This document shows positions 1 to 64,000 of a stretch of 64,000 bases of DNA, piece after piece. This DNA is from Streptomyces sp. G44 (GTDB lineage: Bacteria; Actinomycetota; Actinomycetes; Streptomycetales; Streptomycetaceae). A program made the position numbers and the translations under genes. How positions within the stretch are numbered: the stretch's first letter is position 1; every line of letters starts with the position of its first letter. The stretch is taken from NCBI RefSeq assembly GCF_016905445.1, contig NZ_JAFEXF010000008.1, positions 1 through 64,000 of the forward strand, given 5' to 3'. The notes below the pieces were generated by a model, which searched no databases, had not been told where the DNA came from, and saw only the letters and a list, made by a program, of their open reading frames with translations.

Positions 1-879
1 GGGCAGGTCCTCGCGGAAGGCCCGGCCCACGCCCTGGAGCGCGGTGGTGATCTCGCTGGGGATCACCCAGAAGTTGTTCCCGGAACCCCGCGCGAGCTCG
101 GGCAGGGCCTGGAGGTACTGATAGGCGAGCAGCTTCGGGTCGGGGTCGTTGCGGTGCACCGCCTGGAACACCTCGTCGATGGCCCGCGACTGGCCCTCGG
201 CCTGGAGGATGGCGGCGGTGCGGTTGCCCTCGGCGCGCAGGACGGCGGCCTGCTTGTCACCCTCGGCGGTGAGGATCTGCGACTGGCGCTGTCCCTCCGC
301 CCCGAGAATCGCGGCCCGCTTGTCCCGTTCGGCCCGCATCTGCTTCTGCATCGCGTCCTTGATGGTCTGCGGCGGGTCGATGGCTTTGATCTCGACCCGG
401 TTGACCCGCAGCCCCCACTTGCCGGTGGCTTCGTCCAGCACGCCACGGAGCTGGCTGTTGATGGTGTCCCGTGAGGTGAGCGTCTTCTCCAGGTCCATGG
501 AGCCCACCACGTTGCGCAGGGTGGTGACGGTCAGCTGCTCGACGGCCTGGAGGAAGTCGGCGATCTCGTAGAAGGCGGCTCGCGGGTCGGTGACCTGGAA
601 GTACAGGACCGTGTCGATCTCGACGACCAGGTTGTCCTCGGTGATGACCGGCTGCGGCTTGAAGGAGACGACCTGTTCCCGCAGGTCGATCACCGGGTGC
701 ACGCGGTCGATGTAGGGGATGACGAGGTTGAGGCCGGGGTTCAGGGTGCGGCGATAGCGGCCGAGCCGCTCGACGTTGCGGGCGCGCGCCTGCGGAACGA
801 TGCGTACCGCCCGCACCACGGTGAAGAGCGCGATCAGCGCGATGATCAGACCTGCGACAAGAAACGCGGAGACTTCCAT
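1..879 (-). CDS. SPFH/band 7 membrane protein (3' end cut by window edge)
   Basis: Stomatin/prohibitin-type membrane scaffold; 293 codons are present and the C-terminus lies beyond base 1. Residues about 5-22 form one hydrophobic anchor (starting AFLVAGLIIALIALF). The SPFH domain follows at once, with RLGRYRRTLNPGLNLVIPYI and the VITEDNLVVEIDTVLYFQV block typical of the family. A long Arg/Glu/Ala/Gln-rich helical segment (RAERDKRAAILGAEG onwards) follows, which in this family drives oligomerisation. The ATG at 877-879 lies 3 bases after the stop of the NfeD-like gene, so the two are an operon; NfeD and SPFH proteins are known partners in membrane microdomains. The specific role here is unknown. 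Confidence 0.93.
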   Translation of the reverse strand, partial: MEVSAFLVAGLIIALIALFTVVRAVRIVPQARARNVERLGRYRRTLNPGLNLVIPYIDRVHPVIDLREQVVSFKPQPVITEDNLVVEIDTVLYFQVTDPRAAFYEIADFLQAVEQLTVTTLRNVVGSMDLEKTLTSRDTINSQLRGVLDEATGKWGLRVNRVEIKAIDPPQTIKDAMQKQMRAERDKRAAILGAEGQRQSQILTAEGDKQAAVLRAEGNRTAAILQAEGQSRAIDEVFQAVHRNDPDPKLLAYQYLQALPELARGSGNNFWVIPSEITTALQGVGRAFREDLP

Positions 880-882
880 GGC

Positions 883-1314
883 TCAGTCCCGGGGGTAGAC
901 GAACGCGGTGGTGCCGCTGATCTCTATGACGTCCACGGTCTTTCCCGGAGGGATCACCAGCGTCTCGTCATAGGCGCGGGCGGTCCACTCCTCGCCGTCG
1001 ATGCGCACTCTGCCGTCCAGGCCGGACACCTCGGACACCACGTAGGCGGCCCTGCCGACCAGGGCGTCTATCCCGAAACGTGCCGCTTCGGGCTGGAGCA
1101 CGTACCGCACCGCGAGCGGGCGTACGAACAGGACGGTGACGGTGGCGACGACGGCGAACACCACGAACTGGAGGGGCAGCGGCAGCCCGAGCGCGGCGCA
1201 CACCGCCGTGACCGTCGCGGCGACGCCCAGCATGCCGAGCGCGGCGGTGAGGGTGAAGATCTCCGCCACGGCCAGTACGGCGGCGGCGATCAGCCAGATC
1301 AGCCAGAGATCCAT
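883..1314 (-). CDS. NfeD-family membrane protein
   Basis: A 143-residue short-form NfeD protein. The N-terminal half holds about three hydrophobic helices (LWLIWLIAAAVLAVAEIF, then a Val/Ala-rich stretch, then LQFVVFAVVATVTVLFV). The C-terminal half is the soluble OB-fold NfeD domain (VGRAAYVVSEVSGLDGRVRI through DVIEISGTTAFVY). It lacks the protease domain of long NfeD proteins. The SPFH gene follows after 3 bases, the usual pairing. The frame stays open upstream to 1866, but the NfeD family begins at the ATG at 1314, and the upstream part resembles a different protein. Confidence 0.92.
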   Translation of the reverse strand: MDLWLIWLIAAAVLAVAEIFTLTAALGMLGVAATVTAVCAALGLPLPLQFVVFAVVATVTVLFVRPLAVRYVLQPEAARFGIDALVGRAAYVVSEVSGLDGRVRIDGEEWTARAYDETLVIPPGKTVDVIEISGTTAFVYPRD

Positions 1315-1479
1315 TGCGTACCTCTTCCCACGGATGCGGGCACGGGTCCGGGGCACGGAGTCCGACAAAGCACCATGTGCGCAATTTGCCCTTATTTTAC
1401 TCGCTCGAGCGACGGAACCACCGGCCGTCAGCCGACCGCCGACGACACTCGTGACCGCCAGGGGGACAACCTCGTCGAG

Positions 1480-1866
1480 CCTCTCGGGCACCGTGGTCGA
1501 GAGGAACGCCTTGCCCGGCGTCTCCCTCTCCTCCGCAGGAACCGCCTGTCCTCGCGCTGCGCCCTCCGCTGTCCGGCCGCTTCGAAAGCTGACGGACACC
1601 TCGGCGTTCCGCACCGCCGCCTTCTTCACGGTCAGCGGTTTGTCCGAGTTGTTGCGGACCTTGACGTCCACCGCGGCGGCCTCGCCGACGGCCACGCGCG
1701 GGAAGTCGGTGTCCGGCCCCTGTTCGTCGCCGCTGCCCGGGAAGAGCGTGGCGGTTCCGGCCGCCGCCGGTGACGCGTCGGTCTCGGGCGCCGTGTCGTC
1801 ACCGTTGCCGCAGCCGACCGCCGCGGTCAGCACCCGCACGCGAACGCTTCGGCGAGCCTCGCACAA
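1480..1866 (-). pseudogene. Possible lipoprotein gene remnant
   Basis: Reading from 1866, the minus strand gives a lipobox-like start (VLTAAVGCGNGDD), a Thr/Ala/Pro-rich linker, and one beta-sandwich-like stretch (FPRVAVGEAAAVDVKVRN, then PLTVKKAAV) resembling secreted Ig-like or choice-of-anchor domains. It then loses recognisable character and runs in frame without a stop into nfeD. The signal peptide is too short and weakly hydrophobic for a normal lipoprotein. I read this as a decayed or truncated gene. It could also be chance open frame in GC-rich DNA. Confidence 0.3.
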
Positions 1867-1928
1867 GGCGCGGTCCGGGCCGCCGCCGCGGTGTCCGGTC
1901 GCCGCACAGCGGCCTCACCTGATCGGCC

Positions 1929-2405
1929 TCACATCTTCGCGGCGCCCGCCCTGATCGCCTCCCGGATGCGGAAGTACGTACCGCACCGGCAGACGTTGCG
2001 TATCCCGTCGAGGTCCGCGTCGGTGATCTCGCGGCCCTCCGCCGCGACCCGCCGGACCAGGGCCACGGCGGCCATGATCTGGCCCGGCTGGCAGTAGCCG
2101 CACTGGGCCACGTCCTGGTCGAGCCAGGCCTGCTGCATGGGGTGCAGCGCGCCGCCCGCCGTGGCCGCGAGCCCTTCGATCGTGGTGACCTCGTCGTCGG
2201 ACGCGAGGTCCTTGACGGGGATCGCGCAGGGGTTGACCGCCTTGCCGTTGAGGTGGCTCGTACACGCCTTGCAGACATTGATGCCGCAGCCGTACTTCGG
2301 TCCGGTGACGCCCAGGATGTCGCGCAGCACCCACAACAGCCGTACGTCGTCGGCCACATCCACGGTCACCTGCTCACCGTTGACGCGGAACGTGTGCTCG
2401 GGCAC
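1929..2405 (-). CDS. (2Fe-2S) small subunit of molybdenum hydroxylase (IorA/CoxS-like)
   Basis: A 158-residue electron-transfer subunit of the xanthine dehydrogenase superfamily. The N-terminal plant-ferredoxin domain carries CGINVCKAC (CxxxxCxxC) plus a fourth Cys in NPC. The C-terminal helical domain carries [10 protein letters not shown] and [13 protein letters not shown] for the second 2Fe-2S cluster. The start is GTG at 2405. It lies 9 bases after the large subunit, as in two-subunit isoquinoline 1-oxidoreductase-type enzymes. No FAD subunit and no XdhC-type maturation gene is visible nearby. Electrons would pass from molybdopterin through two clusters to an unknown acceptor. Confidence 0.93.
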
Positions 2406-2414
2406 GAGTACTCC

Positions 2415-4751
2415 TCACAGGGCGTGCTCCAGGCCGTCGGTCGGCGACTGGGGCACGGGCGGGACGGTCGGCTTCGGCTCGAAGGACAACGTGCCGTGGT
2501 TGATCGGGAAGCTGGTGGGCATGGTGCCGGTGGCCCGGCCGTACGCGCACGCGACCGCGGCCATCGACGCGGCGACACCCAACTCGCCCGCGCCGCCGGG
2601 CTTCTCGCTCGTGTCCGCCATGACGATGACTCGCACGTCGGGCGGGGTGTTCCACTGCCGGGTGTAGAAGTAGTTGTCCCAGCTGGCTTCCAGGAAGCAG
2701 CCGTCGCGCAGGTGCAGGCTCGATGTCAGGGTCTGGGCGATGCCGTCCATGAGGCAGCCCGTCATCTGGGCCTCCAGGCCGCGGGGGTTGACCGTCAGGC
2801 CCACGTCGACCGCGCACACGGCCTTGGTGACGCGGGGCCCGGCCACGCCGTCGCGGACCGGCCGGTTCACCGTCCCGGGACGGCAGTCGATCTCCACCAG
2901 GACCGCGCTGGCAGAGCCGTACTCCGAGTGGAGGGCCACGCCCTGCGCGGTCCCGGCCGGCATCGTCCGGCCCCAGTCCCCCGCCTCGGCGACCTTGTCC
3001 AGCACGGCCCGTGCCCGGTCGTCACGCAGGAAGTCGCGGCGGAACCGGACGGGGTCCTTGCCCACCTTCGCGGCGAGCCGGTCGACGACGAGTTCACGGG
3101 CGCAGGTCACGTCGGGCGAGTAGACGTTGCGCATGCTCCCGGTGTTGAAGTCCTTGTCCGTCTCGTTGAGCAACCGGCTGTAGACACCGAAGTCGTACGG
3201 CATCGACTGCGAGAGCTGGAAGAACGTCTCGGAGAAGCCGATGTCGCCCACCGGCAGCTTCGCGGCGAGCGCGGTGAGGATCTCGCCGAAGCCGTGACCG
3301 AGGTCGGTGGCCACGCTGGTGTGCCGTTGGTGGTAGCCGAGGACGGCGCCGCCGAGGTAGGAGGCGCGTACGCGCGAGATGGCCATCGGATGGACGCGGC
3401 CCTGGCGGACGTCGTCGGCCCGGTGCCACATGAGCTTGACCGGCTTGCCGAACTTCTGGGAGGCCTCGGCGGCCTCCAGCGCCGCGTCGAAGAACAGCTT
3501 GCGCCCGAAGGAGCCGCCGCTCTCGGTGACATGAACGGTCACGGCGCTCACGGGGAGCCGCAGCCTGGCCGCGATGGTCTGCCGCGCGACGATCGGGGCC
3601 TTGAGGCCTGACCAGATCTCGGCCCGGTCCGCGCGTACGTCCGCGATGGCGCAGTTGGTCTCCAGCGCGCTGTTGCCCCGGAAGTGGAACGTGAAGGTGG
3701 CGTCCACCGTCGGCGTCAACGGCGGCAGCCCGATGGGCAGTTCCGCCTTCTCCAGTTCGTCGAGCACGGTCTCGTCGGACTTGCCCGCTGCCGTGCCGGG
3801 CTGCCACGCGACCCGCAGGGCGCGTACGCCGTCGACGCACTGGCCGAAGGTCCGTGCGCGCACCGCCACTCCCGTGGAGATCACCGCCACGTCGGTGACG
3901 CCCGGCAGGGCGCGTACGGCGTCCATGTTGGCCACCGATGCCACGGTGCCGTTGATGGTGGGCGCTCGGCACACCATGGTGGGCAGGGCGTCCGGCACGG
4001 TGAGGTCCATCGCGAACTTCTTGCGTCCGGTGACCGCGGCGAGCGCGTCGATCCGCCCCTGTGGCGTGCCGATGACGGTGAACCGGTCGGCGGTCTTGAG
4101 TTCGGCGGTGACCGTCTGTGTCGTCGTCGCCGCGGCCTTCTCCGCCAGGTCGCGGAAGGTGCGGCTCTCGCCTGCCGGGCCGGTGACCACTCCGGCCTTG
4201 ATCGTCAACTCCTCCACGGGCGCGCGCAGTTCGGTCGCCGCGGCCTCCAGCAGGCGTCTGCGCGCGATGGCGGCGGCGACACGGATCGGCGTGTAGGTCG
4301 CGACGGTGGTGTTGGACGCGCCGGTGAGCTGGTTGAACAGCAGCTCCGGGCGGGCGTCCGCGAGTGTGACCCGCACCTGGTCGAGCGGTACGTCCATCTC
4401 CTCGGCGATCAGCATCGCCGTCGAGGTGGTGATGCCCTGGCCCACCTCGGCCCTCGGCAGCGCGAAGGACACGGTGCCGTCCTTGTTCACCTGGACCGTG
4501 ATCAGGGCGGATGTCGGCAGGGCCGCCAGGGTCAGTGCGTCGTTGAGGTCGACGATCTCGGTGATGTCCGCGGAAGGGATTCCCGAGGCGGCCGGCTGTG
4601 CGCCGACGGCGGCCGACGCCTGGGGCGCGGGCGCGAGCTCCGCGGCGGCCATCAGGGTCGGTGCCGCCAGTACGTAGCCGAGGAACCGGCGCCTGCCCAG
4701 AGCCGGTTCGACGGCGGGCGGTGCCTGTCTCGCGGGCTCAGAACTCTTCAT
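2415..4751 (-). CDS. Molybdopterin-binding large subunit, Tat-exported (IorB-like)
   Basis: A 778-residue catalytic subunit of the xanthine dehydrogenase family, closest in layout to isoquinoline 1-oxidoreductase beta subunits. The N-terminus has a twin-arginine motif (GRRRFLGYVLAAPTL) and an Ala-rich stretch to QASA, predicting export. The body has RAEVGQGITTSTAMLIAEE, SGGSFGRKLF and, near the C-terminus, PGGAGELGVAAS, where the catalytic Glu of the family sits. Substrate is not predictable; oxidation of aldehydes or N-heterocycles is typical. The Fe-S subunit follows 9 bases downstream and lacks its own signal, so it would be co-exported. Confidence 0.92.
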   Translation of the reverse strand: MKSSEPARQAPPAVEPALGRRRFLGYVLAAPTLMAAAELAPAPQASAAVGAQPAASGIPSADITEIVDLNDALTLAALPTSALITVQVNKDGTVSFALPRAEVGQGITTSTAMLIAEEMDVPLDQVRVTLADARPELLFNQLTGASNTTVATYTPIRVAAAIARRRLLEAAATELRAPVEELTIKAGVVTGPAGESRTFRDLAEKAAATTTQTVTAELKTADRFTVIGTPQGRIDALAAVTGRKKFAMDLTVPDALPTMVCRAPTINGTVASVANMDAVRALPGVTDVAVISTGVAVRARTFGQCVDGVRALRVAWQPGTAAGKSDETVLDELEKAELPIGLPPLTPTVDATFTFHFRGNSALETNCAIADVRADRAEIWSGLKAPIVARQTIAARLRLPVSAVTVHVTESGGSFGRKLFFDAALEAAEASQKFGKPVKLMWHRADDVRQGRVHPMAISRVRASYLGGAVLGYHQRHTSVATDLGHGFGEILTALAAKLPVGDIGFSETFFQLSQSMPYDFGVYSRLLNETDKDFNTGSMRNVYSPDVTCARELVVDRLAAKVGKDPVRFRRDFLRDDRARAVLDKVAEAGDWGRTMPAGTAQGVALHSEYGSASAVLVEIDCRPGTVNRPVRDGVAGPRVTKAVCAVDVGLTVNPRGLEAQMTGCLMDGIAQTLTSSLHLRDGCFLEASWDNYFYTRQWNTPPDVRVIVMADTSEKPGGAGELGVAASMAAVACAYGRATGTMPTSFPINHGTLSFEPKPTVPPVPQSPTDGLEHAL

Positions 4752-5074
4752 CGGCCGTCCTGCTTCTGGGCGTCCTCGTCACGGTCTCCGTGAGTGCGGC
4801 TCGGCTCCGGGTTATGGGGGGGGGAGGAGGTGGCCAGGCGATCGTAAGGGACTGCGCAACACCCCTTGCAAGAGGGCCGGTTGGCGTGCGGTCCCAGTGT
4901 GCATCTCCTGGCCAGCCTTTTCTGCCCGTGCCGCGCAGAAAAGGGCGCTGCCGCGCAGCAGTACGGTGCAACGCCTCGACCCGCGGCGCTCTCGTTGTGA
5001 GAGTGTCCCGTCGATCTGACGGGCCGAGTAAAACCAGGTGCGGCCGGTCGCCCCGATGGTGTGTGCTGCGTGGC
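4752..5074. promoter_or_regulatory. Divergent intergenic region with a hairpin
   Basis: This 323-base gap separates the molybdenum hydroxylase operon (leftward) from an acetyltransferase (rightward), so both promoters should lie here. It contains a nine-G run near 4816 and a perfect 10-bp inverted repeat, CCTTTTCTGC (4916-4925) and GCAGAAAAGG (4935-4944), with a 9-base loop. A second small dyad, CTCTC/GAGAG, lies near 4990. These could be operators or attenuators. I recognise no promoter with confidence. Confidence 0.4.
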
Positions 5075-5941
5075 ATGACGATCGCGCTGAACGAGCCCGG
5101 TGTCGACGGGTTGACCGGAGCCGTGGATGCCCTCCGCGTATGGCAGGACGACCGCACGCCTCTGCAACTCCATCCGGGAGATCTCGGCTGGGCCTGGGCG
5201 CTGGGTGCGGAGAGGCTGGCCGCGGCCGTCCGCACCTGGAGCGTGGACGGACGGATCATCGCCGTCGGATATCTGGACGGCCCTGATGTGCTGCGTCTGA
5301 CGACCGCGCCGGACCTGCGGCAGGACCACGATCTGGCACGCCGGATGCTGGCGGACCTCGATGATCCGGAGCGCGGGGTTCTGCCGCCCGGGAAGGTCGG
5401 CCTCGAAATCCCCGACGGTGCCCTGCTCCGTGAGGTCCTCCTGGAGGCGGGCTGGCATCTGGACGAGCCGTGGACGCCGCTGCGCCGCGACCTCTCGGAG
5501 CCGGTGGAGGACTGCGGCCTGCGGATCGAGGCAGCCGGTCCGCAGACGGCGGGGGTGCGGACGGCAGTGCACCGCTCGGCGTTCGGCAGCCCGTGGTTCA
5601 CCGAGGAGGTCTGGCACGTCCTCGCGGCCGGGCCGGTCTACGCCGATGCCCGCTGCCTGATCGGCTACGACGACCGGGGCAACGCGGTGGCCGCGGCGAC
5701 GGTCTGGTCGGCCGGCCCCGGCAAACCCGGCCTGCTGGAGCCGATGGGCGTGCACGCCGACCACCGCGGTCGCGGCTTCGGAACGGCGATCAGCGTCGCC
5801 GCTGCGGCCACGCTGCGTGAACTGGGCGCATCGAGCGCACTCGTCAGCACCCCGAGCTCGAACGCCGCCGCCGTCGCCACCTACAGGGCGGCCGGATACG
5901 AGCCGTCGTCCGAGCGGCTGGACGTCAGCCGAGCCGCCTGA
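5075..5941 (+). CDS. GNAT family N-acetyltransferase
   Basis: A 288-residue protein with two GNAT-like halves. The C-terminal half has the acetyl-CoA pyrophosphate loop, with GVHADHRGRGFGTAISVAA matching the R/Q-x-x-G-x-G/A signature. It is followed by SSALVSTPSSNAAAVATYRAAGYEP, the usual beta5/alpha4 end with the 'N...Y...GF' pattern. The N-terminal half is a degenerate GNAT fold. I chose the ATG at 5075, where the conserved protein begins. The substrate is unknown, and the gene stands alone, divergent from the molybdenum hydroxylase. Confidence 0.86.
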   Translation: MTIALNEPGVDGLTGAVDALRVWQDDRTPLQLHPGDLGWAWALGAERLAAAVRTWSVDGRIIAVGYLDGPDVLRLTTAPDLRQDHDLARRMLADLDDPERGVLPPGKVGLEIPDGALLREVLLEAGWHLDEPWTPLRRDLSEPVEDCGLRIEAAGPQTAGVRTAVHRSAFGSPWFTEEVWHVLAAGPVYADARCLIGYDDRGNAVAAATVWSAGPGKPGLLEPMGVHADHRGRGFGTAISVAAAATLRELGASSALVSTPSSNAAAVATYRAAGYEPSSERLDVSRAA

Positions 5942-6047
5942 AAGCGATCGGGCGGCGGCACCGGCAAGGCCGCCTCAGGGCCCCTGGCCGGGGCCGAACT
6001 CCTTCGCGGACTACTGAACCGTCGCCGTGTCGGGACGCCCCCGGGTC

Positions 6048-7568
6048 TCAGCCCCGGCGGCCGGAGCCCGGCCGCACCGTCACCTCCACCTCCGCCCCAC
6101 CGGACGCCCACACACGGACCTGTCGCGCCTGCCCGGGCGGCACACTTCGGCCGCTGGAGTGTGCCGTGCGGCCCGACACCTCGATCCGCCAGCCGGTGGT
6201 GCTCGGCGGCAGGGACAGCACGGTGGTGCCGGGGCGGCGCGTCGACCGGTAGGCGAGGCGGTACGTCGCGCGGGCCGGGTCGTGGGTGTCGGCGCGCACG
6301 GTGCCCGCGACCGCCGGGGCGTACGGCGTGGCGGTGCGCTCCTTGTTCGTACGGAAGCGGCCGTCACGGTCGAGGGCGCAGTAGCCGCCGCCGTAGCACC
6401 AGACATAGGCCGCCCAGCCCGAGGAGTAGCGGGTGAAGGAGGCGAGCGCGTCGTCGTGGAAGCGGCGCATGTTCGGCAGGCCGCTGTTCAGCGGGCCCCA
6501 CTCGCCCACCACGACGGGAACCGCGTGCTCGCGCGGGTACGCGGTGACGGCTTTCTCGTACGCCGTGATCCACCCGGCCGCCGGGTCGTAGTCGGCGCCC
6601 GCCTCCATCGCGGTGTCGTAGAAGTGCGGGGCGTAGACGACACGTTCGTCGGGGACGCGCCCCAGGCCGGTGGGCACGCCTTCGCCGACGATCGGGGTCG
6701 CCTCGATGAACAGGTGGTGCGAGCGGTCCCGGGTGCGGATGGCGGCGGCCAGGCGGCGGTACATCGGGGTGAGCTGCGTCGCCTCGATGCGGCGTGCGGC
6801 ACTCGCCAGGTCCTCGCCCGCGCGCACCTCCCCCATCGGCTCGTTGATCAGGTCGTAGCCGAACACCGCGGGGTGCCCGCCGAAGCGGTCCGCCAGCAGG
6901 CGCCACATGCGGGCCTGCGCGCGCCGCAGGTCCGCGTCCTCGTAGAGATGGGTGAAGGCGCGCTGGACGGCGGGTTCGAAGTACTCGGCGAACCAGTCGT
7001 CGGGGTGCGGGGTGAACGGCAGCCCGTCGGTGCGCGTCGCCCACGCCGGTATCCCGCGGTGGCCGAACGCGGGCCCGAACACGTCCTGGTGGGCGTCGAT
7101 GACGACGTGGACGCCGTGCTCGTGCGCCCAGTCGAGGATGCGCCGGATCTTGCGCAGGTACGTTTCGCTGTAGCGCCCGCGTCGCGGCTCCAGGTCGTCC
7201 CAGAAGACCAGCAGGCGGGCGAAGTTGAAGCCGTGGGCCCGCAAGTCGGCGAAGTGCCGCTCGGTGATCGCGCTGAGGGCGTCCGGGCCGCGGTGGATCT
7301 TGTCCTCGACGTTCCAGCCGCGCAGGGTGAGTGTGCGTCCGCGGGTGTCGGTGAGGCGGGGGATGCCGGCGGCGGTGGGGGCGGGGGCGGATTCGCTGCC
7401 GGAAGCGGCCCCCGTGACGGCATCTACATCGGTGCCGGTGCGCCTGCTCTCCGTTCCCCGCGCAGCGGCCGGAGCCAGGCCCGCACCGAGCAGGGCGGTG
7501 GCGATCAGAACGATCAGGGGCAGCAGGGCCACCGGGCCGAGGTGCTGGCGTGTGAAGCGCTTGCCCAT
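6048..7568 (-). CDS. Secreted GH5 glycoside hydrolase, endoglycoceramidase-like
   Basis: A 506-residue secreted enzyme. Residues 1-37 are a signal peptide (MGKRFTRQ, a hydrophobic core, AAARG). A TIM-barrel GH5 domain follows: LRGWNVEDKIH, GVHVVIDAHQDVFGPAFG, the acid/base Glu in GYDLINEPMGE and the nucleophile Glu in VVVGEWGPL. The HQDxFxPxFG block and the C-terminal beta-sandwich (from about residue 400) fit the endoglycosylceramidase branch rather than ordinary cellulases. It would cut glycans from glycolipids or related beta-glycosides outside the cell. It is a single gene, with a LacI-type half-palindrome upstream (7641-7648). Confidence 0.88.
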   Translation of the reverse strand: MGKRFTRQHLGPVALLPLIVLIATALLGAGLAPAAARGTESRRTGTDVDAVTGAASGSESAPAPTAAGIPRLTDTRGRTLTLRGWNVEDKIHRGPDALSAITERHFADLRAHGFNFARLLVFWDDLEPRRGRYSETYLRKIRRILDWAHEHGVHVVIDAHQDVFGPAFGHRGIPAWATRTDGLPFTPHPDDWFAEYFEPAVQRAFTHLYEDADLRRAQARMWRLLADRFGGHPAVFGYDLINEPMGEVRAGEDLASAARRIEATQLTPMYRRLAAAIRTRDRSHHLFIEATPIVGEGVPTGLGRVPDERVVYAPHFYDTAMEAGADYDPAAGWITAYEKAVTAYPREHAVPVVVGEWGPLNSGLPNMRRFHDDALASFTRYSSGWAAYVWCYGGGYCALDRDGRFRTNKERTATPYAPAVAGTVRADTHDPARATYRLAYRSTRRPGTTVLSLPPSTTGWRIEVSGRTAHSSGRSVPPGQARQVRVWASGGAEVEVTVRPGSGRRG

Positions 7569-7640
7569 GACGGACCTCCGGCACTCGGGGACGCGCGGTT
7601 ATGTACGTGTATCCGTTCGGCACGCACCGTACGTATCAGG

Positions 7641-7648
7641 AACCGCTT
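7641..7648. promoter_or_regulatory. Possible LacI-family operator core upstream of GH5
   Basis: AACCGCTT, about 70 bases upstream of the GH5 start, fits the AAnCGnTT core seen at many LacI-family operators. The same core occurs twice before the PL8 lyase. By base composition this 8-mer should turn up about three times by chance in 64 kb, so only its position is suggestive. Confidence 0.25.
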
Positions 7649-7725
7649 GCACAGACCAGGGCACCGACGACGCGGGCGGCCGGGAACCCCCCACCCACGT
7701 TGGAACATTGCCGCTCAGCGCGAAA

Positions 7726-7758
7726 GGCCCTGCCGGTTCGAGGTGAACCGGCAGGGCC
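7726..7758. terminator. Strong inverted repeat, probable terminator
   Basis: A perfect 14-bp stem, GGCCCTGCCGGTTC (7726-7739) pairing with 7745-7758, closed by a 5-base loop. There is no clear U-run, which is common for Streptomyces terminators. It lies upstream of the GH5 gene and immediately before an oxidase remnant, so it may be the terminator of a gene that has since been lost or decayed. Confidence 0.6.
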
Positions 7759-7803
7759 AGTAGGGCATCGGCGGCCGGAGACCAGGCACCGGTGACCGGA
7801 AAC

Positions 7804-8303
7804 CGCGGTCCGCGTCACCGGCCACGACACGACCGCGTCCCCCTTCGGTCCCCGCCTGTGGCAGGCCATACGCCGGACCAGCTACTGGCCCTGCGCCCAC
7901 ACCGCGCTCGTCGTCGACACGCCCTTCTGGAAGGGCACCGGCATGGGCGGCGTCACCCTGACCGACCGGCTGCCGCGCGCGGCCTACGCCTACGACTACG
8001 GACCCGCGTGGCCTCCTCCTCACTGCGCGAACGCGTGGAGATGTTCCCCCGCGAACTGGCGGACATCCACCCGGATGTCGCCGACGCCCTGCACGAGGCC
8101 GCCGCCACCGGCGACGCGGCGACCATCTCCTGGGAGAACGAGCCGCACTTCCGCGGCCAGTGCAAGTCCGCCCGCCCCGGCGAGTACGACTACCAATGGG
8201 CTCTGTCCAGCCGGGCCCCGGAGACCTGTGGACCCACCCCGGCTACCGCCCCGCACCACCCGCGGCCCACGGGGGCCACCCGGCACCGGGCGACGAGGAC
8301 TGA
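7804..8303 (+). pseudogene. Decayed flavin amine oxidase (L-amino-acid oxidase-like) C-terminal remnant
   Basis: Two frames together recall the C-terminal half of flavin monoamine/L-amino-acid oxidases. The first frame, to about 8010, gives FGPRLWQAIRRTSYW, ALVVDTPFWKG and GGVTLTDRLPRAAYAYDYGP. After a frame change near 8010 another frame gives ERVEMFPRELADIHPDV, WENEPHFRG and ARPGEYDYQW, the family's 'W..dP.f.Gaf...PG.y.y' block. Sequence between YDYGP and the 'iHP' helix (normally a G-V-x-L-A-S-Y stretch) is missing, and the FAD-binding N-terminus is absent. Coordinates are approximate. A terminator-like repeat lies just upstream. Confidence 0.6.
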
Positions 8304-8516
8304 CGCCGACGCGTACGAGGGTCAGGGGCGTGCGGAAATCCGTGGACGGAGCCTCGATGTCTCCCTTAGTGTGTGGCTCCCATGCCCTGAGACGAAGGAA
8401 GGAGGCGAGTGTTGTGCGGTTCACACCTTTCCGGCGCTCCCTCTTTCCGCTGTCCCGGCGTGGTTCGTGAGTTCTGACCGGGAGCGCTCCACGTCAGCTG
8501 TATCCCGGAGGAATCC

Positions 8517-9431
8517 ATGACCGGTGTGGTCATCCGCGCGCTCTCCGCGAGCGACGCCCATCTCTTCGACGCACTCCCCGACCCCCTGGGCGCCCGTGAA
8601 GCCCATCGGCGTACCCGGTTCCGCCCCGACTGGAAGCGCGTCGCCCTGCGCGACGGCGAGGTCGTCGCACGCGGCGCGTGGTGGGGCGGCCCCGACGACG
8701 CGGAGCCCATGAACATCAACTGGTTCGACGTGGCCGAGGGCGAGGAGGAGGCCGGGGCCGAGCTCCTGCGCTCCGCTCCCTGGCAGGTCGAACTGGAGAT
8801 CAACCTGCCCGGCGGCTGGCGGGAGGAGACCGCCCTGCGCGCCGGCGCCGAGTCGCGCTTCGCCGCCGCACGAGCCGCGGGATACGAACTTTTGGTGGAA
8901 CGCTTCCTTTACCGCTGGACCCCGGAGCGAGGTCTGCCCGACCGGCCCGGGCGCCTGCGCTTCAGCGCCGAACCCGACGACACCGTGTTCTTCGACGCGT
9001 TGCGCCGCATCCACTCCGTCACCCTGGACGCCCACGCGCTCCGGGCCATCGCGGAGGGCGGCCTCGACCAGGCCGCCCAGGAGGAACTCGACTTCTTCCA
9101 CTGGTGCCCCTCCCCGCGGGAGTGGTGGCAGACCGCGTACACACCGGAGGGCGACCTGGCCGGCATCCACATCCCGGCCCACAACCCCTCCGGCCCGACC
9201 ATCGGCTTCATCGGAGTCGTCCCGGAACAGCGCGGTCGCGGCTATGCCTACGACCTCCTCGCGGAGTGCACCCACTTCCTCGTCGAGCGGGGCGCGGAGT
9301 TCGTCGGCGGGGCGACGGACCGGGGCAACTTCCCCATGGCCGCGAACTTCGCCGAGGCCGGCTTCCCCGTCATCAGGGAACGCATCAACTTCCACCCGTC
9401 GGACGCAGCGGCCCAGCAGCAGACCGAATGA
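8517..9431 (+). CDS. GNAT family N-acetyltransferase
   Basis: A 304-residue protein with a degenerate N-terminal GNAT half and a C-terminal GNAT domain carrying IGFIGVVPEQRGRGYAYDLL, the acetyl-CoA binding signature, then TDRGNFPMAANFAEAGFPV, the usual Asn and closing strand. The ATG at 8517 has GGAGG about 4 bases upstream, fixing the start. The upstream 213 bases (8304-8516) hold no gene I can support. The substrate is unknown. The Trypco2 cassette begins about 180 bases downstream on the same strand, with no sign of co-transcription. Confidence 0.88.
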   Translation: MTGVVIRALSASDAHLFDALPDPLGAREAHRRTRFRPDWKRVALRDGEVVARGAWWGGPDDAEPMNINWFDVAEGEEEAGAELLRSAPWQVELEINLPGGWREETALRAGAESRFAAARAAGYELLVERFLYRWTPERGLPDRPGRLRFSAEPDDTVFFDALRRIHSVTLDAHALRAIAEGGLDQAAQEELDFFHWCPSPREWWQTAYTPEGDLAGIHIPAHNPSGPTIGFIGVVPEQRGRGYAYDLLAECTHFLVERGAEFVGGATDRGNFPMAANFAEAGFPVIRERINFHPSDAAAQQQTE

Positions 9432-9613
9432 TCAAGGGCCGGTTTCCACAAGTGCACGTGCCTGTCGCCGAGAGTGGCGGCGCTGCGACGCCGCCTTCAA
9501 CGCCTTCCGGCCCGACCCTCTACCATCGTCGGGCGATCACGTAGGCCGTCTTCACCGCCATCGACGTATGGGCACGAGGGCGGCCGGGAGCGGTTCGGAT
9601 GAGGGGGACACGG

Positions 9614-9916
9614 GTGGAGATCGGCCTGGCGGAGACAATCAAGGCACTGCGTGGTGAGTTGGCGCAGGCGATGGCAGACGCCGAGGGTCAACCGGTCCGG
9701 CTGCGAGTGCAGTCGGTCAAGCTCGACGTACAGGTCGCGGTGACAGCATCGGCAGAGGCCCAGGGCGGGGTCAAGTTCTGGGTGTTGTCGGCCGGCGGCA
9801 AGGCGACCGAGGGCGTCTCCACCACGCACACCGTCTCTTTGGAACTCTCGGCCGAGACGACTGACGGCGGCTCCGTCCTGACGGATTCAGGGCGTGGAGC
9901 CGTTCTGGAGGACTGA
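9614..9916 (+). CDS. Trypsin-co-occurring domain 2 (Trypco2) protein
   Basis: A 100-residue single-domain protein. Its pattern (IGLAETIKALRGELAQAM helix, VRLRVQSVKLDVQVAVT, then GGVKFWVLSAGGKA and THTVSLELSA strands) matches the Trypco2 family, which occurs beside trypsin-like proteases and STAND NTPases in predicted biological-conflict systems. GTG 9614 is preferred because GAGGGGG lies about 7 bases upstream; an ATG at 9599 would add five residues. It stops 39 bases before the chosen start of the protease-NTPase gene and is probably co-transcribed with it. Its biochemical role is not established; adaptor or regulator of the protease is the usual guess. Confidence 0.82.
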   Translation: MEIGLAETIKALRGELAQAMADAEGQPVRLRVQSVKLDVQVAVTASAEAQGGVKFWVLSAGGKATEGVSTTHTVSLELSAETTDGGSVLTDSGRGAVLED

Positions 9917-9955
9917 GCTCGTGGATGAGTCGGTCCTTCAGGAGTGGCGTCGGCC

Positions 9956-12900
9956 GTGGCTGATCTGATCGCCGGGCAGCAGCCCTTGAAGCGTGTGGCC
10001 ATGGTGGTGCGCCGTGGCTCCGACGGCGTCCCTCGATTCGCCGCTTCCGGATTCATCCTCGCCTCACGACTGGCCATCTGCGCCGGCCACGGCTTCGCCA
10101 AGCCTGCTGACAGCTATGAGGTGAGACTTCCGGGGCAGCCCACGCGGAGGCTTCAGGTCACCGCGGTGCTGCGGCACCGGATCGACGAGGTGGACCTCGC
10201 CCTCCTGGTTCTCGGGGAGGGCGGGCCCGTCATCCCTCCCGCCCGGTGGGGCGTCCTGCCCCGAACCGTGGAGGCGGTACCGTTCGTCGCGATCGGGTTC
10301 CCCGACCACGCGTCGCGTCAGGAAGTGCCCGAAACCCGTCAGCTGACCGGGAAAATCCTTCTGGGATCCTTCCTGGGGAGCCATGAGATGGAGCTGTCCC
10401 TCAGCAGCCCTGCGCCGGTGGAGTCAAGCGGATCTCCCTGGCGGGGGGTGTCCGGAGCAGGGGTCATCACGCACGACGGCGTTCTCGTCGGCGTGTGCAC
10501 GAGCCACCACGTTCCATCCGGCGCGGCGAGCCTCACGGCGACCGACCTCTCCCAGGTGTCCCGAGATCCTGAATTCGTGCGCCTGCTGGCAGAGCACGGG
10601 GTGGAGCCGATGCCACCGGAGGACGTCGTACCGACGCCGTTCGACCCAGCCGCGCGCGGTCGCGTACACACTCATGCCGAGGTCATGCGGCGCCTGCTCG
10701 GACGACGCAGCTTTCTCGACGAGGAGCACTTGCCCTTCGTCCATCCCGGGATGGACCACCCCTCCCATCCGGACCACCTGTTCGCCCGGCTGAGCGCCGG
10801 CCGTTCACGAGGGGCGCTGCTGGTCGGACCAGCCGGTTCGGGCAAGACACGGACGTGCTTCGAGGTCGCGCACCGGGCGGACCGCGCGGGCTGGCACGTC
10901 CTGCACGTCCAGCCCGACAGCGCCGTGACGGTCGACGACGTGGCCGCGTCCATCTTCTCGTGCGCCCGCCGATGGGTGCTGGTGGTACTGGACTACCTCG
11001 ACGCCTGCTCACAGGTCGACCTGCGCGTCCTCGCCGACGAGCTGATCCCGGAGGCCAAGCGACGTGGTGTGAGCGTGGCGTGCCTGGCCTCGGTGCGGCC
11101 CGGATCCCTGCACACGGTTCAGCTCCGTGGCAGCAGCCGAGTGCTCGACGAGATCTATGTACGAGAGGACTGGCCACACCAGTCCGCGATCATCGACCAG
11201 GTAGTCCGCCGCGCGGCACCTGAAACCTTGCGCCGGTGGGGGAACGAGGCGCTGTCCCAGCTCTGCGGGCGGCGTCCGGTGATCGCGCTGTTGATCGCGC
11301 GGGCGATCGAGGAGCAGGGGCTGGCCCAGCACACACCGGGGGTGGCGGCATCGGTCCGGCCCGGTGAGCTGCTGGACTGGCTGCGTGAGGGCATGCGCAG
11401 GGACGCGCTCGCCGTGAGCCCCGCACCCAGCCCCTCCCTCTTGGGTGTCACCACGCCTGCCATCGAGCAGCAGGCCTTCACCGTGGCGGTCGCGGCCAGC
11501 CCGCAGCCCCGGATGGTCGTCGAACAGGCCATCGACACATTTCTCAGGGTGGCTGGTGTGCTGGACGTTCCGTTCGGAGGACGGCGTGTCGTCGACACGC
11601 TGATCTCTCTCGGGTGGCTCGATGAGGTGGGCGGTCAGCTCGTCGTGGTGCACGACATCGTCACCGACGAACTCTTGTTGCAGTCACTGATGCCTTCTCC
11701 CGGCTGGAGCATCGACGCAGCCGCTGCCGGTGCACTCTTTGACGCGTTCACGCGGCATGCCCGTACGTTCTCCGTCTTCACCGGCCATCTCCGACGGCTG
11801 GCCGTCGACATGGCAGCGCATGGCCCCGCCCACCGGATCGCCGCCCTGGAACGCTTCTGCGGGGAATGGCTCACGGCCCACGTGGATCCGCTCGGCCAGC
11901 TCTTGGCGGACACCGGTGACGACGGCGGCCAGACGCTGCTGAGGATGGTGACGAGCCGGCCCTGGCAAGGGTTCGACCGCTCCGTGTGGAACACGCTGGT
12001 TGCTCCGTGGCTCTCCCGCGCCGAGGCCGACCTCACCGCGCAGCCGTTCCTCACCGCCGCCCTGAGGGGCATGGATCCCGCTCCCGCGTTCCTCGTCGAG
12101 GCCTCCCTCGGATGGCTCGTTCGCCGGGGCGGACAGACCGACACGGAGCATCTCCTGCTCGCCCTGATCGAGCGCCCCGACCTCTCGCCGAGGACCGAGG
12201 ACCTGGTGGTCGACTCCACCCTCACGTGGGTGTCTTCCCGGCCCGACTGGCGTCATACGCCCGCGCTGTTGAAACGCCTGCTCGGCATGAACCACTCCGG
12301 GGATCGACTGGAGAGAGTGGTGGCGGGCGTACTGGCGTGGCTCACTCCGTACCGGTCCCTCGGAGTCGCATCCGTGATCCGTGCATTCCTCCAGCGTGCG
12401 GACATCGATACGGTCGCCCGTCGAAAACTCGTGGACCACGGCCTCGTGTGGCTGCGTTCCGGTACGCGCGCGGGCTCGAACATCGGTCCGGAACTGTGTG
12501 CTCTGCTCGAAGACGACCGTCTCCCGGACCCGGCCCGCGCGACATTGTTCCGAAGCGCGCTGGACTGGCTGGAGACGGCACAGGTGTACCCGAGCACGGG
12601 CCGTGTCGTGCGAAAACTCCTGTCCACGGACGGGTGCCCGCCGGAGCTGCGTCCCAGGATGACCGCCATCGCCCGTTGGTGGGCGGCGGAGGGCCCTGCC
12701 GACCACCCGGCAGGCTCCCGCGTCCTGGACACGTTGCTGTCCGCCGACAGCGTGGCGGACGCCGCCGCCCTTCTCCTGGAACGACTGAGGTCGCAGCCTG
12801 ACGCCCAGTCCGCGCCGGCCATACTCCTTCGCCTGCTCATCCACTGTGAGGCACTCACCCAGGACCAGGCTCGGACCGCCGTCACGCTCGCCTTCACGTG

Positions 12901-13582
12901 GCTCGACGGACGCCCGAACCACGAGGCGTTCGGTTCCGTTCTAGGCGCCCTCCTGCACGTGCCGGACCTCCCGTCCGCACAGGTACAGCGTGCCGTCCGT
13001 CTCGGATGCGCCGCGCTCCTCACACATCCGGATGATCACGTGCTCATGGCCGTCATGCTCAGCCTGCGCGATGGACTGACGCGCGATCAGGCACGGTCCC
13101 TCGCGGACGTCAGCCTGCGGTGGCTCGCCTGCCACGGCGGCAAGGTCCAGCGCCCGGTGCTCGCCTCCTTCCTCACCCGCCCGGACCTGTCCGTCGAGCA
13201 GGCGCGCACCGGCATCGACATCGCTCTTGACCGCCTGAGCACCGACCGGTCGATGAAGTCCCGCTCCGTGCTCTCCGGTGTCCTGCGCCACCCGGCCCTC
13301 GACGAGAACCGACGGTCCCGCGCCGTCGACAGCGCCCTGAGCTGGCTCGCAGAGCACGACATGGGACCGAAGGTACGTCTGGTCATCGAGGATCTGCTCT
13401 CCCTCCCGGCACTCTCGCCGAGCCAGAGAGTCCACGTGGTGCACCTGGCAACCAGCTGGTTGACCCGGTACGGAGACCTGCCGTACGCAGATCGTCTCCG
13501 CTCCGCGCTCGACGCGGAGACCCGGCGCGAGGCCTCGCGGGAGCGACTCGGAGCCGACTCAGGACCACCCGCCCGTTGCTGA
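9956..13582 (+). CDS. Trypsin-like protease / STAND-like NTPase / helical-repeat conflict protein
   Basis: A 1,208-residue multidomain protein. Residues 1-200 are a chymotrypsin-fold protease with a plausible triad: H45 (ICAGHGFA), D84-equivalent D80 (EVDLALLVL) and S166 (GVSGAGV). A P-loop NTPase follows: Walker A GPAGSGKT at 291-298, Walker B VLVVLDYLD with D346, then a winged-helix-like stretch (LISLGWLDEV to VHDIVTDEL). Residues about 690-1185 are tandem roughly 38-residue alpha-helical repeats (pattern RPDLS..QAR...D.AL.WL). No signal or membrane segment is seen, so it is cytosolic. GTG 9956 has AGGAG 11 bases upstream; GTG 9944 overlaps that site. The Trypco2 partner and layout point to a sensor-NTPase-protease defence or conflict effector. 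The trigger and protease target are unknown. Confidence 0.85.
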   Translation: MADLIAGQQPLKRVAMVVRRGSDGVPRFAASGFILASRLAICAGHGFAKPADSYEVRLPGQPTRRLQVTAVLRHRIDEVDLALLVLGEGGPVIPPARWGVLPRTVEAVPFVAIGFPDHASRQEVPETRQLTGKILLGSFLGSHEMELSLSSPAPVESSGSPWRGVSGAGVITHDGVLVGVCTSHHVPSGAASLTATDLSQVSRDPEFVRLLAEHGVEPMPPEDVVPTPFDPAARGRVHTHAEVMRRLLGRRSFLDEEHLPFVHPGMDHPSHPDHLFARLSAGRSRGALLVGPAGSGKTRTCFEVAHRADRAGWHVLHVQPDSAVTVDDVAASIFSCARRWVLVVLDYLDACSQVDLRVLADELIPEAKRRGVSVACLASVRPGSLHTVQLRGSSRVLDEIYVREDWPHQSAIIDQVVRRAAPETLRRWGNEALSQLCGRRPVIALLIARAIEEQGLAQHTPGVAASVRPGELLDWLREGMRRDALAVSPAPSPSLLGVTTPAIEQQAFTVAVAASPQPRMVVEQAIDTFLRVAGVLDVPFGGRRVVDTLISLGWLDEVGGQLVVVHDIVTDELLLQSLMPSPGWSIDAAAAGALFDAFTRHARTFSVFTGHLRRLAVDMAAHGPAHRIAALERFCGEWLTAHVDPLGQLLADTGDDGGQTLLRMVTSRPWQGFDRSVWNTLVAPWLSRAEADLTAQPFLTAALRGMDPAPAFLVEASLGWLVRRGGQTDTEHLLLALIERPDLSPRTEDLVVDSTLTWVSSRPDWRHTPALLKRLLGMNHSGDRLERVVAGVLAWLTPYRSLGVASVIRAFLQRADIDTVARRKLVDHGLVWLRSGTRAGSNIGPELCALLEDDRLPDPARATLFRSALDWLETAQVYPSTGRVVRKLLSTDGCPPELRPRMTAIARWWAAEGPADHPAGSRVLDTLLSADSVADAAALLLERLRSQPDAQSAPAILLRLLIHCEALTQDQARTAVTLAFTWLDGRPNHEAFGSVLGALLHVPDLPSAQVQRAVRLGCAALLTHPDDHVLMAVMLSLRDGLTRDQARSLADVSLRWLACHGGKVQRPVLASFLTRPDLSVEQARTGIDIALDRLSTDRSMKSRSVLSGVLRHPALDENRRSRAVDSALSWLAEHDMGPKVRLVIEDLLSLPALSPSQRVHVVHLATSWLTRYGDLPYADRLRSALDAETRREASRERLGADSGPPARC

Positions 13583-13758
13583 CCGGCCTCGAAGCCCCTA
13601 CGGCAAGGCCGCCGCTGTCCACGAGACCGAATCCGCCTGCCCGGCATCGGCAGGCTCCGTCCACGCTGCCGGTTTGTGACCAGTGGCGCACCTGGACCGG
13701 GTCAAGGTGCGTCGCGAATCCTGGGGATTGGTCCCCCCAGCTGCCCCGACAACGATCA

Positions 13759-13792
13759 AGGGGCCGTTTCAGATCTCTCTGAAACGGCCCCT
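13759..13792. terminator. Bidirectional terminator between conflict gene and tRNA-Pro
   Basis: A perfect 15-bp stem, AGGGGCCGTTTCAGA (13759-13773) pairing with 13778-13792, loop TCTC. It lies 20 bases past the tRNA 3' end (tRNA on minus strand) and 176 bases past the protease-NTPase stop (plus strand), so it can end both transcripts. Confidence 0.82.
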
Positions 13793-13811
13793 GACCTGCG
13801 ACTCTTTCGAG

Positions 13812-13885
<74 letters not shown>

Positions 13886-14023
13886 TTGCCCGTGTGACCT
13901 GGGGTTTCTCCCTGGCCGAACGCGCACGGAAACAATACCGCACTCTGACTGGTGATCGCTCACCCCTTTCGCCATCGGCCACCCCTTGACCTCAAGTGCG
14001 GTTGAGGTCGCACGATTCCTCGC

Positions 14024-14746
14024 ATGACGACGACCACGGAACGCGCATACGGATACGCAGACCTGCCCCGCCTCATGGGACTGATGACCGGGGACGAGAA
14101 GCACGGACCCGCCGCCACCTCGACGCTGGACGCCCTCTGGGTGCTCTACGACCGTGTGCTCCGCGTCACACCGGAACGGGCCGAGGACCCCACGCGTGAC
14201 CGGTTCCTGCTGTCCAAGGGGCACGGGCCCATGGCCTACTACGCCGTCCTCGCCGCCAAGGGCTTCCTGCCCGTCGCGTGGCTGGAGGGCTTCGGGGCGT
14301 ACGACTCGCCGCTCGGGCACCACCCGGACCGGCTGCTGGTGCCCGGGGCCGAGATCGGCAGCGGGTCCCTCGGGCACGGGCTGCCGATCGGCGTGGGGAC
14401 GGCACTCGGGCTGAAGGCGCAGGGCCTCACCTCTCCCCACGTGTGGGTGCTCGTCGGGGACGCGGAGATGGACGAGGGCAGCAATCACGAGGCCATCGCC
14501 TACGCCGGGCCGGCCGGCCTCGAACAGCTGCACGCCCTCGTGATCGACAACGCCTCCGCCAGCTACGCCAGGCCCGGCGGGATCGCCGCCCGCTTCGAAG
14601 CCGCCGGGTGGTCCACCGCGACCGTCGACGGGCGGGATCACGACGCGCTGTACGCGGCCTACACCGCACCGCACCCGGGACGGCCGCGGGTGGTGGTCGC
14701 CCGGGTCGAGCCCAAGGAGTTCTCGGGCGAGCCCAAGAGCGCGTGA
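14024..14746 (+). CDS. Transketolase, N-terminal (TPP pyrophosphate-binding) subunit
   Basis: A 240-residue half of a split transketolase. It carries LLSKGHGPMAYYAVLAAKG, with the His used by transketolases, and the thiamine diphosphate motif LVGDAEMDEGSNHEAIAYA (GDx...N). The C-terminal half is encoded 55 bases downstream, and the two should form the active enzyme. Split transketolases act in the pentose phosphate pathway or in secondary routes that move two-carbon units. At 240 residues the N-part is shorter than many (about 280). The gene stands divergent from tRNA-Pro, with a 138-base gap that must hold both promoters. Confidence 0.93.
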   Translation: MTTTTERAYGYADLPRLMGLMTGDEKHGPAATSTLDALWVLYDRVLRVTPERAEDPTRDRFLLSKGHGPMAYYAVLAAKGFLPVAWLEGFGAYDSPLGHHPDRLLVPGAEIGSGSLGHGLPIGVGTALGLKAQGLTSPHVWVLVGDAEMDEGSNHEAIAYAGPAGLEQLHALVIDNASASYARPGGIAARFEAAGWSTATVDGRDHDALYAAYTAPHPGRPRVVVARVEPKEFSGEPKSA

Positions 14747-14801
14747 GCCTGACCCGCGGCACCCCCTCACCCACCCCTACCTTCGGAAGGACCGTTTCGT
14801 C

Positions 14802-15725
14802 ATGGACACCATGCGTGACCGCTTCGCCCCCGTCGTCTCGCGGCTGCTGGACGAGGATCCGCGCGTCGCCGTCGTTCTCGCCGAGATCGGCAAGGACGCC
14901 TTCGCAGAGGCGATGCGCAAGCACCCCGACCGGGTGATCAACGTCGGCATCAGGGAGCAACTGCTCGTCGGCGCGGGCGCCGGGCTCGCGCTCGCAGGGC
15001 TGCGGCCCGTGGTGCACACCTTCGCGAGTTTCCTGGTGGAGCGGCCCTTCGAGCAGATCAAGCTCGACTTCGGGCACCAGGGGCTCGGCGGCGTCCTCGT
15101 GAGCGCCGCGGCGTCCTTCGACTGGCCCGCCGGGGGCTTCACGCACATGGCGCCCGGCGACGTCGCGCTGCTCGACACCCTCGACGGCTGGACCGTGCAC
15201 GTGCCGGGCCACCCCGACGAGGCCGAGACACTCCTGCGGGACGCCGTCGCGGCGGGCGACGACAAGGTGTACGTACGCCTGTCCGTGCAGTCCAACACGC
15301 GGGCCCTGCCCGTCGACGGCGAGCGGTTCCTGACCGTGCGCGAAGGGCGCCGAGGCGTGGTGGTCGCCGTCGGACCGCTGCTTGACCAGGTCCTCGCCGC
15401 GACGGAGGGGCTCGATGTGAGCGTGCTCTACGCCACCACCGTGCGGCCCTTCGACGCGCGGGCGCTGCGCCGGGCCGCCGGAGCCGCGGACTCCGCCGAT
15501 GTGGTGGTCGTCGAGCCGTACCTCGCCGGAACCTCGACCGGCGCGGTGAACGACGCGCTCGCCGATGTGCCGCACCGTGTGCTCGCCCTCGGCGTGGGCC
15601 GCCGCGAGCTGCGCCGCTACGGTCAGGTCGAGGAGCACTTGGCCGCCCACGGCCTCGACGCGGGGTCGCTGCGCGGGCGGATCAGCGACTTCCTGGGCGA
15701 GCGGGCTTCCGTACGCACGTCGTGA
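14802..15725 (+). CDS. Transketolase, C-terminal (pyrimidine-binding) subunit
   Basis: A 307-residue partner of the preceding gene. It has the transketolase pyrimidine domain (EIGKDAFAEAMRKHPDRVIN, then GIREQLLVGAGAGLALAGLR with the activating Glu in 'GIREQ') and the C-terminal transketolase domain (VVVAVGPLLDQVLAA to VVVVEPYLAGTSTGAVND). The ATG at 14802 follows a GGAAGGA ribosome site. Together the two proteins equal one full transketolase. What substrate this copy handles cannot be told; nothing next to it points to a special pathway. Confidence 0.93.
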   Translation: MDTMRDRFAPVVSRLLDEDPRVAVVLAEIGKDAFAEAMRKHPDRVINVGIREQLLVGAGAGLALAGLRPVVHTFASFLVERPFEQIKLDFGHQGLGGVLVSAAASFDWPAGGFTHMAPGDVALLDTLDGWTVHVPGHPDEAETLLRDAVAAGDDKVYVRLSVQSNTRALPVDGERFLTVREGRRGVVVAVGPLLDQVLAATEGLDVSVLYATTVRPFDARALRRAAGAADSADVVVVEPYLAGTSTGAVNDALADVPHRVLALGVGRRELRRYGQVEEHLAAHGLDAGSLRGRISDFLGERASVRTS

Positions 15726-15737
15726 TGTGCCGGTGCC

Positions 15738-15776
15738 GTACGTCGTGACGGGCCAGGACGTACGTCGTGACGGGCC
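15738..15776. repeat. 17-bp direct repeat, two copies
   Basis: GTACGTCGTGACGGGCC occurs at 15738-15754 and again at 15760-15776, 22 bases apart start to start, between the transketolase stop and the YjbR gene. A GCCGGCAGG/CCTGCCGGC dyad further on could form the terminator. A two-copy spacing of two helix turns would suit a protein binding site. Confidence 0.6.
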
Positions 15777-15835
15777 GCCGGCAGGCAACGCCGTGAGTGC
15801 CGACGCGGCTGCGCCGCGACCTGCCGGCACGCGCT

Positions 15836-16216
15836 TCACTCCGGGGTGGGAACCCCCAACTCGGGGTGCTCCTCCAGGAGCCCGGGCGGCGCGGCCTGGC
15901 GCCAGGAGTCGGCCAGGATGTCGGTGAGCTCCTCCTTGTCCAGTGCCGCGAGGCGCACCCGCACCCACGCGGAGCCCGCCTCGTGGGCGGCGACCCAGAA
16001 CTTGTCCGGCTCGGCGAGGACCAGTTCGTCCCGCTCGACCTTCGGGCAGCGCACCGCGATCGACGTCTCGTCGTCCGGGACGGTCACGAACATCTTTCCG
16101 GCGACACGGAACGTGGGCATGCTCCACGCGATCTTCTCCACCGTGTCCGGCAGGGCGAGGGCGATGCGGCGCACGTCATCGGAGGTGACGCGGGCCCGGG
16201 ATCTGGACTTCGACAT
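15836..16216 (-). CDS. MmcQ/YjbR family protein
   Basis: A 126-residue member of the MmcQ/YjbR ('double wing') fold. It shows the family pattern: DDVRRIALALPDTVEKIAW, FRVAGKMFVTVPDDETSIAV, then KFWVAAHEAGSAWVRVRL and the C-terminal LTDILADSWRQAAPP helix. The family is small and cytosolic, with a proposed DNA-binding fold but no established function. I chose the ATG at 16216 because the Lys/Arg-rich MSKSRSRAR start is usual. It is followed 50 bases downstream by the hydrolase gene, reading the other way round the same strand order, with no evident functional link. Confidence 0.88.
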   Translation of the reverse strand: MSKSRSRARVTSDDVRRIALALPDTVEKIAWSMPTFRVAGKMFVTVPDDETSIAVRCPKVERDELVLAEPDKFWVAAHEAGSAWVRVRLAALDKEELTDILADSWRQAAPPGLLEEHPELGVPTPE

Positions 16217-16267
16217 GGCACGAACCGTAGCCAACGCCACTGACAGCCGCGGAGTCACCGGCCCGGC

Positions 16268-17245
16268 TCACAGCACCCGCTTGTCCAGCCAGGCCGTGAG
16301 GTCCTCCTGCACCTCGTCCCGGTTGGTCTCGTTGAGGATCTCGTGGCGCGCGTCGGGGTAGCCCTTCCACGTCAGGTCCTCCACACCCGTGTACCGGTAG
16401 TCCTCCAGGAGTTCGTGGACCAGGGTCATCCGCTGGTTGCAGGGGTCCTGCTCGCCGACGGCTACGTGGATCGGCAGGTCGGCGGGAACGCGGGCGAGGT
16501 TGCGCGGGTCGTTGATCTTGCGTACGGCGCGTACCCAGTCCAGGCAGAGTCCCGCGGAGAAGGCGAACCCGCAGCGCTCGTCGGCGACGTACGCGTCGAC
16601 CTCGGCCTCGTCCCTGGAGAGCCACTCGAAGCCGGTGCGGCGCGGGAAGGGGTCGTTGAGCGAGGCGAAGAGGTCGGGGATGTACGAGGAGGCCGCGGCG
16701 CGGCCCCGCTCGGCGACCTCGTGCTCCAGGCGGGCGACGGCACCGGCCGGATCGGCGCCGGGCAGCGAGCGGAACGTGCCGGAGAGGATCACGCCCGCGA
16801 GGCCGTCCGCGTACTCCTGTGCGTAGTCCCGCGCGAGCATCGAGCCGAGGCTGTGCCCCAGCAGGAAGAACGGCGTCCCCGGGTGCAGGGTGCGGACCTG
16901 GTCGCCGATGGCCTTGAGGTCGTCGACGATCGCCCGCCAGCTGTCGGCGCCCGAGGCGCCGTCCGCTGCGGAGGTCACGCCGTAACCGCCGGTGGCCTGC
17001 GCGGTCGCGCCGTGGCCACGGTGGTCGGAGGCCACCACGCCGTAGCCGTGGGCGGTCAGGTGGCGGGCGAAGCGGTCGTAGCGCAGGGCGTGTTCGGCGG
17101 CGCCGTGGGCGATCTGGACGTAGGCGCGCGGCCTGCCGTCGGCCGGCAGCCAGGTGTACGTGGCGACGGGCGTGCCGTCCGCCGCGTTGAGCAGGCCTGC
17201 CGTGCAGGTGGCGCTCGGGGTGGTGTCGTCGGTCTGGTGGGGCAT
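16268..17245 (-). CDS. Alpha/beta hydrolase (monoacylglycerol lipase/S33-like)
   Basis: A 325-residue serine hydrolase. The nucleophile elbow is GHSLGSMLARDYAQ; upstream lies ASDHRGHGATAQ. The acidic residue is probably in VAVGEQDPCNQ, and the His in YPDARHEILNETNRD. The 'DARHE' and 'GHSLGS' blocks place it with monoacylglycerol lipase-like hydrolases (Hydrolase_4). There is no signal peptide, so it acts in the cytosol. The substrate is unknown, probably a lipid ester. It lies upstream of the YjbR gene on the same strand with a 51-base gap. Confidence 0.9.
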   Translation of the reverse strand: MPHQTDDTTPSATCTAGLLNAADGTPVATYTWLPADGRPRAYVQIAHGAAEHALRYDRFARHLTAHGYGVVASDHRGHGATAQATGGYGVTSAADGASGADSWRAIVDDLKAIGDQVRTLHPGTPFFLLGHSLGSMLARDYAQEYADGLAGVILSGTFRSLPGADPAGAVARLEHEVAERGRAAASSYIPDLFASLNDPFPRRTGFEWLSRDEAEVDAYVADERCGFAFSAGLCLDWVRAVRKINDPRNLARVPADLPIHVAVGEQDPCNQRMTLVHELLEDYRYTGVEDLTWKGYPDARHEILNETNRDEVQEDLTAWLDKRVL

Positions 17246-17428
17246 CGCGCGGGCTCCCTGGGGTGGCTTCCTGCGGTCGGGCTTGCCTTGGTTTCCTTGG
17301 GTGGTGGTTCCTGCGGCTCAGCCTCCCCCACCTGCGGCGCCTCATGCGGCCCCCGACGACCGGTAACCGTCCGTCGGCCGAGCCGGCCCAGGGGTACGTG
17401 AGCGGGGTCCGGTGGCTCGGCGGGGCGT

Positions 17429-18526
17429 TCAGGTGAGCCGCTTGTAGAAGAGCGTCGTCGGGTGGAGGTTCCCGGCCGGGTCCGTCGCGTAATCGGGGAT
17501 GGTCCCGGCCCGGGTCCAACCCGCCCTCCCGTAGAGGCTCTCGGCGGGGCTGCCGGTCTCCGTGTCGAGGACGAGCAGGGTGACGCCCGCGTCCGCCGCC
17601 GCCTTCTCGGCGGTGGCCAGGAGCCGGCGGGCGAGACCCCGTCCGCGCGCGGAGGGGTGGACCATCAGCTTGGCGAGGTCGGCGCGGTGGCGGCCGTTCG
17701 GCTTGTCGGCGAAGGCGACACTGACGGTGCCGGTGACCCTCGTCCCGTCGTGTGCGGTCCAGACGGCGAGGCCGCCGGACTCGACGGCCACGGCGAGTCC
17801 GCGCCACCAGGCGGACGCCTCGGCGCGCTCCAGACCGGCGAGAAAACCGAGCGAGGCGCCGCTGCGCACGGTGTCGGCGAGCAGGTCGCCCAGACCGTCC
17901 GCGTGGTCGAGGAGCAGGGCGGCGTCGAGCCGGGTGACGGTGTCCTGCCGGACGGAAGCCGAACCCTTGGAGGCTGCGCCTTCGGTGGTCGTGTCCGTAG
18001 GGGATGTCTCTACGGAGGCGGCTTCCGTAGAGGCGGGCTTGGGGGGAGCCGCTTCCGTTGAGGCCGGCTCCGGAGAGACGGTTTCCGTAGAGGCCGGCTC
18101 CGGGGAAGCCGCTTCCGTAGAGGCCAGCTCCGCAAAGACGGCTCCCGTAGAGGCCGGCTCCGGGGAAGCCGCCTCCGTAGAGGCCGCCTTCAGGGAGAAG
18201 GCTTCCCCATAGGCCGCCTTCAGGGAGACGGCTTCCCCACAGGCCGCCTTCAGGGCGACGGCTTCCCCAGGGGCTACCTTCGGGGAAGCGGCACCGGCAG
18301 AAGTCGGCTCCAGGGAAGCGGCTTCCGTAGAGGCCGCCTTCGGGGAAGCGGTACCCGTAGAGGCCCGCTTTGAGGAAGCGGCTCCTCCAAGGGCCGGCTT
18401 CCGGGCAGCGGATTCCGCGGGGGCCGACTTCCGGGAAACCGCCTCCGGCGCTGCCTCCCCCGGAGCGGCCGCCTCCGCGGACGCCACCTCCGAGGCCGCC
18501 GCTCCGGACGCCGGCACCCCTCTCAC
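17429..18526 (-). CDS. GNAT acetyltransferase with long repetitive N-terminal region
   Basis: A 365-residue protein. Residues about 1-180 are low-complexity, rich in Ala, Ser, Glu, Pro and Thr, built on a ten-residue unit such as ASTEAASPEP. A complete GNAT domain follows: DHADGLGDLLADTV, GTVSVAFADKPNG, KLMVHPSARGRGLARRLL (acetyl-CoA loop) and DTETGSPAESLYGRAGWTR. The GTG at 18526 overlaps the stop of the XRE regulator as GTGA, so the two are translationally coupled. Ordinary GNATs of this type are about 165 residues, so the repeats form an appended, probably disordered, tail. The substrate is unknown. Confidence 0.86.
   Translation of the reverse strand: MRGVPASGAAASEVASAEAAAPGEAAPEAVSRKSAPAESAARKPALGGAASSKRASTGTASPKAASTEAASLEPTSAGAASPKVAPGEAVALKAACGEAVSLKAAYGEAFSLKAASTEAASPEPASTGAVFAELASTEAASPEPASTETVSPEPASTEAAPPKPASTEAASVETSPTDTTTEGAASKGSASVRQDTVTRLDAALLLDHADGLGDLLADTVRSGASLGFLAGLERAEASAWWRGLAVAVESGGLAVWTAHDGTRVTGTVSVAFADKPNGRHRADLAKLMVHPSARGRGLARRLLATAEKAAADAGVTLLVLDTETGSPAESLYGRAGWTRAGTIPDYATDPAGNLHPTTLFYKRLT
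18021..18500. repeat. Sixteen contiguous 30-bp tandem repeats inside an acetyltransferase gene
   Basis: Sixteen imperfect 30-bp units sit head to tail without a single insertion or deletion. The best conserved plus-strand core is GCTTCCGTAGAGGCCGGCTC. Units 3 and 5 are almost identical, as are 7 and 8, while units 13-16 at the gene's 5' end are the most diverged. Each unit is ten codons, so copy-number change would never break the frame. Confidence 0.92.
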
Positions 18527-19095
18527 GGCTTCACCACCACCAGCGCGTACCGCACGGCCTGCTCGCCCACGCAGCGGAAGCGCGACGCGCCCCACAGGCG
18601 AAAGCGCAGGCAGTCGCCGGTGCGCAGGGTGTGTGCGTCGCCCTGCACCGTGATCTCCAGGGCGCCTTCGAGCACCCAGATGTGCTGCTCCAGGCCGGGC
18701 ACCGCAGGCCGGTCGTACGCGATGTCGGCGCCCGGTTGCAGGCGGGCCTCGACCAGCTCGCCGCGCATTCCGATGTGCGGCGGGGACACCGCCCAGCGCA
18801 TGAACCCCGCCTCGTCATCCGCCCAGACCGTCTGGTCGACCGCGCGCACCAACTGCGCGGGCTCGGCCTCCACCTCGCTCAGGAGCTGCGACATGGTCCG
18901 TTCGTAGACGGCGCAGAGGCGGTTCAGGAGGGCGGCGGTGGGGCTGATCTCGGCGCGCTCGGCCCGGGACAGGGTGGAGCGGCTGATGCCGCTCAGTTCG
19001 GTCAGCTCCCCCAGGGACCAGCCGCGTTCCGCTCGCAGCTCGGACAGCCGGGCGGCGAGACGCGCGTCGACTCCTTCATGTTCCATATCTGGCAC
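18523..19095 (-). CDS. XRE-family regulator with C-terminal cupin domain
   Basis: A 190-residue transcription factor. The helix-turn-helix is at residues about 10-65 (LSELRAERGWSLGELTELSG, SRSTLSRAERAEISPTAALL). The C-terminal cupin covers about 115-190 (LEQHIWVLEGALEITVQGDA, TLRTGDCLRF) and would sense a small ligand. The start is GTG 19095; an ATG at 19086 is possible. Its last bases overlap the start of the acetyltransferase. It probably controls its own two-gene operon, and the acetyltransferase may act on a compound sensed by the cupin. Confidence 0.91.
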   Translation of the reverse strand: MPDMEHEGVDARLAARLSELRAERGWSLGELTELSGISRSTLSRAERAEISPTAALLNRLCAVYERTMSQLLSEVEAEPAQLVRAVDQTVWADDEAGFMRWAVSPPHIGMRGELVEARLQPGADIAYDRPAVPGLEQHIWVLEGALEITVQGDAHTLRTGDCLRFRLWGASRFRCVGEQAVRYALVVVKP

Positions 19096-19141
19096 GCTAG
19101 CCCGTATATGAGATGCCGGGCAAGGGTGTTTCCTGTCCGCC

Positions 19142-20044
19142 TCAGCCCGCCGCGGCTTCTCCGAGCGCCGCCAGGACCGGGCGGATCAGGGGGTGGCCTT
19201 CCGCCCCGCACCGCACCGCCGCGAACACCTTGCGCGTCGGCGCCGCGCCCTGCACCGGACGCACCACCGCGCCGGACACGTCCATGCCGCGCAGCGCCGA
19301 GCGCGGCACGAGGGCGACGCCCGCGCCGGCCGAGGCGAGCGCCACCACCGCGCGGAAGTCGTCCGACCAGTGCTCCGGCACGGGCTGGAACCCGGCCTGT
19401 TCGCAGGCGAGGACGACCACGTCGTGGCAGGGGTTTCCGGCGAAGGGACCGATCCAGGCGTCCTTGGCCAGCTCGGCCAGCGGCACCCGGTCGGCGTCGG
19501 CGAGCCGGTGGCCGAGCGGGAGCACCGCGTCGAACGGCTCCGCGTAGAGGGGGACGCGGGTCAGCCGGGGGTCGTCCGCGCCCGGCGCGCCGCGGTACTC
19601 CACGGCGACCGCGACGTCGACCTGGCGGTCCAGCACCATCGGGAGGCTGGCGTCGCCCTCCGCGTCCTGGACGCGCACCCGGATGCCGGGCGCGGTGTCG
19701 GCGAGGCGGGCCAGGGCCGGGGCGACGACCAGGCCGATGCCGGTGGCGAAGGACGCGACGGTGACCGTGCCCGCCTCGCCGGAGTCGTACGCGGCGAGCT
19801 CGGCCTCGGCCCGCTCCAGCTGGGCGAGGACCGCGTTGGTGTGCGTGAGGAGGATCTCTCCGGCGGCCGTCAGGCGTACGCCGCGCGCCGAGCGGTCGAC
19901 CAGACGGTGGCCGGTCTCCTGCTCCAGGGCGGTGAGCTGTTGGGACACCGCGGAAGGGGTGAGGTAGAGCGCGGCGGCGGCGGCCGTGACCGTGCGGTGG
20001 TCGGCCACCGCCCGGAGGATGTGCAGCCGCCGTGCTTCGATCAT
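19142..20044 (-). CDS. LysR family transcriptional regulator
   Basis: A 300-residue LysR-type regulator. The N-terminal winged helix-turn-helix is HILRAVADHRTVTAAAAALY, then TPSAVSQQLTALEQETGHRL with VRLTAAGEILL. A linker helix and a type 2 periplasmic-binding-like effector domain follow (GTVTVASFATGIGLVVAPAL to FRAVVALASAGAGVALVPRS). The effector is unknown. It is divergent from the phosphotransferase gene across a 165-base gap, the usual arrangement when a LysR protein controls its neighbour. That link is inference. Confidence 0.93.
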   Translation of the reverse strand: MIEARRLHILRAVADHRTVTAAAAALYLTPSAVSQQLTALEQETGHRLVDRSARGVRLTAAGEILLTHTNAVLAQLERAEAELAAYDSGEAGTVTVASFATGIGLVVAPALARLADTAPGIRVRVQDAEGDASLPMVLDRQVDVAVAVEYRGAPGADDPRLTRVPLYAEPFDAVLPLGHRLADADRVPLAELAKDAWIGPFAGNPCHDVVVLACEQAGFQPVPEHWSDDFRAVVALASAGAGVALVPRSALRGMDVSGAVVRPVQGAAPTRKVFAAVRCGAEGHPLIRPVLAALGEAAAG

Positions 20045-20209
20045 GCGGCTGATTCTCCCAAACCGCCGGCCTCCGGCGCGCCACCGGTCGCCGGGGCCCC
20101 GCGCCCGCCCCGGAAATTCGGTCGACAGGCTGCTCGGCGGGCGCTGTGATGATGGCGTCCCTCCGCCCCGACGCCCAGCACGAGCGGGTGACCACCGCGA
20201 GGAGCCGAC

Positions 20210-21256
20210 TTGGCGACCGAAAGCACCGCGGGTACCGAGACAACCGAAACGACCGCGAGAGACGGGAGAGCCGAGAGAGACGAGAGAGCCGAGAGCAGCG
20301 TCGGCCCGCGTCCGGTGATCGACACGGCTCTGGTCAGGCGACTGGTCGACGCGCAGTTCCCGCAGTGGGCCGGACTGCCGCTGGAGCCGCTCGACCCGGC
20401 CGGCTCGGACCATGTGATCCACCGTCTCGGCGATGAGCTGTCCGTCCGGCTGCCCCGGCACCCCGGGGCCATCGGGCAGGCAGAGAAGGAGTTCACGTGG
20501 CTCCCGCGGCTCGCCCCGCAGCTGCCCCTGGCCGTCCCCGAACCGGTGGAGGTGGGCGAGCCCGGCCTCGGCTACCCCTGGCAATGGGCGGTGACCCGCT
20601 GGCTTGAGGGCGAGGTGGCGACCACGGAGATGCTGGGCGACTCGCCGGGCGCCGCCGTTCGGCTGGCGGAGTTCCTCACGGCACTCCAGGCATGCGGGAC
20701 CCCCGGGGCCCCGGGGCAGCGGAGTGACCGCACGGGCGATTCCGACCCCGGCGATACCAGCCATACCGGCTCTACCGGCTCTACCGGCTCTACCGGCTCC
20801 CGCGAGTCGCTCACCCTCAACCACCTCGCCGACCGCGACCTCGACACGCGGGCCGCCATCGCCGAGGTCGGCGGCGTGTTCGACGGCCCGGCCATGGCCG
20901 GGCTCTGGGACGCGGCGCTCGCCGCGACCGCGTGGGACCGGCCCCCGGTCTGGTTCCACGGCGACTTCCACACCGGCAACCTGCTGACCGTCGACGGACG
21001 CCTCAGCGCGGTCATCGACTTCGGCGAGCTGGGTGTCGGCGACCCGGCCTGCGACCTGACCATCGCCTTCACCCTGATGTCGGCCGGGAGCCGGGCCGTG
21101 TTCCGCGCGGCGCTCGGTGTGGACGACGCCACCTGGCTCCGGGGCCGGGGCTGGGCCCTGGCCACCGGCCTCAACGCCTACACTTCCTACGCCGCCACCG
21201 ACCCCCGGGTCGCCGCGCAGACCACCCGCCAGATCACCGAGGCGCTGACCGGCTGA
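20210..21256 (+). CDS. Aminoglycoside phosphotransferase-fold protein (APH family)
   Basis: A 348-residue kinase-fold protein. The catalytic loop VWFHGDFHTGNLLTVDGRLS has the Brenner HGDxxxxN motif, and VIDFGELGVGDPACDLTIAF supplies the metal-binding Asp. Such proteins phosphorylate small hydroxyl compounds; an antibiotic target is not implied. It starts at TTG 20210 after a GCGAGGAG site; starts further in are possible, since the first 35 residues are low-complexity (Thr/Glu/Arg-rich). A GST repeat insert (TCTACCGGC units near 20768) interrupts the lobe between the N- and C-terminal parts. Confidence 0.86.
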   Translation: MATESTAGTETTETTARDGRAERDERAESSVGPRPVIDTALVRRLVDAQFPQWAGLPLEPLDPAGSDHVIHRLGDELSVRLPRHPGAIGQAEKEFTWLPRLAPQLPLAVPEPVEVGEPGLGYPWQWAVTRWLEGEVATTEMLGDSPGAAVRLAEFLTALQACGTPGAPGQRSDRTGDSDPGDTSHTGSTGSTGSTGSRESLTLNHLADRDLDTRAAIAEVGGVFDGPAMAGLWDAALAATAWDRPPVWFHGDFHTGNLLTVDGRLSAVIDFGELGVGDPACDLTIAFTLMSAGSRAVFRAALGVDDATWLRGRGWALATGLNAYTSYAATDPRVAAQTTRQITEALTG

Positions 21257-21363
21257 GCCGCGGTGCGCGTAGGCGCCCGCGGCGCGGCGGCAGGCCGACG
21301 GAGGTGCCCGCCTGGTGCCCCGGCACCGACGCGAGCCGGAAACCGCGCGGCCGGAGGACCGCC

Positions 21364-22569
21364 TCAGGCCCCGCCCGACTCCCCCAGCTCCGCGCGCGCC
21401 GCCACGAAGGCGTCCACCGCGCGGTTCACGTCCTCCGTGGAGTGCGCCGCGGACAACTGCACGCGGATGCGGGCCGCGCCCTGCGGGACCACCGGGTACG
21501 AGAAGCCGATCACGTACACGCCCCGCTCCAGGAGCAGTTCGGCCATGCGGCCCGCGACGGCCGCGTCGCCGATCATGACCGGGGCGATGGCGTGGTCACC
21601 GGGCAGGACGTCGAAGCCCTCCTCGGTCATCCGCGAGCGGAAGAGCGCCGTGTTCGCGGCGAGCTGCTCGCGCAGGTCGCCCGCGGACTCCAGGAGGTCG
21701 AGGACCTTCAGGGAGGCCGCCGCGATCACCGGGGCAAGCGTGTTCGAGAAGAGGTACGGGCGCGAGCGCTGACGCAGCAGCGCGACGATCTCCGCGCGGG
21801 CCGCCACGTAGCCGCCGGAGGCGCCGCCGAGCGCCTTGCCCAACGTACCCGTGATGATGTCGACGCGGTCCATGACGCCGTGCAGTTCGGGGGTGCCGCG
21901 GCCGCCGGGGCCGACGAAGCCGACGGCGTGCGAGTCGTCGACCATGACCATGGCGTCGTACCGGTCGGCGAGGTCGCAGATCTCCCGGAGCGGGGCGACG
22001 TACCCGTCCATGGAGAAGACGCCGTCGGTGACGATCAGCCGCCGCCGCGCGCCGGACGCCTCCTTCAACTGCTGCTCCAGGTCTGCAAGATCACGGTTCG
22101 CGTACCGGAAGCGGCGTGCCTTGGACAGGCGGATGCCGTCGATGATCGAGGCGTGGTTGAGGGCGTCGGAGATCACCGCGTCCTCGGGGCCGAGCAGGGT
22201 CTCGAAGACGCCGCCGTTGGCGTCGAAGCAGGAGGAGTAGAGGATCGTGTCCTCCTGGCCGAGGAAGGCGGAGAGCCGCGCCTCCAGCTCCTTGTGCACC
22301 TCCTGCGTGCCGCAGATGAAGCGGACGGAGGCCATGCCGTAGCCCCAGCGGTCCAGGGCCTCGTGCGCGGCGGCGACGACCTCGGGGTGGTCGGCGAGGC
22401 CGAGGTAGTTGTTGGCGCAGAAGTTGAGGACCTCGCCGGGACGGCCTCCCGAGGTGACGGCGACGGTGGCGGACTGCGGGGTGCCGATGACGCGCTCGGG
22501 CTTGTGCAGTCCCGCGGCGACGATCTCGTCGAGCGTGGTCCTGAGGTCTTCGCGTACGGAGTCGAACAT
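21364..22569 (-). CDS. kbl: Glycine C-acetyltransferase (2-amino-3-ketobutyrate CoA ligase)
   Basis: A 401-residue PLP enzyme of the alpha-oxoamine synthase family. It cleaves 2-amino-3-oxobutyrate with CoA to glycine and acetyl-CoA. It shows [33 protein letters not shown], the PLP lysine in [14 protein letters not shown], and [12 protein letters not shown]. Length is typical. Threonine dehydrogenase lies immediately upstream on the same strand (87-base gap), so the pair forms the threonine-to-glycine pathway. The ATG at 22569 has GAAGGA upstream. Confidence 0.96.
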
Positions 22570-22655
22570 GCGTGATTCCTTCGGAGGTGAGCCGTGTGTG
22601 ACCGTGACGACCGTTGATGTCTGCTGGGCCAGGCAGGTCAGGCGGGTCAGGAGGG

Positions 22656-23690
22656 TCAGGAAGTCCAGTCGAGGATGACCTTGCCGCCGCGGCCGCTCGC
22701 CGCGTCGTCGAAGGCCGCCTCGAAGTCGCGGTGGCCGTAGCGGCCCGTGATGACGGGGGCCAGGTCGAGGCCGCCTTCGAGCAGCACGGACATCGCGTAC
22801 CAGGTCTCGAACATCTCGCGGCCGTAGATGCCCTTGATCGTGATCATCGAGGTGACGATCCGCGACCAGTCGACGGGGAACTCCTCGGCCGGCAGGCCGA
22901 GCATGGCGATTCTGCCGCCGTGCGTCATGTTGGCGACCATGTCGCGCATCGCGCGCGGGTTGCCGGACATCTCCAGGCCGACGTCGAAGCCCTCGCGCAG
23001 CCCCAGCTCGCGCTGGCCGTCGGCGATCGTCGAGTCCGCCACGTTCAGGGCGAGGCTGACGCCCACCTTGCGGGCCAGGTCCAGGCGCTCCTCGCTGACA
23101 TCGGTGATCACGACGTTGCGGGCCCCGGCGTGCCGGGCCACGGCCGCCGCCATCAGGCCGATCGGTCCGGCGCCGGTGATCAGCACGTCCTCGCCGACCA
23201 GCGGGAAGGACAGGGCGGTGTGCACGGCGTTGCCGAACGGGTCGAAGATCGCGGCCACGTCGAGGTCGACGGGCACGCGGTGCACCCATACGTTGCTCGC
23301 GGGCAGCGCGACGTACTCCGCGAAGGCCCCGTCCCGCCCGACGCCGAGGCCCACGGTGGCGCGGCACAGGTGGCGGCGCCCGGCCAGGCAGTTGCGGCAC
23401 TTGCCGCAGACCAGGTGGCCCTCGCCGCTGACCAGGTCGCCGGCCGTGACGTCCACGACGTCACGGCCGGTCTCCACGACCTCGCCGACGAACTCGTGCC
23501 CGACCACCAGCGGCGCGTTGACCGCCTGCTGCGCCCAGCCGTCCCAGGCCCGGATGTGCAGATCCGTTCCGCAGATCCCGGTGCGGAGCACCTTGATCAG
23601 GACGTCGCCGTGGCCGATGACCGGCTCCGGCACGTCCATCAGCCGGAGTCCCGGCTCTGCTTTCTCCTTGACCAGCGCCTTCAACGCCAC
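22656..23690 (-). CDS. tdh: L-threonine 3-dehydrogenase
   Basis: A 344-residue zinc alcohol dehydrogenase-type enzyme oxidising L-threonine to 2-amino-3-oxobutyrate with NAD. Catalytic zinc ligands lie in [10 protein letters not shown] and [10 protein letters not shown]. The structural zinc site is [15 protein letters not shown]. The NAD-binding loop is [20 protein letters not shown]. The [12 protein letters not shown] block is specific to threonine dehydrogenases. Start is GTG 23690. It is transcribed before kbl. The kbl gap contains a short 9-bp GGTCAGGNG tandem repeat (22633-22661). Confidence 0.96.
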
Positions 23691-24183
23691 GGCTCCTGTC
23701 GTACGTCTCGTATGTCGCTGCTGCTCGCATGCCGACTGCTGCTCGCATGCCGCTGCTCGTCGCAGGTCACTGCGTGCTTCGACGACACAGGAATCTTCCG
23801 CAATGAGGCGTCGCGGTCCATCGAGGATTTCTTAAGCGCCGCCGCAGCTCTCCTTCAGACCTGGCGGTCAGCGGGCCTGAACACGTTCGAAATAGGCGGT
23901 CAGTGCCCTCGCGTACGCAACGGCCCCCTTGGGGTCCACAGCGCGGTAAGCGCTTACTGCGACTCCGGCCCCATGTCACGTATCGCGCCCGCTCTGGTCT
24001 CCGATCGCCCCCGCGCTGCCGCCCTGGCTCCGGGGCGGAAAGACGAAGAAAGATGACGGGCCCTCTTGCGCCCTATAGCAACCGCTTACATGCTGGCGCG
24101 GAATCACCTCGTACCGCTCCCCATCCCGTCGCCGGGCTCATGCCCCCGCCCCCGCCTGTCCCCCGACCCCACTGGGAGTTCGC
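23691..24183. promoter_or_regulatory. Divergent tdh-PL8 intergenic region with two LacI-type operator candidates
   Basis: This 493-base gap holds the promoters of tdh (leftward) and the PL8 lyase (rightward). The perfect palindrome GTAAGCGCTTAC lies at 23946-23957, and AACCGCTT lies at 24080-24087 in the context GCAACCGCTTAC. Both have the AAnCGnTT core of many LacI-family sites and are 134 bases apart, suited to looping repression of the lyase. No LacI gene is in the window. Near tdh an 18-base unit (TGCTGCTCGCATGCCG) is directly repeated at about 23710-23750. Confidence 0.45.
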
Positions 24184-26616
24184 ATGCCCATGCCTTTTTC
24201 CGGGTCCACCGGGCCCAGTCGTCGCGCCCTGCTCACGGCCGGGGCGGTCTCCGCCGCCGTGTCGGCGGCGGGCGGCGCGGCGCGGGCCGCCGATCCCGAG
24301 GACGCCTACGACACGCTTCTCGCCCGCGCGGCGACCCAGCTGACCGGCGGCACGTTCGACGCCGGTGACCCCGACTTCGCCGCGGCGCTCAAGACGCTCG
24401 ACACCCAGGCGGCCACCTGGTGGCGGCAGTTGGACCGCTCGGCGGGCCGAACCGCGCTGTGGCCCGACCTCTCCCCCGCCTCGGACCCCGGCAACTTCGG
24501 CCAGAGCTACACCCGTCTGCGCACCCTCGCCACGGCCTGGGCCACGCCCGGCACCTCGCTCACCGGCCGCGCGGAGACCCTCGACGCCCTGCTCGAAGCG
24601 CTGCGCCTGCTGCACTCCACCGGCTACCACCCGGGCCGCCCGGAGTCCGGCAACTGGTGGTTCTGGGAGATCGGGGCGCCCCGCGCGCTGATGGAGACCT
24701 GCGTCCTGCTGCGGGCCCGGATGCCCGCCGACGACCTGGCCGCGTACACGGCGACGGTCGCGAGGTTCTGCCCGGACCCGGACCGCCGCACCAACGCGCC
24801 CTCGCTCTCGGAGACCGGCGCCAACCGCGCCGACAAGGCCGTGATCGTGGCCCTGCGCGGCCTGCTCGCCCGGCACGCGCCGACGGTGGCCCTCGCGCGC
24901 GACGGCCTGTCCGACGTGCGGGACGGCGGCAGGAACAGCCTTTTCCGGTACGTCACTTCGGGCGACGGCTTCTACGAGGACGGCTCGTTCGTCCAGCACG
25001 GATCCGTCGCCTACACGGGCACGTACGGCAGTGTCCTGCTCGGCAGCACGGGCCAGCTGATCGCGCTGCTCGCGGACTCGCCGTGGGCCGTCACCGACCC
25101 GAAGACGTCCGTGCTGTACGACGCGGTGGAGCGGGCCTTCTCCCCGCTCGTCTTCGACGGGCTGATGATGGACGCCGTGCGCGGCCGGGCGATATCCCGG
25201 GAGCGGGCGCGGGACCACCACGACGGCGCGGCGGCGCTCTCCCACATCCTCCACCTCGCCTCCGGCGCCCCGGACGCGTACGCGCGGCGCTGGCGGGCGT
25301 TCGCCAAGGGGTGGATACGCCGCAACACGGCCACGCCCTTCCTGGGGCTGGTCGGCATCCCCGCGCTGGCGCGCGCCAAGGCCGTCCTCGCCGACCCGTC
25401 GGTCCCGGCCGCGGAGCGGCTCACCGGGCACTTCGTCTTCGCCGGCATGGACCGCGTGGTGCACCGGCGGCCGGGCTGGGCGCTGACGCTGTCGCTCTCC
25501 TCGAAGCGGATCGCCGCGTACGAGGCGGGCAACGGCGAGAACCTGCACGGCTGGTACACCGGCGACGGCATGACCTACCTGTACGACGGCGACGACCTCG
25601 GGCAGTACGGCGACGGCTTCTGGGCCACCGTGGATCCGTACCGCCTGCCGGGCACCACGGTGGACACCCGTGCGCGTGCCGACATCGGCTCCGGTGCCGG
25701 CACGGGGACGTACCGCCCGATGAACGCCGTGGCGGGCGGCGCGGTCCTGGACGGACGCCACGGCGTGGCGGCCATGGAGCTCGTCGCCGACGGCAGTTCC
25801 CTGCGGGCGCAGAAGACGTGGTTCTGCCTGGACGACGTGGTCGTCGCGCTCGGCGCGGGCATCAGCGCGCACGACGGCCGCACGGTCGAGACGGTCGTCG
25901 AGAACCGGAACCTGCACGCCGGCGGGCCCGCCCGGACACTGACCGTGGACGGCTTCGGGCAGCCCGGCCACGACGGCTGGTCGGCGCGGTTCGACGAGGC
26001 GGGGTGGGCCCATCTCCAGGGCACCGGCGGCTACGTCTTCCCCGACCACCCGGGCCGCCGGACGGGCGCCCTCGCCCTGCGCGCCCTGCGCGAGGAGCGC
26101 ACCGGCCGGTGGCGGGACATCAACACCGGAGCGGACACGGGGGGCAGCGCCACACCGGTGAGCCGCCGCTACGTCACGCTCTGGCTCGACCATGGCACCT
26201 CGCCGGACGCGGCCTCGTACGCCTACGTCCTGCTGCCCGGCGCGAGCGCGTCCGGGACCGCGGCGTGGGCACGCGCCCGGCCCGTGCGGATCCTGGCCAA
26301 CGACACCACCGCGCAGGCCGTCGAGGCGCGCCGCGCCGGGCTGCTCGCCGCACACTTCTGGCGTTCCGGCGCGGTGGCGGGGCTGGCGGCTTCGGGGCCG
26401 TGCGGGGTGCTGGTGCGGCGGGGGCGTGCGGGTGCGGTGGTGGCGGTGGCCGACCCGGGCCGTACGGAGGTGACGGTGCGGGTGGAACTGCCCTTCGCCG
26501 TACGGGGTGTCCGGTGGACGGACGAGACGGTGTCCGTGGTGGCGGGGCGGCGGGGTGTGGTGACCGTTCGAGTCGGGGGGTCGCGGGGGCGGACGCACAG
26601 AGCGGAGGTCGTGTGA
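24184..26616 (+). CDS. Tat-exported polysaccharide lyase family 8 protein
   Basis: An 810-residue secreted lyase. The N-terminus has a Tat-like signal (SRRALLTAGAVSAAV to ARAAD). The alpha/alpha toroid domain carries the PL8 hallmarks: NWWFWEIGAPRALMETCVLL, SETGANRADKA (Asn), and DGSFVQHGSVAYTGTYGSVL with the catalytic His and Tyr. The central and C-terminal beta-sandwich domains follow (from about residue 380). PL8 enzymes degrade hyaluronan, chondroitin or xanthan by beta-elimination; which one cannot be told. The DUF2264 gene 162 bases downstream probably works with it. LacI-type sites upstream suggest sugar induction. Confidence 0.93.
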   Translation: MPMPFSGSTGPSRRALLTAGAVSAAVSAAGGAARAADPEDAYDTLLARAATQLTGGTFDAGDPDFAAALKTLDTQAATWWRQLDRSAGRTALWPDLSPASDPGNFGQSYTRLRTLATAWATPGTSLTGRAETLDALLEALRLLHSTGYHPGRPESGNWWFWEIGAPRALMETCVLLRARMPADDLAAYTATVARFCPDPDRRTNAPSLSETGANRADKAVIVALRGLLARHAPTVALARDGLSDVRDGGRNSLFRYVTSGDGFYEDGSFVQHGSVAYTGTYGSVLLGSTGQLIALLADSPWAVTDPKTSVLYDAVERAFSPLVFDGLMMDAVRGRAISRERARDHHDGAAALSHILHLASGAPDAYARRWRAFAKGWIRRNTATPFLGLVGIPALARAKAVLADPSVPAAERLTGHFVFAGMDRVVHRRPGWALTLSLSSKRIAAYEAGNGENLHGWYTGDGMTYLYDGDDLGQYGDGFWATVDPYRLPGTTVDTRARADIGSGAGTGTYRPMNAVAGGAVLDGRHGVAAMELVADGSSLRAQKTWFCLDDVVVALGAGISAHDGRTVETVVENRNLHAGGPARTLTVDGFGQPGHDGWSARFDEAGWAHLQGTGGYVFPDHPGRRTGALALRALREERTGRWRDINTGADTGGSATPVSRRYVTLWLDHGTSPDAASYAYVLLPGASASGTAAWARARPVRILANDTTAQAVEARRAGLLAAHFWRSGAVAGLAASGPCGVLVRRGRAGAVVAVADPGRTEVTVRVELPFAVRGVRWTDETVSVVAGRRGVVTVRVGGSRGRTHRAEVV

Positions 26617-26778
26617 GTGTTCGGCCGGAGTCTGTCGGTCGTCATGTGCGGGTGCGTCCTGGTTGCTCGCGCCGTTCCCGCGCCCTTTACGGGGCGGTCT
26701 GCGCCCGCGGACCCGTCCCGGTCGCTCGCGCCCCTTACCGCACGTTCCCGCATCGCCGACCAGGAGTGACACACCCCC

Positions 26779-28662
26779 ATGGCCGCCCCTCACCTCTCCC
26801 TGCCGCCCGCCGACCGTGTCCTCTCCCCCCTCACCGGCTGGAGCCGCGCGCACTGGGAGGTGCTCGCCGATCGGCTGTTGGAGGCGCTGGTTCCCTGTGC
26901 GACGCCGGGGTTCGCGCAGTACCGCCTGCCCGGGCGGGCGAGTTGGTCCGGGGCGGTGTCCGACGGGCTGGAGGGCTTCGCGCGCTCCTTCCTGCTGGCC
27001 GCGTTCCGCATCGCGGGAGCGGGCGGGCAGGTGGACCCCCGCCTCGTGGAACGCTACGCGCGAGGGCTGGCGGCGGGCACCGACCGCGGCAGTGGCGAGG
27101 CGTGGCCCGAGATCACCGACCGCACCCAGCAGATGGTCGAGGCCGCCTCCGTCGCGATCGGGCTGCACGAGACCCGCCCCTGGATCTGGGACACCCTCGG
27201 CACCCGGGTCCAGGAGCGGGTCGTCGACTGGCTCTCCGGGTTCGTCGGCGCGCGGACCTGGGACAACAACTGGCGTCTCTTCCAGGTGGTGTCCGAGCAG
27301 TTCCTCGCCTCGGTCGGCGCCCCCTACCGCCGGGCCGACATCGAGGGCGGCCTGGACCGCATCGAGGACTGGTACCACGGCGACGGCTGGTACAGCGACG
27401 GCGACGGGCGCAACTACGACTACTACACCGGCTGGGCGATGCACCTGTACCCGCTGCTGTGGGCGCGCATGGCGGGTCCCGGCGGCGACGGGGGCCGCGC
27501 CGGCGTCTACCGCGAGCGCCTCACCCGGTACCTCACGGCCTACCCGCACTTCTTCGGCGGCGACGGCGCCCCCGTCCACCAGGGCCGCTCACTCACCTAC
27601 CGCTTCGCCACCGCCGCGCCCGTGTGGATGGGCGCCCTCGCGGACTGCACGCCGCTCGCCCCCGGGCTGACCCGGCGGCTCGCCTCCGGCACGGCCCGGC
27701 ACTTCGTGGAGCGCGGCGCGCCCGACGAGCGGGGGCTGCTGCCGCTCGGCTGGTACGGGACGTTCCTGCCCGCCACCCAGGCCTACTCGGGCCCGGCGTC
27801 ACCGTACTGGGCGAGCAAGGGCTTCCTCGGCCTGCTCCTGCCCGCCGGCCACCCGGTGTGGACGGAACGCGAACTCCCGCTGCCCGTCGAGGAGTCCGAC
27901 CAGTACACCGCGCTTCCCGTGCCCGGCTGGCTTCTGCACGGCACGCGGCACGACGGCATCGTGCGGCTCGTCAACCACGGCAGCGACCACAACCCCCTCG
28001 AAGGTCCGGCCCGGGACGATCCGCACTACGCCAAGTTCGGCTACTCGACGGCGACGGCCCCCGAGACCGCCCCGCGCGCGTGGGAACGGGCCGTCGACGG
28101 CCATCTCGCCCTGCTCACCCCCGACGGCACGCCCTCACGCCGCGCGCGCATCCACCCCCTGCGCTGCGCGGGACGCCTCGCCTCGTCCCGTCACGATGCC
28201 CGGCTGCCGGGCCACGACGACGCGTTCCCGGTGGTGACGACGAGCGCGCCGCACGGCCCGTGGGAGATCCGCGCGCACCGGCTGCGGGCCCCGGAGGGCG
28301 CGACGGTCCGCGAGGGCGGGTACGCGGTGGCCGACCGGACGCCCCCGTACGCCGAACGCGGCCCCGGCTGGGCCCTGGCCCGTACGGCGTCGGGACTCAG
28401 CAGCGCCGTGGTCGCCCTGCACGGCTGGGATGAGGACACGGGCATCGCCCGCGAGGTCGCGGCCAACGCCTGCGGACCGCACTCCGCGACGCCCTTCCTG
28501 ACCTTCCCGGGGCACCGGGGCGGGCACAGCGTCCACGTCACGCTGATCGCCCTCGCGCAGGACACGGTCGACCCGCGGGCGCTGCGCGAGTCCATCGTCT
28601 GTGCCGTGGACGACGGGGGTGTGCGTGTCCGCTTCCCCGACGGGACGGAGCTGGAACTGTGA
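26779..28662 (+). CDS. DUF2264 domain-containing protein
   Basis: A 627-residue protein covering the whole DUF2264 family, with alpha/alpha barrel-like N-terminal half motifs such as TWDNNWRLFQVV, DWYHGDGWYSDGDGRNYDYY and SPYWASKGFLGLLLPAGHP, and a C-terminal beta-rich half. No signal peptide is seen, so it is probably cytosolic. DUF2264 genes typically sit with polysaccharide lyases and sugar operons, and the (alpha/alpha)6 layout suggests a role on lyase products such as unsaturated oligosaccharides; this is inference. It follows the PL8 gene, with AGGAG about 12 bases before ATG 26779. Confidence 0.88.
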   Translation: MAAPHLSLPPADRVLSPLTGWSRAHWEVLADRLLEALVPCATPGFAQYRLPGRASWSGAVSDGLEGFARSFLLAAFRIAGAGGQVDPRLVERYARGLAAGTDRGSGEAWPEITDRTQQMVEAASVAIGLHETRPWIWDTLGTRVQERVVDWLSGFVGARTWDNNWRLFQVVSEQFLASVGAPYRRADIEGGLDRIEDWYHGDGWYSDGDGRNYDYYTGWAMHLYPLLWARMAGPGGDGGRAGVYRERLTRYLTAYPHFFGGDGAPVHQGRSLTYRFATAAPVWMGALADCTPLAPGLTRRLASGTARHFVERGAPDERGLLPLGWYGTFLPATQAYSGPASPYWASKGFLGLLLPAGHPVWTERELPLPVEESDQYTALPVPGWLLHGTRHDGIVRLVNHGSDHNPLEGPARDDPHYAKFGYSTATAPETAPRAWERAVDGHLALLTPDGTPSRRARIHPLRCAGRLASSRHDARLPGHDDAFPVVTTSAPHGPWEIRAHRLRAPEGATVREGGYAVADRTPPYAERGPGWALARTASGLSSAVVALHGWDEDTGIAREVAANACGPHSATPFLTFPGHRGGHSVHVTLIALAQDTVDPRALRESIVCAVDDGGVRVRFPDGTELEL

Positions 28663-28697
28663 TCGGGCATCGGGCATCGGGCCGGGGGTGCGCCGGG

Positions 28698-29216
28698 TCA
28701 GATGCCGCCGTCCTCCCGCCGGTGGATCTGCTCGACCAGCTCCGCGGCCAGCGTCTTGATCGTGTCGAGCCCCGCCCTCCCCCAGCGGCGTGGCTCGACG
28801 TCGACGACGCAGACCGTGCCGAGCACCGTCCTCGTACGGTCGATGAGGGGCGCGCCCAGGTAGGAGCGGATGCCGGTCTCGTCCACGACGGGATTGCCGG
28901 CGAACCGGGGATAGTCGCGGACGTCCTCCAGGACGAGCGCCTTGCGGCGTGCCACCACATACGGGCAGTACCCGTGGTCGCGGGCCAGGTAGCGGCCCAG
29001 GGCGTGGTCCGGGGCGTGCAGCCCGGCGAAGAACTGCCGGTGCCCGTCGAGAAAGTTGACCATCGCGTACGGCGCGCCGGTCAGCTCGGCGAGCCGGTCC
29101 GCGAAGAGGTCGAGGGCCGGATCGGTCCGGTCCCCGAGACCCAGCTCGCGCAGCCGCCGCACGCGCGCGGGCGCCTCCTCGTCGACGGGGGTGAGCAGCA
29201 GCTGGCGGCCCGGCAT
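28698..29216 (-). CDS. GAF domain protein, fifth gene of the conservon
   Basis: A 172-residue single GAF-domain protein. Motifs are APYAMVNFLDGHRQFFAGLH, DHGYCPYVVARRKALVLEDV, ETGIRSYLGAPLIDRTRTVL and GTVCVVDVEPRRW, typical of GAF proteins in front of signalling outputs, but no output domain is present. The start ATG overlaps the stop of the CvnD GTPase (TGATG), so it is translated with the conservon. Cys in 'DHGYCPYV' is common in this subgroup. It may act as the small-molecule or redox sensor of the GTPase module. Confidence 0.88.
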   Translation of the reverse strand: MPGRQLLLTPVDEEAPARVRRLRELGLGDRTDPALDLFADRLAELTGAPYAMVNFLDGHRQFFAGLHAPDHALGRYLARDHGYCPYVVARRKALVLEDVRDYPRFAGNPVVDETGIRSYLGAPLIDRTRTVLGTVCVVDVEPRRWGRAGLDTIKTLAAELVEQIHRREDGGI

Positions 29217-29809
29217 CACGTGTGGGCTCCGTGGCTGGCCGTCGGGGCGTGGTTGAGGAGGTGCCTGACGAGGATGAGGAGGGTCTGGATGCCGGAGCTG
29301 GAGATCCGTGCGTCGCAGCGCACGACGGGGACCTGGGGGTCGAGGTCGATGGCGGCCCGTACCTCTTCGGGTTCGTAGCGGTGGGAGCCGTCGAATTCGT
29401 TGATCGCGACGATGAAGCCCATGCCGCGCTGTTCGAAGAAGTCCACGGCGGCGAAGCAGTCCTCCAGGCGGCGGGTGTCGGCGAGCACGACTGCGCCGAG
29501 CGCGCCTTCGGAGAGCTCGTCCCACATGAACCAGAACCGTTCCTGGCCGGGCGTGCCGAAGAGGTACAGCACGTGTTCGGGGTCGAGCGTGATGCGTCCG
29601 AAGTCCATGGCGACGGTCGTCGTGGTCTTGTTCTCCACGCCCGACAGGTCGTCGGTGGCCTCGCTGACCGTGGTGAGGAGTTCCTCCGTGCTCAGCGGCG
29701 CGATCTCGCTGACCGCGCCCACGAAGGTCGTCTTGCCGACCCCGAAACCACCGGCGACCAGGATCTTCAGCGCGGTGGGGAAGGGGTCAGAGCTGTCGTC
29801 GTAATCCAT
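29216..29809 (-). CDS. cvnD: Conservon GTPase CvnD
   Basis: A 197-residue small G protein of the conservon (Cvn) type. P-loop VAGGFGVGKTTFVGAVS; switch region with TTTVAMDFGRITLD; G3 in YLFGTPGQERFWFMWDEL; G4 replaced by the family's AINEFDG. Cvn GTPases act at the membrane with CvnA, B and C in an assembly likened to eukaryotic G-protein signalling and affect development and metabolism. It overlaps the CvnC gene by 23 bases and the GAF gene by one base. Confidence 0.94.
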   Translation of the reverse strand: MDYDDSSDPFPTALKILVAGGFGVGKTTFVGAVSEIAPLSTEELLTTVSEATDDLSGVENKTTTTVAMDFGRITLDPEHVLYLFGTPGQERFWFMWDELSEGALGAVVLADTRRLEDCFAAVDFFEQRGMGFIVAINEFDGSHRYEPEEVRAAIDLDPQVPVVRCDARISSSGIQTLLILVRHLLNHAPTASHGAHT

Positions 29810-30158
29810 CGAGCACTGCCTCCAACAGGGACCGGTCAGTGGGGTTGTGGTAGAAGTCCGGGGCCTTCATGGTGAGAGCCCCGGAGTCGAGGAGATCGCA
29901 GAGGATCACTTTGGTCACGACCGCGGGCAGCTTCAGCTGGGCCGCGATCTCGGCGACGGAGGTCGGGGCTCCGCAGAGGCCGAGGGCCGCGGAGTGCTCG
30001 GGTCCGAGGTAGCCGAGCGGGGTCGCCCCGGTGGCCATCACCTGGGAGAGCAGGTCGAGTTGGGTGGTCGGTCTGGTCCGTCCGTTGCTGACGGTGTAGG
30101 GACGGACGAGCCGTCCCGCGGCGTCGTCGAGCCAGGGCCCGTCGTGCGGGGCCGCCAC
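29787..30158 (-). CDS. cvnC: Conservon DUF742 protein CvnC
   Basis: A 123-residue DUF742 winged-helix-like protein. Pattern: RLVRPYTVSNGRTRPTTQLD, CGAPTSVAEIAAQLKLP, VVTKVILCDLLDSGAL and the C-terminal DRSLLEAVLDGLRRQ. The start is taken as GTG 30158, two bases beyond the CvnB stop, because RLVRPY normally lies 15-20 residues from the N-terminus. In conservons this protein links the roadblock protein to the GTPase. Confidence 0.92.
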   Translation of the reverse strand: MAAPHDGPWLDDAAGRLVRPYTVSNGRTRPTTQLDLLSQVMATGATPLGYLGPEHSAALGLCGAPTSVAEIAAQLKLPAVVTKVILCDLLDSGALTMKAPDFYHNPTDRSLLEAVLDGLRRQL

Positions 30159-30160
30159 GC

Positions 30161-30595
30161 TCAGCGCCTCATCGACGCGGGTTCCCCGGCCGGCTGCCGG
30201 GGCGCGGTGATCAGGTAGGGGCGCACGCTCTTGACGAGCATCGCCATCTCGTAGCCGAGGACGGCCGCGTCCGCGTCGCGGCCCGCGAGCACGGCGAGGC
30301 AGGTGCCCGAGCCCGCCGTGGAGACGAACAGCAGGGTGGAGTCGAGCTCCACGACGACCTGCCGGACGTCCCCGCCGTCCCCGAAGCGGACACCGGCGCT
30401 GCGCCCGAGCGAGTAGAGGCCCGAGGCGAGGGCCGCCATGTGGTCGGCGCTGTCCGGGTCGAGGCCGTGCACCGACTTCACGAGCCCGTCGGAGGAGAGC
30501 AGGACGGCACTGCGGGTGTGCGGCACGCGCTGCACGAGTCCGCTCATCAGCCAGTCGAGATCGGATACATGGCCGGTCGGCGCATCGCTCGCCAT
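30161..30595 (-). CDS. cvnB: Conservon roadblock/LC7 protein CvnB
   Basis: A 144-residue roadblock/LC7 domain protein, a predicted GTPase-activating or scaffold partner. Pattern: LDWLMSGLVQRVPHTRSAVL, SSDGLVKSVHGLD, GSGTCLAVLAGRDADAAVLG and YEMAMLVKSVRPYLI. The ATG at 30595 has AAGGAGTCG about 8 bases upstream. It follows CvnA by 71 bases and precedes CvnC by two. Confidence 0.94.
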   Translation of the reverse strand: MASDAPTGHVSDLDWLMSGLVQRVPHTRSAVLLSSDGLVKSVHGLDPDSADHMAALASGLYSLGRSAGVRFGDGGDVRQVVVELDSTLLFVSTAGSGTCLAVLAGRDADAAVLGYEMAMLVKSVRPYLITAPRQPAGEPASMRR

Positions 30596-30666
30596 GGTGG
30601 ATCGACTCCTTGAGATACGACGTACGAGGGTCTGCGTGTGCGGAGGGGGTGGGGGGTGGCCGGGCG

Positions 30667-32484
30667 TCATCGTGCTGTTCGACCGCCCTGCCCGCCGCCG
30701 TCACGGGGGAGGCCGCCGCCCTCCCGCGGGGCGGGGTCGCGCGCGTCCTGCGCCTGGGCCAGGCCGATGCCGCGCTGGAACGCGGCCATCAGCCCCGGGT
30801 CGTGGCCGACGAGCTGGTCGCTGTCGGGCCGCGGTCCCGGGGAGTCCCGCAGCTGGGGCGCGAGGTGCTCCTGCGCGCGCCGTTTGGGGAGATGGGGTCT
30901 GCCGACCCGCCCCCGTACGGCGCCGCCGAGGGGCGTCAGCGGCGCGGCGGCGTTCTCGGCGGCGGTCTGCCGGTCCTCGGGGCGGATGCCGGGGACGGCG
31001 TCGGCGGGCGTCGGCCGGTCCTGCCGGGCGCCGCGCACGGGCAGGGGCCGGACTTCGGCCCGGTCGGGGGCCGTGTCGCGCGGCGGCTGGGCCGGCACGG
31101 GGGCGGGTTCCTGGCGCGGCTCCGGCCGGGCGTGCGCCTGAGGTCGCGGGCCACCAGCACCTCGTACGTCCGGGGTGTGCGCCACGACCTCCGGAGCATG
31201 CGGCACGACGTCCTGAGCGTGCCGTGCCGCGCCCTGCGCGTGCCGCGGTACGTCGCTCACGGCGGGCTCGTCCTGCGGCTCGGCGCCCAGCAGTTCCTGG
31301 GGCAGGATCAGGACGGCCTGGACCCCGCCGTAGATGTTGGCCTGGAGCCGGACCGCGACGCCGTGCCGCCGGGCGAGCGCGGCGACCACGAAGAGGCCGA
31401 TCCGCCCGTCCTGGAGCAGACTCGCGACGTTCACCTGGTCGGGGTCGGCGAGCAGCCGGTTCATCTTGGTCTGCTCGGCGAGGGGCATGCCGAGGCCCCG
31501 GTCCTCGACCTCGACGGCGAGCCCCGCGGTGACGAGGTTGGCGCGCAGCAGGACCTGGGTGTGCGGGGCGGAGAACACCGTGGCGTTCTCGACGAGTTCG
31601 GCGAGGAGGTGGATGACGTCGGCCACGGCGTGCCCGCGCAGGGTGCCGTCGACGGGCGGCACGAGCTTGACGCGGGAGTACTGCTCGACCTCGGCGATGG
31701 CGGAGCGCATCACCTCGGTCATCGAGACGGGGCTGCTCCACTGGCGGCGCGAGACGGCGCCGCCGAGCACGGCGAGGTTCTCGGCGTGCCTGCGGATGCG
31801 GGTGGCGAGGTGGTCGACGTGGAAGAGCCCCTTGAGCAGCTCGGGGTCCTCGATGTCGTTCTCCAGCTCGTCGAGCAGGGAGATCTCGCGGTGCACCAGC
31901 GACTGGAGGCGCCGGGCGAGGTTGACGAAGACCTCGACCTTCTGTTCGCTGCCCGCGTGGCTGGAGAGCTGGGCGGCTTGCAGGACGGCGTCGACGGCGG
32001 CGTCCTGGGCGCGGGTCAGCTCGGCGGCGAGCCGGTCGAACTCGTCGCCGTCCGGCCGGTCCGGCGGCGGTGTCGCGCGGGCGGGGGGCTCGGCGCCGCG
32101 GCGCAGCTGCTCGACGACACCGCGCAGCTCGGACTGGCCCTGCGCGGCGGCCCTGCGCAGGGCCCCCACGCGGTCCCGTACGGACCTGGCGGCACGCTCG
32201 GCCGCCACGGCGGCGATCACGATGCCGGCGAGGCCGACGAGCGCCGCGGCGGTGAGGGCCGCGAGCAGGGCGGGGCCGGGCCGCACGCCGGTCGTGCGCA
32301 GGGTGAAGAGCACGGCCGCGCAGGCGCTCAGGCCCACGGCGACGGCGGGCAGCACGGCGATGCGCAGGAGCTGCGGCCGTATGTGGGTCTCGGGCAGGGC
32401 GGTGGCGGTGCGGCTCCCGGGCCTGCCGTGCCGGCCGCCCTCACGGCGGTCTGCGCGGGTGGCCGGTGCGCGTAGGTGAGACAT
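30667..32484 (-). CDS. cvnA: Conservon membrane histidine kinase-like protein CvnA
   Basis: A 605-residue sensor. Two membrane helices are near residues 35-80 (LLRIAVLPAVAVGLSACAAV, then ALLAALTAAALVGLAGIVIA). A helical region and a HATPase_c domain follow: LIHLLAELVENATVFSAPH (N-box), VEVEDRGLGMPLAEQ (G1) and GLFVVAALARRHGV (G2). The dimerisation helix has no obvious phosphorylatable His, as is usual in CvnA. A Pro/Arg-rich tail of about 180 residues ends the protein. Start ATG 32484 is uncertain; an upstream GTG is open. Confidence 0.9.
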   Translation of the reverse strand: MSHLRAPATRADRREGGRHGRPGSRTATALPETHIRPQLLRIAVLPAVAVGLSACAAVLFTLRTTGVRPGPALLAALTAAALVGLAGIVIAAVAAERAARSVRDRVGALRRAAAQGQSELRGVVEQLRRGAEPPARATPPPDRPDGDEFDRLAAELTRAQDAAVDAVLQAAQLSSHAGSEQKVEVFVNLARRLQSLVHREISLLDELENDIEDPELLKGLFHVDHLATRIRRHAENLAVLGGAVSRRQWSSPVSMTEVMRSAIAEVEQYSRVKLVPPVDGTLRGHAVADVIHLLAELVENATVFSAPHTQVLLRANLVTAGLAVEVEDRGLGMPLAEQTKMNRLLADPDQVNVASLLQDGRIGLFVVAALARRHGVAVRLQANIYGGVQAVLILPQELLGAEPQDEPAVSDVPRHAQGAARHAQDVVPHAPEVVAHTPDVRGAGGPRPQAHARPEPRQEPAPVPAQPPRDTAPDRAEVRPLPVRGARQDRPTPADAVPGIRPEDRQTAAENAAAPLTPLGGAVRGRVGRPHLPKRRAQEHLAPQLRDSPGPRPDSDQLVGHDPGLMAAFQRGIGLAQAQDARDPAPREGGGLPRDGGGQGGRTAR

Positions 32485-32683
32485 CTGCGTCCTCGGTACG
32501 TGGCGACGGAGCTCCGGCGGGTGGCCCGACTCCCTTGTGCGGCATGGTTTTCGGCATGGTTTCGGCATCGCCGTGCCGGCCGACAGGTCGCGATGGCATG
32601 CCTGCGCCGTGATCGCAGCGTCGCCCGACGGCCACTCACAGTAGTCGGCAACACATCATGTGCGGTGGGCAGTTGACAAAGTC

Positions 32684-32702
32684 AGCGGGACCGCGTCCCG
32701 CT
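32684..32702. promoter_or_regulatory. Perfect dyad upstream of cvnA
   Basis: AGCGGGAC (32684-32691), CGC, GTCCCGCT (32695-32702) is a perfect 8-bp dyad about 200 bases upstream of CvnA in the 421-base gap 32485-32905. A TTGACA lies just left at 32673 but has no -10 box at a sensible distance. It could be an operator or an extra terminator. The rest of the gap holds no gene I can support. Confidence 0.4.
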
Positions 32703-32812
32703 CTGGTATGACGCGTCGTACGACAGCCCGATTCAATTCGTACGCGAGTCCGATGCGCGGTCCGATGACACGACCGCGCACGCGACACGGACCCGGACAG
32801 GCGTTCACGCGC

Positions 32813-32846
32813 AGCGGCGCCCCGGCCGGTCGGCCGGGGCGCCGCT
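32813..32846. terminator. Terminator downstream of the MBL-fold gene
   Basis: A perfect 15-bp stem: AGCGGCGCCCCGGCC (32813-32827), loop GGTC, and its complement (32832-32846). It lies 60 bases beyond the stop of the metallo-beta-lactamase-fold gene, which reads toward it. Confidence 0.82.
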
Positions 32847-32905
32847 GGTCTTCCGCTCGCCGCGCGCGAGATGGTGCGGGCGCGGGTCAAGCCACGGGCT
32901 GCGGG

Positions 32906-34105
32906 CTAAGCCACGGGCGCCGCTTCCTGGTCGCCGCTGTCCGTCGTCGTGGCCCGCGGCCGGTCGGCCGTCGGCGGCTCGGGCCAGCCGCCGTCCGGCA
33001 CGACCGCGACGCCGCGCCACCAGGGCGCGTCGGGCACGGTCCGGGCGCCGGGCTCGAAGGGCTCGCCGGGACGGGGCAGCGCGATCCTGGCGCCCGCGCG
33101 GCGCGCCGCGGCGAGGGTGCCCTCCCCCGGCTCCGACCACGGATGCGGGGCGAGGTTGAACGTCCCCCAGTGGATCGGCAGCATCAGCCCCTGCGCGTGC
33201 CCGCCCTGGAGGTCGAGGTGGGCCCGCATGCCCTCCTCGGGCGTCATGTGGATGTCGGGCCAGAACGCGCTGTACGCGCCGATCTGGATCATCGTCACGT
33301 CGAACGGTCCGTGCTCGGCGCCGATCTCGCGGAAGCCGGGGAAGTAGCCCGTGTCCCCGCTGTGGTAGACGCGGTGCTCCGGCCCGGCGACCACCCAGGA
33401 GGCCCAGAGCGTGTGCTGCTGGTTGCGCAGGCCGCGGCCGCAGAAGTGCCGTGCGGGGGTCGCCGTCAGCGTCAGCCCCGCCACCTCCGCCGACTCGTGC
33501 CAGTCCAGCTCGCGGAGCCGGTCGGCGGGCACGCCCCAGCGCTCCAGGTGGGCGCCGACGCCGAGCGGCACGGCGAACACCGTGTCCGTGCCGGCCAGCG
33601 CCTTGATCGTCGGCATGTCCAGGTGGTCGTAGTGGTCGTGTGAGACGACCACTACGTCGACCGGGCCGAGGGCCGCCAGCGGCACCGGCACGGGATGCAG
33701 CCGCTTGGGCCCCGCGAAGGAGAACGGCGAGCACCGCTCGCCCCACACCGGGTCGAAGAGCACGCGTCGGCCGTCGATCTCGGCGAGGACGCTGGAGTGC
33801 CCCATCCAGGTGACGCGCAGCCCGTCGGCCGGCGGCTTGGCGAGGTCGGCGAGGGTGGTGGCGTGCACGGGGACCGTGCCGGCGGGGCCGCGGCGTACGC
33901 GCTCCTCCTTGCGGAAATAGATCTTGGCGAACTCCAGGGTGGATCCCGAGGGCCGGGTCCGCGCCCCTACGGGGTTCTGGAAGGAGCCCTCGGCCACGGA
34001 GAAGTGCGGCGATCTGCGGATGCGGGCCAGCCGGGCACCGGCCGGATCCGCTCCGAAAGCGGGGGTCCGCAGCGAGCGGAGCCCGGGAATCAGGGACCGG
34101 GACAC
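32906..34105 (-). CDS. MBL-fold metallo-hydrolase (UlaG/NAPE-PLD-like)
   Basis: A 399-residue metallo-beta-lactamase-fold hydrolase. The metal motif is VVVVSHDHYDHLDMPTIKA (HxHxDH). Further ligands lie in ATPARHFCGRGL and YHSGDTGYFPGF (DxG). The PIHWGTFNLAPHPWSEPGEG block is characteristic of NAPE-PLD and UlaG-like phospho-hydrolases. It has a basic N-terminus but no clear signal. The substrate is unknown, perhaps a phosphodiester or lactone. GTG 34105 follows an AGGAGG site 5 bases upstream. Confidence 0.92.
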   Translation of the reverse strand: MSRSLIPGLRSLRTPAFGADPAGARLARIRRSPHFSVAEGSFQNPVGARTRPSGSTLEFAKIYFRKEERVRRGPAGTVPVHATTLADLAKPPADGLRVTWMGHSSVLAEIDGRRVLFDPVWGERCSPFSFAGPKRLHPVPVPLAALGPVDVVVVSHDHYDHLDMPTIKALAGTDTVFAVPLGVGAHLERWGVPADRLRELDWHESAEVAGLTLTATPARHFCGRGLRNQQHTLWASWVVAGPEHRVYHSGDTGYFPGFREIGAEHGPFDVTMIQIGAYSAFWPDIHMTPEEGMRAHLDLQGGHAQGLMLPIHWGTFNLAPHPWSEPGEGTLAAARRAGARIALPRPGEPFEPGARTVPDAPWWRGVAVVPDGGWPEPPTADRPRATTTDSGDQEAAPVA

Positions 34106-34287
34106 GGGACCTCCTGAGGGGGTGACTGGGCCTACCCATTATGTCCACGCCGCGCGACGCCACATTCCCGGAGGGTCGGCCGGGCGGATCGGACGGCTCG
34201 GCCCGGATGTCACATTCCCGGGGCCTCGCTCCGTCCCATCAGTGATCCGGTGACCGTCACCGGATCACGACACCGGAGGTGACCCTC

Positions 34288-34866
34288 ATGGCCCGCGTCT
34301 CGCTCGCCCCTCGCCGCACTCTCTTCTTCCGCCTCATGGAGTGGTACTCGAAGCGGACCTACGGCAAGGTCCTCGACCCCGGCAAGGCCATGGCCCACAA
34401 CCCGCGCGCGCTGTGGAGCTACCTCCGCTTCGAGCAGGGTGTGACCAAGTGGAACAAGCTCGACACCGACCTCAAGGAACTCGCCGTGATGACGTCGGCC
34501 GCCGCGATCGGCTGCTCGTGGTGCATGGACTTCGGGTTCTGGGAGTCGCACAAGCGCGGCCTGGACGCCCGGAAGCTGCGGGACGTGCCCGTCTGGCGGG
34601 ACAGCGACGCCTACACCCCGCTGGAGCGTGACGTGATGGAGTACGCGGAGGCGATGACCGCGAACCCGCCCACCGTCGACGACGCCCTCGCCGGGCGTCT
34701 GCGCGAGCGCCTCGGCGAGCCCGCCTTCGTCGAGCTGACCGCGATGGTCGCCCTGGAGAACTACCGCTCCCGCTTCAACTCGGCGCTGGGCCTGACCAGT
34801 CAGGGCTTCAAGGACTCCTGCGACCTCCGCGACATGCGGGACCGGCCGCGCGCCGACGCGCAGTGA
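34288..34866 (+). CDS. Carboxymuconolactone decarboxylase family protein
   Basis: A 192-residue protein of the CMD/AhpD superfamily. Motifs are LKELAVMTSAAAIGCSWCMD, with the CxxC pair followed by FGFWESHKRGLDARKLRDV, and VELTAMVALENYRSRFNSAL. The CxxC points to a peroxidase-like or disulfide redox role as in AhpD rather than decarboxylation. The ATG at 34288 follows GGAGGTGACC at a good distance; an in-frame GTG at 34279 overlaps that site. A TetR gene follows 49 bases later and probably controls it. Confidence 0.88.
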   Translation: MARVSLAPRRTLFFRLMEWYSKRTYGKVLDPGKAMAHNPRALWSYLRFEQGVTKWNKLDTDLKELAVMTSAAAIGCSWCMDFGFWESHKRGLDARKLRDVPVWRDSDAYTPLERDVMEYAEAMTANPPTVDDALAGRLRERLGEPAFVELTAMVALENYRSRFNSALGLTSQGFKDSCDLRDMRDRPRADAQ

Positions 34867-34915
34867 CGCCTCGGGGGTTCCTGCGCCGTCTGCGGGCCTG
34901 GGTAGGGTGCAGCGC

Positions 34916-35530
34916 GTGACTGGGGTGCGGTTGAGCGTGACGGAGCGGCGGGCGGAGATGCTCGTCGCGACCGTCGAACAGATAGAACGGCGGGGCGTGG
35001 CGGCCGTGCGGATCGCGGACGTCGCGGCCGCCCTCGGGGTGAGCAACGCGCTGGTGCTGTACCACTTCTCGTCCAAGGAGAAGCTCGTCGCCGCCGCCTT
35101 CGAGCACGCCGCGCTGCGCGACCTGACCCGGCTGCGCAAGCTGCTGGGCCGCCGCACCTCGGCCGTGCGGCGGCTGCGCGCGGCCGTGCGGTGGTACGCG
35201 CCGACGGCGCGGGCCAAGGGCTGGCGGCTGTGGATAGAGGGCTGGTCCGCCGCCCTGCGGGAGCCGACGCTACGCGCGGTGACCCGTGACCTCGACCGCC
35301 AGTGGAAGGCGGCGCTGACGGAGGTCATCGCGGAGGGTTCGGCCGCGGGCGAGTTCCACTGCCCGGACCCCGAGGGGGCGGCCCTGCGCCTCACCGCACT
35401 CCTGGACGGTCTGGCGGTCCAGCTGACGGCCTACGAGGGCGCACTCCCCCGCGCCCGGGCCCGCGAATGGACGGACGAGGCCCTGGCAAGAGAACTGGGC
35501 CTGCACCCCACAGAACTGACAACGGCATAG
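34916..35530 (+). CDS. TetR family transcriptional regulator
   Basis: A 204-residue regulator. N-terminal helix-turn-helix: AEMLVATVEQIERRGVAAVR, then IADVAAALGVSNALVLYHFS and SSKEKLVAAAFEH. The C-terminal ligand domain is of the BetI type (WRLWIEGWSAALREPTLRAV, then CPDPEGAALRLTALLDGLAV). GTG 34916 is one of several clustered GTG starts (34907, 34916, 34925). It lies after the CMD-family gene on the same strand. A palindromic TetR-type site is 1.7 kb away upstream of the SGNH hydrolase, but no link is shown. Confidence 0.9.
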   Translation: MTGVRLSVTERRAEMLVATVEQIERRGVAAVRIADVAAALGVSNALVLYHFSSKEKLVAAAFEHAALRDLTRLRKLLGRRTSAVRRLRAAVRWYAPTARAKGWRLWIEGWSAALREPTLRAVTRDLDRQWKAALTEVIAEGSAAGEFHCPDPEGAALRLTALLDGLAVQLTAYEGALPRARAREWTDEALARELGLHPTELTTA

Positions 35531-35576
35531 CCCCCGAGGCGACGCGAGGACCCGACCTGAAGGGCACGCCCCTTGA

Positions 35577-35690
35577 GGGGCGCGGGGAACTGCGCGAGCA
35601 ACCACCCCCAACCCGCACCCAACCCACAAGCGCACACCCCCTCAGGGGCGCGGGGAACTGCGCAACCAACCACCCCCAACCCGCACGCAG
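35577..35690. repeat. Two copies of a Streptomyces intergenic repeat plus a small tandem array
   Basis: GGGGCGCGGGGAACTGCGC followed by an ACCACCCCCAACCCGCAC tract occurs at about 35577-35622 and 35645-35690. The first copy begins in a short CGCCCC/GGGGCG hairpin (35567-35582). A GGCACCCACACCCCC array of three units follows at 35710-35758. The region separates convergent tetR and SGNH hydrolase genes and is probably a transcription end region. The GGGGCGCGGGGAACTGCGC motif is widespread in Streptomyces intergenic DNA. Confidence 0.72.
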
Positions 35691-35773
35691 AAAACCGACG
35701 CCCCCCACCGGCACCCACACCCCCGGCACCCACACACCCCCGGCACCCACACCCCCGCCCACCCAGCGGAGCG

Positions 35774-36580
35774 CTAAAGCGGCAAAAGATCCGGCCGCTT
35801 CGCCGCCACATGATCCCCCGAGCTCTCCCCCCGGATACGCCGCCCGATCCACGGCACCAGATACTCCCGCGCCCAGAGGATGTCGTCCCGCCGCAGATCC
35901 AACGCACCACGACGCGGCAGCGGCGGCCACGCCTGGTCGGGATCGGCCGGCACCTCCAGACCGAGCACCTGCGCGGCCCGCAGCGCCACCCGCGTATGCC
36001 CCTCGGCGGACAGGTGCAGCCGGTCGCCGTCCCAGGCCCGGCGGTCCTGAACGGTCTTGAGGGACCACAGGTCGAGCACGGGGCAGCCGTAGCGATCGGC
36101 GACCGCCCGCACATGCATGTTGTACGTGGCGATCTTGCCGCGCAGATGCTTCAGGACGGCGATGCCCCGGGTGTCGAACCCGGTGGTCACCATGACCGTG
36201 CCGACCGCCGACGAGAGGTCGGCGACGGCCCGCTCGAAGCGCTCCGCCAGCTCGTCGGGATCGGCGCCGGGGCGGATGATGTCGTTGCCGCCCGCGCAGA
36301 ACGTCACGAGGTCGGGGGCGAGCTCCTTGGCGCGCGGCACCTGGTCCGCGACGATCTGGTCGAGGAGCTTGCCGCGCACGGCGAGGTTGGCGTACCGGAA
36401 GGTGTGCTCGGGTACCCGGTCGTCCAGCAGGACGGCGAGGCGATCGGCCCACCCGACGAACGTCCCGTCGGGTCCCGGGTCACCCACGCCCTCGGTGAAG
36501 CTGTCGCCGAGCGCTGCGAAGGAGTTGAACACGCCGCTGTTGATGGGGTGATGGATGAAGGTTGTCGACTCTGCGCTCAC
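35774..36580 (-). CDS. SGNH/GDSL hydrolase
   Basis: A 268-residue esterase/lipase-fold enzyme. Block I is FAALGDSFTEGVGD with the catalytic Ser; block II Gly in NLAVRGKLLDQIV; block III CAGGNDIIRPG; block V DRLHLSAEGHTRVAL with the Asp and His of the triad. There is no signal peptide, so it is a cytosolic hydrolase of an acyl ester or polysaccharide acetyl group. Start GTG 36580 is 17 bases from a dyad operator, suggesting tight repression. It is divergent from the tyrosine phosphatase. Confidence 0.93.
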   Translation of the reverse strand: MSAESTTFIHHPINSGVFNSFAALGDSFTEGVGDPGPDGTFVGWADRLAVLLDDRVPEHTFRYANLAVRGKLLDQIVADQVPRAKELAPDLVTFCAGGNDIIRPGADPDELAERFERAVADLSSAVGTVMVTTGFDTRGIAVLKHLRGKIATYNMHVRAVADRYGCPVLDLWSLKTVQDRRAWDGDRLHLSAEGHTRVALRAAQVLGLEVPADPDQAWPPLPRRGALDLRRDDILWAREYLVPWIGRRIRGESSGDHVAAKRPDLLPL

Positions 36581-36596
36581 GTCGTCACATCTTTCA

Positions 36597-36629
36597 CCTC
36601 CCTAAGTGACCTACGCCACCGTAGGGAGG
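36597..36629. promoter_or_regulatory. Nested palindromic operator upstream of the SGNH hydrolase
   Basis: CCTACG (36610-36615), CCAC, CGTAGG (36620-36625) is a perfect dyad inside a wider one, CCTCCCTA (36597-36604) and TAGGGAGG (36622-36629). It resembles the CTACGG-type palindromes bound by TetR-family repressors of lipid genes in actinobacteria (recalled, not searched). The AGGGAGG also includes the ribosome site region of the hydrolase on the minus strand, so a bound protein would cover the start of its mRNA. The rest of this 271-base gap shows nothing certain. Confidence 0.5.
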
Positions 36630-36851
36630 GGTTGACGGGGCGTGAGATAAGCCACCGGTCAAGATTCCTTCAAAGGCGGAATAAGCACTGCCCCGCACCG
36701 GCGTTCCCGACCGTCACAGCCGCCGCGGCCGACAGCGCTCCGGCGGTCGGAATACGTCCACACGGGGGTGATCGCCCCGGAAAGCCGTGTCGTATCGTCG
36801 AAGGCGCATCCACCGGCGAGCGGCGCCGGCAGCAGAGCCAGAGGAGAGCCC

Positions 36852-37694
36852 GTGACCCAGCAGGTTCCACCGACAGACCTGCCAGAGCTGTCGGAGCGGT
36901 CGGAGCCGACCGTGCTGTCAGAGCCCCGCCTGACCGGGGTGCGCAACTTCCGTGACGTGGGCGGGCTGCCGACCGTGGACGGCCGCCGCGTCCGCCCCGG
37001 GCGGCTCTTCCGCAGCGGCCACCTGGCGCACGCCACCGCCGAGGACACCGCGTTCCTGACGTCGCTGGGCCTGCACACGATCTTCGACTTCCGCAACGCC
37101 GCCGACCAGCGGCTCGAAGGCCCGGACGTCGCGCTGCCCGGCGTGCGCAACGTGAACCTGCCGCTGACCGACCCGGCCGACGGCGCCGAGTTCTGGCGGA
37201 TGGTCCGCGACGGCGATCTCGACCAGCTGCGCGCGGTCCTGTCCGACGGCAAGGCCGCCGGCCGCATGTCGGCCTCGTACCGCACGATCATCAAGGAGCG
37301 CACGGCCGAGCACAGCCAGGTGCTGCACGCGCTCGCCGAGGACAGCGTGCCGGCGCTGATGCACTGCGCGGCGGGCAAGGACCGCGCGGGCCTGTCCATC
37401 GCGGTCACGCTGCTCGCCGTGGGCGTCGAGCGGGACGCCATCGAGGCGGACTACCTGGAGTCGAACGCGGCGCACCGCCGCTACAAGGTGCACCGCACGG
37501 ACGGCTCCCCGAACGCGATGTCCCCCGAGGTCATGGAGCTGCTCAACCCGCTCTTCGACGCCCGCGCCGAGTACCTGGCGGCGGCCTTCGAGACGATCGA
37601 CCAGACCTGGGGCGACACCGACACGTATCTCTCGGAAGGCCTCAAGGTGACCCCGCGGACGCGTGAGCGGCTGCGCGAGCGCCTCCTCGACTGA
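36852..37694 (+). CDS. Tyrosine-protein phosphatase (PTP-like)
   Basis: A 280-residue phosphatase. Its P-loop HCAAGKDRAGLS matches HCxxGKDRxG, as in actinobacterial tyrosine/lipid phosphatases of the MptpB/DSP type. The N-terminal block LTGVRNFRDVGGLPTVDGRR and the general-acid region PLTDPADG fit the family. GTG 36852 has GAGGAG 6 bases upstream. It is probably cytosolic. The substrate may be phosphotyrosine or phosphoinositides. It stands alone, convergent with the DUF6126 gene. Confidence 0.9.
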   Translation: MTQQVPPTDLPELSERSEPTVLSEPRLTGVRNFRDVGGLPTVDGRRVRPGRLFRSGHLAHATAEDTAFLTSLGLHTIFDFRNAADQRLEGPDVALPGVRNVNLPLTDPADGAEFWRMVRDGDLDQLRAVLSDGKAAGRMSASYRTIIKERTAEHSQVLHALAEDSVPALMHCAAGKDRAGLSIAVTLLAVGVERDAIEADYLESNAAHRRYKVHRTDGSPNAMSPEVMELLNPLFDARAEYLAAAFETIDQTWGDTDTYLSEGLKVTPRTRERLRERLLD

Positions 37695-37712
37695 CGCGCC
37701 CGCGGGGGTCCG

Positions 37713-37886
37713 TCACTTGTTCTGTGCGCCCAGTTCGAACAGCAGGTAGATGAAGGCCGCGAAGAGGTGGCCGACCGCCACGTAGATGATCAGCCGGACC
37801 CACAGCGCCCGCGGGAACTTCTCCTCCATCGTGTTCTTGGCGGGACGCTCCGGTCGGGCGGGTCCCTGCGGTTCGGATGCGGTCAT
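37713..37886 (-). CDS. Small membrane protein, DUF6126-like
   Basis: A 57-residue protein. A charged N-terminal part with RPAKNTMEEKFPRALW precedes one membrane helix (LIIYVAVGHLFAAFIYLLFE). It resembles the DUF6126 family, small proteins found downstream of XRE-cupin regulators in streptomycetes. Its ATG overlaps the regulator stop by four bases (ATGA), so the two are translationally coupled. A membrane peptide encoded with a regulator could tether it or sense the membrane; that role is inference. Confidence 0.85.
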   Translation of the reverse strand: MTASEPQGPARPERPAKNTMEEKFPRALWVRLIIYVAVGHLFAAFIYLLFELGAQNK

Positions 37887-38509
37887 GTCGGTTCTCCCTG
37901 GCTGGGGCCGCCGAGGCACAGCGCGGTGGCGGGGCTCTGCAACAACGTATGGACGAAGAGGAGGTCGGTGCCGCTTCGGCCGGCGGCGGCGATGCGGTGC
38001 GGGGTCAGCGAGTCGAAGTGCGCGCTGTCCCCGGGCGCGAGGGTGTGCGCGGTGTCCCCGAGGCGCAGCCGCAGCCGTCCCTCGATGACGTAGAGCCACT
38101 CCTCGCCGGGGTGGACGCGCACGATGTCGCCCTGCGCCCCGTAGGGGACGTGCACGCGCAGCGCCTGCATGCCGCGCCCGGGGGCGCCCGCCTGCCAGTA
38201 CGTCCAGCCGCCCGCCCGGGTCGGCTCCATGTCGGCGGCGCGGACGACCGCGTCCCGGCCGGCGACCGTCTCGCCGAGCAGTTCGGAGACCGTCGTACCG
38301 TAGACACGTGCGAGGGCGAGCAGCATCGGCAGCGAAGGCTGGCGCTGTCCGGTCTCCAGGCGGGACAGGTGGGCGGGCGAGAGTCCGGCGGTGCGTGCGG
38401 CGGCCTCCAGGGTGAGGGAGGCGCGGCGGCGCAGCTCACGCAGCTGCGGTGCGACGGCGGGCAGCGCTTCGGCCGCCTCCGGCGGCTCTGCGGGCTCGGC
38501 TGGGCTCAT
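37883..38509 (-). CDS. XRE-family regulator with cupin domain
   Basis: A 208-residue regulator. Helix-turn-helix: LRELRRRASLTLEAAARTAG, then LSPAHLSRLETGQRQPSLPM. The cupin domain is RVHVPYGAQGDIVRVHPGEE, WLYVIEGRLRLRLGDTAHTL and APGDSAHFDSLTPHRI. It ends overlapping the DUF6126 gene. It is encoded at the downstream end of the hopanoid genes, after the aminotransferase with a 106-base gap; whether it controls them is unknown. Confidence 0.92.
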   Translation of the reverse strand: MSPAEPAEPPEAAEALPAVAPQLRELRRRASLTLEAAARTAGLSPAHLSRLETGQRQPSLPMLLALARVYGTTVSELLGETVAGRDAVVRAADMEPTRAGGWTYWQAGAPGRGMQALRVHVPYGAQGDIVRVHPGEEWLYVIEGRLRLRLGDTAHTLAPGDSAHFDSLTPHRIAAAGRSGTDLLFVHTLLQSPATALCLGGPSQGEPT

Positions 38510-38615
38510 GCACCGATTGAGCCAGAGCCTTGCCTCGCGGGCAACTTTCTTGCCTGAGAGGCAAAAGCCCCGGTGCTCCGGAAGCCGGTCTCATCCGGTG
38601 CTCCGGAGACCGGTC

Positions 38616-40001
38616 TCAGCGGTTGGCGACCGCCTGCTTCACCAGCGTCCTGCCGAAGTCCCACATCAGCCCGCCGCCGCTGTGCGCCTCGTCCATGACG
38701 GCGGTGAACGCCTCGACGAAGCGGTCCACCTCCCGCTCCCCCACGATCAGCGGCGGAATGAGCTTGATGACCTCCAGGTGGTCTCCGGAGACCTGGGTGA
38801 GGATGCGGTGCTTCTGGAGCAGCGGCACGACGACCATCTGCGCGAAGAGGCCCTTGCGGGCCGCCTGGAGCATCGACCAGCGTCCGCGCAGCTTCAGCGA
38901 CTTGGGCCGCCCGAACTCGATGCCGACCATCAGGCCGCGGCCGCGCACCTCGCTCAGCAGCTCATAGCGGTCTACCAGCGCCGCGAGCCGGAACCTGAGC
39001 AGCTCACCCGTCGTCCGGGCGTTCTCGACGGTCTTCTCGTCCTCCATGACGGCGAGGACCGCGAGGCCGGCCGCCATGGCCTGCGCGTTGGAGCCGAAGC
39101 TCGCCGAGTGGACGAGCACGCGGTCCATCGATGAGTAGACCTTCTTGAAGATCCAGTCCTTGCCGAGGGTGGCGCCGACCGGCACATAGCCGCCCGACAG
39201 CGCCTTCGCGACGCAGACGAGGTCCGGCTCGACGCCCTCCTCGTGCTGGTAGGCGTAGAAGTCGCCGGTCCTGCCGAGCCCGGTCTGCACCTCGTCGGCG
39301 ATCAGCAGCGCCTTGTGCCGGTGCAGCAACTCCTGGGCGGCGCGCAGGTATCCGGGCGGCGGCTCGTGGACGCCCTTGCCCTGAATGGGTTCGACGATCA
39401 GCCCGGCGACGTCGCCCTTGCGCAACTCCTCCCGGAGCGCGTCCAGATCACCGAGCGGTACCGCCGTGTCGGGCAGCAGCGGCGCGAAGCCGTCCCGGAA
39501 GCCGCTCTCGCCGTTGACGGAGAGCGATCCGGTGGTCAGTCCGTGGAAGGCGTGCGCGCAGTACAGCACCCTGGGGCGGCCCGTCGCGTACCGGGCGAAC
39601 TTCAGCGCGGTCTCGACGGCCTCCGTGCCGCTGTTGCCGAAGAACACCCGGTCCAAGTGCGGGCTGTGCCGCAGCAGTCGTTCGGCCAGCAGGCCGGGCA
39701 GCGGCTGGCAGTCGAAGCGGGTGAGGTCGGCGAGGGAGGCGTCCAGGACGTCGTGCAGCGCCTTGCGGACGACGGGGTGGTGCCGGCCGAGGCCCATGAC
39801 GCCGAAGCCCGCGAGCATGTCGAGGTAGTCGTTGCCCTCCGTGTCCCAGAAGTACGCGCCCTCGGCCCGCTCGTAGACCTTGTCGAAGCCGATGGTGTGC
39901 AGCATGCGCGGCAGCTGGTGGTTGAGGTGCCTGGCGTGCAGCTCGTACCGCTCGGCGCCCCGTTCGGCGAGCAGCCTGCCGAGGTCGAACTCCTTGGTCA
40001 T
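38616..40001 (-). CDS. Class III aminotransferase of the hopanoid cluster
   Basis: A 461-residue PLP aminotransferase (aspartate/ornithine-type fold III). Motifs: [56 protein letters not shown], and the PLP lysine in [18 protein letters not shown]. The position fits HpnO-type enzymes, which install the amino group of aminobacteriohopanetriol, but an annotation to that step is inference. The ATG overlaps the dxs stop by four bases, so it is coupled to dxs. Confidence 0.88.
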
Positions 40002-41917
40002 GCGCTGTGCTCCTTGCCTGGGCCGGGCTCCCCCGCGCTCTCCTTGACCGCCAGTGTGGCGCTGATCCGCCCCGCGATCTCGACCGGTGTGAGCCCGAGG
40101 TCCGCGAGGACCTCGCCCCGCTTGGCGTGTGCGAGGAACTGCTCGGGAATGCCGAACCTCCGGACCGGTACGTCCACTTCGGCGTCCCCGAGCGCCAGCT
40201 CGACGGCGGCGCCCACCCCGGCGGCCCGGCTGTTGTCCTCGACGACCGCCACGACGCGGTGCCGCGCGGCGAGGCCGGGCAGCGCCGCGTCGACCGGCTT
40301 GACCCAGCGCGGGTCGACGACGGTGCAGCGCAGGCCGCGCGCCCGGAGCAGCTCGGCGGCCTGGAGGCAGACCGGCGCCATCACCCCGACCGCGACGAGC
40401 AGCACGTCGGCGTCGGAGGCGTCGGCGTCCCGCAGCAGCACGTCCATGCCGCCGATCCGGGCGAGCGCGGGGATCGCGGGGCCCGCGGACTCCTTGGGGA
40501 ACCGCAGCAGTGTCGGCGCGTCGTTCACGGCGACCGCCTCCCGCAGCTGTGCCCGCAGCTGGTCGGCGTCGCGGGGTGCGGCGATCCGCAGGCCGGGCAC
40601 GACCTGGCAGATCGACAGGTCCCACATGCCGTTGTGCGAGGCCCCGTCGACGCCGGTGACGCCGGCCCGGTCGAGGACGAACGTGACCGCGCAGCGGTGC
40701 AGCGCGACGTCCATCAGGAGCTGGTCGAAGGCGCGGTTGAGGAACGTCGCGTACACGGCCACGACCGGGTGGAGGCCGCCGGTGGCGAGCCCCGCCGCCG
40801 ACACCGCCGCGTGCTGCTCGGCGATGCCGACGTCCCAGACCCGGTCGGGGTAGGCCTCGGCGAACTTCTTCAGGCCAACCGGCTCCAGCATGGCGGCGGT
40901 GATGGCGACGACGTCCTCTCGCTCGGCGCCGATGCGGACGATCTCGTCGCCGAACACCGAGGTCCAGGAGGGCCCGCCGACGGGGGTGAGGGGTTCGCAG
41001 GTGAGCGGGTCCATGACGCCGACCGTGTGGAAGCGGTCGGCGTCGTCCGCGAGGGCGGGTTCGTAACCGCGTCCCTTCTCGGTGAGGCAGTGGACGAGGA
41101 CGGGCCCGTGGAACCGCTTCGCCCGGCGCAGCGCCGACTCGACGGCGGCCATGTCGTGCCCGTCGATGGGCCCCACGTACTTGAGGCCCAGGTCCTCGAA
41201 CATGCCCTGCGGCGCGACGGCGTCCTTGAGGCCCTTCTTGGCGCCGTGCAGGGAGTCGTACAGCGGCTGGCCGAGGACGGGGGTGCGCTGGAGCACGTCC
41301 TTGCCCCAGGCCAGGAACCGCTCGTAGCCGTCGGTGGTGCGCAGCGTCGCGAGGTGGTCGGCGAGGCCGCCGATGGTCGGGGCGTAGGAGCGCTCGTTGT
41401 CGTTCACGACGATGATCAGCGGGCGGTCCCGCGCGGCGGCGATGTTGTTCAGCGCCTCCCACGCCATGCCTCCGGTGAGCGCGCCGTCCCCGATGACCGC
41501 GACCACGTGGCCCGGCTCGCCGCGCACCTCGCGCGCCTTGGCGAGGCCGTCGGCCCAGCCCAGCGCGGTGGAGGCGTGGCTGTTCTCGACGACGTCGTGC
41601 TCGGACTCCTCGCGCGAGGGATAGCCCGAGAGGCCGCCCTTGCCGCGCAGCTTGGAGAAGTCCTGCCGTCCGGTCAGCAGCTTGTGTACGTAGGTCTGGT
41701 GACCGGTGTCCCACACGAGGCGGTCGACGGGCGAGTCGAAGACCCGGTGGAGGGCGATGGAGAGTTCCACCACCCCCAGGTTGGGCCCGAGGTGACCGCC
41801 CGTCCTGGCCACCGCGTGCACCAGGAACTCCCGGATCTCCGTCGCCAGTCCGCCGAGTTCCGCCTCGGTCAGCGCCTTCAGGTCGCGTGGCCCCCGAAGG
41901 GTGTCGAGAATGGTCAT
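39998..41917 (-). CDS. dxs: 1-deoxy-D-xylulose-5-phosphate synthase
   Basis: A 639-residue DXS. It joins pyruvate and glyceraldehyde 3-phosphate, the first step of the MEP isoprenoid pathway. Features are [15 protein letters not shown], the thiamine diphosphate motif [35 protein letters not shown], the transketolase-like MPIGIAEQ-type segment here as [15 protein letters not shown], and the C-terminal domain [18 protein letters not shown]. Length is typical. It increases precursor supply to the hopanoid genes it is embedded in. It is probably a second dxs copy besides a housekeeping one, which is inference. Confidence 0.96.
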
Positions 41918-41965
41918 GCTCGGGCCCCCTCTCTGGTTCTTCTCAGCTCACGGTGGCGTCGCGCG

Positions 41966-42988
41966 TCACCCGTGGTGTCCCGAGACCGTCTCCCGGGCGG
42001 CGCGGAGGGACTCCTTGAGGGATCCCATCGTCGCGAGGACGGCGGTCGGTTCGTAGCCGCAGTGCGCCATGCAGTTGGCGCAGCGGGGGTCCTTGCCGCG
42101 GCCGTACTTGTTCCAGTCGGTGTCCTCGATGAGCTCCCGGTACGTCGGGACGTAGCCGTCGCTCATCAGGTAGCAGGGGCGCTGCCAGCCGAAGAGCGAG
42201 TAGTTCGGGATCGCCCACGCGGTGCACGGGAAGTCCGCCTTGCCCTCCAGGAAGTCCAGGAAGAGGGGCGAGTGGTTGAGCCGCCAGCGGCGCCGGTTGC
42301 CGCCCGCGAAGGCCTTCCTGAAGAGCTCGCGGGTCTGCTCGACGCCCAGGAAGTGCTCCTGGTCGGGCGCCTTCTCGTACGCGTAGGCGGGCGAGAGCAT
42401 CATCTCGTCGACCTGGAGCTCGTCGTTGAGGAAGTTGAGCACCTCGATGATGGTCTGCGGGGTGTCCGTGTTGAAGAACGTCGAGTTGGTGGTGACACGG
42501 AAACCGCGCTTCTTGGCCTCCTTGATGGCCGCCACCGCCTCGTCGAACACCCCCTCCTTGGCGACGGACTCGTCGTGCCGCTCCCGCATGCCGTCGATGT
42601 GCACGGCGAACGCGAAGTACGGCGAGGGGCTGAACTTGTCCATCTTCTTGCGCAGCAGCATGGCATTGGTGCAAAGGAAGACGTACTTCTTCCTCGCCAC
42701 CAACTGCCGCACGATCTCGTCGATCTGAGGATGCATCAGCGGCTCGCCGCCGGCGATGGACACCATCGGCGCACCGGATTCCAGAACGGCGCCCACGGCC
42801 TGGGCCACCGGCATGCGCTGCTTGAGCACCCCGGCCGGGTGCTGGATCTTTCCGCAGCCCTCGCATGTGAGATTGCACGCGTAGAGCGGTTCCAGCTCGA
42901 CGATCAGCGGGAACTTGTCGCGCTTGCGGAGCTTCTGTTCGAAGAGATACGTAGCGACCTTGACGGTCTGGCGCAGCGGCATGGCCAT
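41966..42988 (-). CDS. hpnH: Radical SAM adenosyl-hopene transferase HpnH
   Basis: A 340-residue radical SAM enzyme linking the 5'-deoxyadenosyl radical to hopene (diploptene) to give adenosylhopane. The cluster motif is CNLTCEGCG (CxxxCxxC). PMVSIAGGEPLMHPQIDEIV is the SAM/GGEP motif. The C-terminal Cys set RCANCMAHCGYEP is characteristic of HpnH. ATG 42988 has AGGTGAG upstream at good spacing, better than the open frame to 43027. It sits 5 bases after hpnG and in turn 48 bases before dxs. Confidence 0.95.
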   Translation of the reverse strand: MAMPLRQTVKVATYLFEQKLRKRDKFPLIVELEPLYACNLTCEGCGKIQHPAGVLKQRMPVAQAVGAVLESGAPMVSIAGGEPLMHPQIDEIVRQLVARKKYVFLCTNAMLLRKKMDKFSPSPYFAFAVHIDGMRERHDESVAKEGVFDEAVAAIKEAKKRGFRVTTNSTFFNTDTPQTIIEVLNFLNDELQVDEMMLSPAYAYEKAPDQEHFLGVEQTRELFRKAFAGGNRRRWRLNHSPLFLDFLEGKADFPCTAWAIPNYSLFGWQRPCYLMSDGYVPTYRELIEDTDWNKYGRGKDPRCANCMAHCGYEPTAVLATMGSLKESLRAARETVSGHHG

Positions 42989-42993
42989 CTGGC

Positions 42994-43647
42994 TCACCTC
43001 CGGGGGAGCAAAGAGGAACGGTGCCATTCGAAAAACGCGGGAAGCAGGGCACGGAGAACGCGGAACGCTGATATTCCACCGCGCACCGTGCCCATGCGGA
43101 CCAGTTCGTGCTGCGGGGCGTCCACGACCACTCGGACGGCGGCAACGGGGCGGGGCCCGGCGCGCGCCGCGCTGTGCAGCGTCGCGGCGGACTCCATGTC
43201 CACGGCGATGGCGCCGGTGGCCAGCAGCGCGCCGCGCTCGGGGCCGCGGACGACGTGGTCGGAGCCGGTGAGCGGGCCGGTGTGCACGGTGCGTCCGGGC
43301 AGCGCCCGCACCAGCTCATCGAGCAGCAGTGCGGTCCCCGTGCAAGGGGTGCTGCCCCGTCCGTCCCTCGTCTCCTCGGCGACGACGAGGTCGCCGGGGT
43401 GCATGCCGGGGGCGAGCCCGGCGCAGAACCCGGTGGCGAGGACGGCCGCGTCCCGCAGCGGCGCGGTGCCGAGCGCCCCGCTGACGGCGCGCTCGGCGTT
43501 CCGGGGACCCATCCCGGTGCGCAGCACCGTCATGGCTCCCGGGGCCCCGCTGCGGTCGCCGGTGCGCAGGGCGAGACGCTCGATGCCGAGCGCGCAGGCG
43601 ATCAGCAGCGGTGCGGGGCCCGGCGGGCGAGCCGGGGCCGGGCCCAT
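42994..43647 (-). CDS. hpnG: Adenosylhopane nucleosidase HpnG (purine nucleoside phosphorylase fold)
   Basis: A 217-residue nucleosidase removing adenine from adenosylhopane to give ribosylhopane. Pattern: LIACALGIERLALRTGDRSG, VLATGFCAGLAPGMHPGDLV, and TGAIAVDMESAATLHSAARA, the MES motif of the PNP/UDP family. The start ATG 43647 overlaps the shc stop by one base. Assigning the hopanoid substrate rests on its position between shc and hpnH. Confidence 0.9.
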   Translation of the reverse strand: MGPAPARPPGPAPLLIACALGIERLALRTGDRSGAPGAMTVLRTGMGPRNAERAVSGALGTAPLRDAAVLATGFCAGLAPGMHPGDLVVAEETRDGRGSTPCTGTALLLDELVRALPGRTVHTGPLTGSDHVVRGPERGALLATGAIAVDMESAATLHSAARAGPRPVAAVRVVVDAPQHELVRMGTVRGGISAFRVLRALLPAFFEWHRSSLLPRR

Positions 43648-45677
43648 CAGCTCCCCTCGGCGAAGTGTCCGGAGCCGCCCGCGAAGGGCTCTCCGTTGAC
43701 GTATCTGCCGAGCGCGGTGAGCGGGAACACCTGCCGGTAGAGGTGGTAGTTGATGGAGAAGTCCCAGGGGAAGCCGGTGCCCGTGAAGTACGGCTCGTCC
43801 CAGGAGCCGTCCTCGGTCTGCGTCCTGGCCAGCCAGGCCACGCCGCGCTCCACCGACGCGGCCTCGCGCTCCCCCGCCGAGAGGAGGGCGAGCAGCGCCC
43901 ACGCGGTCTGCGACGCCGTCGAGGTGCCGTGGCCGACCCAGCCGCGGTCGCGGTAGGAGCGCAGGTCCTCGCCCCAGCCGCCGTCGTCGTTCTGCACGGA
44001 CTCCAGCCAGCGCACGGCGCGGCGGATCGCGGGGTGGGCGGCGGGCAGCCCGGCCGTGATCAGCGCGGGCACCACCGAGCCGGTGCCGTACAGGTAGTTG
44101 ACGCCCCAGCGCCCGAACCAGGCGCCGTTTGGCTCCTGTTCGGCGAGCAGCCACGTGATGCCGCGCCGGGTGCGCGGGTCGTGAGACCTGCCCTCGACGG
44201 CGAGCATCTCCACGACATGTGCGGTGACGTCGGCGGACGGCGGGTCGATGACCTCGCCGAAGTCGCAGAACGGCAGCCGGTTGGGGAACGGACTGGTGTT
44301 GTCGACGTCGAAGGCGCCCCAGGCGCCGTTCCTCGACTGCATGCCGAGGTTCCAGCGCACCCCGCGCTCGATCGCCTTCTCCACGCGCTCCTGGTCCGGG
44401 TGCGCGACCCGGCGCAGCGCGAGGGCGACCTCGGCGGTGTCGTCGATGTCGGGGTAGTTGTCGTTGTGGAACTCGAACGCCCAGCCGCCGGGGGTCAGTT
44501 CGGGTCTGCGCACCGACCAGTCGCCGGGCCGCACGACCTGCTCGCCCAGCATCCAGTCGGCGGCCTTGACCAACTGCGGGTGGTCGGCGGGCAGTCCGGC
44601 GTCCGCGAGGGCGATGGTGGCCAGGCAGGTGTCCCACACGGGCGACTGGCAGGCCTCGATCATGCGGGCGCCGTCCTCGCGCCACACGGCGAACCGGTCG
44701 AGGGAGTCGAGCCCGGCCTTGAGGATCGGATGGCCGAGGTCGTAGCCGAGCAGGTGCAGGGCGATGATGGAGTAGACGGCGGGCGGCTGGATGCCGCCCC
44801 AGCAGCCGTCGTTCTCCTGCCGCTCGATGATCCAGCGGGCGGCGCTGTTCATCGCGGCCTTCCGCAGGCGGCGGGGCGCGACCTTGTGGTAGGCGTGCAG
44901 CGCCTTGTCGAGCCGCTGGAAGACACCGTCCCAACTTGTCACCGGGGCCCGCGATGTGGCCGGGTTCGGATCGTCGGCGTCCCGGTGCAGTTCGTCCAGT
45001 GCGAAAGGTGCGGGGCGCACGGGCCGCTTGGCGGAGACGATGGTGAGAGGCACTATGGTCTGCCGGGCCCAGCAGCCGAAGTCGTAGATGTTGAGCGGGA
45101 CCCACTTCGGGAAGTAGATGATCTCCGGCGGGAGTTCGGGGAGGTCGTCCCACTTCCACCAGCCGAACAGGGCGAGCCAGATGCGGGTGAAGACCCGGCT
45201 CGCGGCGATGCCGCCCCGCTCCCTGATCCAGGCGGAGGCCTTCGCCATGTGCGGCTCGTCGGGCCGGTCCCCGGCCAGGCGCAGCGCGACGTACGCCTCG
45301 ATGGTGGTGGAGAGTTCGCCGGGGCCGCCGAAGAAGGTGGCCCAGGTGCCGTCCTCGCGCTGTTCGCCGCGGATGAAGAGCGCCGCGGCGCGGGTGGTCT
45401 CCTCGTCCCTGATGCCGAGGAACTGCCGCAGGAGGAGGTCCTCGGCGTCCATCGTCACATTGGTCTCGAGGTCGCCTTTCCACCATCCTTCGGCGTCCTG
45501 CCGGGAGAGCAGGAAGTCGGTGGAGCGTTGTACGGCGCGCGCGGCGAGGTCACGCGTATCCGCGGTCGTGCCGGTCGTGCCGGTCGTGCCGGTCGTGGCG
45601 GTCGTGGTGCCGGGCTGGCTGGCCGAGGCCGCGCGGGGCGTCACCGCTCCGGTGCTTCCGTCGGTCGTCGCTGTCAT
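43647..45677 (-). CDS. shc: Squalene-hopene cyclase
   Basis: A 676-residue cyclase converting squalene to hopene and hopanol. The catalytic aspartates are in YPDIDDTAEVALALRR (D410-x-D412-D413), the DXDD motif. QW repeats are visible throughout, such as GTWATFFGGPGELSTTIEAY and NGAWFGRWGVNYLYGTG. Length matches the family. The first 50 residues are an added Thr/Gly/Ala tail coded by a 9-bp GCCGGTCGT repeat, GTTGTTGTT in protein. The enzyme is a monotopic membrane protein. It overlaps hpnG by one base. Confidence 0.97.
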   Translation of the reverse strand: MTATTDGSTGAVTPRAASASQPGTTTATTGTTGTTGTTADTRDLAARAVQRSTDFLLSRQDAEGWWKGDLETNVTMDAEDLLLRQFLGIRDEETTRAAALFIRGEQREDGTWATFFGGPGELSTTIEAYVALRLAGDRPDEPHMAKASAWIRERGGIAASRVFTRIWLALFGWWKWDDLPELPPEIIYFPKWVPLNIYDFGCWARQTIVPLTIVSAKRPVRPAPFALDELHRDADDPNPATSRAPVTSWDGVFQRLDKALHAYHKVAPRRLRKAAMNSAARWIIERQENDGCWGGIQPPAVYSIIALHLLGYDLGHPILKAGLDSLDRFAVWREDGARMIEACQSPVWDTCLATIALADAGLPADHPQLVKAADWMLGEQVVRPGDWSVRRPELTPGGWAFEFHNDNYPDIDDTAEVALALRRVAHPDQERVEKAIERGVRWNLGMQSRNGAWGAFDVDNTSPFPNRLPFCDFGEVIDPPSADVTAHVVEMLAVEGRSHDPRTRRGITWLLAEQEPNGAWFGRWGVNYLYGTGSVVPALITAGLPAAHPAIRRAVRWLESVQNDDGGWGEDLRSYRDRGWVGHGTSTASQTAWALLALLSAGEREAASVERGVAWLARTQTEDGSWDEPYFTGTGFPWDFSINYHLYRQVFPLTALGRYVNGEPFAGGSGHFAEGS

Positions 45678-45778
45678 GGCTTCCCCTTCGTGCAGTCGAT
45701 TCCTCTGCTCTGGGTCCGCCGTCGGCCGACGCGCTGGGCGCCGGCCGGCGACTGCGAGTCATATACGGGCGATAGTGA

Positions 45779-46846
45779 TCATCTCTTTCGTACGACGACG
45801 AAGTCGGCGAGCGCGACGAGCTGCGCCCGCACCCGGTCCGGCATCTGGACGGTGTCCAGCGCCTCGATGGCGATGGTGTGCTGGCGCCGGGCCTCCCCGG
45901 CGGTCCACGCGCGTCCCCCGGCCTCCTCGATCAGGGCGGCGCGCGCGGCGAACTCCTCCTCGGAGAAGCTGTCGAAGTCACTGCTCTTGGCGTCGGCGGC
46001 GAGCAGCTCGCCGAGGCGCTCGGAGGCGGGGCCGCCCGCGGCGAGCGCGGCGACGACGGGCAGGGACTTCTTGCGCTGGCGCAGATCGCTCCACGTCTGC
46101 TTCCCCGTGGCGTCCGGGTCGCCCCAGATGCCGAGCAGGTCGTCGACGGCCTGGAAGGCGAGGCCGAGGTGGTAGCCGTACTTCTCCAGGATGTCGGCGG
46201 TGCGGTCGTCCGCCCCGCCGAGGACGGCGCCGATGGAGACGGCGCAGGCGAGCAGGGCGCCGGTCTTGTTGCCCTCCATCTCCAGGCACTCCTCGACGGT
46301 GACCCGCTCGCGGTGCTCGTAGGAGATGTCCTGCGCCTGGCCGTCGATCAGGGCGCGGCTGGCGGTGGTGAGACGGCGCGTGGCGCGGCCCGCCTCGACG
46401 GTGCCGATCTCCAGGAGGATCTCGTTGGCGAGGGCGAAGAGGGCGTCGCCGACGAGGATGGCCTGTGCGGGGCCGTGCACCTTCCACACGGTGTCGCGGT
46501 GGCGGCGCTGCTCGTCGCCGTCCATCAGGTCGTCGTGCAGCAGCGAGAAGTTGTGCACGAGCTCCACGGCGACCGCCCCGGGGACGCCGACCTCGGGGGC
46601 CGCGCCCGCGGCCTCGGCGGAGAGCAGGGCGAGCGCGGGGCGCACGGCCTTGCCGCCGTCGCCGTCGGACGGGTTGCCCGCGGCGTCGATCCAGCCGAAG
46701 TGGTAGGCGGCGACCGTGTCCATGGGCGGTGCGAGGCGGTCCACGGCGGCCCGCAGCACCGGGGTGGCCAGGGTCCTTCCGCGTTCGAGCAGTGAGGTCA
46801 CGTCCACCGTGTCGGCAGCCGTTTCGGCCGAGGGCACAGTCGGCAC
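45779..46846 (-). CDS. Polyprenyl diphosphate synthase
   Basis: A 355-residue trans-prenyl synthase. The first Asp-rich motif is NFSLLHDDLMDGDEQRR (DDxxD) with Phe five residues before it, and the second is AFQAVDDLLGIWGDP. The chain-length pattern is of the type I farnesyl/geranylgeranyl kind. In this operon it should supply C15 farnesyl diphosphate for HpnC/D, though chain length is not proved. The start is GTG 46846 after GAGGAGAAACT. The upstream Asp-free leader is short. It is followed by shc after a 101-base gap. Confidence 0.9.
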   Translation of the reverse strand: MPTVPSAETAADTVDVTSLLERGRTLATPVLRAAVDRLAPPMDTVAAYHFGWIDAAGNPSDGDGGKAVRPALALLSAEAAGAAPEVGVPGAVAVELVHNFSLLHDDLMDGDEQRRHRDTVWKVHGPAQAILVGDALFALANEILLEIGTVEAGRATRRLTTASRALIDGQAQDISYEHRERVTVEECLEMEGNKTGALLACAVSIGAVLGGADDRTADILEKYGYHLGLAFQAVDDLLGIWGDPDATGKQTWSDLRQRKKSLPVVAALAAGGPASERLGELLAADAKSSDFDSFSEEEFAARAALIEEAGGRAWTAGEARRQHTIAIEALDTVQMPDRVRAQLVALADFVVVRKR

Positions 46847-46923
46847 AGTTTCTCCTCTTGTTCCGGTTGTCCCGGTTGTTCCGGTGCGGGTTCGCTGGGG
46901 ACCTGACCCCAGGAAGTCGGGCT

Positions 46924-48342
46924 TCACGCCGCCTCCTCGCAGGCGAAGAGGTGATCGCGGGGGCGGTCGAGGGCACAGAGGGCGGCTTCGGCCGCGCTGA
47001 TGCCGCTGCGGACGGCGCTTTCCATGGTCGCGGGCCAGCCGGTGGCGGTCCACGCGCCCGCGAGGTAGAGGCCGGGTGCCTTGGTGCGGGCCCCCGGCCG
47101 CAGCCGGCCGACACCGGGGGTGGGGGCGAAGGTGGCCGTGCGCTCGCGGGTCACGAAGAAGTCCCGCACCTCCGCGCCGTGCGCGGCGGGCAGCAGCCGC
47201 TCCAGCTCGGGGAGGTAGCGCTCGCGCAGGGCGGCGACGGGCGCGTCGATCTCGTCGTGCGCGGCGGACTGCGAGAGCGCGAGGTACTGGCCCTCGGTGA
47301 GGCCGGACGCCTCGGTTCGGTCGAAGACCCACTGGACGGGTGTGCCGAGGGCGGCGAAGAACGGCCGCTTCAGCACCTTGCGGTCGTAGACGACGTGGAC
47401 GTTGAGGATCGGCGCGTTGTCGATGTCGAGGAGCCGGTCGGGCTGGTCGAGCGCGCCGTCCGGGAGCAGGTCGTGCGCCTCGTGCTGCGGCACGGCGAGG
47501 ACGACGGTGTCGGCGTCGACGGCCTCGCCGGGCATGTCCACGCGCCAACCGCCTTCCCCGGTACGGGAGATGGAGGTGACACGTGCCTTCAGTTCGGTGC
47601 GCACGCCCGCTGCGTCGAGCGCCTTGCGGCCCAGCGTGTCGTGCAGTTCGCCGAGCGGCACCCGGGACCAGCCGATGTCGGCGGCGCCCGGTTCCGAGAG
47701 CAGCCCGGTCTTGAACACCATCGCGGCGAGTCCCAGCGAGGCGTCGCCCGCGACGGCGTTGAGCGTGGCGACGCCCACGAGGTCCCACAGTGCCTCGATG
47801 GCGCGCGCCGACTGGCCGTGCCCGGCGAGCCAGCTGCCGAAGTCCTGGCCGTCGAGCGCGGGGTCGGCCGGATCGAGCCCCTTGAGGGCGAGCGCGGCAC
47901 GCCCGACCCGGGCGCGCTCGGCGACCGACAGGTGCGGATACGTGGCGAGGCTCGCCGCCAGGTGCAGCGGCACGGGCAGCGCGGTGCGCCGCAGCCGCCC
48001 GAGCCGGCCTCGGTCGGCGTCGAGCACGGGCACGTCGAGGCGGTCCTGCAAGGGGGCGAGGTGGGCGCCTCCGACCCGGTCGAGGAACCACCGGTAGGCG
48101 GTGCAGCAGCGCAGATAGACGTGCTGGCCGTTGTCGACGGTCAGCTCGCCGCGCCGGAAGGAGAACGCGAGGCCGCCGAGGCGCGGCCGCCCTTCGAGCA
48201 GCGTCACGCGCACTCCGGCGTCGGCCAGGGAGAGTGCGGCGGTGATGCCGGCGAGGCCGCCGCCGATCACCACGGCGGCCGCCCCACCGGGGCGGCCCTC
48301 GGCGTCCGCGGTCCTTTCGGACCGCGCGTCGTCGCTCTTCAC
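46924..48342 (-). CDS. hpnE: Hydroxysqualene dehydroxylase HpnE (FAD-dependent)
   Basis: A 472-residue FAD oxidoreductase of the squalene-associated desaturase family. It turns hydroxysqualene into squalene, the last step of the HpnCDE route. N-terminal FAD motif: VVIGGGLAGITAALSLADAG, then GLAFSFRRGELTVDNGQHVY; C-terminal motif YLAGAWTATGWPATMESAVR. GTG 48342 follows AGGAGGTCGC. It lies downstream of hpnD with a 97-base gap. Confidence 0.93.
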   Translation of the reverse strand: MKSDDARSERTADAEGRPGGAAAVVIGGGLAGITAALSLADAGVRVTLLEGRPRLGGLAFSFRRGELTVDNGQHVYLRCCTAYRWFLDRVGGAHLAPLQDRLDVPVLDADRGRLGRLRRTALPVPLHLAASLATYPHLSVAERARVGRAALALKGLDPADPALDGQDFGSWLAGHGQSARAIEALWDLVGVATLNAVAGDASLGLAAMVFKTGLLSEPGAADIGWSRVPLGELHDTLGRKALDAAGVRTELKARVTSISRTGEGGWRVDMPGEAVDADTVVLAVPQHEAHDLLPDGALDQPDRLLDIDNAPILNVHVVYDRKVLKRPFFAALGTPVQWVFDRTEASGLTEGQYLALSQSAAHDEIDAPVAALRERYLPELERLLPAAHGAEVRDFFVTRERTATFAPTPGVGRLRPGARTKAPGLYLAGAWTATGWPATMESAVRSGISAAEAALCALDRPRDHLFACEEAA

Positions 48343-48439
48343 GCGACCTCCTTCTCGGCCGTCGCAGTCTGGGACGCGGCCTCGGCGCGGAGGGTTGCCC
48401 GCCGGTCCGCGGGGGCCGTCGGGAGAGTCCGGTCGCGCG

Positions 48440-49390
48440 TCACGCGCGCCTCCTGACGGTATGGCGCGAGACGTTCCGCGCGTCGAGGCCGGACAGTCCG
48501 CGCACGGCGACGTACGCCTTCTCGTGTCCCGGCAGGGAGACGCGGCCGCGCAGGACGGCCTCCGGTTCCCGCTCGATGCGGTCGAGGAGGCGGCGGTAGA
48601 TGCCGGCCATGGCGGCGACGCAGGCACCGCTGCGCCGGTCCAGCATGGGAAGCAGCCGGTAGCCCTCGGCGAACAGGGCGCGGGCGCGGCGGACCTCGAA
48701 GTGGACGAGGCCCGCGAAGTCGGAGCCGGCGGGCGGCTCGGTGCCCGAGAACCCGGCGGAGCAGCCGAATTTCGCGAGGTCCTCGGCGGGCAGGTAGGTC
48801 CGCCCGCCCTCGGCGTCCTCGCGAACGTCCCGGAGGATGTTGGTGAGTTGGAGCGCGAGGCCGAGCGTGTCGGCGTACTCCGGCGCGCGCTCGGCGTGGA
48901 GCGCCCCCCGCTCCGTGCCGAACACGCCGAGGGAGAGCCGCCCGATCGCCCCGGCGACACAGCGGCAGTAGGCCTTCAGGTCGTCCCAGGTCTCGTACGT
49001 CCGGCCGCGTACGTCCATCAGGACGCCGTCGATGAGTTCGTCGAGGCCGCCCATGGGGATGGGGAAGTGCGCGGCGGCGTGCGCGAGGGCGACCGCCACC
49101 GGGTCGGTGTCGTCCTCGGCCACGTGGCCCTCGCGGATCCTGGCCAGAAGGCCGCGCGTGTCGTCAAGCCGCTCCGCCTTGACCCGTGGCGCGAGCGCGC
49201 CGTCGCCGATGTCGTCGACGCGGCGGGAGAGGGCGTACAGCGCGGACATGGCGCGCCGCTTGGGCGCCGGCAGCAGTCTGATGCCGTACGCGAAGTTCCG
49301 TGCCTGCTGCCCGGTGACGGTCTCGCAGTAGCTGTACGCGGCGAGAACCGGTGCCGACACGGGCTGATCCTGCTCCACGGCCCGGCTCAC
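48440..49390 (-). CDS. hpnD: Presqualene diphosphate synthase HpnD
   Basis: A 316-residue trans-isoprenyl head-to-head synthase condensing two farnesyl diphosphates to presqualene diphosphate. The Asp-rich motifs are ALSRRVDDIGDG and LTNILRDVREDAEGG with RTYLPAEDLAKFG. The start GTG overlaps the hpnC stop (GTGA), so HpnC and HpnD are coupled. It lacks the C-terminal membrane helix of eukaryotic squalene synthase, as usual for HpnD. Confidence 0.94.
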   Translation of the reverse strand: MSRAVEQDQPVSAPVLAAYSYCETVTGQQARNFAYGIRLLPAPKRRAMSALYALSRRVDDIGDGALAPRVKAERLDDTRGLLARIREGHVAEDDTDPVAVALAHAAAHFPIPMGGLDELIDGVLMDVRGRTYETWDDLKAYCRCVAGAIGRLSLGVFGTERGALHAERAPEYADTLGLALQLTNILRDVREDAEGGRTYLPAEDLAKFGCSAGFSGTEPPAGSDFAGLVHFEVRRARALFAEGYRLLPMLDRRSGACVAAMAGIYRRLLDRIEREPEAVLRGRVSLPGHEKAYVAVRGLSGLDARNVSRHTVRRRA

Positions 49391-50286
49391 CCCTCTCCTC
49401 GCAGAACCGCCCCGGCCTCGCGCAGCAGGCGGGGCTTGGTGGGCTTGGGCGGACCGGGGAGGACGTCGTGTCCGGCGGCGGCGATCGCCTGGACCGCCGC
49501 CCTCCCCCCGGCCACGAAACCGGCCAGCAGCAGCTTGAGCCTGCCGTGGACGCTACCCACCAGGGGGGTGCCTTCATTCAGGAGGCCGCGGGCGCGTTCC
49601 GTCTCGTATGCGACCAGTGCGCGCACCGATGCGCCTGCTGTGGGCGCGGCCAGGTCGGCCTCGCTGACGTGGAAGAGCGACATGTCCTCAAGGGGCAGAT
49701 AGACGCGGTCGCGCCGCAGGTCCTCGGCGACGTCCTGGATGTGCTCGACGATCTGGAGGCCGGTGCAGACGGCGTCCGAGCGGCGGAGGCGTTCGGGGGT
49801 CGCGGTGCCGGTGATGGCGAGGACCAGGCGGCCGATGGGGTTGGCCGAGAGGGCGCAGTACGCCACGAGGTCGTCGTACGTCTCGTAGCGGGAGACGTGC
49901 TGGTCCTGGCGGTTGGCGGCGATCAGGGCGAGGAAGGGCGCGGGGGTGAGGACACCGCGCTCGGCGGCCGGCGCCAGCGCCCGTACCAGCGGGTGAGCTG
50001 CCGCACCGTCCACGAAGAGCGTGCCGATGTCGGCCTCGACGGCGTCGAGCAGCCGCAGCGGGTCGCGGGCGTCGGCGGGGTCGACACCGAGGCAGCGGGC
50101 GTGCCCGGCTCCGGGTGCGAGGTCGCTGTCGCCGATGTCGTCGATGAGCCGCACGACGCCGTAGACGGCCATGAGCTCCTCGCGCCAGGCCCGGGGCAGG
50201 AAGAAGGGGGCCACGGGGAAGTTCTCGTGCGCGGCCTTGTCGAGGACGGCGGACGCATCGCGGAGGGGGAGATCATCCGTAGCCAT
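49387..50286 (-). CDS. hpnC: Hydroxysqualene synthase HpnC
   Basis: A 299-residue squalene/phytoene synthase-family enzyme converting presqualene diphosphate to hydroxysqualene. Motifs: RLIDDIGDSDLAPG and EHIQDVAEDLRRDRVYLPLE, with ENFPVAPFFLPRA near the N-terminus, typical of HpnC. ATG 50286 is the first gene of the hopanoid transcript, with GGGAGATG about 11 bases upstream. The whole downstream operon is likely to be read from a promoter in the 385-base gap above. Confidence 0.93.
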   Translation of the reverse strand: MATDDLPLRDASAVLDKAAHENFPVAPFFLPRAWREELMAVYGVVRLIDDIGDSDLAPGAGHARCLGVDPADARDPLRLLDAVEADIGTLFVDGAAAHPLVRALAPAAERGVLTPAPFLALIAANRQDQHVSRYETYDDLVAYCALSANPIGRLVLAITGTATPERLRRSDAVCTGLQIVEHIQDVAEDLRRDRVYLPLEDMSLFHVSEADLAAPTAGASVRALVAYETERARGLLNEGTPLVGSVHGRLKLLLAGFVAGGRAAVQAIAAAGHDVLPGPPKPTKPRLLREAGAVLRGEG

Positions 50287-50671
50287 TGCCGTCACATCTC
50301 CCGTTCTACACTGCCGACCCAAAACATCCTATTTCGGACACGCCGCCCGGCCCTGGCCGGGGCGGGCCGTGGCCCTGGCCGGGGCGCTGCGCCATTTCGC
50401 CCCACTTGCCGCGAATCAGCACCGGTACAGCTTACGTTGTACAACCCCGTACGACTCGTCGGGGTGTTCGGCACATCACAACAACACACCGAAGGGCGTC
50501 AAACCGAAGGGCGTCAACCTTCCCTGTACGCCGACGAGTTGAGGGTCCGGTGGGGCGCGGCGGGGCCGAAGACACGCAAGGGCCCCGCCGGGAAGATCCC
50601 TGCGGGGCCCTGCCGCCGAACGAGTCCGTCCGCGATGGCGCAAACGGGCTACTCGCCCGTGAACGTCCGGC
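50287..50671. promoter_or_regulatory. Hopanoid promoter region and convergent-side spacer
   Basis: This 385-base gap lies before hpnC and after the Wzt gene, which reads leftward and ends at 50672. It holds a 10-bp palindrome, GTTGTACAAC (50436-50445), and a directly repeated GGCCCTGGCCGGGGCG unit (about 50350 and 50369). The GTCAAACCGAAGGGC/GTCAACC stretch is another short direct repeat. The hopanoid promoter should be here, but I cannot name its boxes. The strong hairpin at 50579-50611 is listed separately. Confidence 0.45.
50579..50611. terminator. Terminator downstream of the ABC ATPase gene
   Basis: AGGGCCCCGC (50579-50588) pairs perfectly with GCGGGGCCCT (50602-50611) across a 13-base loop. 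It is 60 bases beyond the stop of the Wzt-like gene and separates the export cluster from the hopanoid operon. Confidence 0.78.
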
Positions 50672-51478
50672 CTACTTGCCCGTGAACTTCTCGTACTCCT
50701 TGATGACCTCGTCGGTCGGGCCGTCCATACGCAGCTCGCCGCGCTCCAGCCAGAGCACGCGGTCACAGGTGTCACGGATCGACTTGTTGTTGTGGCTGAC
50801 GAGGAAGACCGTGCCGGCCTCCTTGCGCAGCTCCCGGATGCGGGCCTCGGAGCGCTTCTGGAACTTGCGGTCGCCGGTGGCGAGCGCCTCGTCGATCATC
50901 AGGACGTCGTGGTCCTTGGCCGCGGCGATGGAGAACCGCAGGCGGGCCGCCATGCCGGAGGAGTACGTCCGCATCGGCAGGGTGATGAAGTCGCCCTTCT
51001 CGTTGATGCCGGAGAAGTCGACGATCTCCTGGTAGCGCTCCCTGATCTGCTCGCGGGACATGCCCATCGCGAGCCCGCCGAGGATGACGTTGCGCTCACC
51101 CGTCAGGTCGTTCATCAGGGCCGCGTTCACGCCGAGCAGCGAGGGCTGGCCGTCGGTGTAGACCTTGCCCTGCTCGGCGGGGAGCAGGCCCGCGATGGCG
51201 CGCAGCAGGGTCGACTTGCCCGAGCCGTTCGAACCGATCAGGCCGATCGCCTCACCCCGGTAGGCGGTGAAGCTGACGCCGCGCACCGCGTGCACCTTGC
51301 GTACACCGCGCTCCTCGCCGCGCCGGAGGATGCGGCTCAGCGCGGAGGTGGCGCTGCCCTTGCCCGTCTTCGCGCCGTTGACGCGGTAGACGATGTGCAG
51401 CTCGTCGGCGATGACGGTGGGGATGTGCGCCCGGGACGCTTCGGGAGCCTTGTCGGGGGTCGTCTTGTCGTCAGCCAC
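50672..51478 (-). CDS. ABC-2 polysaccharide exporter ATPase (Wzt/TagH-like)
   Basis: A 268-residue ATPase of the ABCB-type capsule/teichoic-acid exporter group. Walker A is IGLIGSNGSGKSTLLRAIAG, the signature is YSSGMAARLRFSIA, and Walker B is DVLMIDEALATGDRKFQK, followed by the His-loop LVSHNNKSIRDTCDRVLWLE. The N-terminal part has the LSRILRRGEERGVRKVHAVR segment typical of TagH/Wzt. GTG 51478 overlaps the permease stop by eight bases. It should power export of a glycan or lipid-linked polymer with the next gene. Confidence 0.95.
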   Translation of the reverse strand: MADDKTTPDKAPEASRAHIPTVIADELHIVYRVNGAKTGKGSATSALSRILRRGEERGVRKVHAVRGVSFTAYRGEAIGLIGSNGSGKSTLLRAIAGLLPAEQGKVYTDGQPSLLGVNAALMNDLTGERNVILGGLAMGMSREQIRERYQEIVDFSGINEKGDFITLPMRTYSSGMAARLRFSIAAAKDHDVLMIDEALATGDRKFQKRSEARIRELRKEAGTVFLVSHNNKSIRDTCDRVLWLERGELRMDGPTDEVIKEYEKFTGK

Positions 51479-52415
51479 GGCCGTACCGCTCCTCAGCCTT
51501 CCAGAAGTACACGAAGCCGCCGACCGCGAGCAGCACGGCCCAGCCCGCCGCGATGGCCCAGGCCCACTGTCCCATCGGCAGGTACTTCTCGCCGTAACCG
51601 TCGATCAGCGCGAACCGCATCAGGTCCATGTAGATGGCGGCCGGGTTCCACTGGAGCACGTCCGCGATCCAGGCCGGCTTGCCCTCCAGCATGACCGGGA
51701 TGGAGAACATCACGCCGGACGCGTACATCCACGTACGCATCACGAACGGCATCAGCTGCGCGAGGTCGGGGGTCTTGCTGCCCAGCCTGGCCATGATCAT
51801 CGCGAGGCCGGTGTTGAAGAAGAACTGGAGCACCAGGACCGGGACGATCAGGAGCCACGACAGCTTCGGGTAGCTGCCGAAGCCGATCGTGATGACGAAC
51901 AGCACGATCATCGAGAAGAGCAGCTGCTGGAGCTGCTGGAGCGAGAACGAGACCGGCAGCGAGGCGCGCGGGAAGTGCAGCGCGCGCACCAGGCCGAGGT
52001 TGCCCGAGATCGACCGGACGCCCGCCATCACCGAGCTCTGCGTGAAGGTGAAGACGAAGACGCCCGTGACGAGGAACGGGATGTAGACCTCGCGCTCGAA
52101 GCCCCGGTCGGCCTCCAGGATCAGGCCGAAGATCAGGAAGTAGACGAGCGCGTTCAGAAGCGGCGTCGCCACCTGCCACAGCTGGCCCAGCTTGGCCTGG
52201 CTGTACTGGGCGGTGAGCTTGGCCTGGGAGAAGGCGACGATGAAGTGGCGCCGTCCCCAGAGCTGGCGGACGTACTCGAAAAGTCCGGGCCGTGCGCCGC
52301 TGACGGTCAGACCGTACTTGGCGGCGAGTTCGGCGCGGGAGAGCCCGTCATCGGGCGGCGGTGTCGACGGGGATGCTGTCACCGCGACTCCGCCGTCATG
52401 CGTTGTCTCACTCAC
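51471..52415 (-). CDS. ABC-2 polysaccharide exporter permease (Wzm/TagG-like)
   Basis: A 314-residue permease with about six membrane helices after an N-terminal cytoplasmic region: GQLWQVATPLLNALVYFLIF, IPFLVTGVFVFTFTQS, FSMIVLFVITIGFGSY, LLIVPVLVLQFFF, FVMRTWMYASGVMFSI and AWAIAAGWAVLLAVGGFVYF. The LWGRRHFIVAFSQAKLTAQY block marks TagG/Wzm permeases. Start GTG 52415. It should export the product made by the upstream cluster. The gap to the glycosyltransferase is 95 bases. Confidence 0.94.
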   Translation of the reverse strand: MSETTHDGGVAVTASPSTPPPDDGLSRAELAAKYGLTVSGARPGLFEYVRQLWGRRHFIVAFSQAKLTAQYSQAKLGQLWQVATPLLNALVYFLIFGLILEADRGFEREVYIPFLVTGVFVFTFTQSSVMAGVRSISGNLGLVRALHFPRASLPVSFSLQQLQQLLFSMIVLFVITIGFGSYPKLSWLLIVPVLVLQFFFNTGLAMIMARLGSKTPDLAQLMPFVMRTWMYASGVMFSIPVMLEGKPAWIADVLQWNPAAIYMDLMRFALIDGYGEKYLPMGQWAWAIAAGWAVLLAVGGFVYFWKAEERYGRG

Positions 52416-52510
52416 GAGTGGAAACTTTCGTCTTCAGAAGCGCAGCCGGTCGGGCGTAGGCCTGGGCCAGGGACCGGGGTATGGCCCAGATGGTCTCAGA
52501 TCCGAGCCTG

Positions 52511-53404
52511 TCAGATGACAGGAGGTCGGCCCAGTCGCGTCAGCCGCCACACCGTACGCCACCTCATGGGCGTACGCGGGCCGCACGGCGTCGTCCAGCC
52601 CTCCTTGAAGCCGCCGAACCAGGCCTTCAGGGCCGGCCCCGAGGGGCGTCGGGCGAGGGTGAGCAGCATCCAGACGCCCAGGTAGACCGGGACGAGCGGC
52701 GCGGGGAGGTTGCGCCGGGCCAGCCAGACGCGGTTGCGGGCCACCATGCGGTGGTAGACCGCGTGCCGGGAGGGGGCGGTCGTCGGGTGCAGGAGCACCA
52801 TGTCGGACCGGTAGTCGATCATCCAGCCCGCGTCGAGGGCGCGCCAGGCGAGGTCGGTCTCCTCGTGGGCGTAGAAGAACTCGCCGGGCAGCGGGCCGAC
52901 CTCGGCGACGACCTTCGTGCGGACGGCGTTGGCGCCGCCGAGGAACGTCGTCACGCGCGAGGAGCGCATCGGGTCGGAGGCCCGCAGCCGCGGCACGTGG
53001 CGCCGCTGGGTCTCGCCGGTGTCCGGGTCGGCGATGCGGAAGCTGACGATGCCGAGCCGCGGGTCGGCGGCGAAGGCCTCGCGGCACAGCTGGGCCGTGT
53101 CCGTGTTCGCCAGCAGGCCGTCGTCGTCCAGGAAGAGCAGGATGTCGACGTCGGTGCCGCCGGGGCCGAACGCCTCGATGCCGACGTTGCGGCCGCCGGG
53201 GATGCCGAGGTTCTCGGGCAGCTCGACGGTGCGTACGCCTTCGGGCACCTCGGGGACGGGGGCGCCGTTGCCGACCACGACCACCTCGACCGGGTCGCCG
53301 TCCTGCTTGGCGACCGAGTCGAGGAGGGCGCGCAGCTCCTGGGGCCGGTTGCCCATCGTGATGATGACGGCGCCGACCTTCAGCTCATGTGCCGGGGTGC
53401 TCAC
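52511..53404 (-). CDS. Family 2 glycosyltransferase
   Basis: A 297-residue GT-A glycosyltransferase. Pattern: VGAVIITMGNRPQELRALLD, VVVVGNGAPVPEVPEGVR, LGIPGGRNVGIEAFGPG, and LLFLDDDGLLANTD with the DxD-like metal site, then FFYAHEETDLAWRALDAGW. It would add a sugar to the exported lipid or polymer. GTG 53404 overlaps the CDP-alcohol phosphotransferase stop by four bases (GTGA). The sugar donor is unknown; galE nearby offers UDP-galactose. Confidence 0.92.
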   Translation of the reverse strand: MSTPAHELKVGAVIITMGNRPQELRALLDSVAKQDGDPVEVVVVGNGAPVPEVPEGVRTVELPENLGIPGGRNVGIEAFGPGGTDVDILLFLDDDGLLANTDTAQLCREAFAADPRLGIVSFRIADPDTGETQRRHVPRLRASDPMRSSRVTTFLGGANAVRTKVVAEVGPLPGEFFYAHEETDLAWRALDAGWMIDYRSDMVLLHPTTAPSRHAVYHRMVARNRVWLARRNLPAPLVPVYLGVWMLLTLARRPSGPALKAWFGGFKEGWTTPCGPRTPMRWRTVWRLTRLGRPPVI

Positions 53405-54180
53405 TTCAACCTGCTCGATACGAGGATGGACACGAGGTGGAGCAGGGTCTGGAGCATCGCGATGCCCGCGAGGACCGCGACACCGACGCGCGAGAAGAAC
53501 AGGTCGCCCCGGGCCTGGTCGACGATGGCGAGGACCAGGATCAGCAGCGACGCCTCGACGCCGAGGATCAGCCGGTGGAACTTCAGCGCGGCGGCGGCCC
53601 TGCGGGCCAGGGCCATGCCGGAGGAGCGCGGCTCGGACGCCGACTCCTTGACCGGTTCCTTGCCCGTCTGGTGGCGGGCGACGCCGACCAGGTCGGTCTC
53701 GGCCTTGATCAGGATCGCGCCGAGGGCGGCCAGGGTGCCGAGGAAGGCCCACAGCCAGTCGATGCGTCCGCTGCCCCACAGGTCGGCGGCGCGCAGGCCG
53801 AAGCCGACCAGGACCGCGGCGTCGCACAGGTAGGCGGCGACGCGGTCGAGGTAGACGCCCGCCATCGAGTACTGCTTCTTCCAGCGCGCGATCTCGCCGT
53901 CGACGCAGTCGAGCAGCAGGTAGAGCTGGACGGCGAGCACGCCGAGCACGGCGCCCGTGATGCCGGGCACCAGCAGGGCCGGGGCGGCGAGGGCGCCGGC
54001 GACGGTCATCACGTAGGTCAGCTGGTTGGGCGTGACCCGCGTGTTCACCAGGTGCCGGTCGATGCGCAGGGAGACCTCGCGCATGTAGAGCCGGCCGGCC
54101 CAGTGTTCGCCGCTGCGCCGGTCCTTCACCCCCGGCGGGTGGACGACCGGGCGGAGCTCAGCTACCGATGGCTTGTGCAT
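53401..54180 (-). CDS. CDP-alcohol phosphatidyltransferase-like protein with altered motif
   Basis: A 259-residue integral membrane protein with the CDP-alcohol phosphotransferase fold (about six helices). The motif reads D91-CV-D94-G95-EI-A98-R99, then G108 and D112, but the position of the fourth Asp (116) is Ala (DRVAAYLC). That Asp is the proposed catalytic base of the family, so it may be inactive, use another base, or be a non-canonical subtype. It overlaps the dehydrogenase gene by 23 bases. It should sit in the membrane and act on a CDP-linked polyol made next door. Confidence 0.88.
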   Translation of the reverse strand: MHKPSVAELRPVVHPPGVKDRRSGEHWAGRLYMREVSLRIDRHLVNTRVTPNQLTYVMTVAGALAAPALLVPGITGAVLGVLAVQLYLLLDCVDGEIARWKKQYSMAGVYLDRVAAYLCDAAVLVGFGLRAADLWGSGRIDWLWAFLGTLAALGAILIKAETDLVGVARHQTGKEPVKESASEPRSSGMALARRAAAALKFHRLILGVEASLLILVLAIVDQARGDLFFSRVGVAVLAGIAMLQTLLHLVSILVSSRLK

Positions 54181-55222
54181 AGTCGGCGTATGCGTCCCTG
54201 ATCTGGTCGGTGGACAGGTCGAGGTGTTCCAGGATCGTGTAGCGGCCCGGGCGGGTCTGCGGAGCGAACTCCACGACCTTCACGAACTCGTCCACGGTGA
54301 AGCCGATCTCCTCCGGCAGCACGGGCAGGCCGTGGCGGCGCAGCACCTGGGCCATGTACGCGGACTCCTCGCGGGCACCGCGCAGGTGCATCGCGAAGGC
54401 CGCGCCGAGGCCGCACTGCTCGCCGTGGCTGGCGGCGCGCTTGGGGTAGAGGAGGTCGAAGGCGTGGTTGATCTCGTGGCAGGCGCCGGACGCCGGGCGG
54501 GAGTCGCCCGACACGGACATCGCGATGCCGGTGAGGACCAGGCCTTCGGCGAGGACCTGGAGGAAACCGTCGTCGCCCACCCCGCCGGGGTGGCGCAGGA
54601 CGGCCTCGCCCGCCTGGCGGGCCATAGCGGCCGCCAGGCCGTCTATGTCCTCGCCGCGTTCGCGGGCGGCCAGCTCCCAGTCCCGGATCGCCGAGATGTT
54701 GGAGAGGGCGTCGCCGATGCCGGAGCGGACGAAGCGGACGGGCGCCTCACGGATCACGTCGAGGTCGATGACGACCGCGATGGGGTTGGGCACGCCGTAC
54801 GAGCCGCGGCCCGCGTCGTTGTCGAGGGTCGCGACGGGCGAGCAGAGGCCGTCGTGCGACAGGTTCGTCGCGACGGCGACCAGCGGCAGGCCCACGCGCG
54901 CCGCGGCGAACTTGGCGCAGTCGATGATCTTGCCGCCGCCGAGGCCGACGACCGCGTCGTAGCGGCCCTTCTTCATGGCGTCGGCGAGCTTGATGGCGTC
55001 ATCGAGGGTGCCGCCGCCGACCTCGAACCACTCGGCGCCGGGCAGCGACGGCATGAGGCGGTCGCGCAGGACCGCACCGGAGCCACCGCTGATGGCGATG
55101 GCGAGCTTGCCGGTCGACGAGCAGATCCGCTGGTCGGCGAGGACACCGGCCAGGTCGTTGAGCGCCCCCGGCCGGATGTCGACGACGACCGGCGAGGGGA
55201 TGAGCCTCGTCAGTACTGGCAC
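54158..55222 (-). CDS. Iron-containing alcohol dehydrogenase, glycerol-1-phosphate dehydrogenase-like
   Basis: A 354-residue NAD(P)-dependent dehydrogenase of the iron-containing/G1PDH (EgsA/AraM-like) group. NAD-binding loop AVVGLGGGKIIDCAKFAAAR; metal ligands in CHEINHAFDLLY and ASHGEQCGLGAAFAMH; plus VATNLSHDGLCSPVATLDND, the block shared with archaeal glycerol-1-phosphate dehydrogenase. It could reduce dihydroxyacetone phosphate to sn-glycerol 1-phosphate, rare in bacteria. Start GTG 55222 overlaps the cytidylyltransferase gene by 13 bases; no ATG fits. Confidence 0.88.
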   Translation of the reverse strand: MPVLTRLIPSPVVVDIRPGALNDLAGVLADQRICSSTGKLAIAISGGSGAVLRDRLMPSLPGAEWFEVGGGTLDDAIKLADAMKKGRYDAVVGLGGGKIIDCAKFAAARVGLPLVAVATNLSHDGLCSPVATLDNDAGRGSYGVPNPIAVVIDLDVIREAPVRFVRSGIGDALSNISAIRDWELAARERGEDIDGLAAAMARQAGEAVLRHPGGVGDDGFLQVLAEGLVLTGIAMSVSGDSRPASGACHEINHAFDLLYPKRAASHGEQCGLGAAFAMHLRGAREESAYMAQVLRRHGLPVLPEEIGFTVDEFVKVVEFAPQTRPGRYTILEHLDLSTDQIRDAYADYAQAIGS

Positions 55223-55947
55223 GCGATCTCCCGGCCCTTGGCGAGGTCGTCGTGGTTGTCGATCTCGACCCACTTGACGTCGCCGATCGGGGCCACGTCG
55301 ACCTTGAAGCCGCGGTTGACGAGCTCCTGGTAGCCGTCCTCGTAGTAGAGGTCGGGGTCGCGCTCGAAGGTGGTCTTCAGCGCGTCGGCCAGCTCCTCGG
55401 CGGCGGAGCCCTCGATGAGGGTGACGCCGATGTACTCGCCGGTGGCCTCGGAGGGGTCCATCAGCTTGGTGATGCGCTGGACGCCCTTGGCGTCGTCGAC
55501 GATGACCTTCATCTCCTCGTCGGCGAGCTGCTTCACCGTGTCGAGGGCGAGGATGATCTTCTGGCCGTTGCCGCGGGCGGCGAGCAGCGTCTTCTCGACG
55601 GAGACCGGGTGCACGGTGTCGCCGTTGGCGAGGATCACGTCGTGCTTGATGGCGTCACGGCCGCACCACAGGGAGTAGGCGTTGTTCCACTCCTCGGCCT
55701 TGTCGTTGTCGATCAGCGTCAGCTTGAGGCCGTACTTCGCCTCCAGGGCCGCCTTGCGCTCGTAGACGGCCTCCTTCTTGTAGCCGACGATGATCGCGAC
55801 CTCGGTCAGACCGATCTCGGCGAAGTTGCCGAGCGTCAGGTCGAGGATGGTCGTGTCGCCGTCGACGGGCACCAGGGCCTTGGGCAGGGTGTCCGTGTAA
55901 GGGCGAAGACGGCGTCCGGCGCCGGCCGCCAGCACGAGGCCGATCAT
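55210..55947 (-). CDS. Nucleotidyltransferase (phosphocholine cytidylyltransferase-like)
   Basis: A 245-residue sugar-phosphate/phosphocholine nucleotidyltransferase. N-terminal signature GLVLAAGAGRRLRPYTDTLP with KALVPVDGDTTILDLTL; IIVGYKKEAVYERKAA; ANGDTVHPVSVEKTLL; VKWVEIDNHDDLAKGREIAC. The family uses CTP (LicC-type) or other NTPs. In this context it should make a CDP-polyol, such as CDP-glycerol, as donor for the two CDP-alcohol phosphotransferases. Its ATG overlaps the upstream gene by four bases (ATGA). Confidence 0.9.
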   Translation of the reverse strand: MIGLVLAAGAGRRLRPYTDTLPKALVPVDGDTTILDLTLGNFAEIGLTEVAIIVGYKKEAVYERKAALEAKYGLKLTLIDNDKAEEWNNAYSLWCGRDAIKHDVILANGDTVHPVSVEKTLLAARGNGQKIILALDTVKQLADEEMKVIVDDAKGVQRITKLMDPSEATGEYIGVTLIEGSAAEELADALKTTFERDPDLYYEDGYQELVNRGFKVDVAPIGDVKWVEIDNHDDLAKGREIACQY

Positions 55948-57731
55948 GCGGGTTCTCCTTCATCGTGTACGGCGGGTGCGCCGCGCTTGTGAGCGGTCAC
56001 CCAGAAGTGGATGCTCTCGACGAGCACCACGAGTGCCACGGCCACGGCGAGTGCCGTGAGCGCGACGGTGAAATCTGTGGCGGGCAGCAGGGCCGCTGCC
56101 AGCGCGACCACGAGGACCCTGCCCTCCTGGCCGCCGATCGCGCGCACCAGCCAGGCCGGCGGCGCGCCGGTACCGCCCTTGATGCGGTACACCGTGTCGT
56201 AGTGATGGTAGGCGACCGCGGCCACCAGTCCGAAAGCCGCCGGAAGCGCTCCGTTCACGTCCGCTTTGGCCGCCAGGACCAGGATCGTGCCGTACTCGGC
56301 GGCGCGGAAGAACGGCGGGACCAGCCAGTCCAGGGGGGCCTTGAGGGGCATGACCAGGGCGAGGCCCGACAGGGCGATGTACAGCGCGGCGGCGGCCACG
56401 ACCACGGGGCCGCCGTAGGAGTTGCCCAGCGCCGTGCCGACGAGCCCGGCGCCGCCGGCGAAGGCGAGCACCGGGGCGGGCCGCAGCCAGGTCACCCGTG
56501 GCGTGAGGGCGGAGAACGCCGAGGCCAGGGGACCGTTGTCCGCGAGGTCGGCCAGCGCCGTCGCGGCGCGGTCGGTGCGGGTGGCCTTGCGGGTCAGCGA
56601 GCGCAGGACACGCCCGGCGGTGGTGTAGCAGGCCGCGAGCGCGCAGCCGATGAGCAGGACGACGAGGGTGACGCGCGGGGTGGTGACCGCGGTGAGCGCG
56701 GCGATCAGCGCCCAGCGCTCGCCGATGGGCAGCACGATCATCCGGCGTACCCACACCGTCCAGCCGACGCTGTCGAGCTTGTCGGAGAGGGCGGCGGTGG
56801 GGCTGGTGTTGGCGGTGGCGTCGTGGTTCGCCTCGTTGAAGGAGAAGTCCACGACGTGCCGGCAGGTCTGGAGCACCATCGCGCCGAGCGCCAGTGCCCA
56901 CACGTCGTCGCCACCGCGGGCCGCGCCGAGTGCGAGCCCCGCGTAGTAGGCGTACTCCTTGGCCCGGTCGAACGTGGCGTCGAGCCAGGCGCCGAGCGTC
57001 GAGTACTGCAAGGAGTAGCGGGCGAGCTGCCCGTCGGTGCAGTCCAGGACGAAGGAGAGGATCAGCAGCAGACCGGCGGCGACGAAGCCGCCGCGCGTCC
57101 CGGTCGCCGCGCAGCCCGCCGCGATCAGGGCGGTGAGCAGCGAGACGGTGGTGACCTGGTTGGGGGTCAGGCCCCGGCGGGCGCACCAGCGGGCGATGTA
57201 GCGGGAGTACGGCGAGATGCAGTACGTCGTGAAGAAGCCGTCCCGCGACTTGACCGCGGTGCGCAGGCGCACGGCCTCGTCGTCGACGGCGGCGACGGCC
57301 CGGCGTGCTTCGTCGCGGGTCTGGGGGTCGGTGGGGACGGTGGCGACGAGGGCGCCGAGTTCGGGGCGGTGCACGTCCGTCGCCGCCGACTCCATGGCGG
57401 CCGCGATGCCGTCCGGGAGCGGGGCCGCGGTCCCGGCGCCCGTCCGCAGCGCGCGGGTGAGGGCCGTGCGGGCCTCCGGCTTGGCGGTGACGGCGCCGGG
57501 TACCGCCGAGGCGGCGAAGCGGGGGTCGGTGAGCGCCAGGCGCAGTGCGTGGACGTGACCGACGAAGCGCGCGTCGACGACGGCGACGCGCTGGTCACCC
57601 GGCACGGCGGCGAGCAGCGTCTCGGCGTCCGCCGCGTCGGAGGCGACCCGCACGTCGAAGCCGAGGGACCGCAGATCGCCTTCGAGCGGCGACCCGGGGA
57701 CCGGCTGACCGGTGAGGATGGCGGTCGACAG
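55944..57731 (-). CDS. DUF5941/CDP-alcohol phosphatidyltransferase membrane protein (CTG start)
   Basis: A 595-residue membrane protein. Residues 1-190 are a soluble, degenerate nucleotidyltransferase-like part. A canonical CDP-alcohol motif follows: D230-CT-D233-G234, A237, R238, G247, D251 and D255. A DUF5941-type membrane C-terminus with several helices ends it. The reading frame begins after a TGA three codons before CTG 57731, which has AAGGAG about 9 bases upstream and matches the STAILTG start I recall from homologs; the first ATG/GTG start would lose 26 conserved residues. It is the first gene of the export cluster, about 120 bases from the PHO-box-like repeat. Confidence 0.85.
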   Translation of the reverse strand: MSTAILTGQPVPGSPLEGDLRSLGFDVRVASDAADAETLLAAVPGDQRVAVVDARFVGHVHALRLALTDPRFAASAVPGAVTAKPEARTALTRALRTGAGTAAPLPDGIAAAMESAATDVHRPELGALVATVPTDPQTRDEARRAVAAVDDEAVRLRTAVKSRDGFFTTYCISPYSRYIARWCARRGLTPNQVTTVSLLTALIAAGCAATGTRGGFVAAGLLLILSFVLDCTDGQLARYSLQYSTLGAWLDATFDRAKEYAYYAGLALGAARGGDDVWALALGAMVLQTCRHVVDFSFNEANHDATANTSPTAALSDKLDSVGWTVWVRRMIVLPIGERWALIAALTAVTTPRVTLVVLLIGCALAACYTTAGRVLRSLTRKATRTDRAATALADLADNGPLASAFSALTPRVTWLRPAPVLAFAGGAGLVGTALGNSYGGPVVVAAAALYIALSGLALVMPLKAPLDWLVPPFFRAAEYGTILVLAAKADVNGALPAAFGLVAAVAYHHYDTVYRIKGGTGAPPAWLVRAIGGQEGRVLVVALAAALLPATDFTVALTALAVAVALVVLVESIHFWVTAHKRGAPAVHDEGEPA

Positions 57732-57850
57732 ACGAACTCACTCCTTGATTCCCGGCGCGGCTCGCGCCGGGCACGTGCGTAAGGGGGGCGCCCCTGGCAC
57801 GGCGGCCGGGCGGCACGTCGGCAGAGGCTATCGGATGATGAGAAGCGGGC

Positions 57851-57872
57851 GTTCACCGCCCGTTCACGCCCC
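57851..57872. promoter_or_regulatory. PHO-box-like direct repeat
   Basis: GTTCACCGCCC (57851-57861) is followed directly by GTTCACGCCCC (57862-57872). This is two 11-base units whose first seven bases fit the Streptomyces PhoP half-site GTTCACC. It lies in the 266-base divergent gap between the CDP-alcohol cluster (start 57731) and galE (start 57998). The rest of that gap shows nothing certain. Confidence 0.6.
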
Positions 57873-57997
57873 GATAAGGGCGGCCTGCGAGGGCCTCGGC
57901 CTGCGCGATCATCATGGTGGATGGGGGCCCGCCCCTCCAAACCGCGCCCGGATCGCGCCCGGCTTGCCCCCATAGCGTTCGCTTAGGGTGGGCGTCC

Positions 57998-58981
57998 ATG
58001 ACATGGCTGATCACCGGCGGGGCCGGATACATCGGGGCACATGTGGTGCGGATCATGGCCGGCGCCGGTCAGGACGTCGTCGTCCTGGACGACATCTCCT
58101 CGGGGGTGCCGCGGCGGCTGCCCGCGGAGGTCCCGCTCGTCAGGGGTTCCTCGCTCGACGGGGAGCTGCTGCGCCGCGTCCTCGCCGAGTACGGCGTCAC
58201 GGGGGTGGTGCATCTCGCGGCCCGGAAGCAGGTCGCGGAGTCCGTGGCGCAGCCGCTGCGCTACTACCGGGAGAACGTGGGCGGCCTGGTGACGCTGCTC
58301 GGCGCGGTGGCCGAGGCGGGGGTGCGGCGGTTCGTCTTCTCCTCGTCGGCCGCGGTGTACGGCGATCCGCCGGACGTCCACCTCGTCGGTGAGGACACGC
58401 CGTGCGCTCCCGTCAGCCCGTACGGCGAGACGAAGCTGGCCGGGGAGTGGCTGGTGCGGGCGGCCGGGCGGGCGCACGGCATCGGGACGGTGTGCCTGCG
58501 CTACTTCAACGTGGCGGGCGCCGCGGCCCCCGAGCTCGCGGACACCGGGGTCTACAACGTCATCCCGATGGTCTTCGACCGCCTCTCCCGCGGCGAGCCG
58601 CCGCGGATCTTCGGCGACACCCATCCGACGCCGGACGGCACGTGCGTACGCGACTACGTCCATGTGGCCGATCTCGCGGAGGCGCATCTGGCGGCGGCCC
58701 GGCGGCTCGCGGGCGGGGCCGCGGGTGACCTGACGGTGAACATCGGCCGCGGCGAGGGTGTTTCCGTACGCGAATTGGTCGACCTCGTCGGCGAGGTGAG
58801 CGGTGACCGCCGTCCGGCGCTGGTCGAGCCGGCCCGTGCCGGTGACGCGCCGCGGGCCGTGGCCGACGCGCGGCTGGCCGCCGAGGAGCTGGGCTGGACG
58901 GCGCGGCGCGGGGTGCGCGAGATGGTCGAGTCGGCGTGGGCGGGGTGGTGCCTGCACCGTCCTCCGGCCCGCCGCGACTGA
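57998..58981 (+). CDS. galE: NAD-dependent epimerase, UDP-glucose 4-epimerase-like
   Basis: A 327-residue short-chain dehydrogenase/reductase. Rossmann motif TGGAGYIGAHVVRIMAG; VVHLAARKQVAESVAQPLRY; FSSSAAVYGDPP supplies the Ser, and VSPYGETKLAGEWLVR the Tyr and Lys of the catalytic triad; LRYFNVAGAA and GTCVRDYVHVADLAEAH follow. UDP-glucose/UDP-galactose interconversion is likely. Divergent from the DUF5941 gene, it could supply UDP-galactose to the exported glycan. Length agrees with GalE. Confidence 0.9.
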   Translation: MTWLITGGAGYIGAHVVRIMAGAGQDVVVLDDISSGVPRRLPAEVPLVRGSSLDGELLRRVLAEYGVTGVVHLAARKQVAESVAQPLRYYRENVGGLVTLLGAVAEAGVRRFVFSSSAAVYGDPPDVHLVGEDTPCAPVSPYGETKLAGEWLVRAAGRAHGIGTVCLRYFNVAGAAAPELADTGVYNVIPMVFDRLSRGEPPRIFGDTHPTPDGTCVRDYVHVADLAEAHLAAARRLAGGAAGDLTVNIGRGEGVSVRELVDLVGEVSGDRRPALVEPARAGDAPRAVADARLAAEELGWTARRGVREMVESAWAGWCLHRPPARRD

Positions 58982-58985
58982 CCGT

Positions 58986-58999
58986 CCCCTCGTGAGGGG
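58986..58999. terminator. Short hairpin after galE
   Basis: CCCCTC (58986-58991), GT, GAGGGG (58994-58999). It lies just five bases after the galE stop and could serve as its terminator. The stem is short and there is no U-run. Confidence 0.4.
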
Positions 59000-59025
59000 C
59001 CCTGACCTGCGCGCCTTCCCCAGAC

Positions 59026-59038
59026 GGCAATCGTTGCC
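59026..59038. promoter_or_regulatory. Palindrome upstream of the cation efflux gene
   Basis: GGCAA-TCG-TTGCC (59026-59038) is a perfect 13-base dyad about 130 bases before the CDF gene. A second CGTTGCCA copy lies near 59083. These could be metalloregulator (ArsR- or Zur-type) sites, but I cannot match a known consensus. Confidence 0.35.
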
Positions 59039-59166
59039 ATTTTCGCAGGTCAGGGAGATGACAACGGTGTTCAGTGCCGCGTTGCCAGATACCCCCCACC
59101 CGTAGTTCACTGTGGTCGCGCGAGGACCGAACAGCAGACCGATGACCGACGCGGGAGGCGGGCTCC

Positions 59167-60102
59167 ATGGGGGCTGGGCACGATCACGGACACACACACG
59201 GGGCGGCGACGGGGACGGCGGCCCAGGCCCACAAGGGGCGGCTCCGCATGGCGCTGGCCATCACGATCACGGTGATGTTCGCGCAGATCGTGGGCGGCCT
59301 GATGGCGGATTCGCTCGCGCTCATCGCGGACGCGACGCACATGGCGACGGACGCGTTGGGGCTCGGCATGGCCCTGCTCGCCATCCACTTCGCGAACAGG
59401 CCGCCCACCGAGAGCCGCACCTTCGGCTACGCCCGCGCCGAGATACTCGCCGCGCTCGCCAACTGCCTGCTGCTGCTCGGCGTGGGCGGCTACGTCCTGT
59501 ACGAGGCCATCGAGCGGTTCGTCACGCCTGCCGAGACGCAGGGGGGCCTCGCGGTCTTCTTCGGCGCCTTCGGCCTGGTCGCGAACATGATCTCGCTGTC
59601 GCTGCTGATGCGGGGCCAGAAGGAGAGCCTCAATGTGCGCGGCGCCTTCCTGGAGGTGGTGGCGGACACCCTCGGCTCCGTCACGGTGATCGTCTCGGCG
59701 ACCGTCATCATGCTCACCGGCTGGCAGGCGGCGGACCCGATCGCCTCGCTGGTCATCGGCGTCATGATCGTCCCGCGCACGGTCAAGCTCCTGAGGGAAA
59801 CCCTGAACGTCCTCCTGGAGTCGGCGCCCAAGGGCGTCGACATGGCGGAGGTGCGGGCCCACATACTGGACCTGCCGGGTGTCGAGGACGTCCACGACCT
59901 GCACGCCTGGACGATCACCTCGGGCATGCCGGTGCTCTCCGCGCACGTCGTCGTCAGCACCGACACCCTCGACTCCATCGGCCACGAGAAGATGCTCCAC
60001 GAACTCCAGGGCTGCCTGGGCGACCACTTCGACGTGGAGCACTGCACGTTCCAGCTGGAGCCGAGCGGTCACGCGGAGCACGAGGCGAAGCTCTGCCACT
60101 GA
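59167..60102 (+). CDS. Cation diffusion facilitator (Zn/Co/Cd efflux)
   Basis: A 311-residue CDF transporter with six membrane helices. The N-terminus is His-rich (GHDHGHTHG). Helix 2 carries the metal site LIADATHMATDALGLGMA (HxxxD). The corresponding helix 5 site is FLEVVADTLGS (E-V-V-A-D, Glu in place of the usual His). The cytoplasmic C-terminal domain includes LPGVEDVHDLHAWTI and HLQ-type EHCTFQLEPSGHAEHEA, with clustered His. It exports divalent metals out of the cytoplasm, probably zinc. Confidence 0.94.
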   Translation: MGAGHDHGHTHGAATGTAAQAHKGRLRMALAITITVMFAQIVGGLMADSLALIADATHMATDALGLGMALLAIHFANRPPTESRTFGYARAEILAALANCLLLLGVGGYVLYEAIERFVTPAETQGGLAVFFGAFGLVANMISLSLLMRGQKESLNVRGAFLEVVADTLGSVTVIVSATVIMLTGWQAADPIASLVIGVMIVPRTVKLLRETLNVLLESAPKGVDMAEVRAHILDLPGVEDVHDLHAWTITSGMPVLSAHVVVSTDTLDSIGHEKMLHELQGCLGDHFDVEHCTFQLEPSGHAEHEAKLCH

Positions 60103-60149
60103 CGGTGTTACGGTGGGCCTGGCTCTGAGTTCTTCGAGGAGGTGGGTTG

Positions 60150-60218
60150 ATGACTGTCGCGGCCGACGCTGCTCCGCGCGGCGCCACGTGCATCCCCGCT
60201 TCCCGGGCTCGCGCCTGA
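60150..60218 (+). CDS. Short upstream ORF, possible leader peptide
   Basis: 22 codons starting ATG 60150, MTVAADAAPRGATCIPASRA with a short RA tail. The start has GAGGAGGTGGG upstream, one of the best ribosome sites in the window. It ends 70 bases before the methyltransferase-acetyltransferase start in a different frame. I know no homolog. It could be an attenuator-type leader or a tiny peptide. The downstream gene has only a TTG start with a weak site. Confidence 0.45.
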   Translation: MTVAADAAPRGATCIPASRARA

Positions 60219-60288
60219 CGTTCGTCGTCCGTCTTCGGACCCTTTTCGTACGTACGCACGCGGGCCCCTCACTCAAGGGTTTCCCACG

Positions 60289-61557
60289 TTGACCGACAAC
60301 GCTTCGATCACTGACGCCTTCTTCGCCCTGCACCACGGCCTTCCGCGGCAGGGTCCCGGCTCCGACGACACCACCCGGCGGCTGCTCTCCCTCGCGGGAA
60401 CGCCGCCCGAGCGCCCGCGCGTGCTGGATCTGGGGTGCGGGCCCGGCCGGGCCGCGCTCCTGCTCGCCGCCGAAGCGGGCGCCGAGGTGACCGCCGTCGA
60501 TCTGCACGAGCCGTTCCTCGACGAGCTCCGCGCGTCCGCGAAGGCGCGCGGACTCGCCGGCGCGATCACCGTCCTCAAGGCCGACATGGCCGAACTCCCC
60601 TGCCGCGACGGGTCCTTCGACCTCGTCTGGGCCGAGAGCTCGGCCTACGGCATCGGCTTCGACAACGCCCTGCGCACCTGGCGCCGGCTGCTCGCGCCCG
60701 GCGGGACGCTCGTCGTCACTGAGTGCGAGTGGACGGCCGCCGAGCCGTCCGCCGCCGCGCGTGCCTTCTGGGCGCGGCACTACGCGCTGCGTACCGGCGA
60801 GGAGAACGTCCGGGCCGCCACCGCCGCCGGGTACTCCGTGCTCGGCGCGCTCCGGCAGCCCGAGTCCGACTGGGAGGAGTACTACGGGCCGCTGGCCGCC
60901 CGCGCGGACGCCGCCGACCCCGCCACGCCCGGCATGGCCGAGGCGCTCGCCGCCACGCGCGAGGAGATCGCGATGCGGCGCGAGCACGGGGCGGAGTACG
61001 GCTACACGGGCTACGTCCTGCGTCCCGTGGGCCCCGGCCCCGGCTCCTGGGCGACGCGGCCGGAGACCGCCGCCGACGCGGCCGCGGTGCGCGCCCTGCA
61101 CGGCGCGGCGTTCGAGACCGGGGCGGAGGCCGACCTCGTGGACACGCTGCGCGCGGACCCGGAGGCCTGGCTGCCCGGTCTGTCGTACGTCGCCGAGGCG
61201 CCGGACGGCTCGGTCGCCGCGTACGCGCTGCTCACCCGCTGTCGGGTGGGCGGGGCGCCCGCGCTGGCGCTCGCGCCCGTCGCCGTACTGCCGGAGCACC
61301 AGCGGACCGGGGCGGGATCGGCCGTCGTCCGTGCGGTGCTGGACGCGGCACGCGCGCGTGGGGAGCGGCTGGTCCTCGTCCTGGGGCATCCCGCGTACTA
61401 CCCGAGGTTCGGTTTCGAGCCCGCTTCGAGGTATGGGATCAGGCCAGGGTTCGAGGTTCCCGACGAGGCCATGATGGCCCTTGTCCTGAACGAGCCCGGT
61501 GATTCCGGGCCACTGCCGCGGGGCACGATCAGGTATCCGGCCGCTTTCGGGGTCTGA
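60289..61557 (+). CDS. Fusion of SAM-dependent methyltransferase and GNAT acetyltransferase
   Basis: A 422-residue two-domain protein. Residues about 1-245 are a class I methyltransferase: motif I VLDLGCGPGRAALLLAAEAG, AVDLHEP, and LKADMAELPCRDGSFDLVW, then WRRLLAPGGTLVVTE. Residues about 250-420 are a GNAT domain: DAAAVRALHGAAFETGAEAD, VAVLPEHQRTGAGSAVVRAV and GHPAYYPRFGFEPASRYG. The start is TTG 60289, with a weak ribosome site. The substrate is unknown. The two activities in one chain suggest paired modification of one compound. Confidence 0.88.
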   Translation: MTDNASITDAFFALHHGLPRQGPGSDDTTRRLLSLAGTPPERPRVLDLGCGPGRAALLLAAEAGAEVTAVDLHEPFLDELRASAKARGLAGAITVLKADMAELPCRDGSFDLVWAESSAYGIGFDNALRTWRRLLAPGGTLVVTECEWTAAEPSAAARAFWARHYALRTGEENVRAATAAGYSVLGALRQPESDWEEYYGPLAARADAADPATPGMAEALAATREEIAMRREHGAEYGYTGYVLRPVGPGPGSWATRPETAADAAAVRALHGAAFETGAEADLVDTLRADPEAWLPGLSYVAEAPDGSVAAYALLTRCRVGGAPALALAPVAVLPEHQRTGAGSAVVRAVLDAARARGERLVLVLGHPAYYPRFGFEPASRYGIRPGFEVPDEAMMALVLNEPGDSGPLPRGTIRYPAAFGV

Positions 61558-61704
61558 GGTCCCTCCGGGCGCACGCACGGCCGGCGTCCGGTCCCGCATG
61601 TCCCGGCGCGCTTCCTGGCGCCGGGACATGCGGCCCTCGGAGTGCCTGGAGTGTCCGGAACGTACGGCAGACTTGAGGCTCGAAGACCGAAGCGAAGGAT
61701 GGGT

Positions 61705-62298
61705 ATGCCGATCACACCTGCCACCGCGGCGAACAGCTCGTCGAACGGCACCGGAGAAGCGATCTTGCTGGAACTCGTCGACGAGGACGGCAGGACGATC
61801 GGCACAGCGGAGAAACTCGCCGCTCACCAGGCGCCCGGACAGCTGCACCGGGCGTTCTCCGTTTTCCTCTTCGACGAGCAGGGGCGGCTGCTGGTCCAGC
61901 AGCGCGCCCTCGGCAAGTACCACTCCCCCGGCGTCTGGTCGAACACCTGCTGCGGCCACCCCTACCCGGGCGAGGCGCCGTTCGCCGCGGCCGCCCGGCG
62001 TACGTACGAGGAGCTGGGGGTGTCGCCGTCGCTGCTCGCGGAGGCGGGCACCGTGCGCTACAACCACCCCGACCCGGACTCGGGCCTGGTGGAGCAGGAG
62101 TACAACCACCTCTTCGTCGGGATGGTCCAGTCGCCGCTGCGCCCGGACCCCTCAGAGGTCGGCGGGACGGCGTTCGTGACGGCCGAGGAGCTGGCGGCGC
62201 GGCACGAGAAGGAGCCGTTCTCCGCGTGGTTCATGACCGTGCTCGACGCGGCGCGGCCCGCCATCAAGGAGCTGACGGGCCCTTCCGCGGGCTGGTAG
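61705..62298 (+). CDS. idi: Isopentenyl-diphosphate delta-isomerase (type I)
   Basis: A 197-residue Nudix-fold isomerase balancing IPP and DMAPP. Features are FSVFLFDEQGRLLVQQRA, SPGVWSNTCCGHPYPGE (catalytic Cys in TCCGHP), AARRTYEELGVS (Nudix-like Glu) and YNHPDPDSGLVEQEYNHLFV. I chose ATG 61705, where the family begins (MPITPAT), with GAAGG just upstream; ATG 61699 would add two residues. It complements the dxs and prenyl synthase of the hopanoid genes. It is convergent with the HATPase gene (3-base gap). Confidence 0.96.
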   Translation: MPITPATAANSSSNGTGEAILLELVDEDGRTIGTAEKLAAHQAPGQLHRAFSVFLFDEQGRLLVQQRALGKYHSPGVWSNTCCGHPYPGEAPFAAAARRTYEELGVSPSLLAEAGTVRYNHPDPDSGLVEQEYNHLFVGMVQSPLRPDPSEVGGTAFVTAEELAARHEKEPFSAWFMTVLDAARPAIKELTGPSAGW

Positions 62299-62301
62299 CC
62301 G

Positions 62302-62814
62302 CTAGCCGCCGCTGGTCTTCAGGGGGAGGGCCGCCCAGATGACCTTGCCCCCGCTCGCGGTGTGCTCGACCTCGCAGGCGCCGCCCGCCTCCTGGGTGAT
62401 CTCGCGGACCAGCAGGAGGCCGCGGCCGCCCGTCTGCCCGTGGTCGGCGACCAGGGCCGTCGGGCGGTAGGGGTGGTTGTCCTCGACCGAGACCCGTACC
62501 CATTCGGCGCCGACCGCGACCTCCACGGCGAGCATCGGCGAGAGCAGGGCGGCGTGGCGCACCACATTGGTGACCAGCTCCGAGACGATGAGCAGCAGCC
62601 CGTGGATCAGCTCGTCCGATGCCGGTACGCCCTGCCGGGCCAGCAGGTCGCGCACCGCGTGCCGCGCCTGGGGGACGGAGGCGTCGACGGAGGGGGCGGT
62701 GAAGCGCCACACCCCTTCGTACGGCACCTGTGCGTGGCCCCTGGGAAGCGGACCCGGCCCCCTCCCGTCGTTCTCCATCGTCCGGTCGCCGCCCTCGCGC
62801 TCGATTGTCACCAC
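62302..62814 (-). CDS. ATP-binding protein, anti-sigma factor-like HATPase
   Basis: A 170-residue HATPase_c protein of the RsbW/SpoIIAB-like group frequent in Streptomyces. N-box LLIVSELVTNVVRHAALLSP; G1 VSVEDNHPYRPTAL; G2 GGRGLLLVREITQEAG. These proteins bind or phosphorylate anti-sigma antagonists, or carry unknown roles. Start is uncertain: GTG 62814 as given, or ATG 62778 (MENDGRG). No sigma factor or antagonist gene lies nearby. Confidence 0.88.
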   Translation of the reverse strand: MVTIEREGGDRTMENDGRGPGPLPRGHAQVPYEGVWRFTAPSVDASVPQARHAVRDLLARQGVPASDELIHGLLLIVSELVTNVVRHAALLSPMLAVEVAVGAEWVRVSVEDNHPYRPTALVADHGQTGGRGLLLVREITQEAGGACEVEHTASGGKVIWAALPLKTSGG

Positions 62815-62907
62815 ACATCGAGTGTTGGGAACGCACTGGTTCGGACCGCGCCACTGACCAGAAGTCAGCGATTATCGACGGGATTTGATCGGCGGGGTAT
62901 GACAGCG

Positions 62908-63555
62908 TCAGTTGTACGACTGGTCCTGTCCTCTTTGTTCACTCTTCCCGGTTTCTTCAGGTTGTACGAGGCCGACGATCCCGCGGCCTCCGACGCCGGT
63001 GGCGATCAGTCCCAGGCCGTCGAAGAGCAGCGCCAGGGAGAAGAAGCAGCCGATGACGTACTGGCTGCTGCTGGGCCACTCGGCGAGGACGAGGATGCCG
63101 AGCAGCAGGCCGAAGGCGCCCTGCACCAGCGTCCAGCCGAACTGCGGGCCGCGCACCACCAGGCTGCCGACCAGGCGGAACACCCCGCCCGTGAGGAAGA
63201 GCAGGGCCGCGAACATGGTCAGCGCCTCCGCCGCCACCTCGGGCCTGCGGATGATCACGACGCCCGCCGCGAGGTTCAGCGCCGCGACCACCACGCCCAG
63301 CCAGAAGAAGCTGCTGCCGCGCGACTGGACGGCGTGCAGCAGGCCGACCAGGCCGCCGACCAGCAGGAGCCAGCCGAAGAGCAGCATCGAGGTCAGCGTG
63401 GCGAGGCCGGTGTAGACGAGGCCGATGAGCCCGGCGACCGCCAGGACCACGCCCAGCACCGCGAGCCAGCCGAAGCCGCGGCTCAGCCGCCTGCTCCGGG
63501 CCTGTGCCGTCGCGCTCCCCGGCCTGGTGGACCCGGGGTCCTTGCGTCTGGCCAT
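62908..63555 (-). CDS. HdeD/DUF308 family membrane protein
   Basis: A 215-residue membrane protein with six hydrophobic helices, such as GWLAVLGVVLAVAGLIGLVY, MLLFGWLLLVGGLVGLLHAV, FFWLGVVVAALNLAAGVVII and MFAALLFLTGGVFRLVGSLV. The spacing is that of the HdeD/DUF308 family, known from acid-stress regulons but of unclear function. ATG 63555 has GGAG 7 bases upstream, preferred over an open frame to 63579. A charged C-terminal tail ends it. Confidence 0.87.
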   Translation of the reverse strand: MARRKDPGSTRPGSATAQARSRRLSRGFGWLAVLGVVLAVAGLIGLVYTGLATLTSMLLFGWLLLVGGLVGLLHAVQSRGSSFFWLGVVVAALNLAAGVVIIRRPEVAAEALTMFAALLFLTGGVFRLVGSLVVRGPQFGWTLVQGAFGLLLGILVLAEWPSSSQYVIGCFFSLALLFDGLGLIATGVGGRGIVGLVQPEETGKSEQRGQDQSYN

Positions 63556-63671
63556 CAGCGTCTCCGTATCGCTCGGCAATCGCTCGGCAGAGCCGTCCGG
63601 ATCCGGTGGGCCCGGCCGGGGGCCTCCCCTTCTTGATCGTACGTTCGAGGGAGGCGGATAGCATCCGGCGC

Positions 63672-64000
63672 ATGGAGCCCCAGCTGAGGCACACCGTCAC
63701 GGACGGCGTCGCCACCGTCGTCATCGATCATCCGGCCAAGCGCAACGCCATGACCGAGGACATGTGGCGCGGGGTGCCGCCGCTCCTCGCGGGGCTGGCC
63801 GCCGACCCGGCCGTACGCGCCGTGGTGCTCACCGGCGAGGGCGGCACCTTCTGCGCGGGCGCGGACATCTCCGCGCTGCGGGAGTCGGCGCAGACGGCGC
63901 AGGAGCTGGCGGTACGGGCCGAGGAGGCGCTCGCGGCCTTTCCCAAGCCGACGCTCGCCGCGGTGCGGGGCTACTGCGTGGGTGGCGGCTGCCAGCTGGC
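63672..64000 (+). CDS. Enoyl-CoA hydratase/isomerase family protein (3' end cut by window edge)
   Basis: The first 109 codons of a crotonase-fold protein. Pattern: VTDGVATVVIDHPAKRNAMT, VVLTGEGGTFCAGADISALR with the oxyanion-hole loop, and AVRGYCVGGGCQLA at the window edge, with the second oxyanion-hole Gly. These enzymes act on acyl-CoA thioesters. ATG 63672 starts the family domain. No neighbour on this side is visible. Confidence 0.92.
   Translation, partial: MEPQLRHTVTDGVATVVIDHPAKRNAMTEDMWRGVPPLLAGLAADPAVRAVVLTGEGGTFCAGADISALRESAQTAQELAVRAEEALAAFPKPTLAAVRGYCVGGGCQL

Follow-up and report, generated by a model that had tools for sequence, protein, structure and literature searches.

The Bacillus teichoic acid system (TagD/TagB/TagF/TagGH) has CDP-polyol supply, a TagGH-like exporter and a PHO box in common with an operon that we analysed in a 64,000-nucleotide stretch of Streptomyces DNA (the window). 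The operon differs from it in that the predicted unit is sn-glycerol-1-phosphate (G1P) and not G3P, the cytidylyltransferase has the NTP_transferase fold and is not of the TagD type, and CDP-alcohol phosphotransferases replace TagB and TagF. With archaeal EgsA and Bacillus AraM, the dehydrogenase of the operon shares family, metal ligands and motifs, but it is paired with a cytidylyltransferase instead of GGGPS and carries a Cys for a Glu. In IPCT-DIPPS and AF2299 from Archaeoglobus fulgidus, a nucleotidyltransferase-like N-terminal domain is fused to a CDP-alcohol phosphotransferase. This is also the case in the first enzyme of the operon, CDP-APa, whose fold they match, whereas the N-terminal domain of CDP-APa has no NTP motif, the cytidylyltransferase is encoded by a gene of its own, and an extra membrane domain, DUF5941, is present. 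The mycobacterial galactan exporter and GlfT1 (Rv3781-Rv3783) resemble the operon in that a GT2 is encoded together with Wzt and Wzm, although the operon proteins score far below the cut-offs for these proteins; the mycobacterial unit presumably lacks CDP-polyol genes.

G1P dehydrogenase (G1PDH) homologues in Streptomyces are already in the literature (PMC5059525, PMC6431249), and the presence of such a homologue alone is not new. A crtB-tagH-tagG-araM syntenic region described in 929 Streptomyces genomes is almost certainly the same locus; the passage on it gives automatic labels only and proposes no pathway, regulation or mechanism (PMC13118837). Our literature search returned no paper on DUF5941, nor any in which this cluster is assigned a product.

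Organization and conservation of the operon

Seven minus-strand genes, mostly overlapping, extend from 57731 to 50672, and a promoter site and a divergent gene lie beyond them.

55944..57731, minus strand: CDP-APa, with a degenerate nucleotidyltransferase-like N-terminal domain, a CDP-alcohol phosphotransferase domain and a C-terminal DUF5941 membrane domain
55210..55947, minus strand: CTP-type nucleotidyltransferase, LicC/inositol-1-phosphate cytidylyltransferase-like; predicted G1P cytidylyltransferase
54158..55222, minus strand: sn-glycerol-1-phosphate dehydrogenase homologue, EgsA/AraM family, Fe-ADH_2
53401..54180, minus strand: CDP-APb, with the fold of a CDP-alcohol phosphotransferase and D1-D3 intact; Ala stands at D4, where most other genera have His
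52511..53404, minus strand: GT2-family glycosyltransferase; GTG start, 4 bp overlap with the CDP-APb stop
51471..52415, minus strand: ABC exporter permease, Wzm/TagG-type
50672..51478, minus strand: ABC exporter ATPase, Wzt/TagH-type, without a C-terminal carbohydrate-binding domain
57851..57872, plus strand: PHO-box-like site, PhoP-type, two 11-bp direct repeats (GTTCACCGCCC and GTTCACGCCCC) in the divergent promoter region
57998..58981, plus strand: galE, divergent, accessory

When read from the sequence, five of the six junctions overlap: CDP-APa/cytidylyltransferase (4 bp), cytidylyltransferase/G1PDH (13 bp), G1PDH/CDP-APb (23 bp), CDP-APb/GT2 (4 bp) and Wzm/Wzt (8 bp). The 95-bp gap between GT2 and Wzm is the sole exception. 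CDP-APa probably starts from the CTG at 57731 (57729-57731) and not from the GTG at 57653, since the corresponding codon of the Streptomyces fungicidicus orthologue is its TTG start, and the N-terminal sequence MSTAILTGQPVPGS is conserved. The earlier note on this DNA had placed all the named genes correctly. Its single unit holds for the seven genes but not for galE, which is encoded on the opposite strand. We rejected galE as a core member because of its divergent orientation and because no galE was found at 14 of the 43 Streptomyces loci. The hopanoid genes hpnC and hpnD (48440-50322) adjoin the 3' end of the operon on the same strand, and the S. fungicidicus annotation has the same order, operon, hpnC, hpnD. 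Among the 43 loci, galE was present in at least 29 and hpnC in at least 40, counts that are minima as a few contigs stop inside the stretch examined.

Gene content, order and conservation were observed directly. A close G1PDH match was found in all 61 Streptomyces genomes, and the seven genes occurred in identical order in every one of the 43 Streptomyces loci read, which takes the operon far beyond chance. Two of these genomes (G299 and G315) harbour two G1PDH copies each. The module is also found in many other actinobacterial genera, including Nonomuraea, Microbispora, Nocardiopsis, Actinomadura, Micromonospora, Actinoplanes and Kineosporia. Genes in loci were predicted with a gene caller trained on the window genes. 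Among these relatives, the cytidylyltransferase adjoined G1PDH in 78 of 80 loci, the remaining gene set being variable, and in 50 of those 78 the matches of the two genes shared an identical 9-base overlap. DUF5941 is encoded in several genera by a separate gene overlapping or following CDP-APa, and the Streptomyces CDP-APa thus looks like a fusion. In the phylum sample, DUF5941 was detected in 13 of 297 genomes, all 13 also with a G1PDH match; most of these are Streptomyces and hence not independent.

The CDP-glycerol enzymes and the CDP-alcohol phosphotransferases

Concerning the dehydrogenase, the G1PDH model gave 231.6 bits, compared with 92.5 bits for GldA (glycerol dehydrogenase) and 21.4 bits for AroB. 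The score lies below the curated G1PDH equivalog cut-off of 413, and the enzyme is classed as a G1PDH homologue, not as an equivalog. Its best solved relatives were 3ce9, deposited as a glycerol dehydrogenase, and the G1PDHs 4rgq and 4rfl. The G1PDH metal ligands Asp170, His248 and His264 (numbering of L052, the first alignment row) aligned with those of the archaeal enzyme, the Asp being nearly invariant and both His residues invariant in the G1PDH alignment. The motifs SRPxSG, HGE and RPxRYTIL are retained in the dehydrogenase group of the operon, whereas the Glu preceding the metal His in archaeal G1PDH is replaced by Cys (Cys or Asp). Scores and metal ligands together confirm the homology to G1PDH claimed in the earlier note. 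The cytidylyltransferase matched PF00483 with 54.6 bits and has the GxGxRLxPxTxxxPK motif, as GAGRRLRPYTDTLPK. Its nearest solved relative was the CTP enzyme LicC (1jyk), followed by 4jd0, which we take to be an inositol-1-phosphate cytidylyltransferase, and PntC (6pd1) was also matched. Taking into account that the cytidylyltransferase flanks G1PDH in nearly all of the loci above, we predict CDP-sn-1-glycerol as the product of the pair.

The motif states observed in the two CDP-alcohol phosphotransferases differ. CDP-APa has the complete signature D1xxD2GxxAR(8)GxxxD3xxxD4, followed by an Arg, a basic residue found after D4 in PIP synthases with a phosphate-bearing acceptor. Its AlphaFold model (pLDDT 88.6) matched the fold of AF2299 and IPCT-DIPPS and, more weakly, the nucleotidyltransferases RmlA and PntC. 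When the profile of its N-terminal domain was compared with that of the cytidylyltransferase, only a weak match resulted (E = 0.006, probability 6%), so that the assignment of this domain relies on the fold search. The comparison between DUF5941 and the CDP-alcohol phosphotransferase domain was not significant, and we therefore do not claim that DUF5941 originated by duplication of the latter.

In CDP-APb, D1-D3 are kept, but none of 50 loci has an Asp at the position of D4, which is His in 35 of them and Ala in the other 15; of the 43 Streptomyces loci, 40 have Ala there and 3 have His. D4 is kept in five other CDP-alcohol phosphotransferases of the same genome. The catalytic base is presumed to be D4, and PIP synthase is inactive when this residue is mutated (PMC6506517, PMC9385802); the residue missing in CDP-APb is also essential in PgsA1. 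As the fold is retained despite this loss, CDP-APb is treated as a divergent homologue, which may use another base or an acceptor needing none, carry out other chemistry, or be non-catalytic or inactive. The earlier note was correct in counting two CDP-alcohol phosphotransferases, and the loss of D4 in the second had gone unnoticed. A catalytic Asp lost across a whole subfamily of these enzymes poses a mechanistic question.

Exporter, teichoic acid genes and promoter

The glycosyltransferase and the Wzm/Wzt-type export genes of the earlier note are present, and the exporter is a TagGH-like paralogue of a TagF-linked exporter. Wzm and Wzt are 70% and 80% identical, respectively, to a second exporter pair, encoded on contig C23 of this genome between a galE paralogue on one side and, after the pair, two Glyphos_transf (TagF-type) proteins, one of them fused to a GT2. 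The genome of the operon resembles teichoic acid biosynthesis and export systems in having a TagF-linked paralogous exporter. Among solved structures and family models, the ATPase came closest to TagH/TarH, although its score with the TagH equivalog (183 bits) is below the cut-off of 320. No TagF-type polymerase is encoded among the seven genes of the operon; TagF-type genes lie elsewhere in the genome. Module loci in Streptosporangiales carry IspD-SDR (CDP-ribitol-type) proteins and Glyphos_transf genes. In one genome (G205) CDP-APa adjoins a GT2-Glyphos_transf (GT2-TagF) gene and Wzm/Wzt, and a GT2-Glyphos_transf gene is also found in a Frankiales module locus. The Wzm/Wzt genes do not adjoin the module in the majority of Streptosporangiales loci. 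The module is intact in the four Streptomyces without a Glyphos_transf match, one of these genomes being only 82% complete, and is thus not simply an accessory of TagF.

The exact PHO-box core occurs twice in the 8.37 Mb genome, in the operon promoter and upstream of pstS. In 24 of the 43 Streptomyces loci, sites scoring at least 12/14 precede the operon, against a background of 14 in 1.44 million positions, and nearly all were located approximately 190-250 bases before the match start of the first gene; the other 19 loci had weaker sites or none. A second PHO-box-like match inside galE (58720-58741, minus strand), with one core mismatch, is probably due to chance. From S. coelicolor gene numbering, we take SCO6753 to belong to this cluster. 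SCO6753 is listed as altered in a phoP mutant and as having a PHO box (PMC4173021). PhoP, acting at the putative PHO box, probably links transcription of the operon to the phosphate supply, and the site is compatible with activation or repression. Phosphate control suits a phosphate-rich polymer and is also compatible with other roles.

Predicted pathway, alternatives and related clusters

In the best-supported account, which we consider slightly more likely than not, the operon encodes an envelope module of the teichoic acid type that draws on CDP-sn-1-glycerol and yields an exported polymer; it would probably represent a conserved variant of teichoic-acid-type biosynthesis with G1P as the unit. 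Judging from its family, the dehydrogenase would convert dihydroxyacetone phosphate to G1P, from which the cytidylyltransferase, by family and gene pairing, would form CDP-sn-1-glycerol. Both membrane CDP-alcohol phosphotransferases may then transfer glycerol-1-phosphate to a lipid-linked acceptor. CDP-APa would use the canonical metal mechanism and CDP-APb a variant without the usual catalytic base. Homology suggests that GT2 would attach a sugar and that the TagGH-like ABC exporter would carry the lipid-linked product across the membrane. This product may be a teichoic or lipoteichoic acid primer or anchor, or a separate glycerol-phosphate glycan. The substrates, acceptors and product, and the direction of regulation, are inferred. 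A teichoic-acid-type product is argued for by the observed paralogy of the exporter to the TagF-linked pair, the TagF/CDP-ribitol neighbourhoods and the conservation of the PHO box. The same evidence makes the exported polyol-phosphate glycan the better supported half of what the earlier note had suggested. On the other hand, this reading is weakened by the lack of a polymerase in the operon, by the separation of Wzm/Wzt from the module in most Streptosporangiales, and by the basic residue after D4 in CDP-APa, with which a soluble phosphodiester would agree. The use of G1P is weakened by the score under the curated cut-off and by the Cys in place of the archaeal Glu, the scheme with two transferases by the absence of D4 from CDP-APb, and the argument from phosphate control by the 19 loci with weaker or no sites and by a PHO box that does not give the direction of regulation.

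Four alternatives were weighed. The dehydrogenase might act on a different keto-sugar phosphate, with the same architecture leading to another CDP-polyol unit. The sub-threshold score, the Cys/Asp beside the metal His and the fact that Streptosporangiales carry CDP-ribitol-type genes close to the module would fit, but G1PDHs are the best matches by far and the three metal ligands and three motifs are kept, and we regard this as unlikely. A soluble or membrane phosphodiester as in Archaeoglobus, of the glycerophosphoinositol or di-inositol phosphate type, would result if CDP-APa joined CDP-glycerol to a phosphorylated polyol. This would agree with its fold, nearest to AF2299 and IPCT-DIPPS, and with its PIP synthase-like Arg. 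The dedicated TagGH-like exporter and GT2, the teichoic acid gene neighbourhoods elsewhere, and an operon without a phosphatase or inositol-phosphate synthase make such a product distinctly unlikely.

Incorporation of G1P into an isoprenoid or acyl glycerolipid, subsequently glycosylated and exported, would give an archaeal-type ether or G1P-based membrane lipid. The G1PDH homologue itself, the isoprenoid genes (idi, hpn) adjacent in Streptomyces, the report of all three archaeal genes in some Streptomyces (PMC6431249) and the acceptance of both glycerol-phosphate enantiomers by PlsY/PlsC (PMC13400652) are in line with this. However, a search for GGGPS (PF01884), which is required for archaeal ether lipids, gave no match in 61 Streptomyces genomes, the source genome included, while 7 of 14 controls were matched. 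Ether-lipid core synthesis would also need no cytidylyltransferase paired with G1PDH. The archaeal ether-lipid variant is accordingly disfavoured, and we judge a lipid of this kind very unlikely. Even less probable is a hopanoid-associated pathway for a lipid head group. The locus is shared with hpnC/D in Streptomyces, hpnC being present in nearly all loci, but outside Streptomycetaceae the module lies away from hopanoid genes, and a hopanoid link was rejected as adjacency confined to that family.

Returning to the teichoic-acid-type module, we propose, only tentatively, that it constitutes a dedicated actinobacterial CDP-sn-1-glycerol pathway providing the G1P units of lipoteichoic or related envelope polymers via membrane CDP-alcohol phosphotransferases, one of which has a changed catalytic site. 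Lipoteichoic acid would be a plausible product, since it is made by Streptomyces, in which no clear LtaS orthologue exists (PMC3196553), and since LtaS transfers glycerol phosphate as Gro1P (PMC8262930). If true, the proposal would explain lipoteichoic acid synthesis in actinobacteria lacking LtaS. CDP-1-glycerol has been called likely absent from bacteria (PMC8262930), and this operon, universal in Streptomyces, is a concrete candidate for both bacterial CDP-1-glycerol and LtaS-less lipoteichoic acid. The operon also argues that lipids of the archaeal type need not be assumed wherever a Streptomyces has a G1PDH, a point of relevance to arguments on the lipid divide.

Sulfotransferase-family genes occur in module loci of other actinobacteria (L052, 3253-6477; L141, 14417-15403), which suggests a sulfated product in these organisms. 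A different actinobacterial cluster (L058-L064), mostly from one family (f9), contains a G1PDH relative of approximately 40% together with a nucleotidyltransferase, a CDP-alcohol phosphotransferase with D4 kept, a GT2, phosphodiesterases, Bac_transf and DUF4012. A plasmid of Nitratidesulfovibrio vulgaris encodes a lone G1PDH relative in the vicinity of its type III secretion genes (L003, 9983-11032).

Follow-up and report, generated by a model that had tools for sequence, protein, structure and literature searches.

In Streptomyces, PHO boxes consist of direct-repeat units with a GTTCACC core and an 11-nt period (PMC6988585, PMC4415409), and the pstS and pitH2 genes of S. coelicolor or S. lividans are reported to be activated by PhoP (PMC7866108). 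A Pho box that overlaps the -35 element has been termed a repressor position (PMC7244524). Wall-polymer genes have been placed under PhoP control in both directions: in B. subtilis, phosphorylated PhoP represses the tagAB and tagDEF teichoic acid genes on starvation (PMC4415409, citing Liu 1998), and in S. coelicolor the SCO4873-4882 cluster, which directs a phosphate-free wall polymer, is PhoP-activated (PMC2824715, PMC2267785). The portions of the published Streptomyces accounts available to us name no operon that is turned off in exchange for the phosphate-free polymer. SCO6753 of S. coelicolor was reported as a PhoP target in a phosphate-depletion series, with a significant alteration in the phoP knock-out and strong PHO-box or dyad evidence (PMC4173021).

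The stretch of DNA analysed here, 64,000 nt from Streptomyces sp. G44 (the window), contains a minus-strand operon of seven genes. The first (55944..57731) encodes a CDP-alcohol phosphotransferase with a C-terminal DUF5941 domain (Pfam PF01066 and PF19365); judged by reading frame and conservation it starts with CTG in this strain, about 62% of relatives using TTG, and an almost invariant AAGGAGTGAGTTCG-like stretch (57731-57747) precedes this apparent start. It is followed by a LicC/IPCT-like nucleotidyltransferase (55210..55947; PF00483, all NCBIfam models below cut-off), which matched the CTP:phosphocholine cytidylyltransferase structure 1jyk at 3e-13, and by a glycerol-1-phosphate dehydrogenase-like protein (54158..55222; PF13685), whose open reading frame reaches 55273 and whose start was set by eye at the GTG at 55222. 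The latter scored 231 bits against NF002022, below the cut-off of 413, and matched the solved glycerol-1-phosphate (G1P) dehydrogenases 4rfl, 4rgq and 5fb3. The remaining genes encode a second CDP-alcohol phosphotransferase (53401..54180; PF01066, DIPPS/AIPS-like but below cut-offs), a family 2 glycosyltransferase (52511..53827; PF00535), a Wzm/TagG-like ABC-2 permease (51471..52415; PF01061, below the cut-off of the NCBIfam polysaccharide-export permeases) and a TagH-like ABC ATPase (50672..51478; PF00005, 183 bits against NF010066 with a cut-off of 320). Phytoene/squalene-synthase genes of the hopanoid type lie downstream of the operon.

Like the B. subtilis tag genes, this operon includes a TagGH-like exporter; the ATPase matched TagH (7dd0) at 2e-54 as well as TarH (6jbh) and is accompanied by the ABC-2 permease, although the NCBIfam scores of the pair fall below their cut-offs. 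The Pfam matches of the seven proteins included no CDP-glycerol glycerophosphotransferase of the TagB/TagF type; the operon has CDP-alcohol phosphotransferases instead. A neighbourhood of crtB, tagH, tagG, araM, a CDP-alcohol phosphotransferase, a GT2 glycosyltransferase and a nucleotidyltransferase has been associated with teichoic acid biosynthesis (PMC13118837). The enzyme families suggest that the operon's product may be a phosphate-rich polymer. Across 50672-57731 a TagGH-like exporter is encoded together with a G1P dehydrogenase-like protein, a LicC/IPCT-like nucleotidyltransferase and a pair of DIPPS-like CDP-alcohol phosphotransferases; what this combination would make is not obvious.

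Inspection of the window revealed two 11-nt repeats on the plus strand at 57851-57872, GTTCACCGCCC followed by GTTCACGCCCC. Unit 1 (57851..57857), the operon-proximal one, is GTTCACC and reads GGTGAAC in the direction of the minus-strand genes; unit 2 (57862..57868), GTTCACG, is spaced exactly 11 nt from it. Unit 1 thus agrees with the GTTCACC core at all seven letters and unit 2 at six of seven, giving the at least two direct repeats at 11-nt spacing that define a PHO-box core. A weak third unit, GATAAGG (57873..57879), was recognised from column conservation across 79 distinct regions, the commonest form in relatives being GATCAAC. The 22-mer comprising both repeats occurs as a single copy in the genome.

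In order to gauge how unusual such a site is, exact copies of GTTCAC-N5-GTTCAC were counted in the 8.37-Mb genome; three were found against 0.28 expected from base composition on the 12 fixed letters of the motif, and the chance expectation within the 267-nt gap is about 9e-6. With one mismatch allowed, 29 sites were found where about 13 are expected; comparison of the two excesses indicates that loose matches are largely noise and exact ones are not. The second exact site lies upstream of pstS (PstS by TIGR00975, 269 bits, cut-off 205) and the third upstream of a Pit-type phosphate transporter (PF01384), and a PhoX phosphatase gene is preceded by a one-mismatch site. Since the only other exact sites of the genome mark PstS and Pit, this internal calibration argues that the box at 57851-57872 is of the PhoP type; with its GTTCACC units, 11-nt period and identical exact core it resembles the Streptomyces pstS, pitH2 and phosphatase boxes. 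Ten of 13 Streptomyces genomes searched, including this one, yielded 22 exact sites, whose neighbours were typed by tblastn and profile matches; 15 adjoin PstS (7), Pit (3), PhoX (1) or DUF5941 (4), and seven have no Pho-gene assignment. As a caution, the scanned phoU/phoR gap gave only weak units and no pair scoring at least 12 of 14. The NeuB region of the same genome (33 kb of contig C399), scanned in search of a counterpart of SCO4873-4882, gave weak matches and no convincing box. The two-unit, 11-base repeat claimed in the earlier note is therefore borne out: both repeats are where they were said to be, and the exact motif is not a product of chance.

Repeats of similar period are also read by other regulators, and we considered it very improbable that MtrA, GlnR, AfsQ1 or AfsR owns the site. 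MtrA has an 11-nt period and reported targets that include phoA and phoP, but its consensus, GTAACC-N5-GTAACC (PMC12323332), is absent from the box, mismatching it at positions 3-5, where unit 1 carries T, C and A in 94-97% of cases. AfsR binds several PHO boxes, and its sites overlap them with a one-letter preference (PMC6988585), such that the sequence alone does not separate AfsR from PhoP at these repeats. The GlnR and AfsQ1 half-site is GTnAC. Like the MtrA consensus, this half-site disagrees with the repeats.

The relatives found with the locus are Streptomyces. To follow the box through evolution, 191 homologous gaps were assembled, 159 from Streptomyces and 32 from other genera of the family: 110 loci were collected with the DUF5941 protein (30, including our own, plus 80), four with a primer sequence, 40 from more distant Streptomyces and 37 from a family survey that supplied the 32 other-genus regions. 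A two-unit score of at least 12 of 14 was reached by 39/79 and 63/80 Streptomyces regions and by 12/32 regions from other genera, compared with 5 of 955 random first-order Markov sequences. When regions were anchored on the predicted -10 element of the operon, the box was kept (a score of 10 or more out of 14 at the constant offset) in 164 of 181; ten of the 191 lacked a recognisable -10 and were left out, and 17 of the 181 scored below 10. The Streptomyces sets overlap (L040 and L114 are alike), and the 164 regions correspond to 149 distinct 65-mers. Unit 1 is perfect (7/7) in 148 of the 164, and across the 181 anchored regions its positions are conserved at 91-97%; in unit 2, GTT (positions 1-3) is conserved at 86-94% and positions 4-7 are looser. 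The third unit has at least four of seven letters in 87 of the 164.

The conserved -10 element also indicates to which gene the box belongs. It lies in a conserved TATCGGAT, which reads ATCCGATAGCCT on the minus strand. Of the 169 regions left after 22 of the 191 had failed a looser score and position filter, 163 have the TATC of this element at offset -22 relative to unit 1; from this fixed offset, and from the conserved block at 57808-57836, TAGCCT at 57825..57830 on the minus strand is the predicted -10 hexamer of the DUF5941 operon, with transcription predicted to start near 57818. Unit 1 and this hexamer are separated by 20 nt. By contrast, the box stands at varying distances from the DUF5941 start codon, mostly 85 to 155 nt, and the start codons on the two sides of the divergent gap are 247 to 497 nt apart among loci. 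The fixed -10 spacing, maintained while the start-codon distance varies, argues that the box belongs to the DUF5941 operon and not to galE.

On the other side of the gap, galE (57998..58981, plus strand; TIGR01179, 304 bits, cut-off 262) is divergent in 85 of the 110 loci and is followed in the window by zitB on the plus strand; zitB stands directly in its place in the other 25, indicating that the genus has seen gain or loss of galE. The box is in forward orientation relative to these genes, as would be expected if it served galE, or zitB where galE is absent. Its spacing to the plus-strand gene is variable while that to the minus-strand -10 is fixed, however, all 164 regions are devoid of a TANNNT on this side at gaps 0-58 from unit 2, and the box is kept whether galE or zitB comes next. 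We regard service to the plus-strand gene as extremely improbable; galE itself, probably not a target, was discarded because of the variable spacing and the missing -10 at the allowed gaps. The box does lie in the divergent gap, as had been claimed, but it is tied to the minus-strand operon's promoter and is not shared evenly between the two sides. A second conserved block, CGATCATCAT..GGAT plus a CCACAAACC-like element, is present at 57906-57943 with or without galE; it keeps a looser distance from the operon -10 than the PHO box does.

The same fixed spacing, together with the stronger conservation of unit 1 than of unit 2, would also be expected if unit 1, read as GGTGAAC, were simply a -35 of unusual or ECF type within the promoter and unit 2 were secondary. 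This explanation is highly improbable, given that GTT of unit 2 is held at 86-94% exactly 11 nt away, that a perfect 14/14 pair occurs in 5 of the 32 other-genus regions, and that the same exact pair marks PstS and Pit elsewhere. Unit 1 persists in several regions where unit 2 has decayed (L175, L181, L186 and L200), suggesting that it may have an additional role. Taken together, the sequence comparisons make it very probable that the box is a PhoP operator of the DUF5941 operon.

Relative to the predicted start, the box spans roughly -33 to -54, extending to -61 when the third unit is counted. A 17-18 nt spacer would place the -35 hexamer on 57848-57854, and so the box overlaps the -35 zone; a promoter scan found no strong -35 or sigma-70-like pair at the operon promoter. 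In order to gain insight into the sign of control, the orientation of the box was compared with that of boxes at phosphate genes. All 12 boxes at PstS, Pit and PhoX (three in this genome, nine in others) face their gene, and the sole TANNNT of the scanned stretch lies 9 nt (three sites) or 31 nt (nine sites) after unit 2, whereas all four exact DUF5941 boxes face away from the operon, the box here being reversed and 20 nt from its -10; the forward, 9-or-31-nt geometry of the activated promoters is thus lacking at DUF5941. The comparison gives a figure of 0.0005 which, the genomes being related, is not an independent-sample probability. The 164 anchored regions are also reversed, but by construction of the count. 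The reversed placement over the -35 zone, unlike the arrangement at PstS, Pit and PhoX and coinciding with the published repressor position (PMC7244524), suggests repression; provided that the box is a PhoP operator of this operon, we consider repression by PhoP fairly likely. One reservation is that unit 1 could at the same time act as part of the promoter.

Several features would instead fit activation, in which the reversed box replaces the missing -35 and more of the exported product is made under starvation. The lack of a good -35 hexamer is expected of activator-dependent promoters and so counts against repression, as does the helical phase, which is that of the activated promoters (20 = 9+11); the box abuts as well as overlaps the -35 zone, and SCO6753 is one of the phoP-linked targets of a depletion series, many of whose targets rise (PMC4173021). 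Set against this, none of the 12 boxes at PstS, Pit and PhoX is reversed, all being forward at 9 or 31 nt, and boosting a phosphate-consuming pathway in starvation would be physiologically odd. Activation is accordingly possible but, in our estimation, unlikely.

Repression would proceed as follows. When phosphate is exhausted, phosphorylated PhoP would bind the head-to-tail repeats near -33 to -54 (to -61); the bound protein would hinder RNA polymerase at the -35 zone and the operon would be turned down, which would spare phosphate from an exported glycerol- or alditol-phosphate-containing polymer. As a whole, this explanation, a PhoP operator that turns the seven-gene operon off under phosphate starvation, has in our view a somewhat better than even chance of being correct.

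The counterpart region of S. coelicolor bears on this proposal. There, zitB is SCO6751, SCO6750 is isopentenyl-diphosphate isomerase and the hopanoid genes are SCO6759-6771; the flanking numbers leave room for seven genes, so that SCO6752-6758 would be those of the operon, and SCO6753 would by gene order be the counterpart of gene 2 (55210..55947). Relatives that lack galE at the locus and carry the S. coelicolor primer sequence also exist. The available text on SCO6753 (PMC4173021) differs from the present analysis in giving the gene without box position, orientation, sign or conservation analysis. Phosphate control of this wall-polymer pathway is plausible and fits the reported phoP-mutant effect on SCO6753; of the phosphate-controlled switch on a phosphate-rich polymer pathway proposed in the earlier note, the PhoP-type box stands, on its PstS and Pit company and its family-wide conservation, while the switch itself is only plausible. 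The note gave no direction of control and did not mention the reversed placement over the -35 zone, from which repression is suggested here.

A separate element lies between galE and zitB, where a Zur-box-like TGACAACGGTGTTCA with TTGCCA 8 nt on precedes zitB (58982-59166); the zitB promoter here resembles the zinc-induced zitB promoter of S. coelicolor (PMC5472717). A Zur footprint reaching the PHO box was initially suggested by a primer of that study whose sequence lies in the corresponding gap of relatives. Such cross-talk was dropped, as the Zur-box-like sequence stands right before zitB and the primer lies an estimated ~170-220 nt upstream of the zitB transcription start.

With respect to what was known, the box is a further Pho-regulon operator, foreshadowed in S. 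coelicolor; its reversed, promoter-locked geometry and possible shut-off role are what set it apart. Its identity as a PhoP-type operator is well supported by these sequence analyses, negative control is the more likely sign, and a phosphate-rich polymer is a putative product. The operon would share with SCO4873-4882 the presence of wall-polymer genes in the Pho regulon, but that cluster is activated and phosphate-free, and the DUF5941 operon would be the opposite arm. We tentatively suggest, as a rather speculative joint reading, that it may supply the phosphate-rich half so far missing from a teichoic-type exchange in Streptomyces, with phosphorylated PhoP turning it off through the reversed box at the -35 zone and turning SCO4873-4882 on, and that the CDP-alcohol phosphotransferases may make an exported polymer of sn-glycerol-1-phosphate, the archaeal enantiomer. 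Were this true, the sign of PhoP control could be read off from the direction of a box, under the proposed rule that a forward box at 9 or 31 nt activates and a reversed box at 20 nt represses. The conserved, promoter-fixed, reversed box supplies a specific candidate for the shut-off arm of the polymer exchange, and it ties an unusual G1P-dehydrogenase/CDP-alcohol/TagGH operon, apparently not yet characterised, to a growth state in which its product could be sought.
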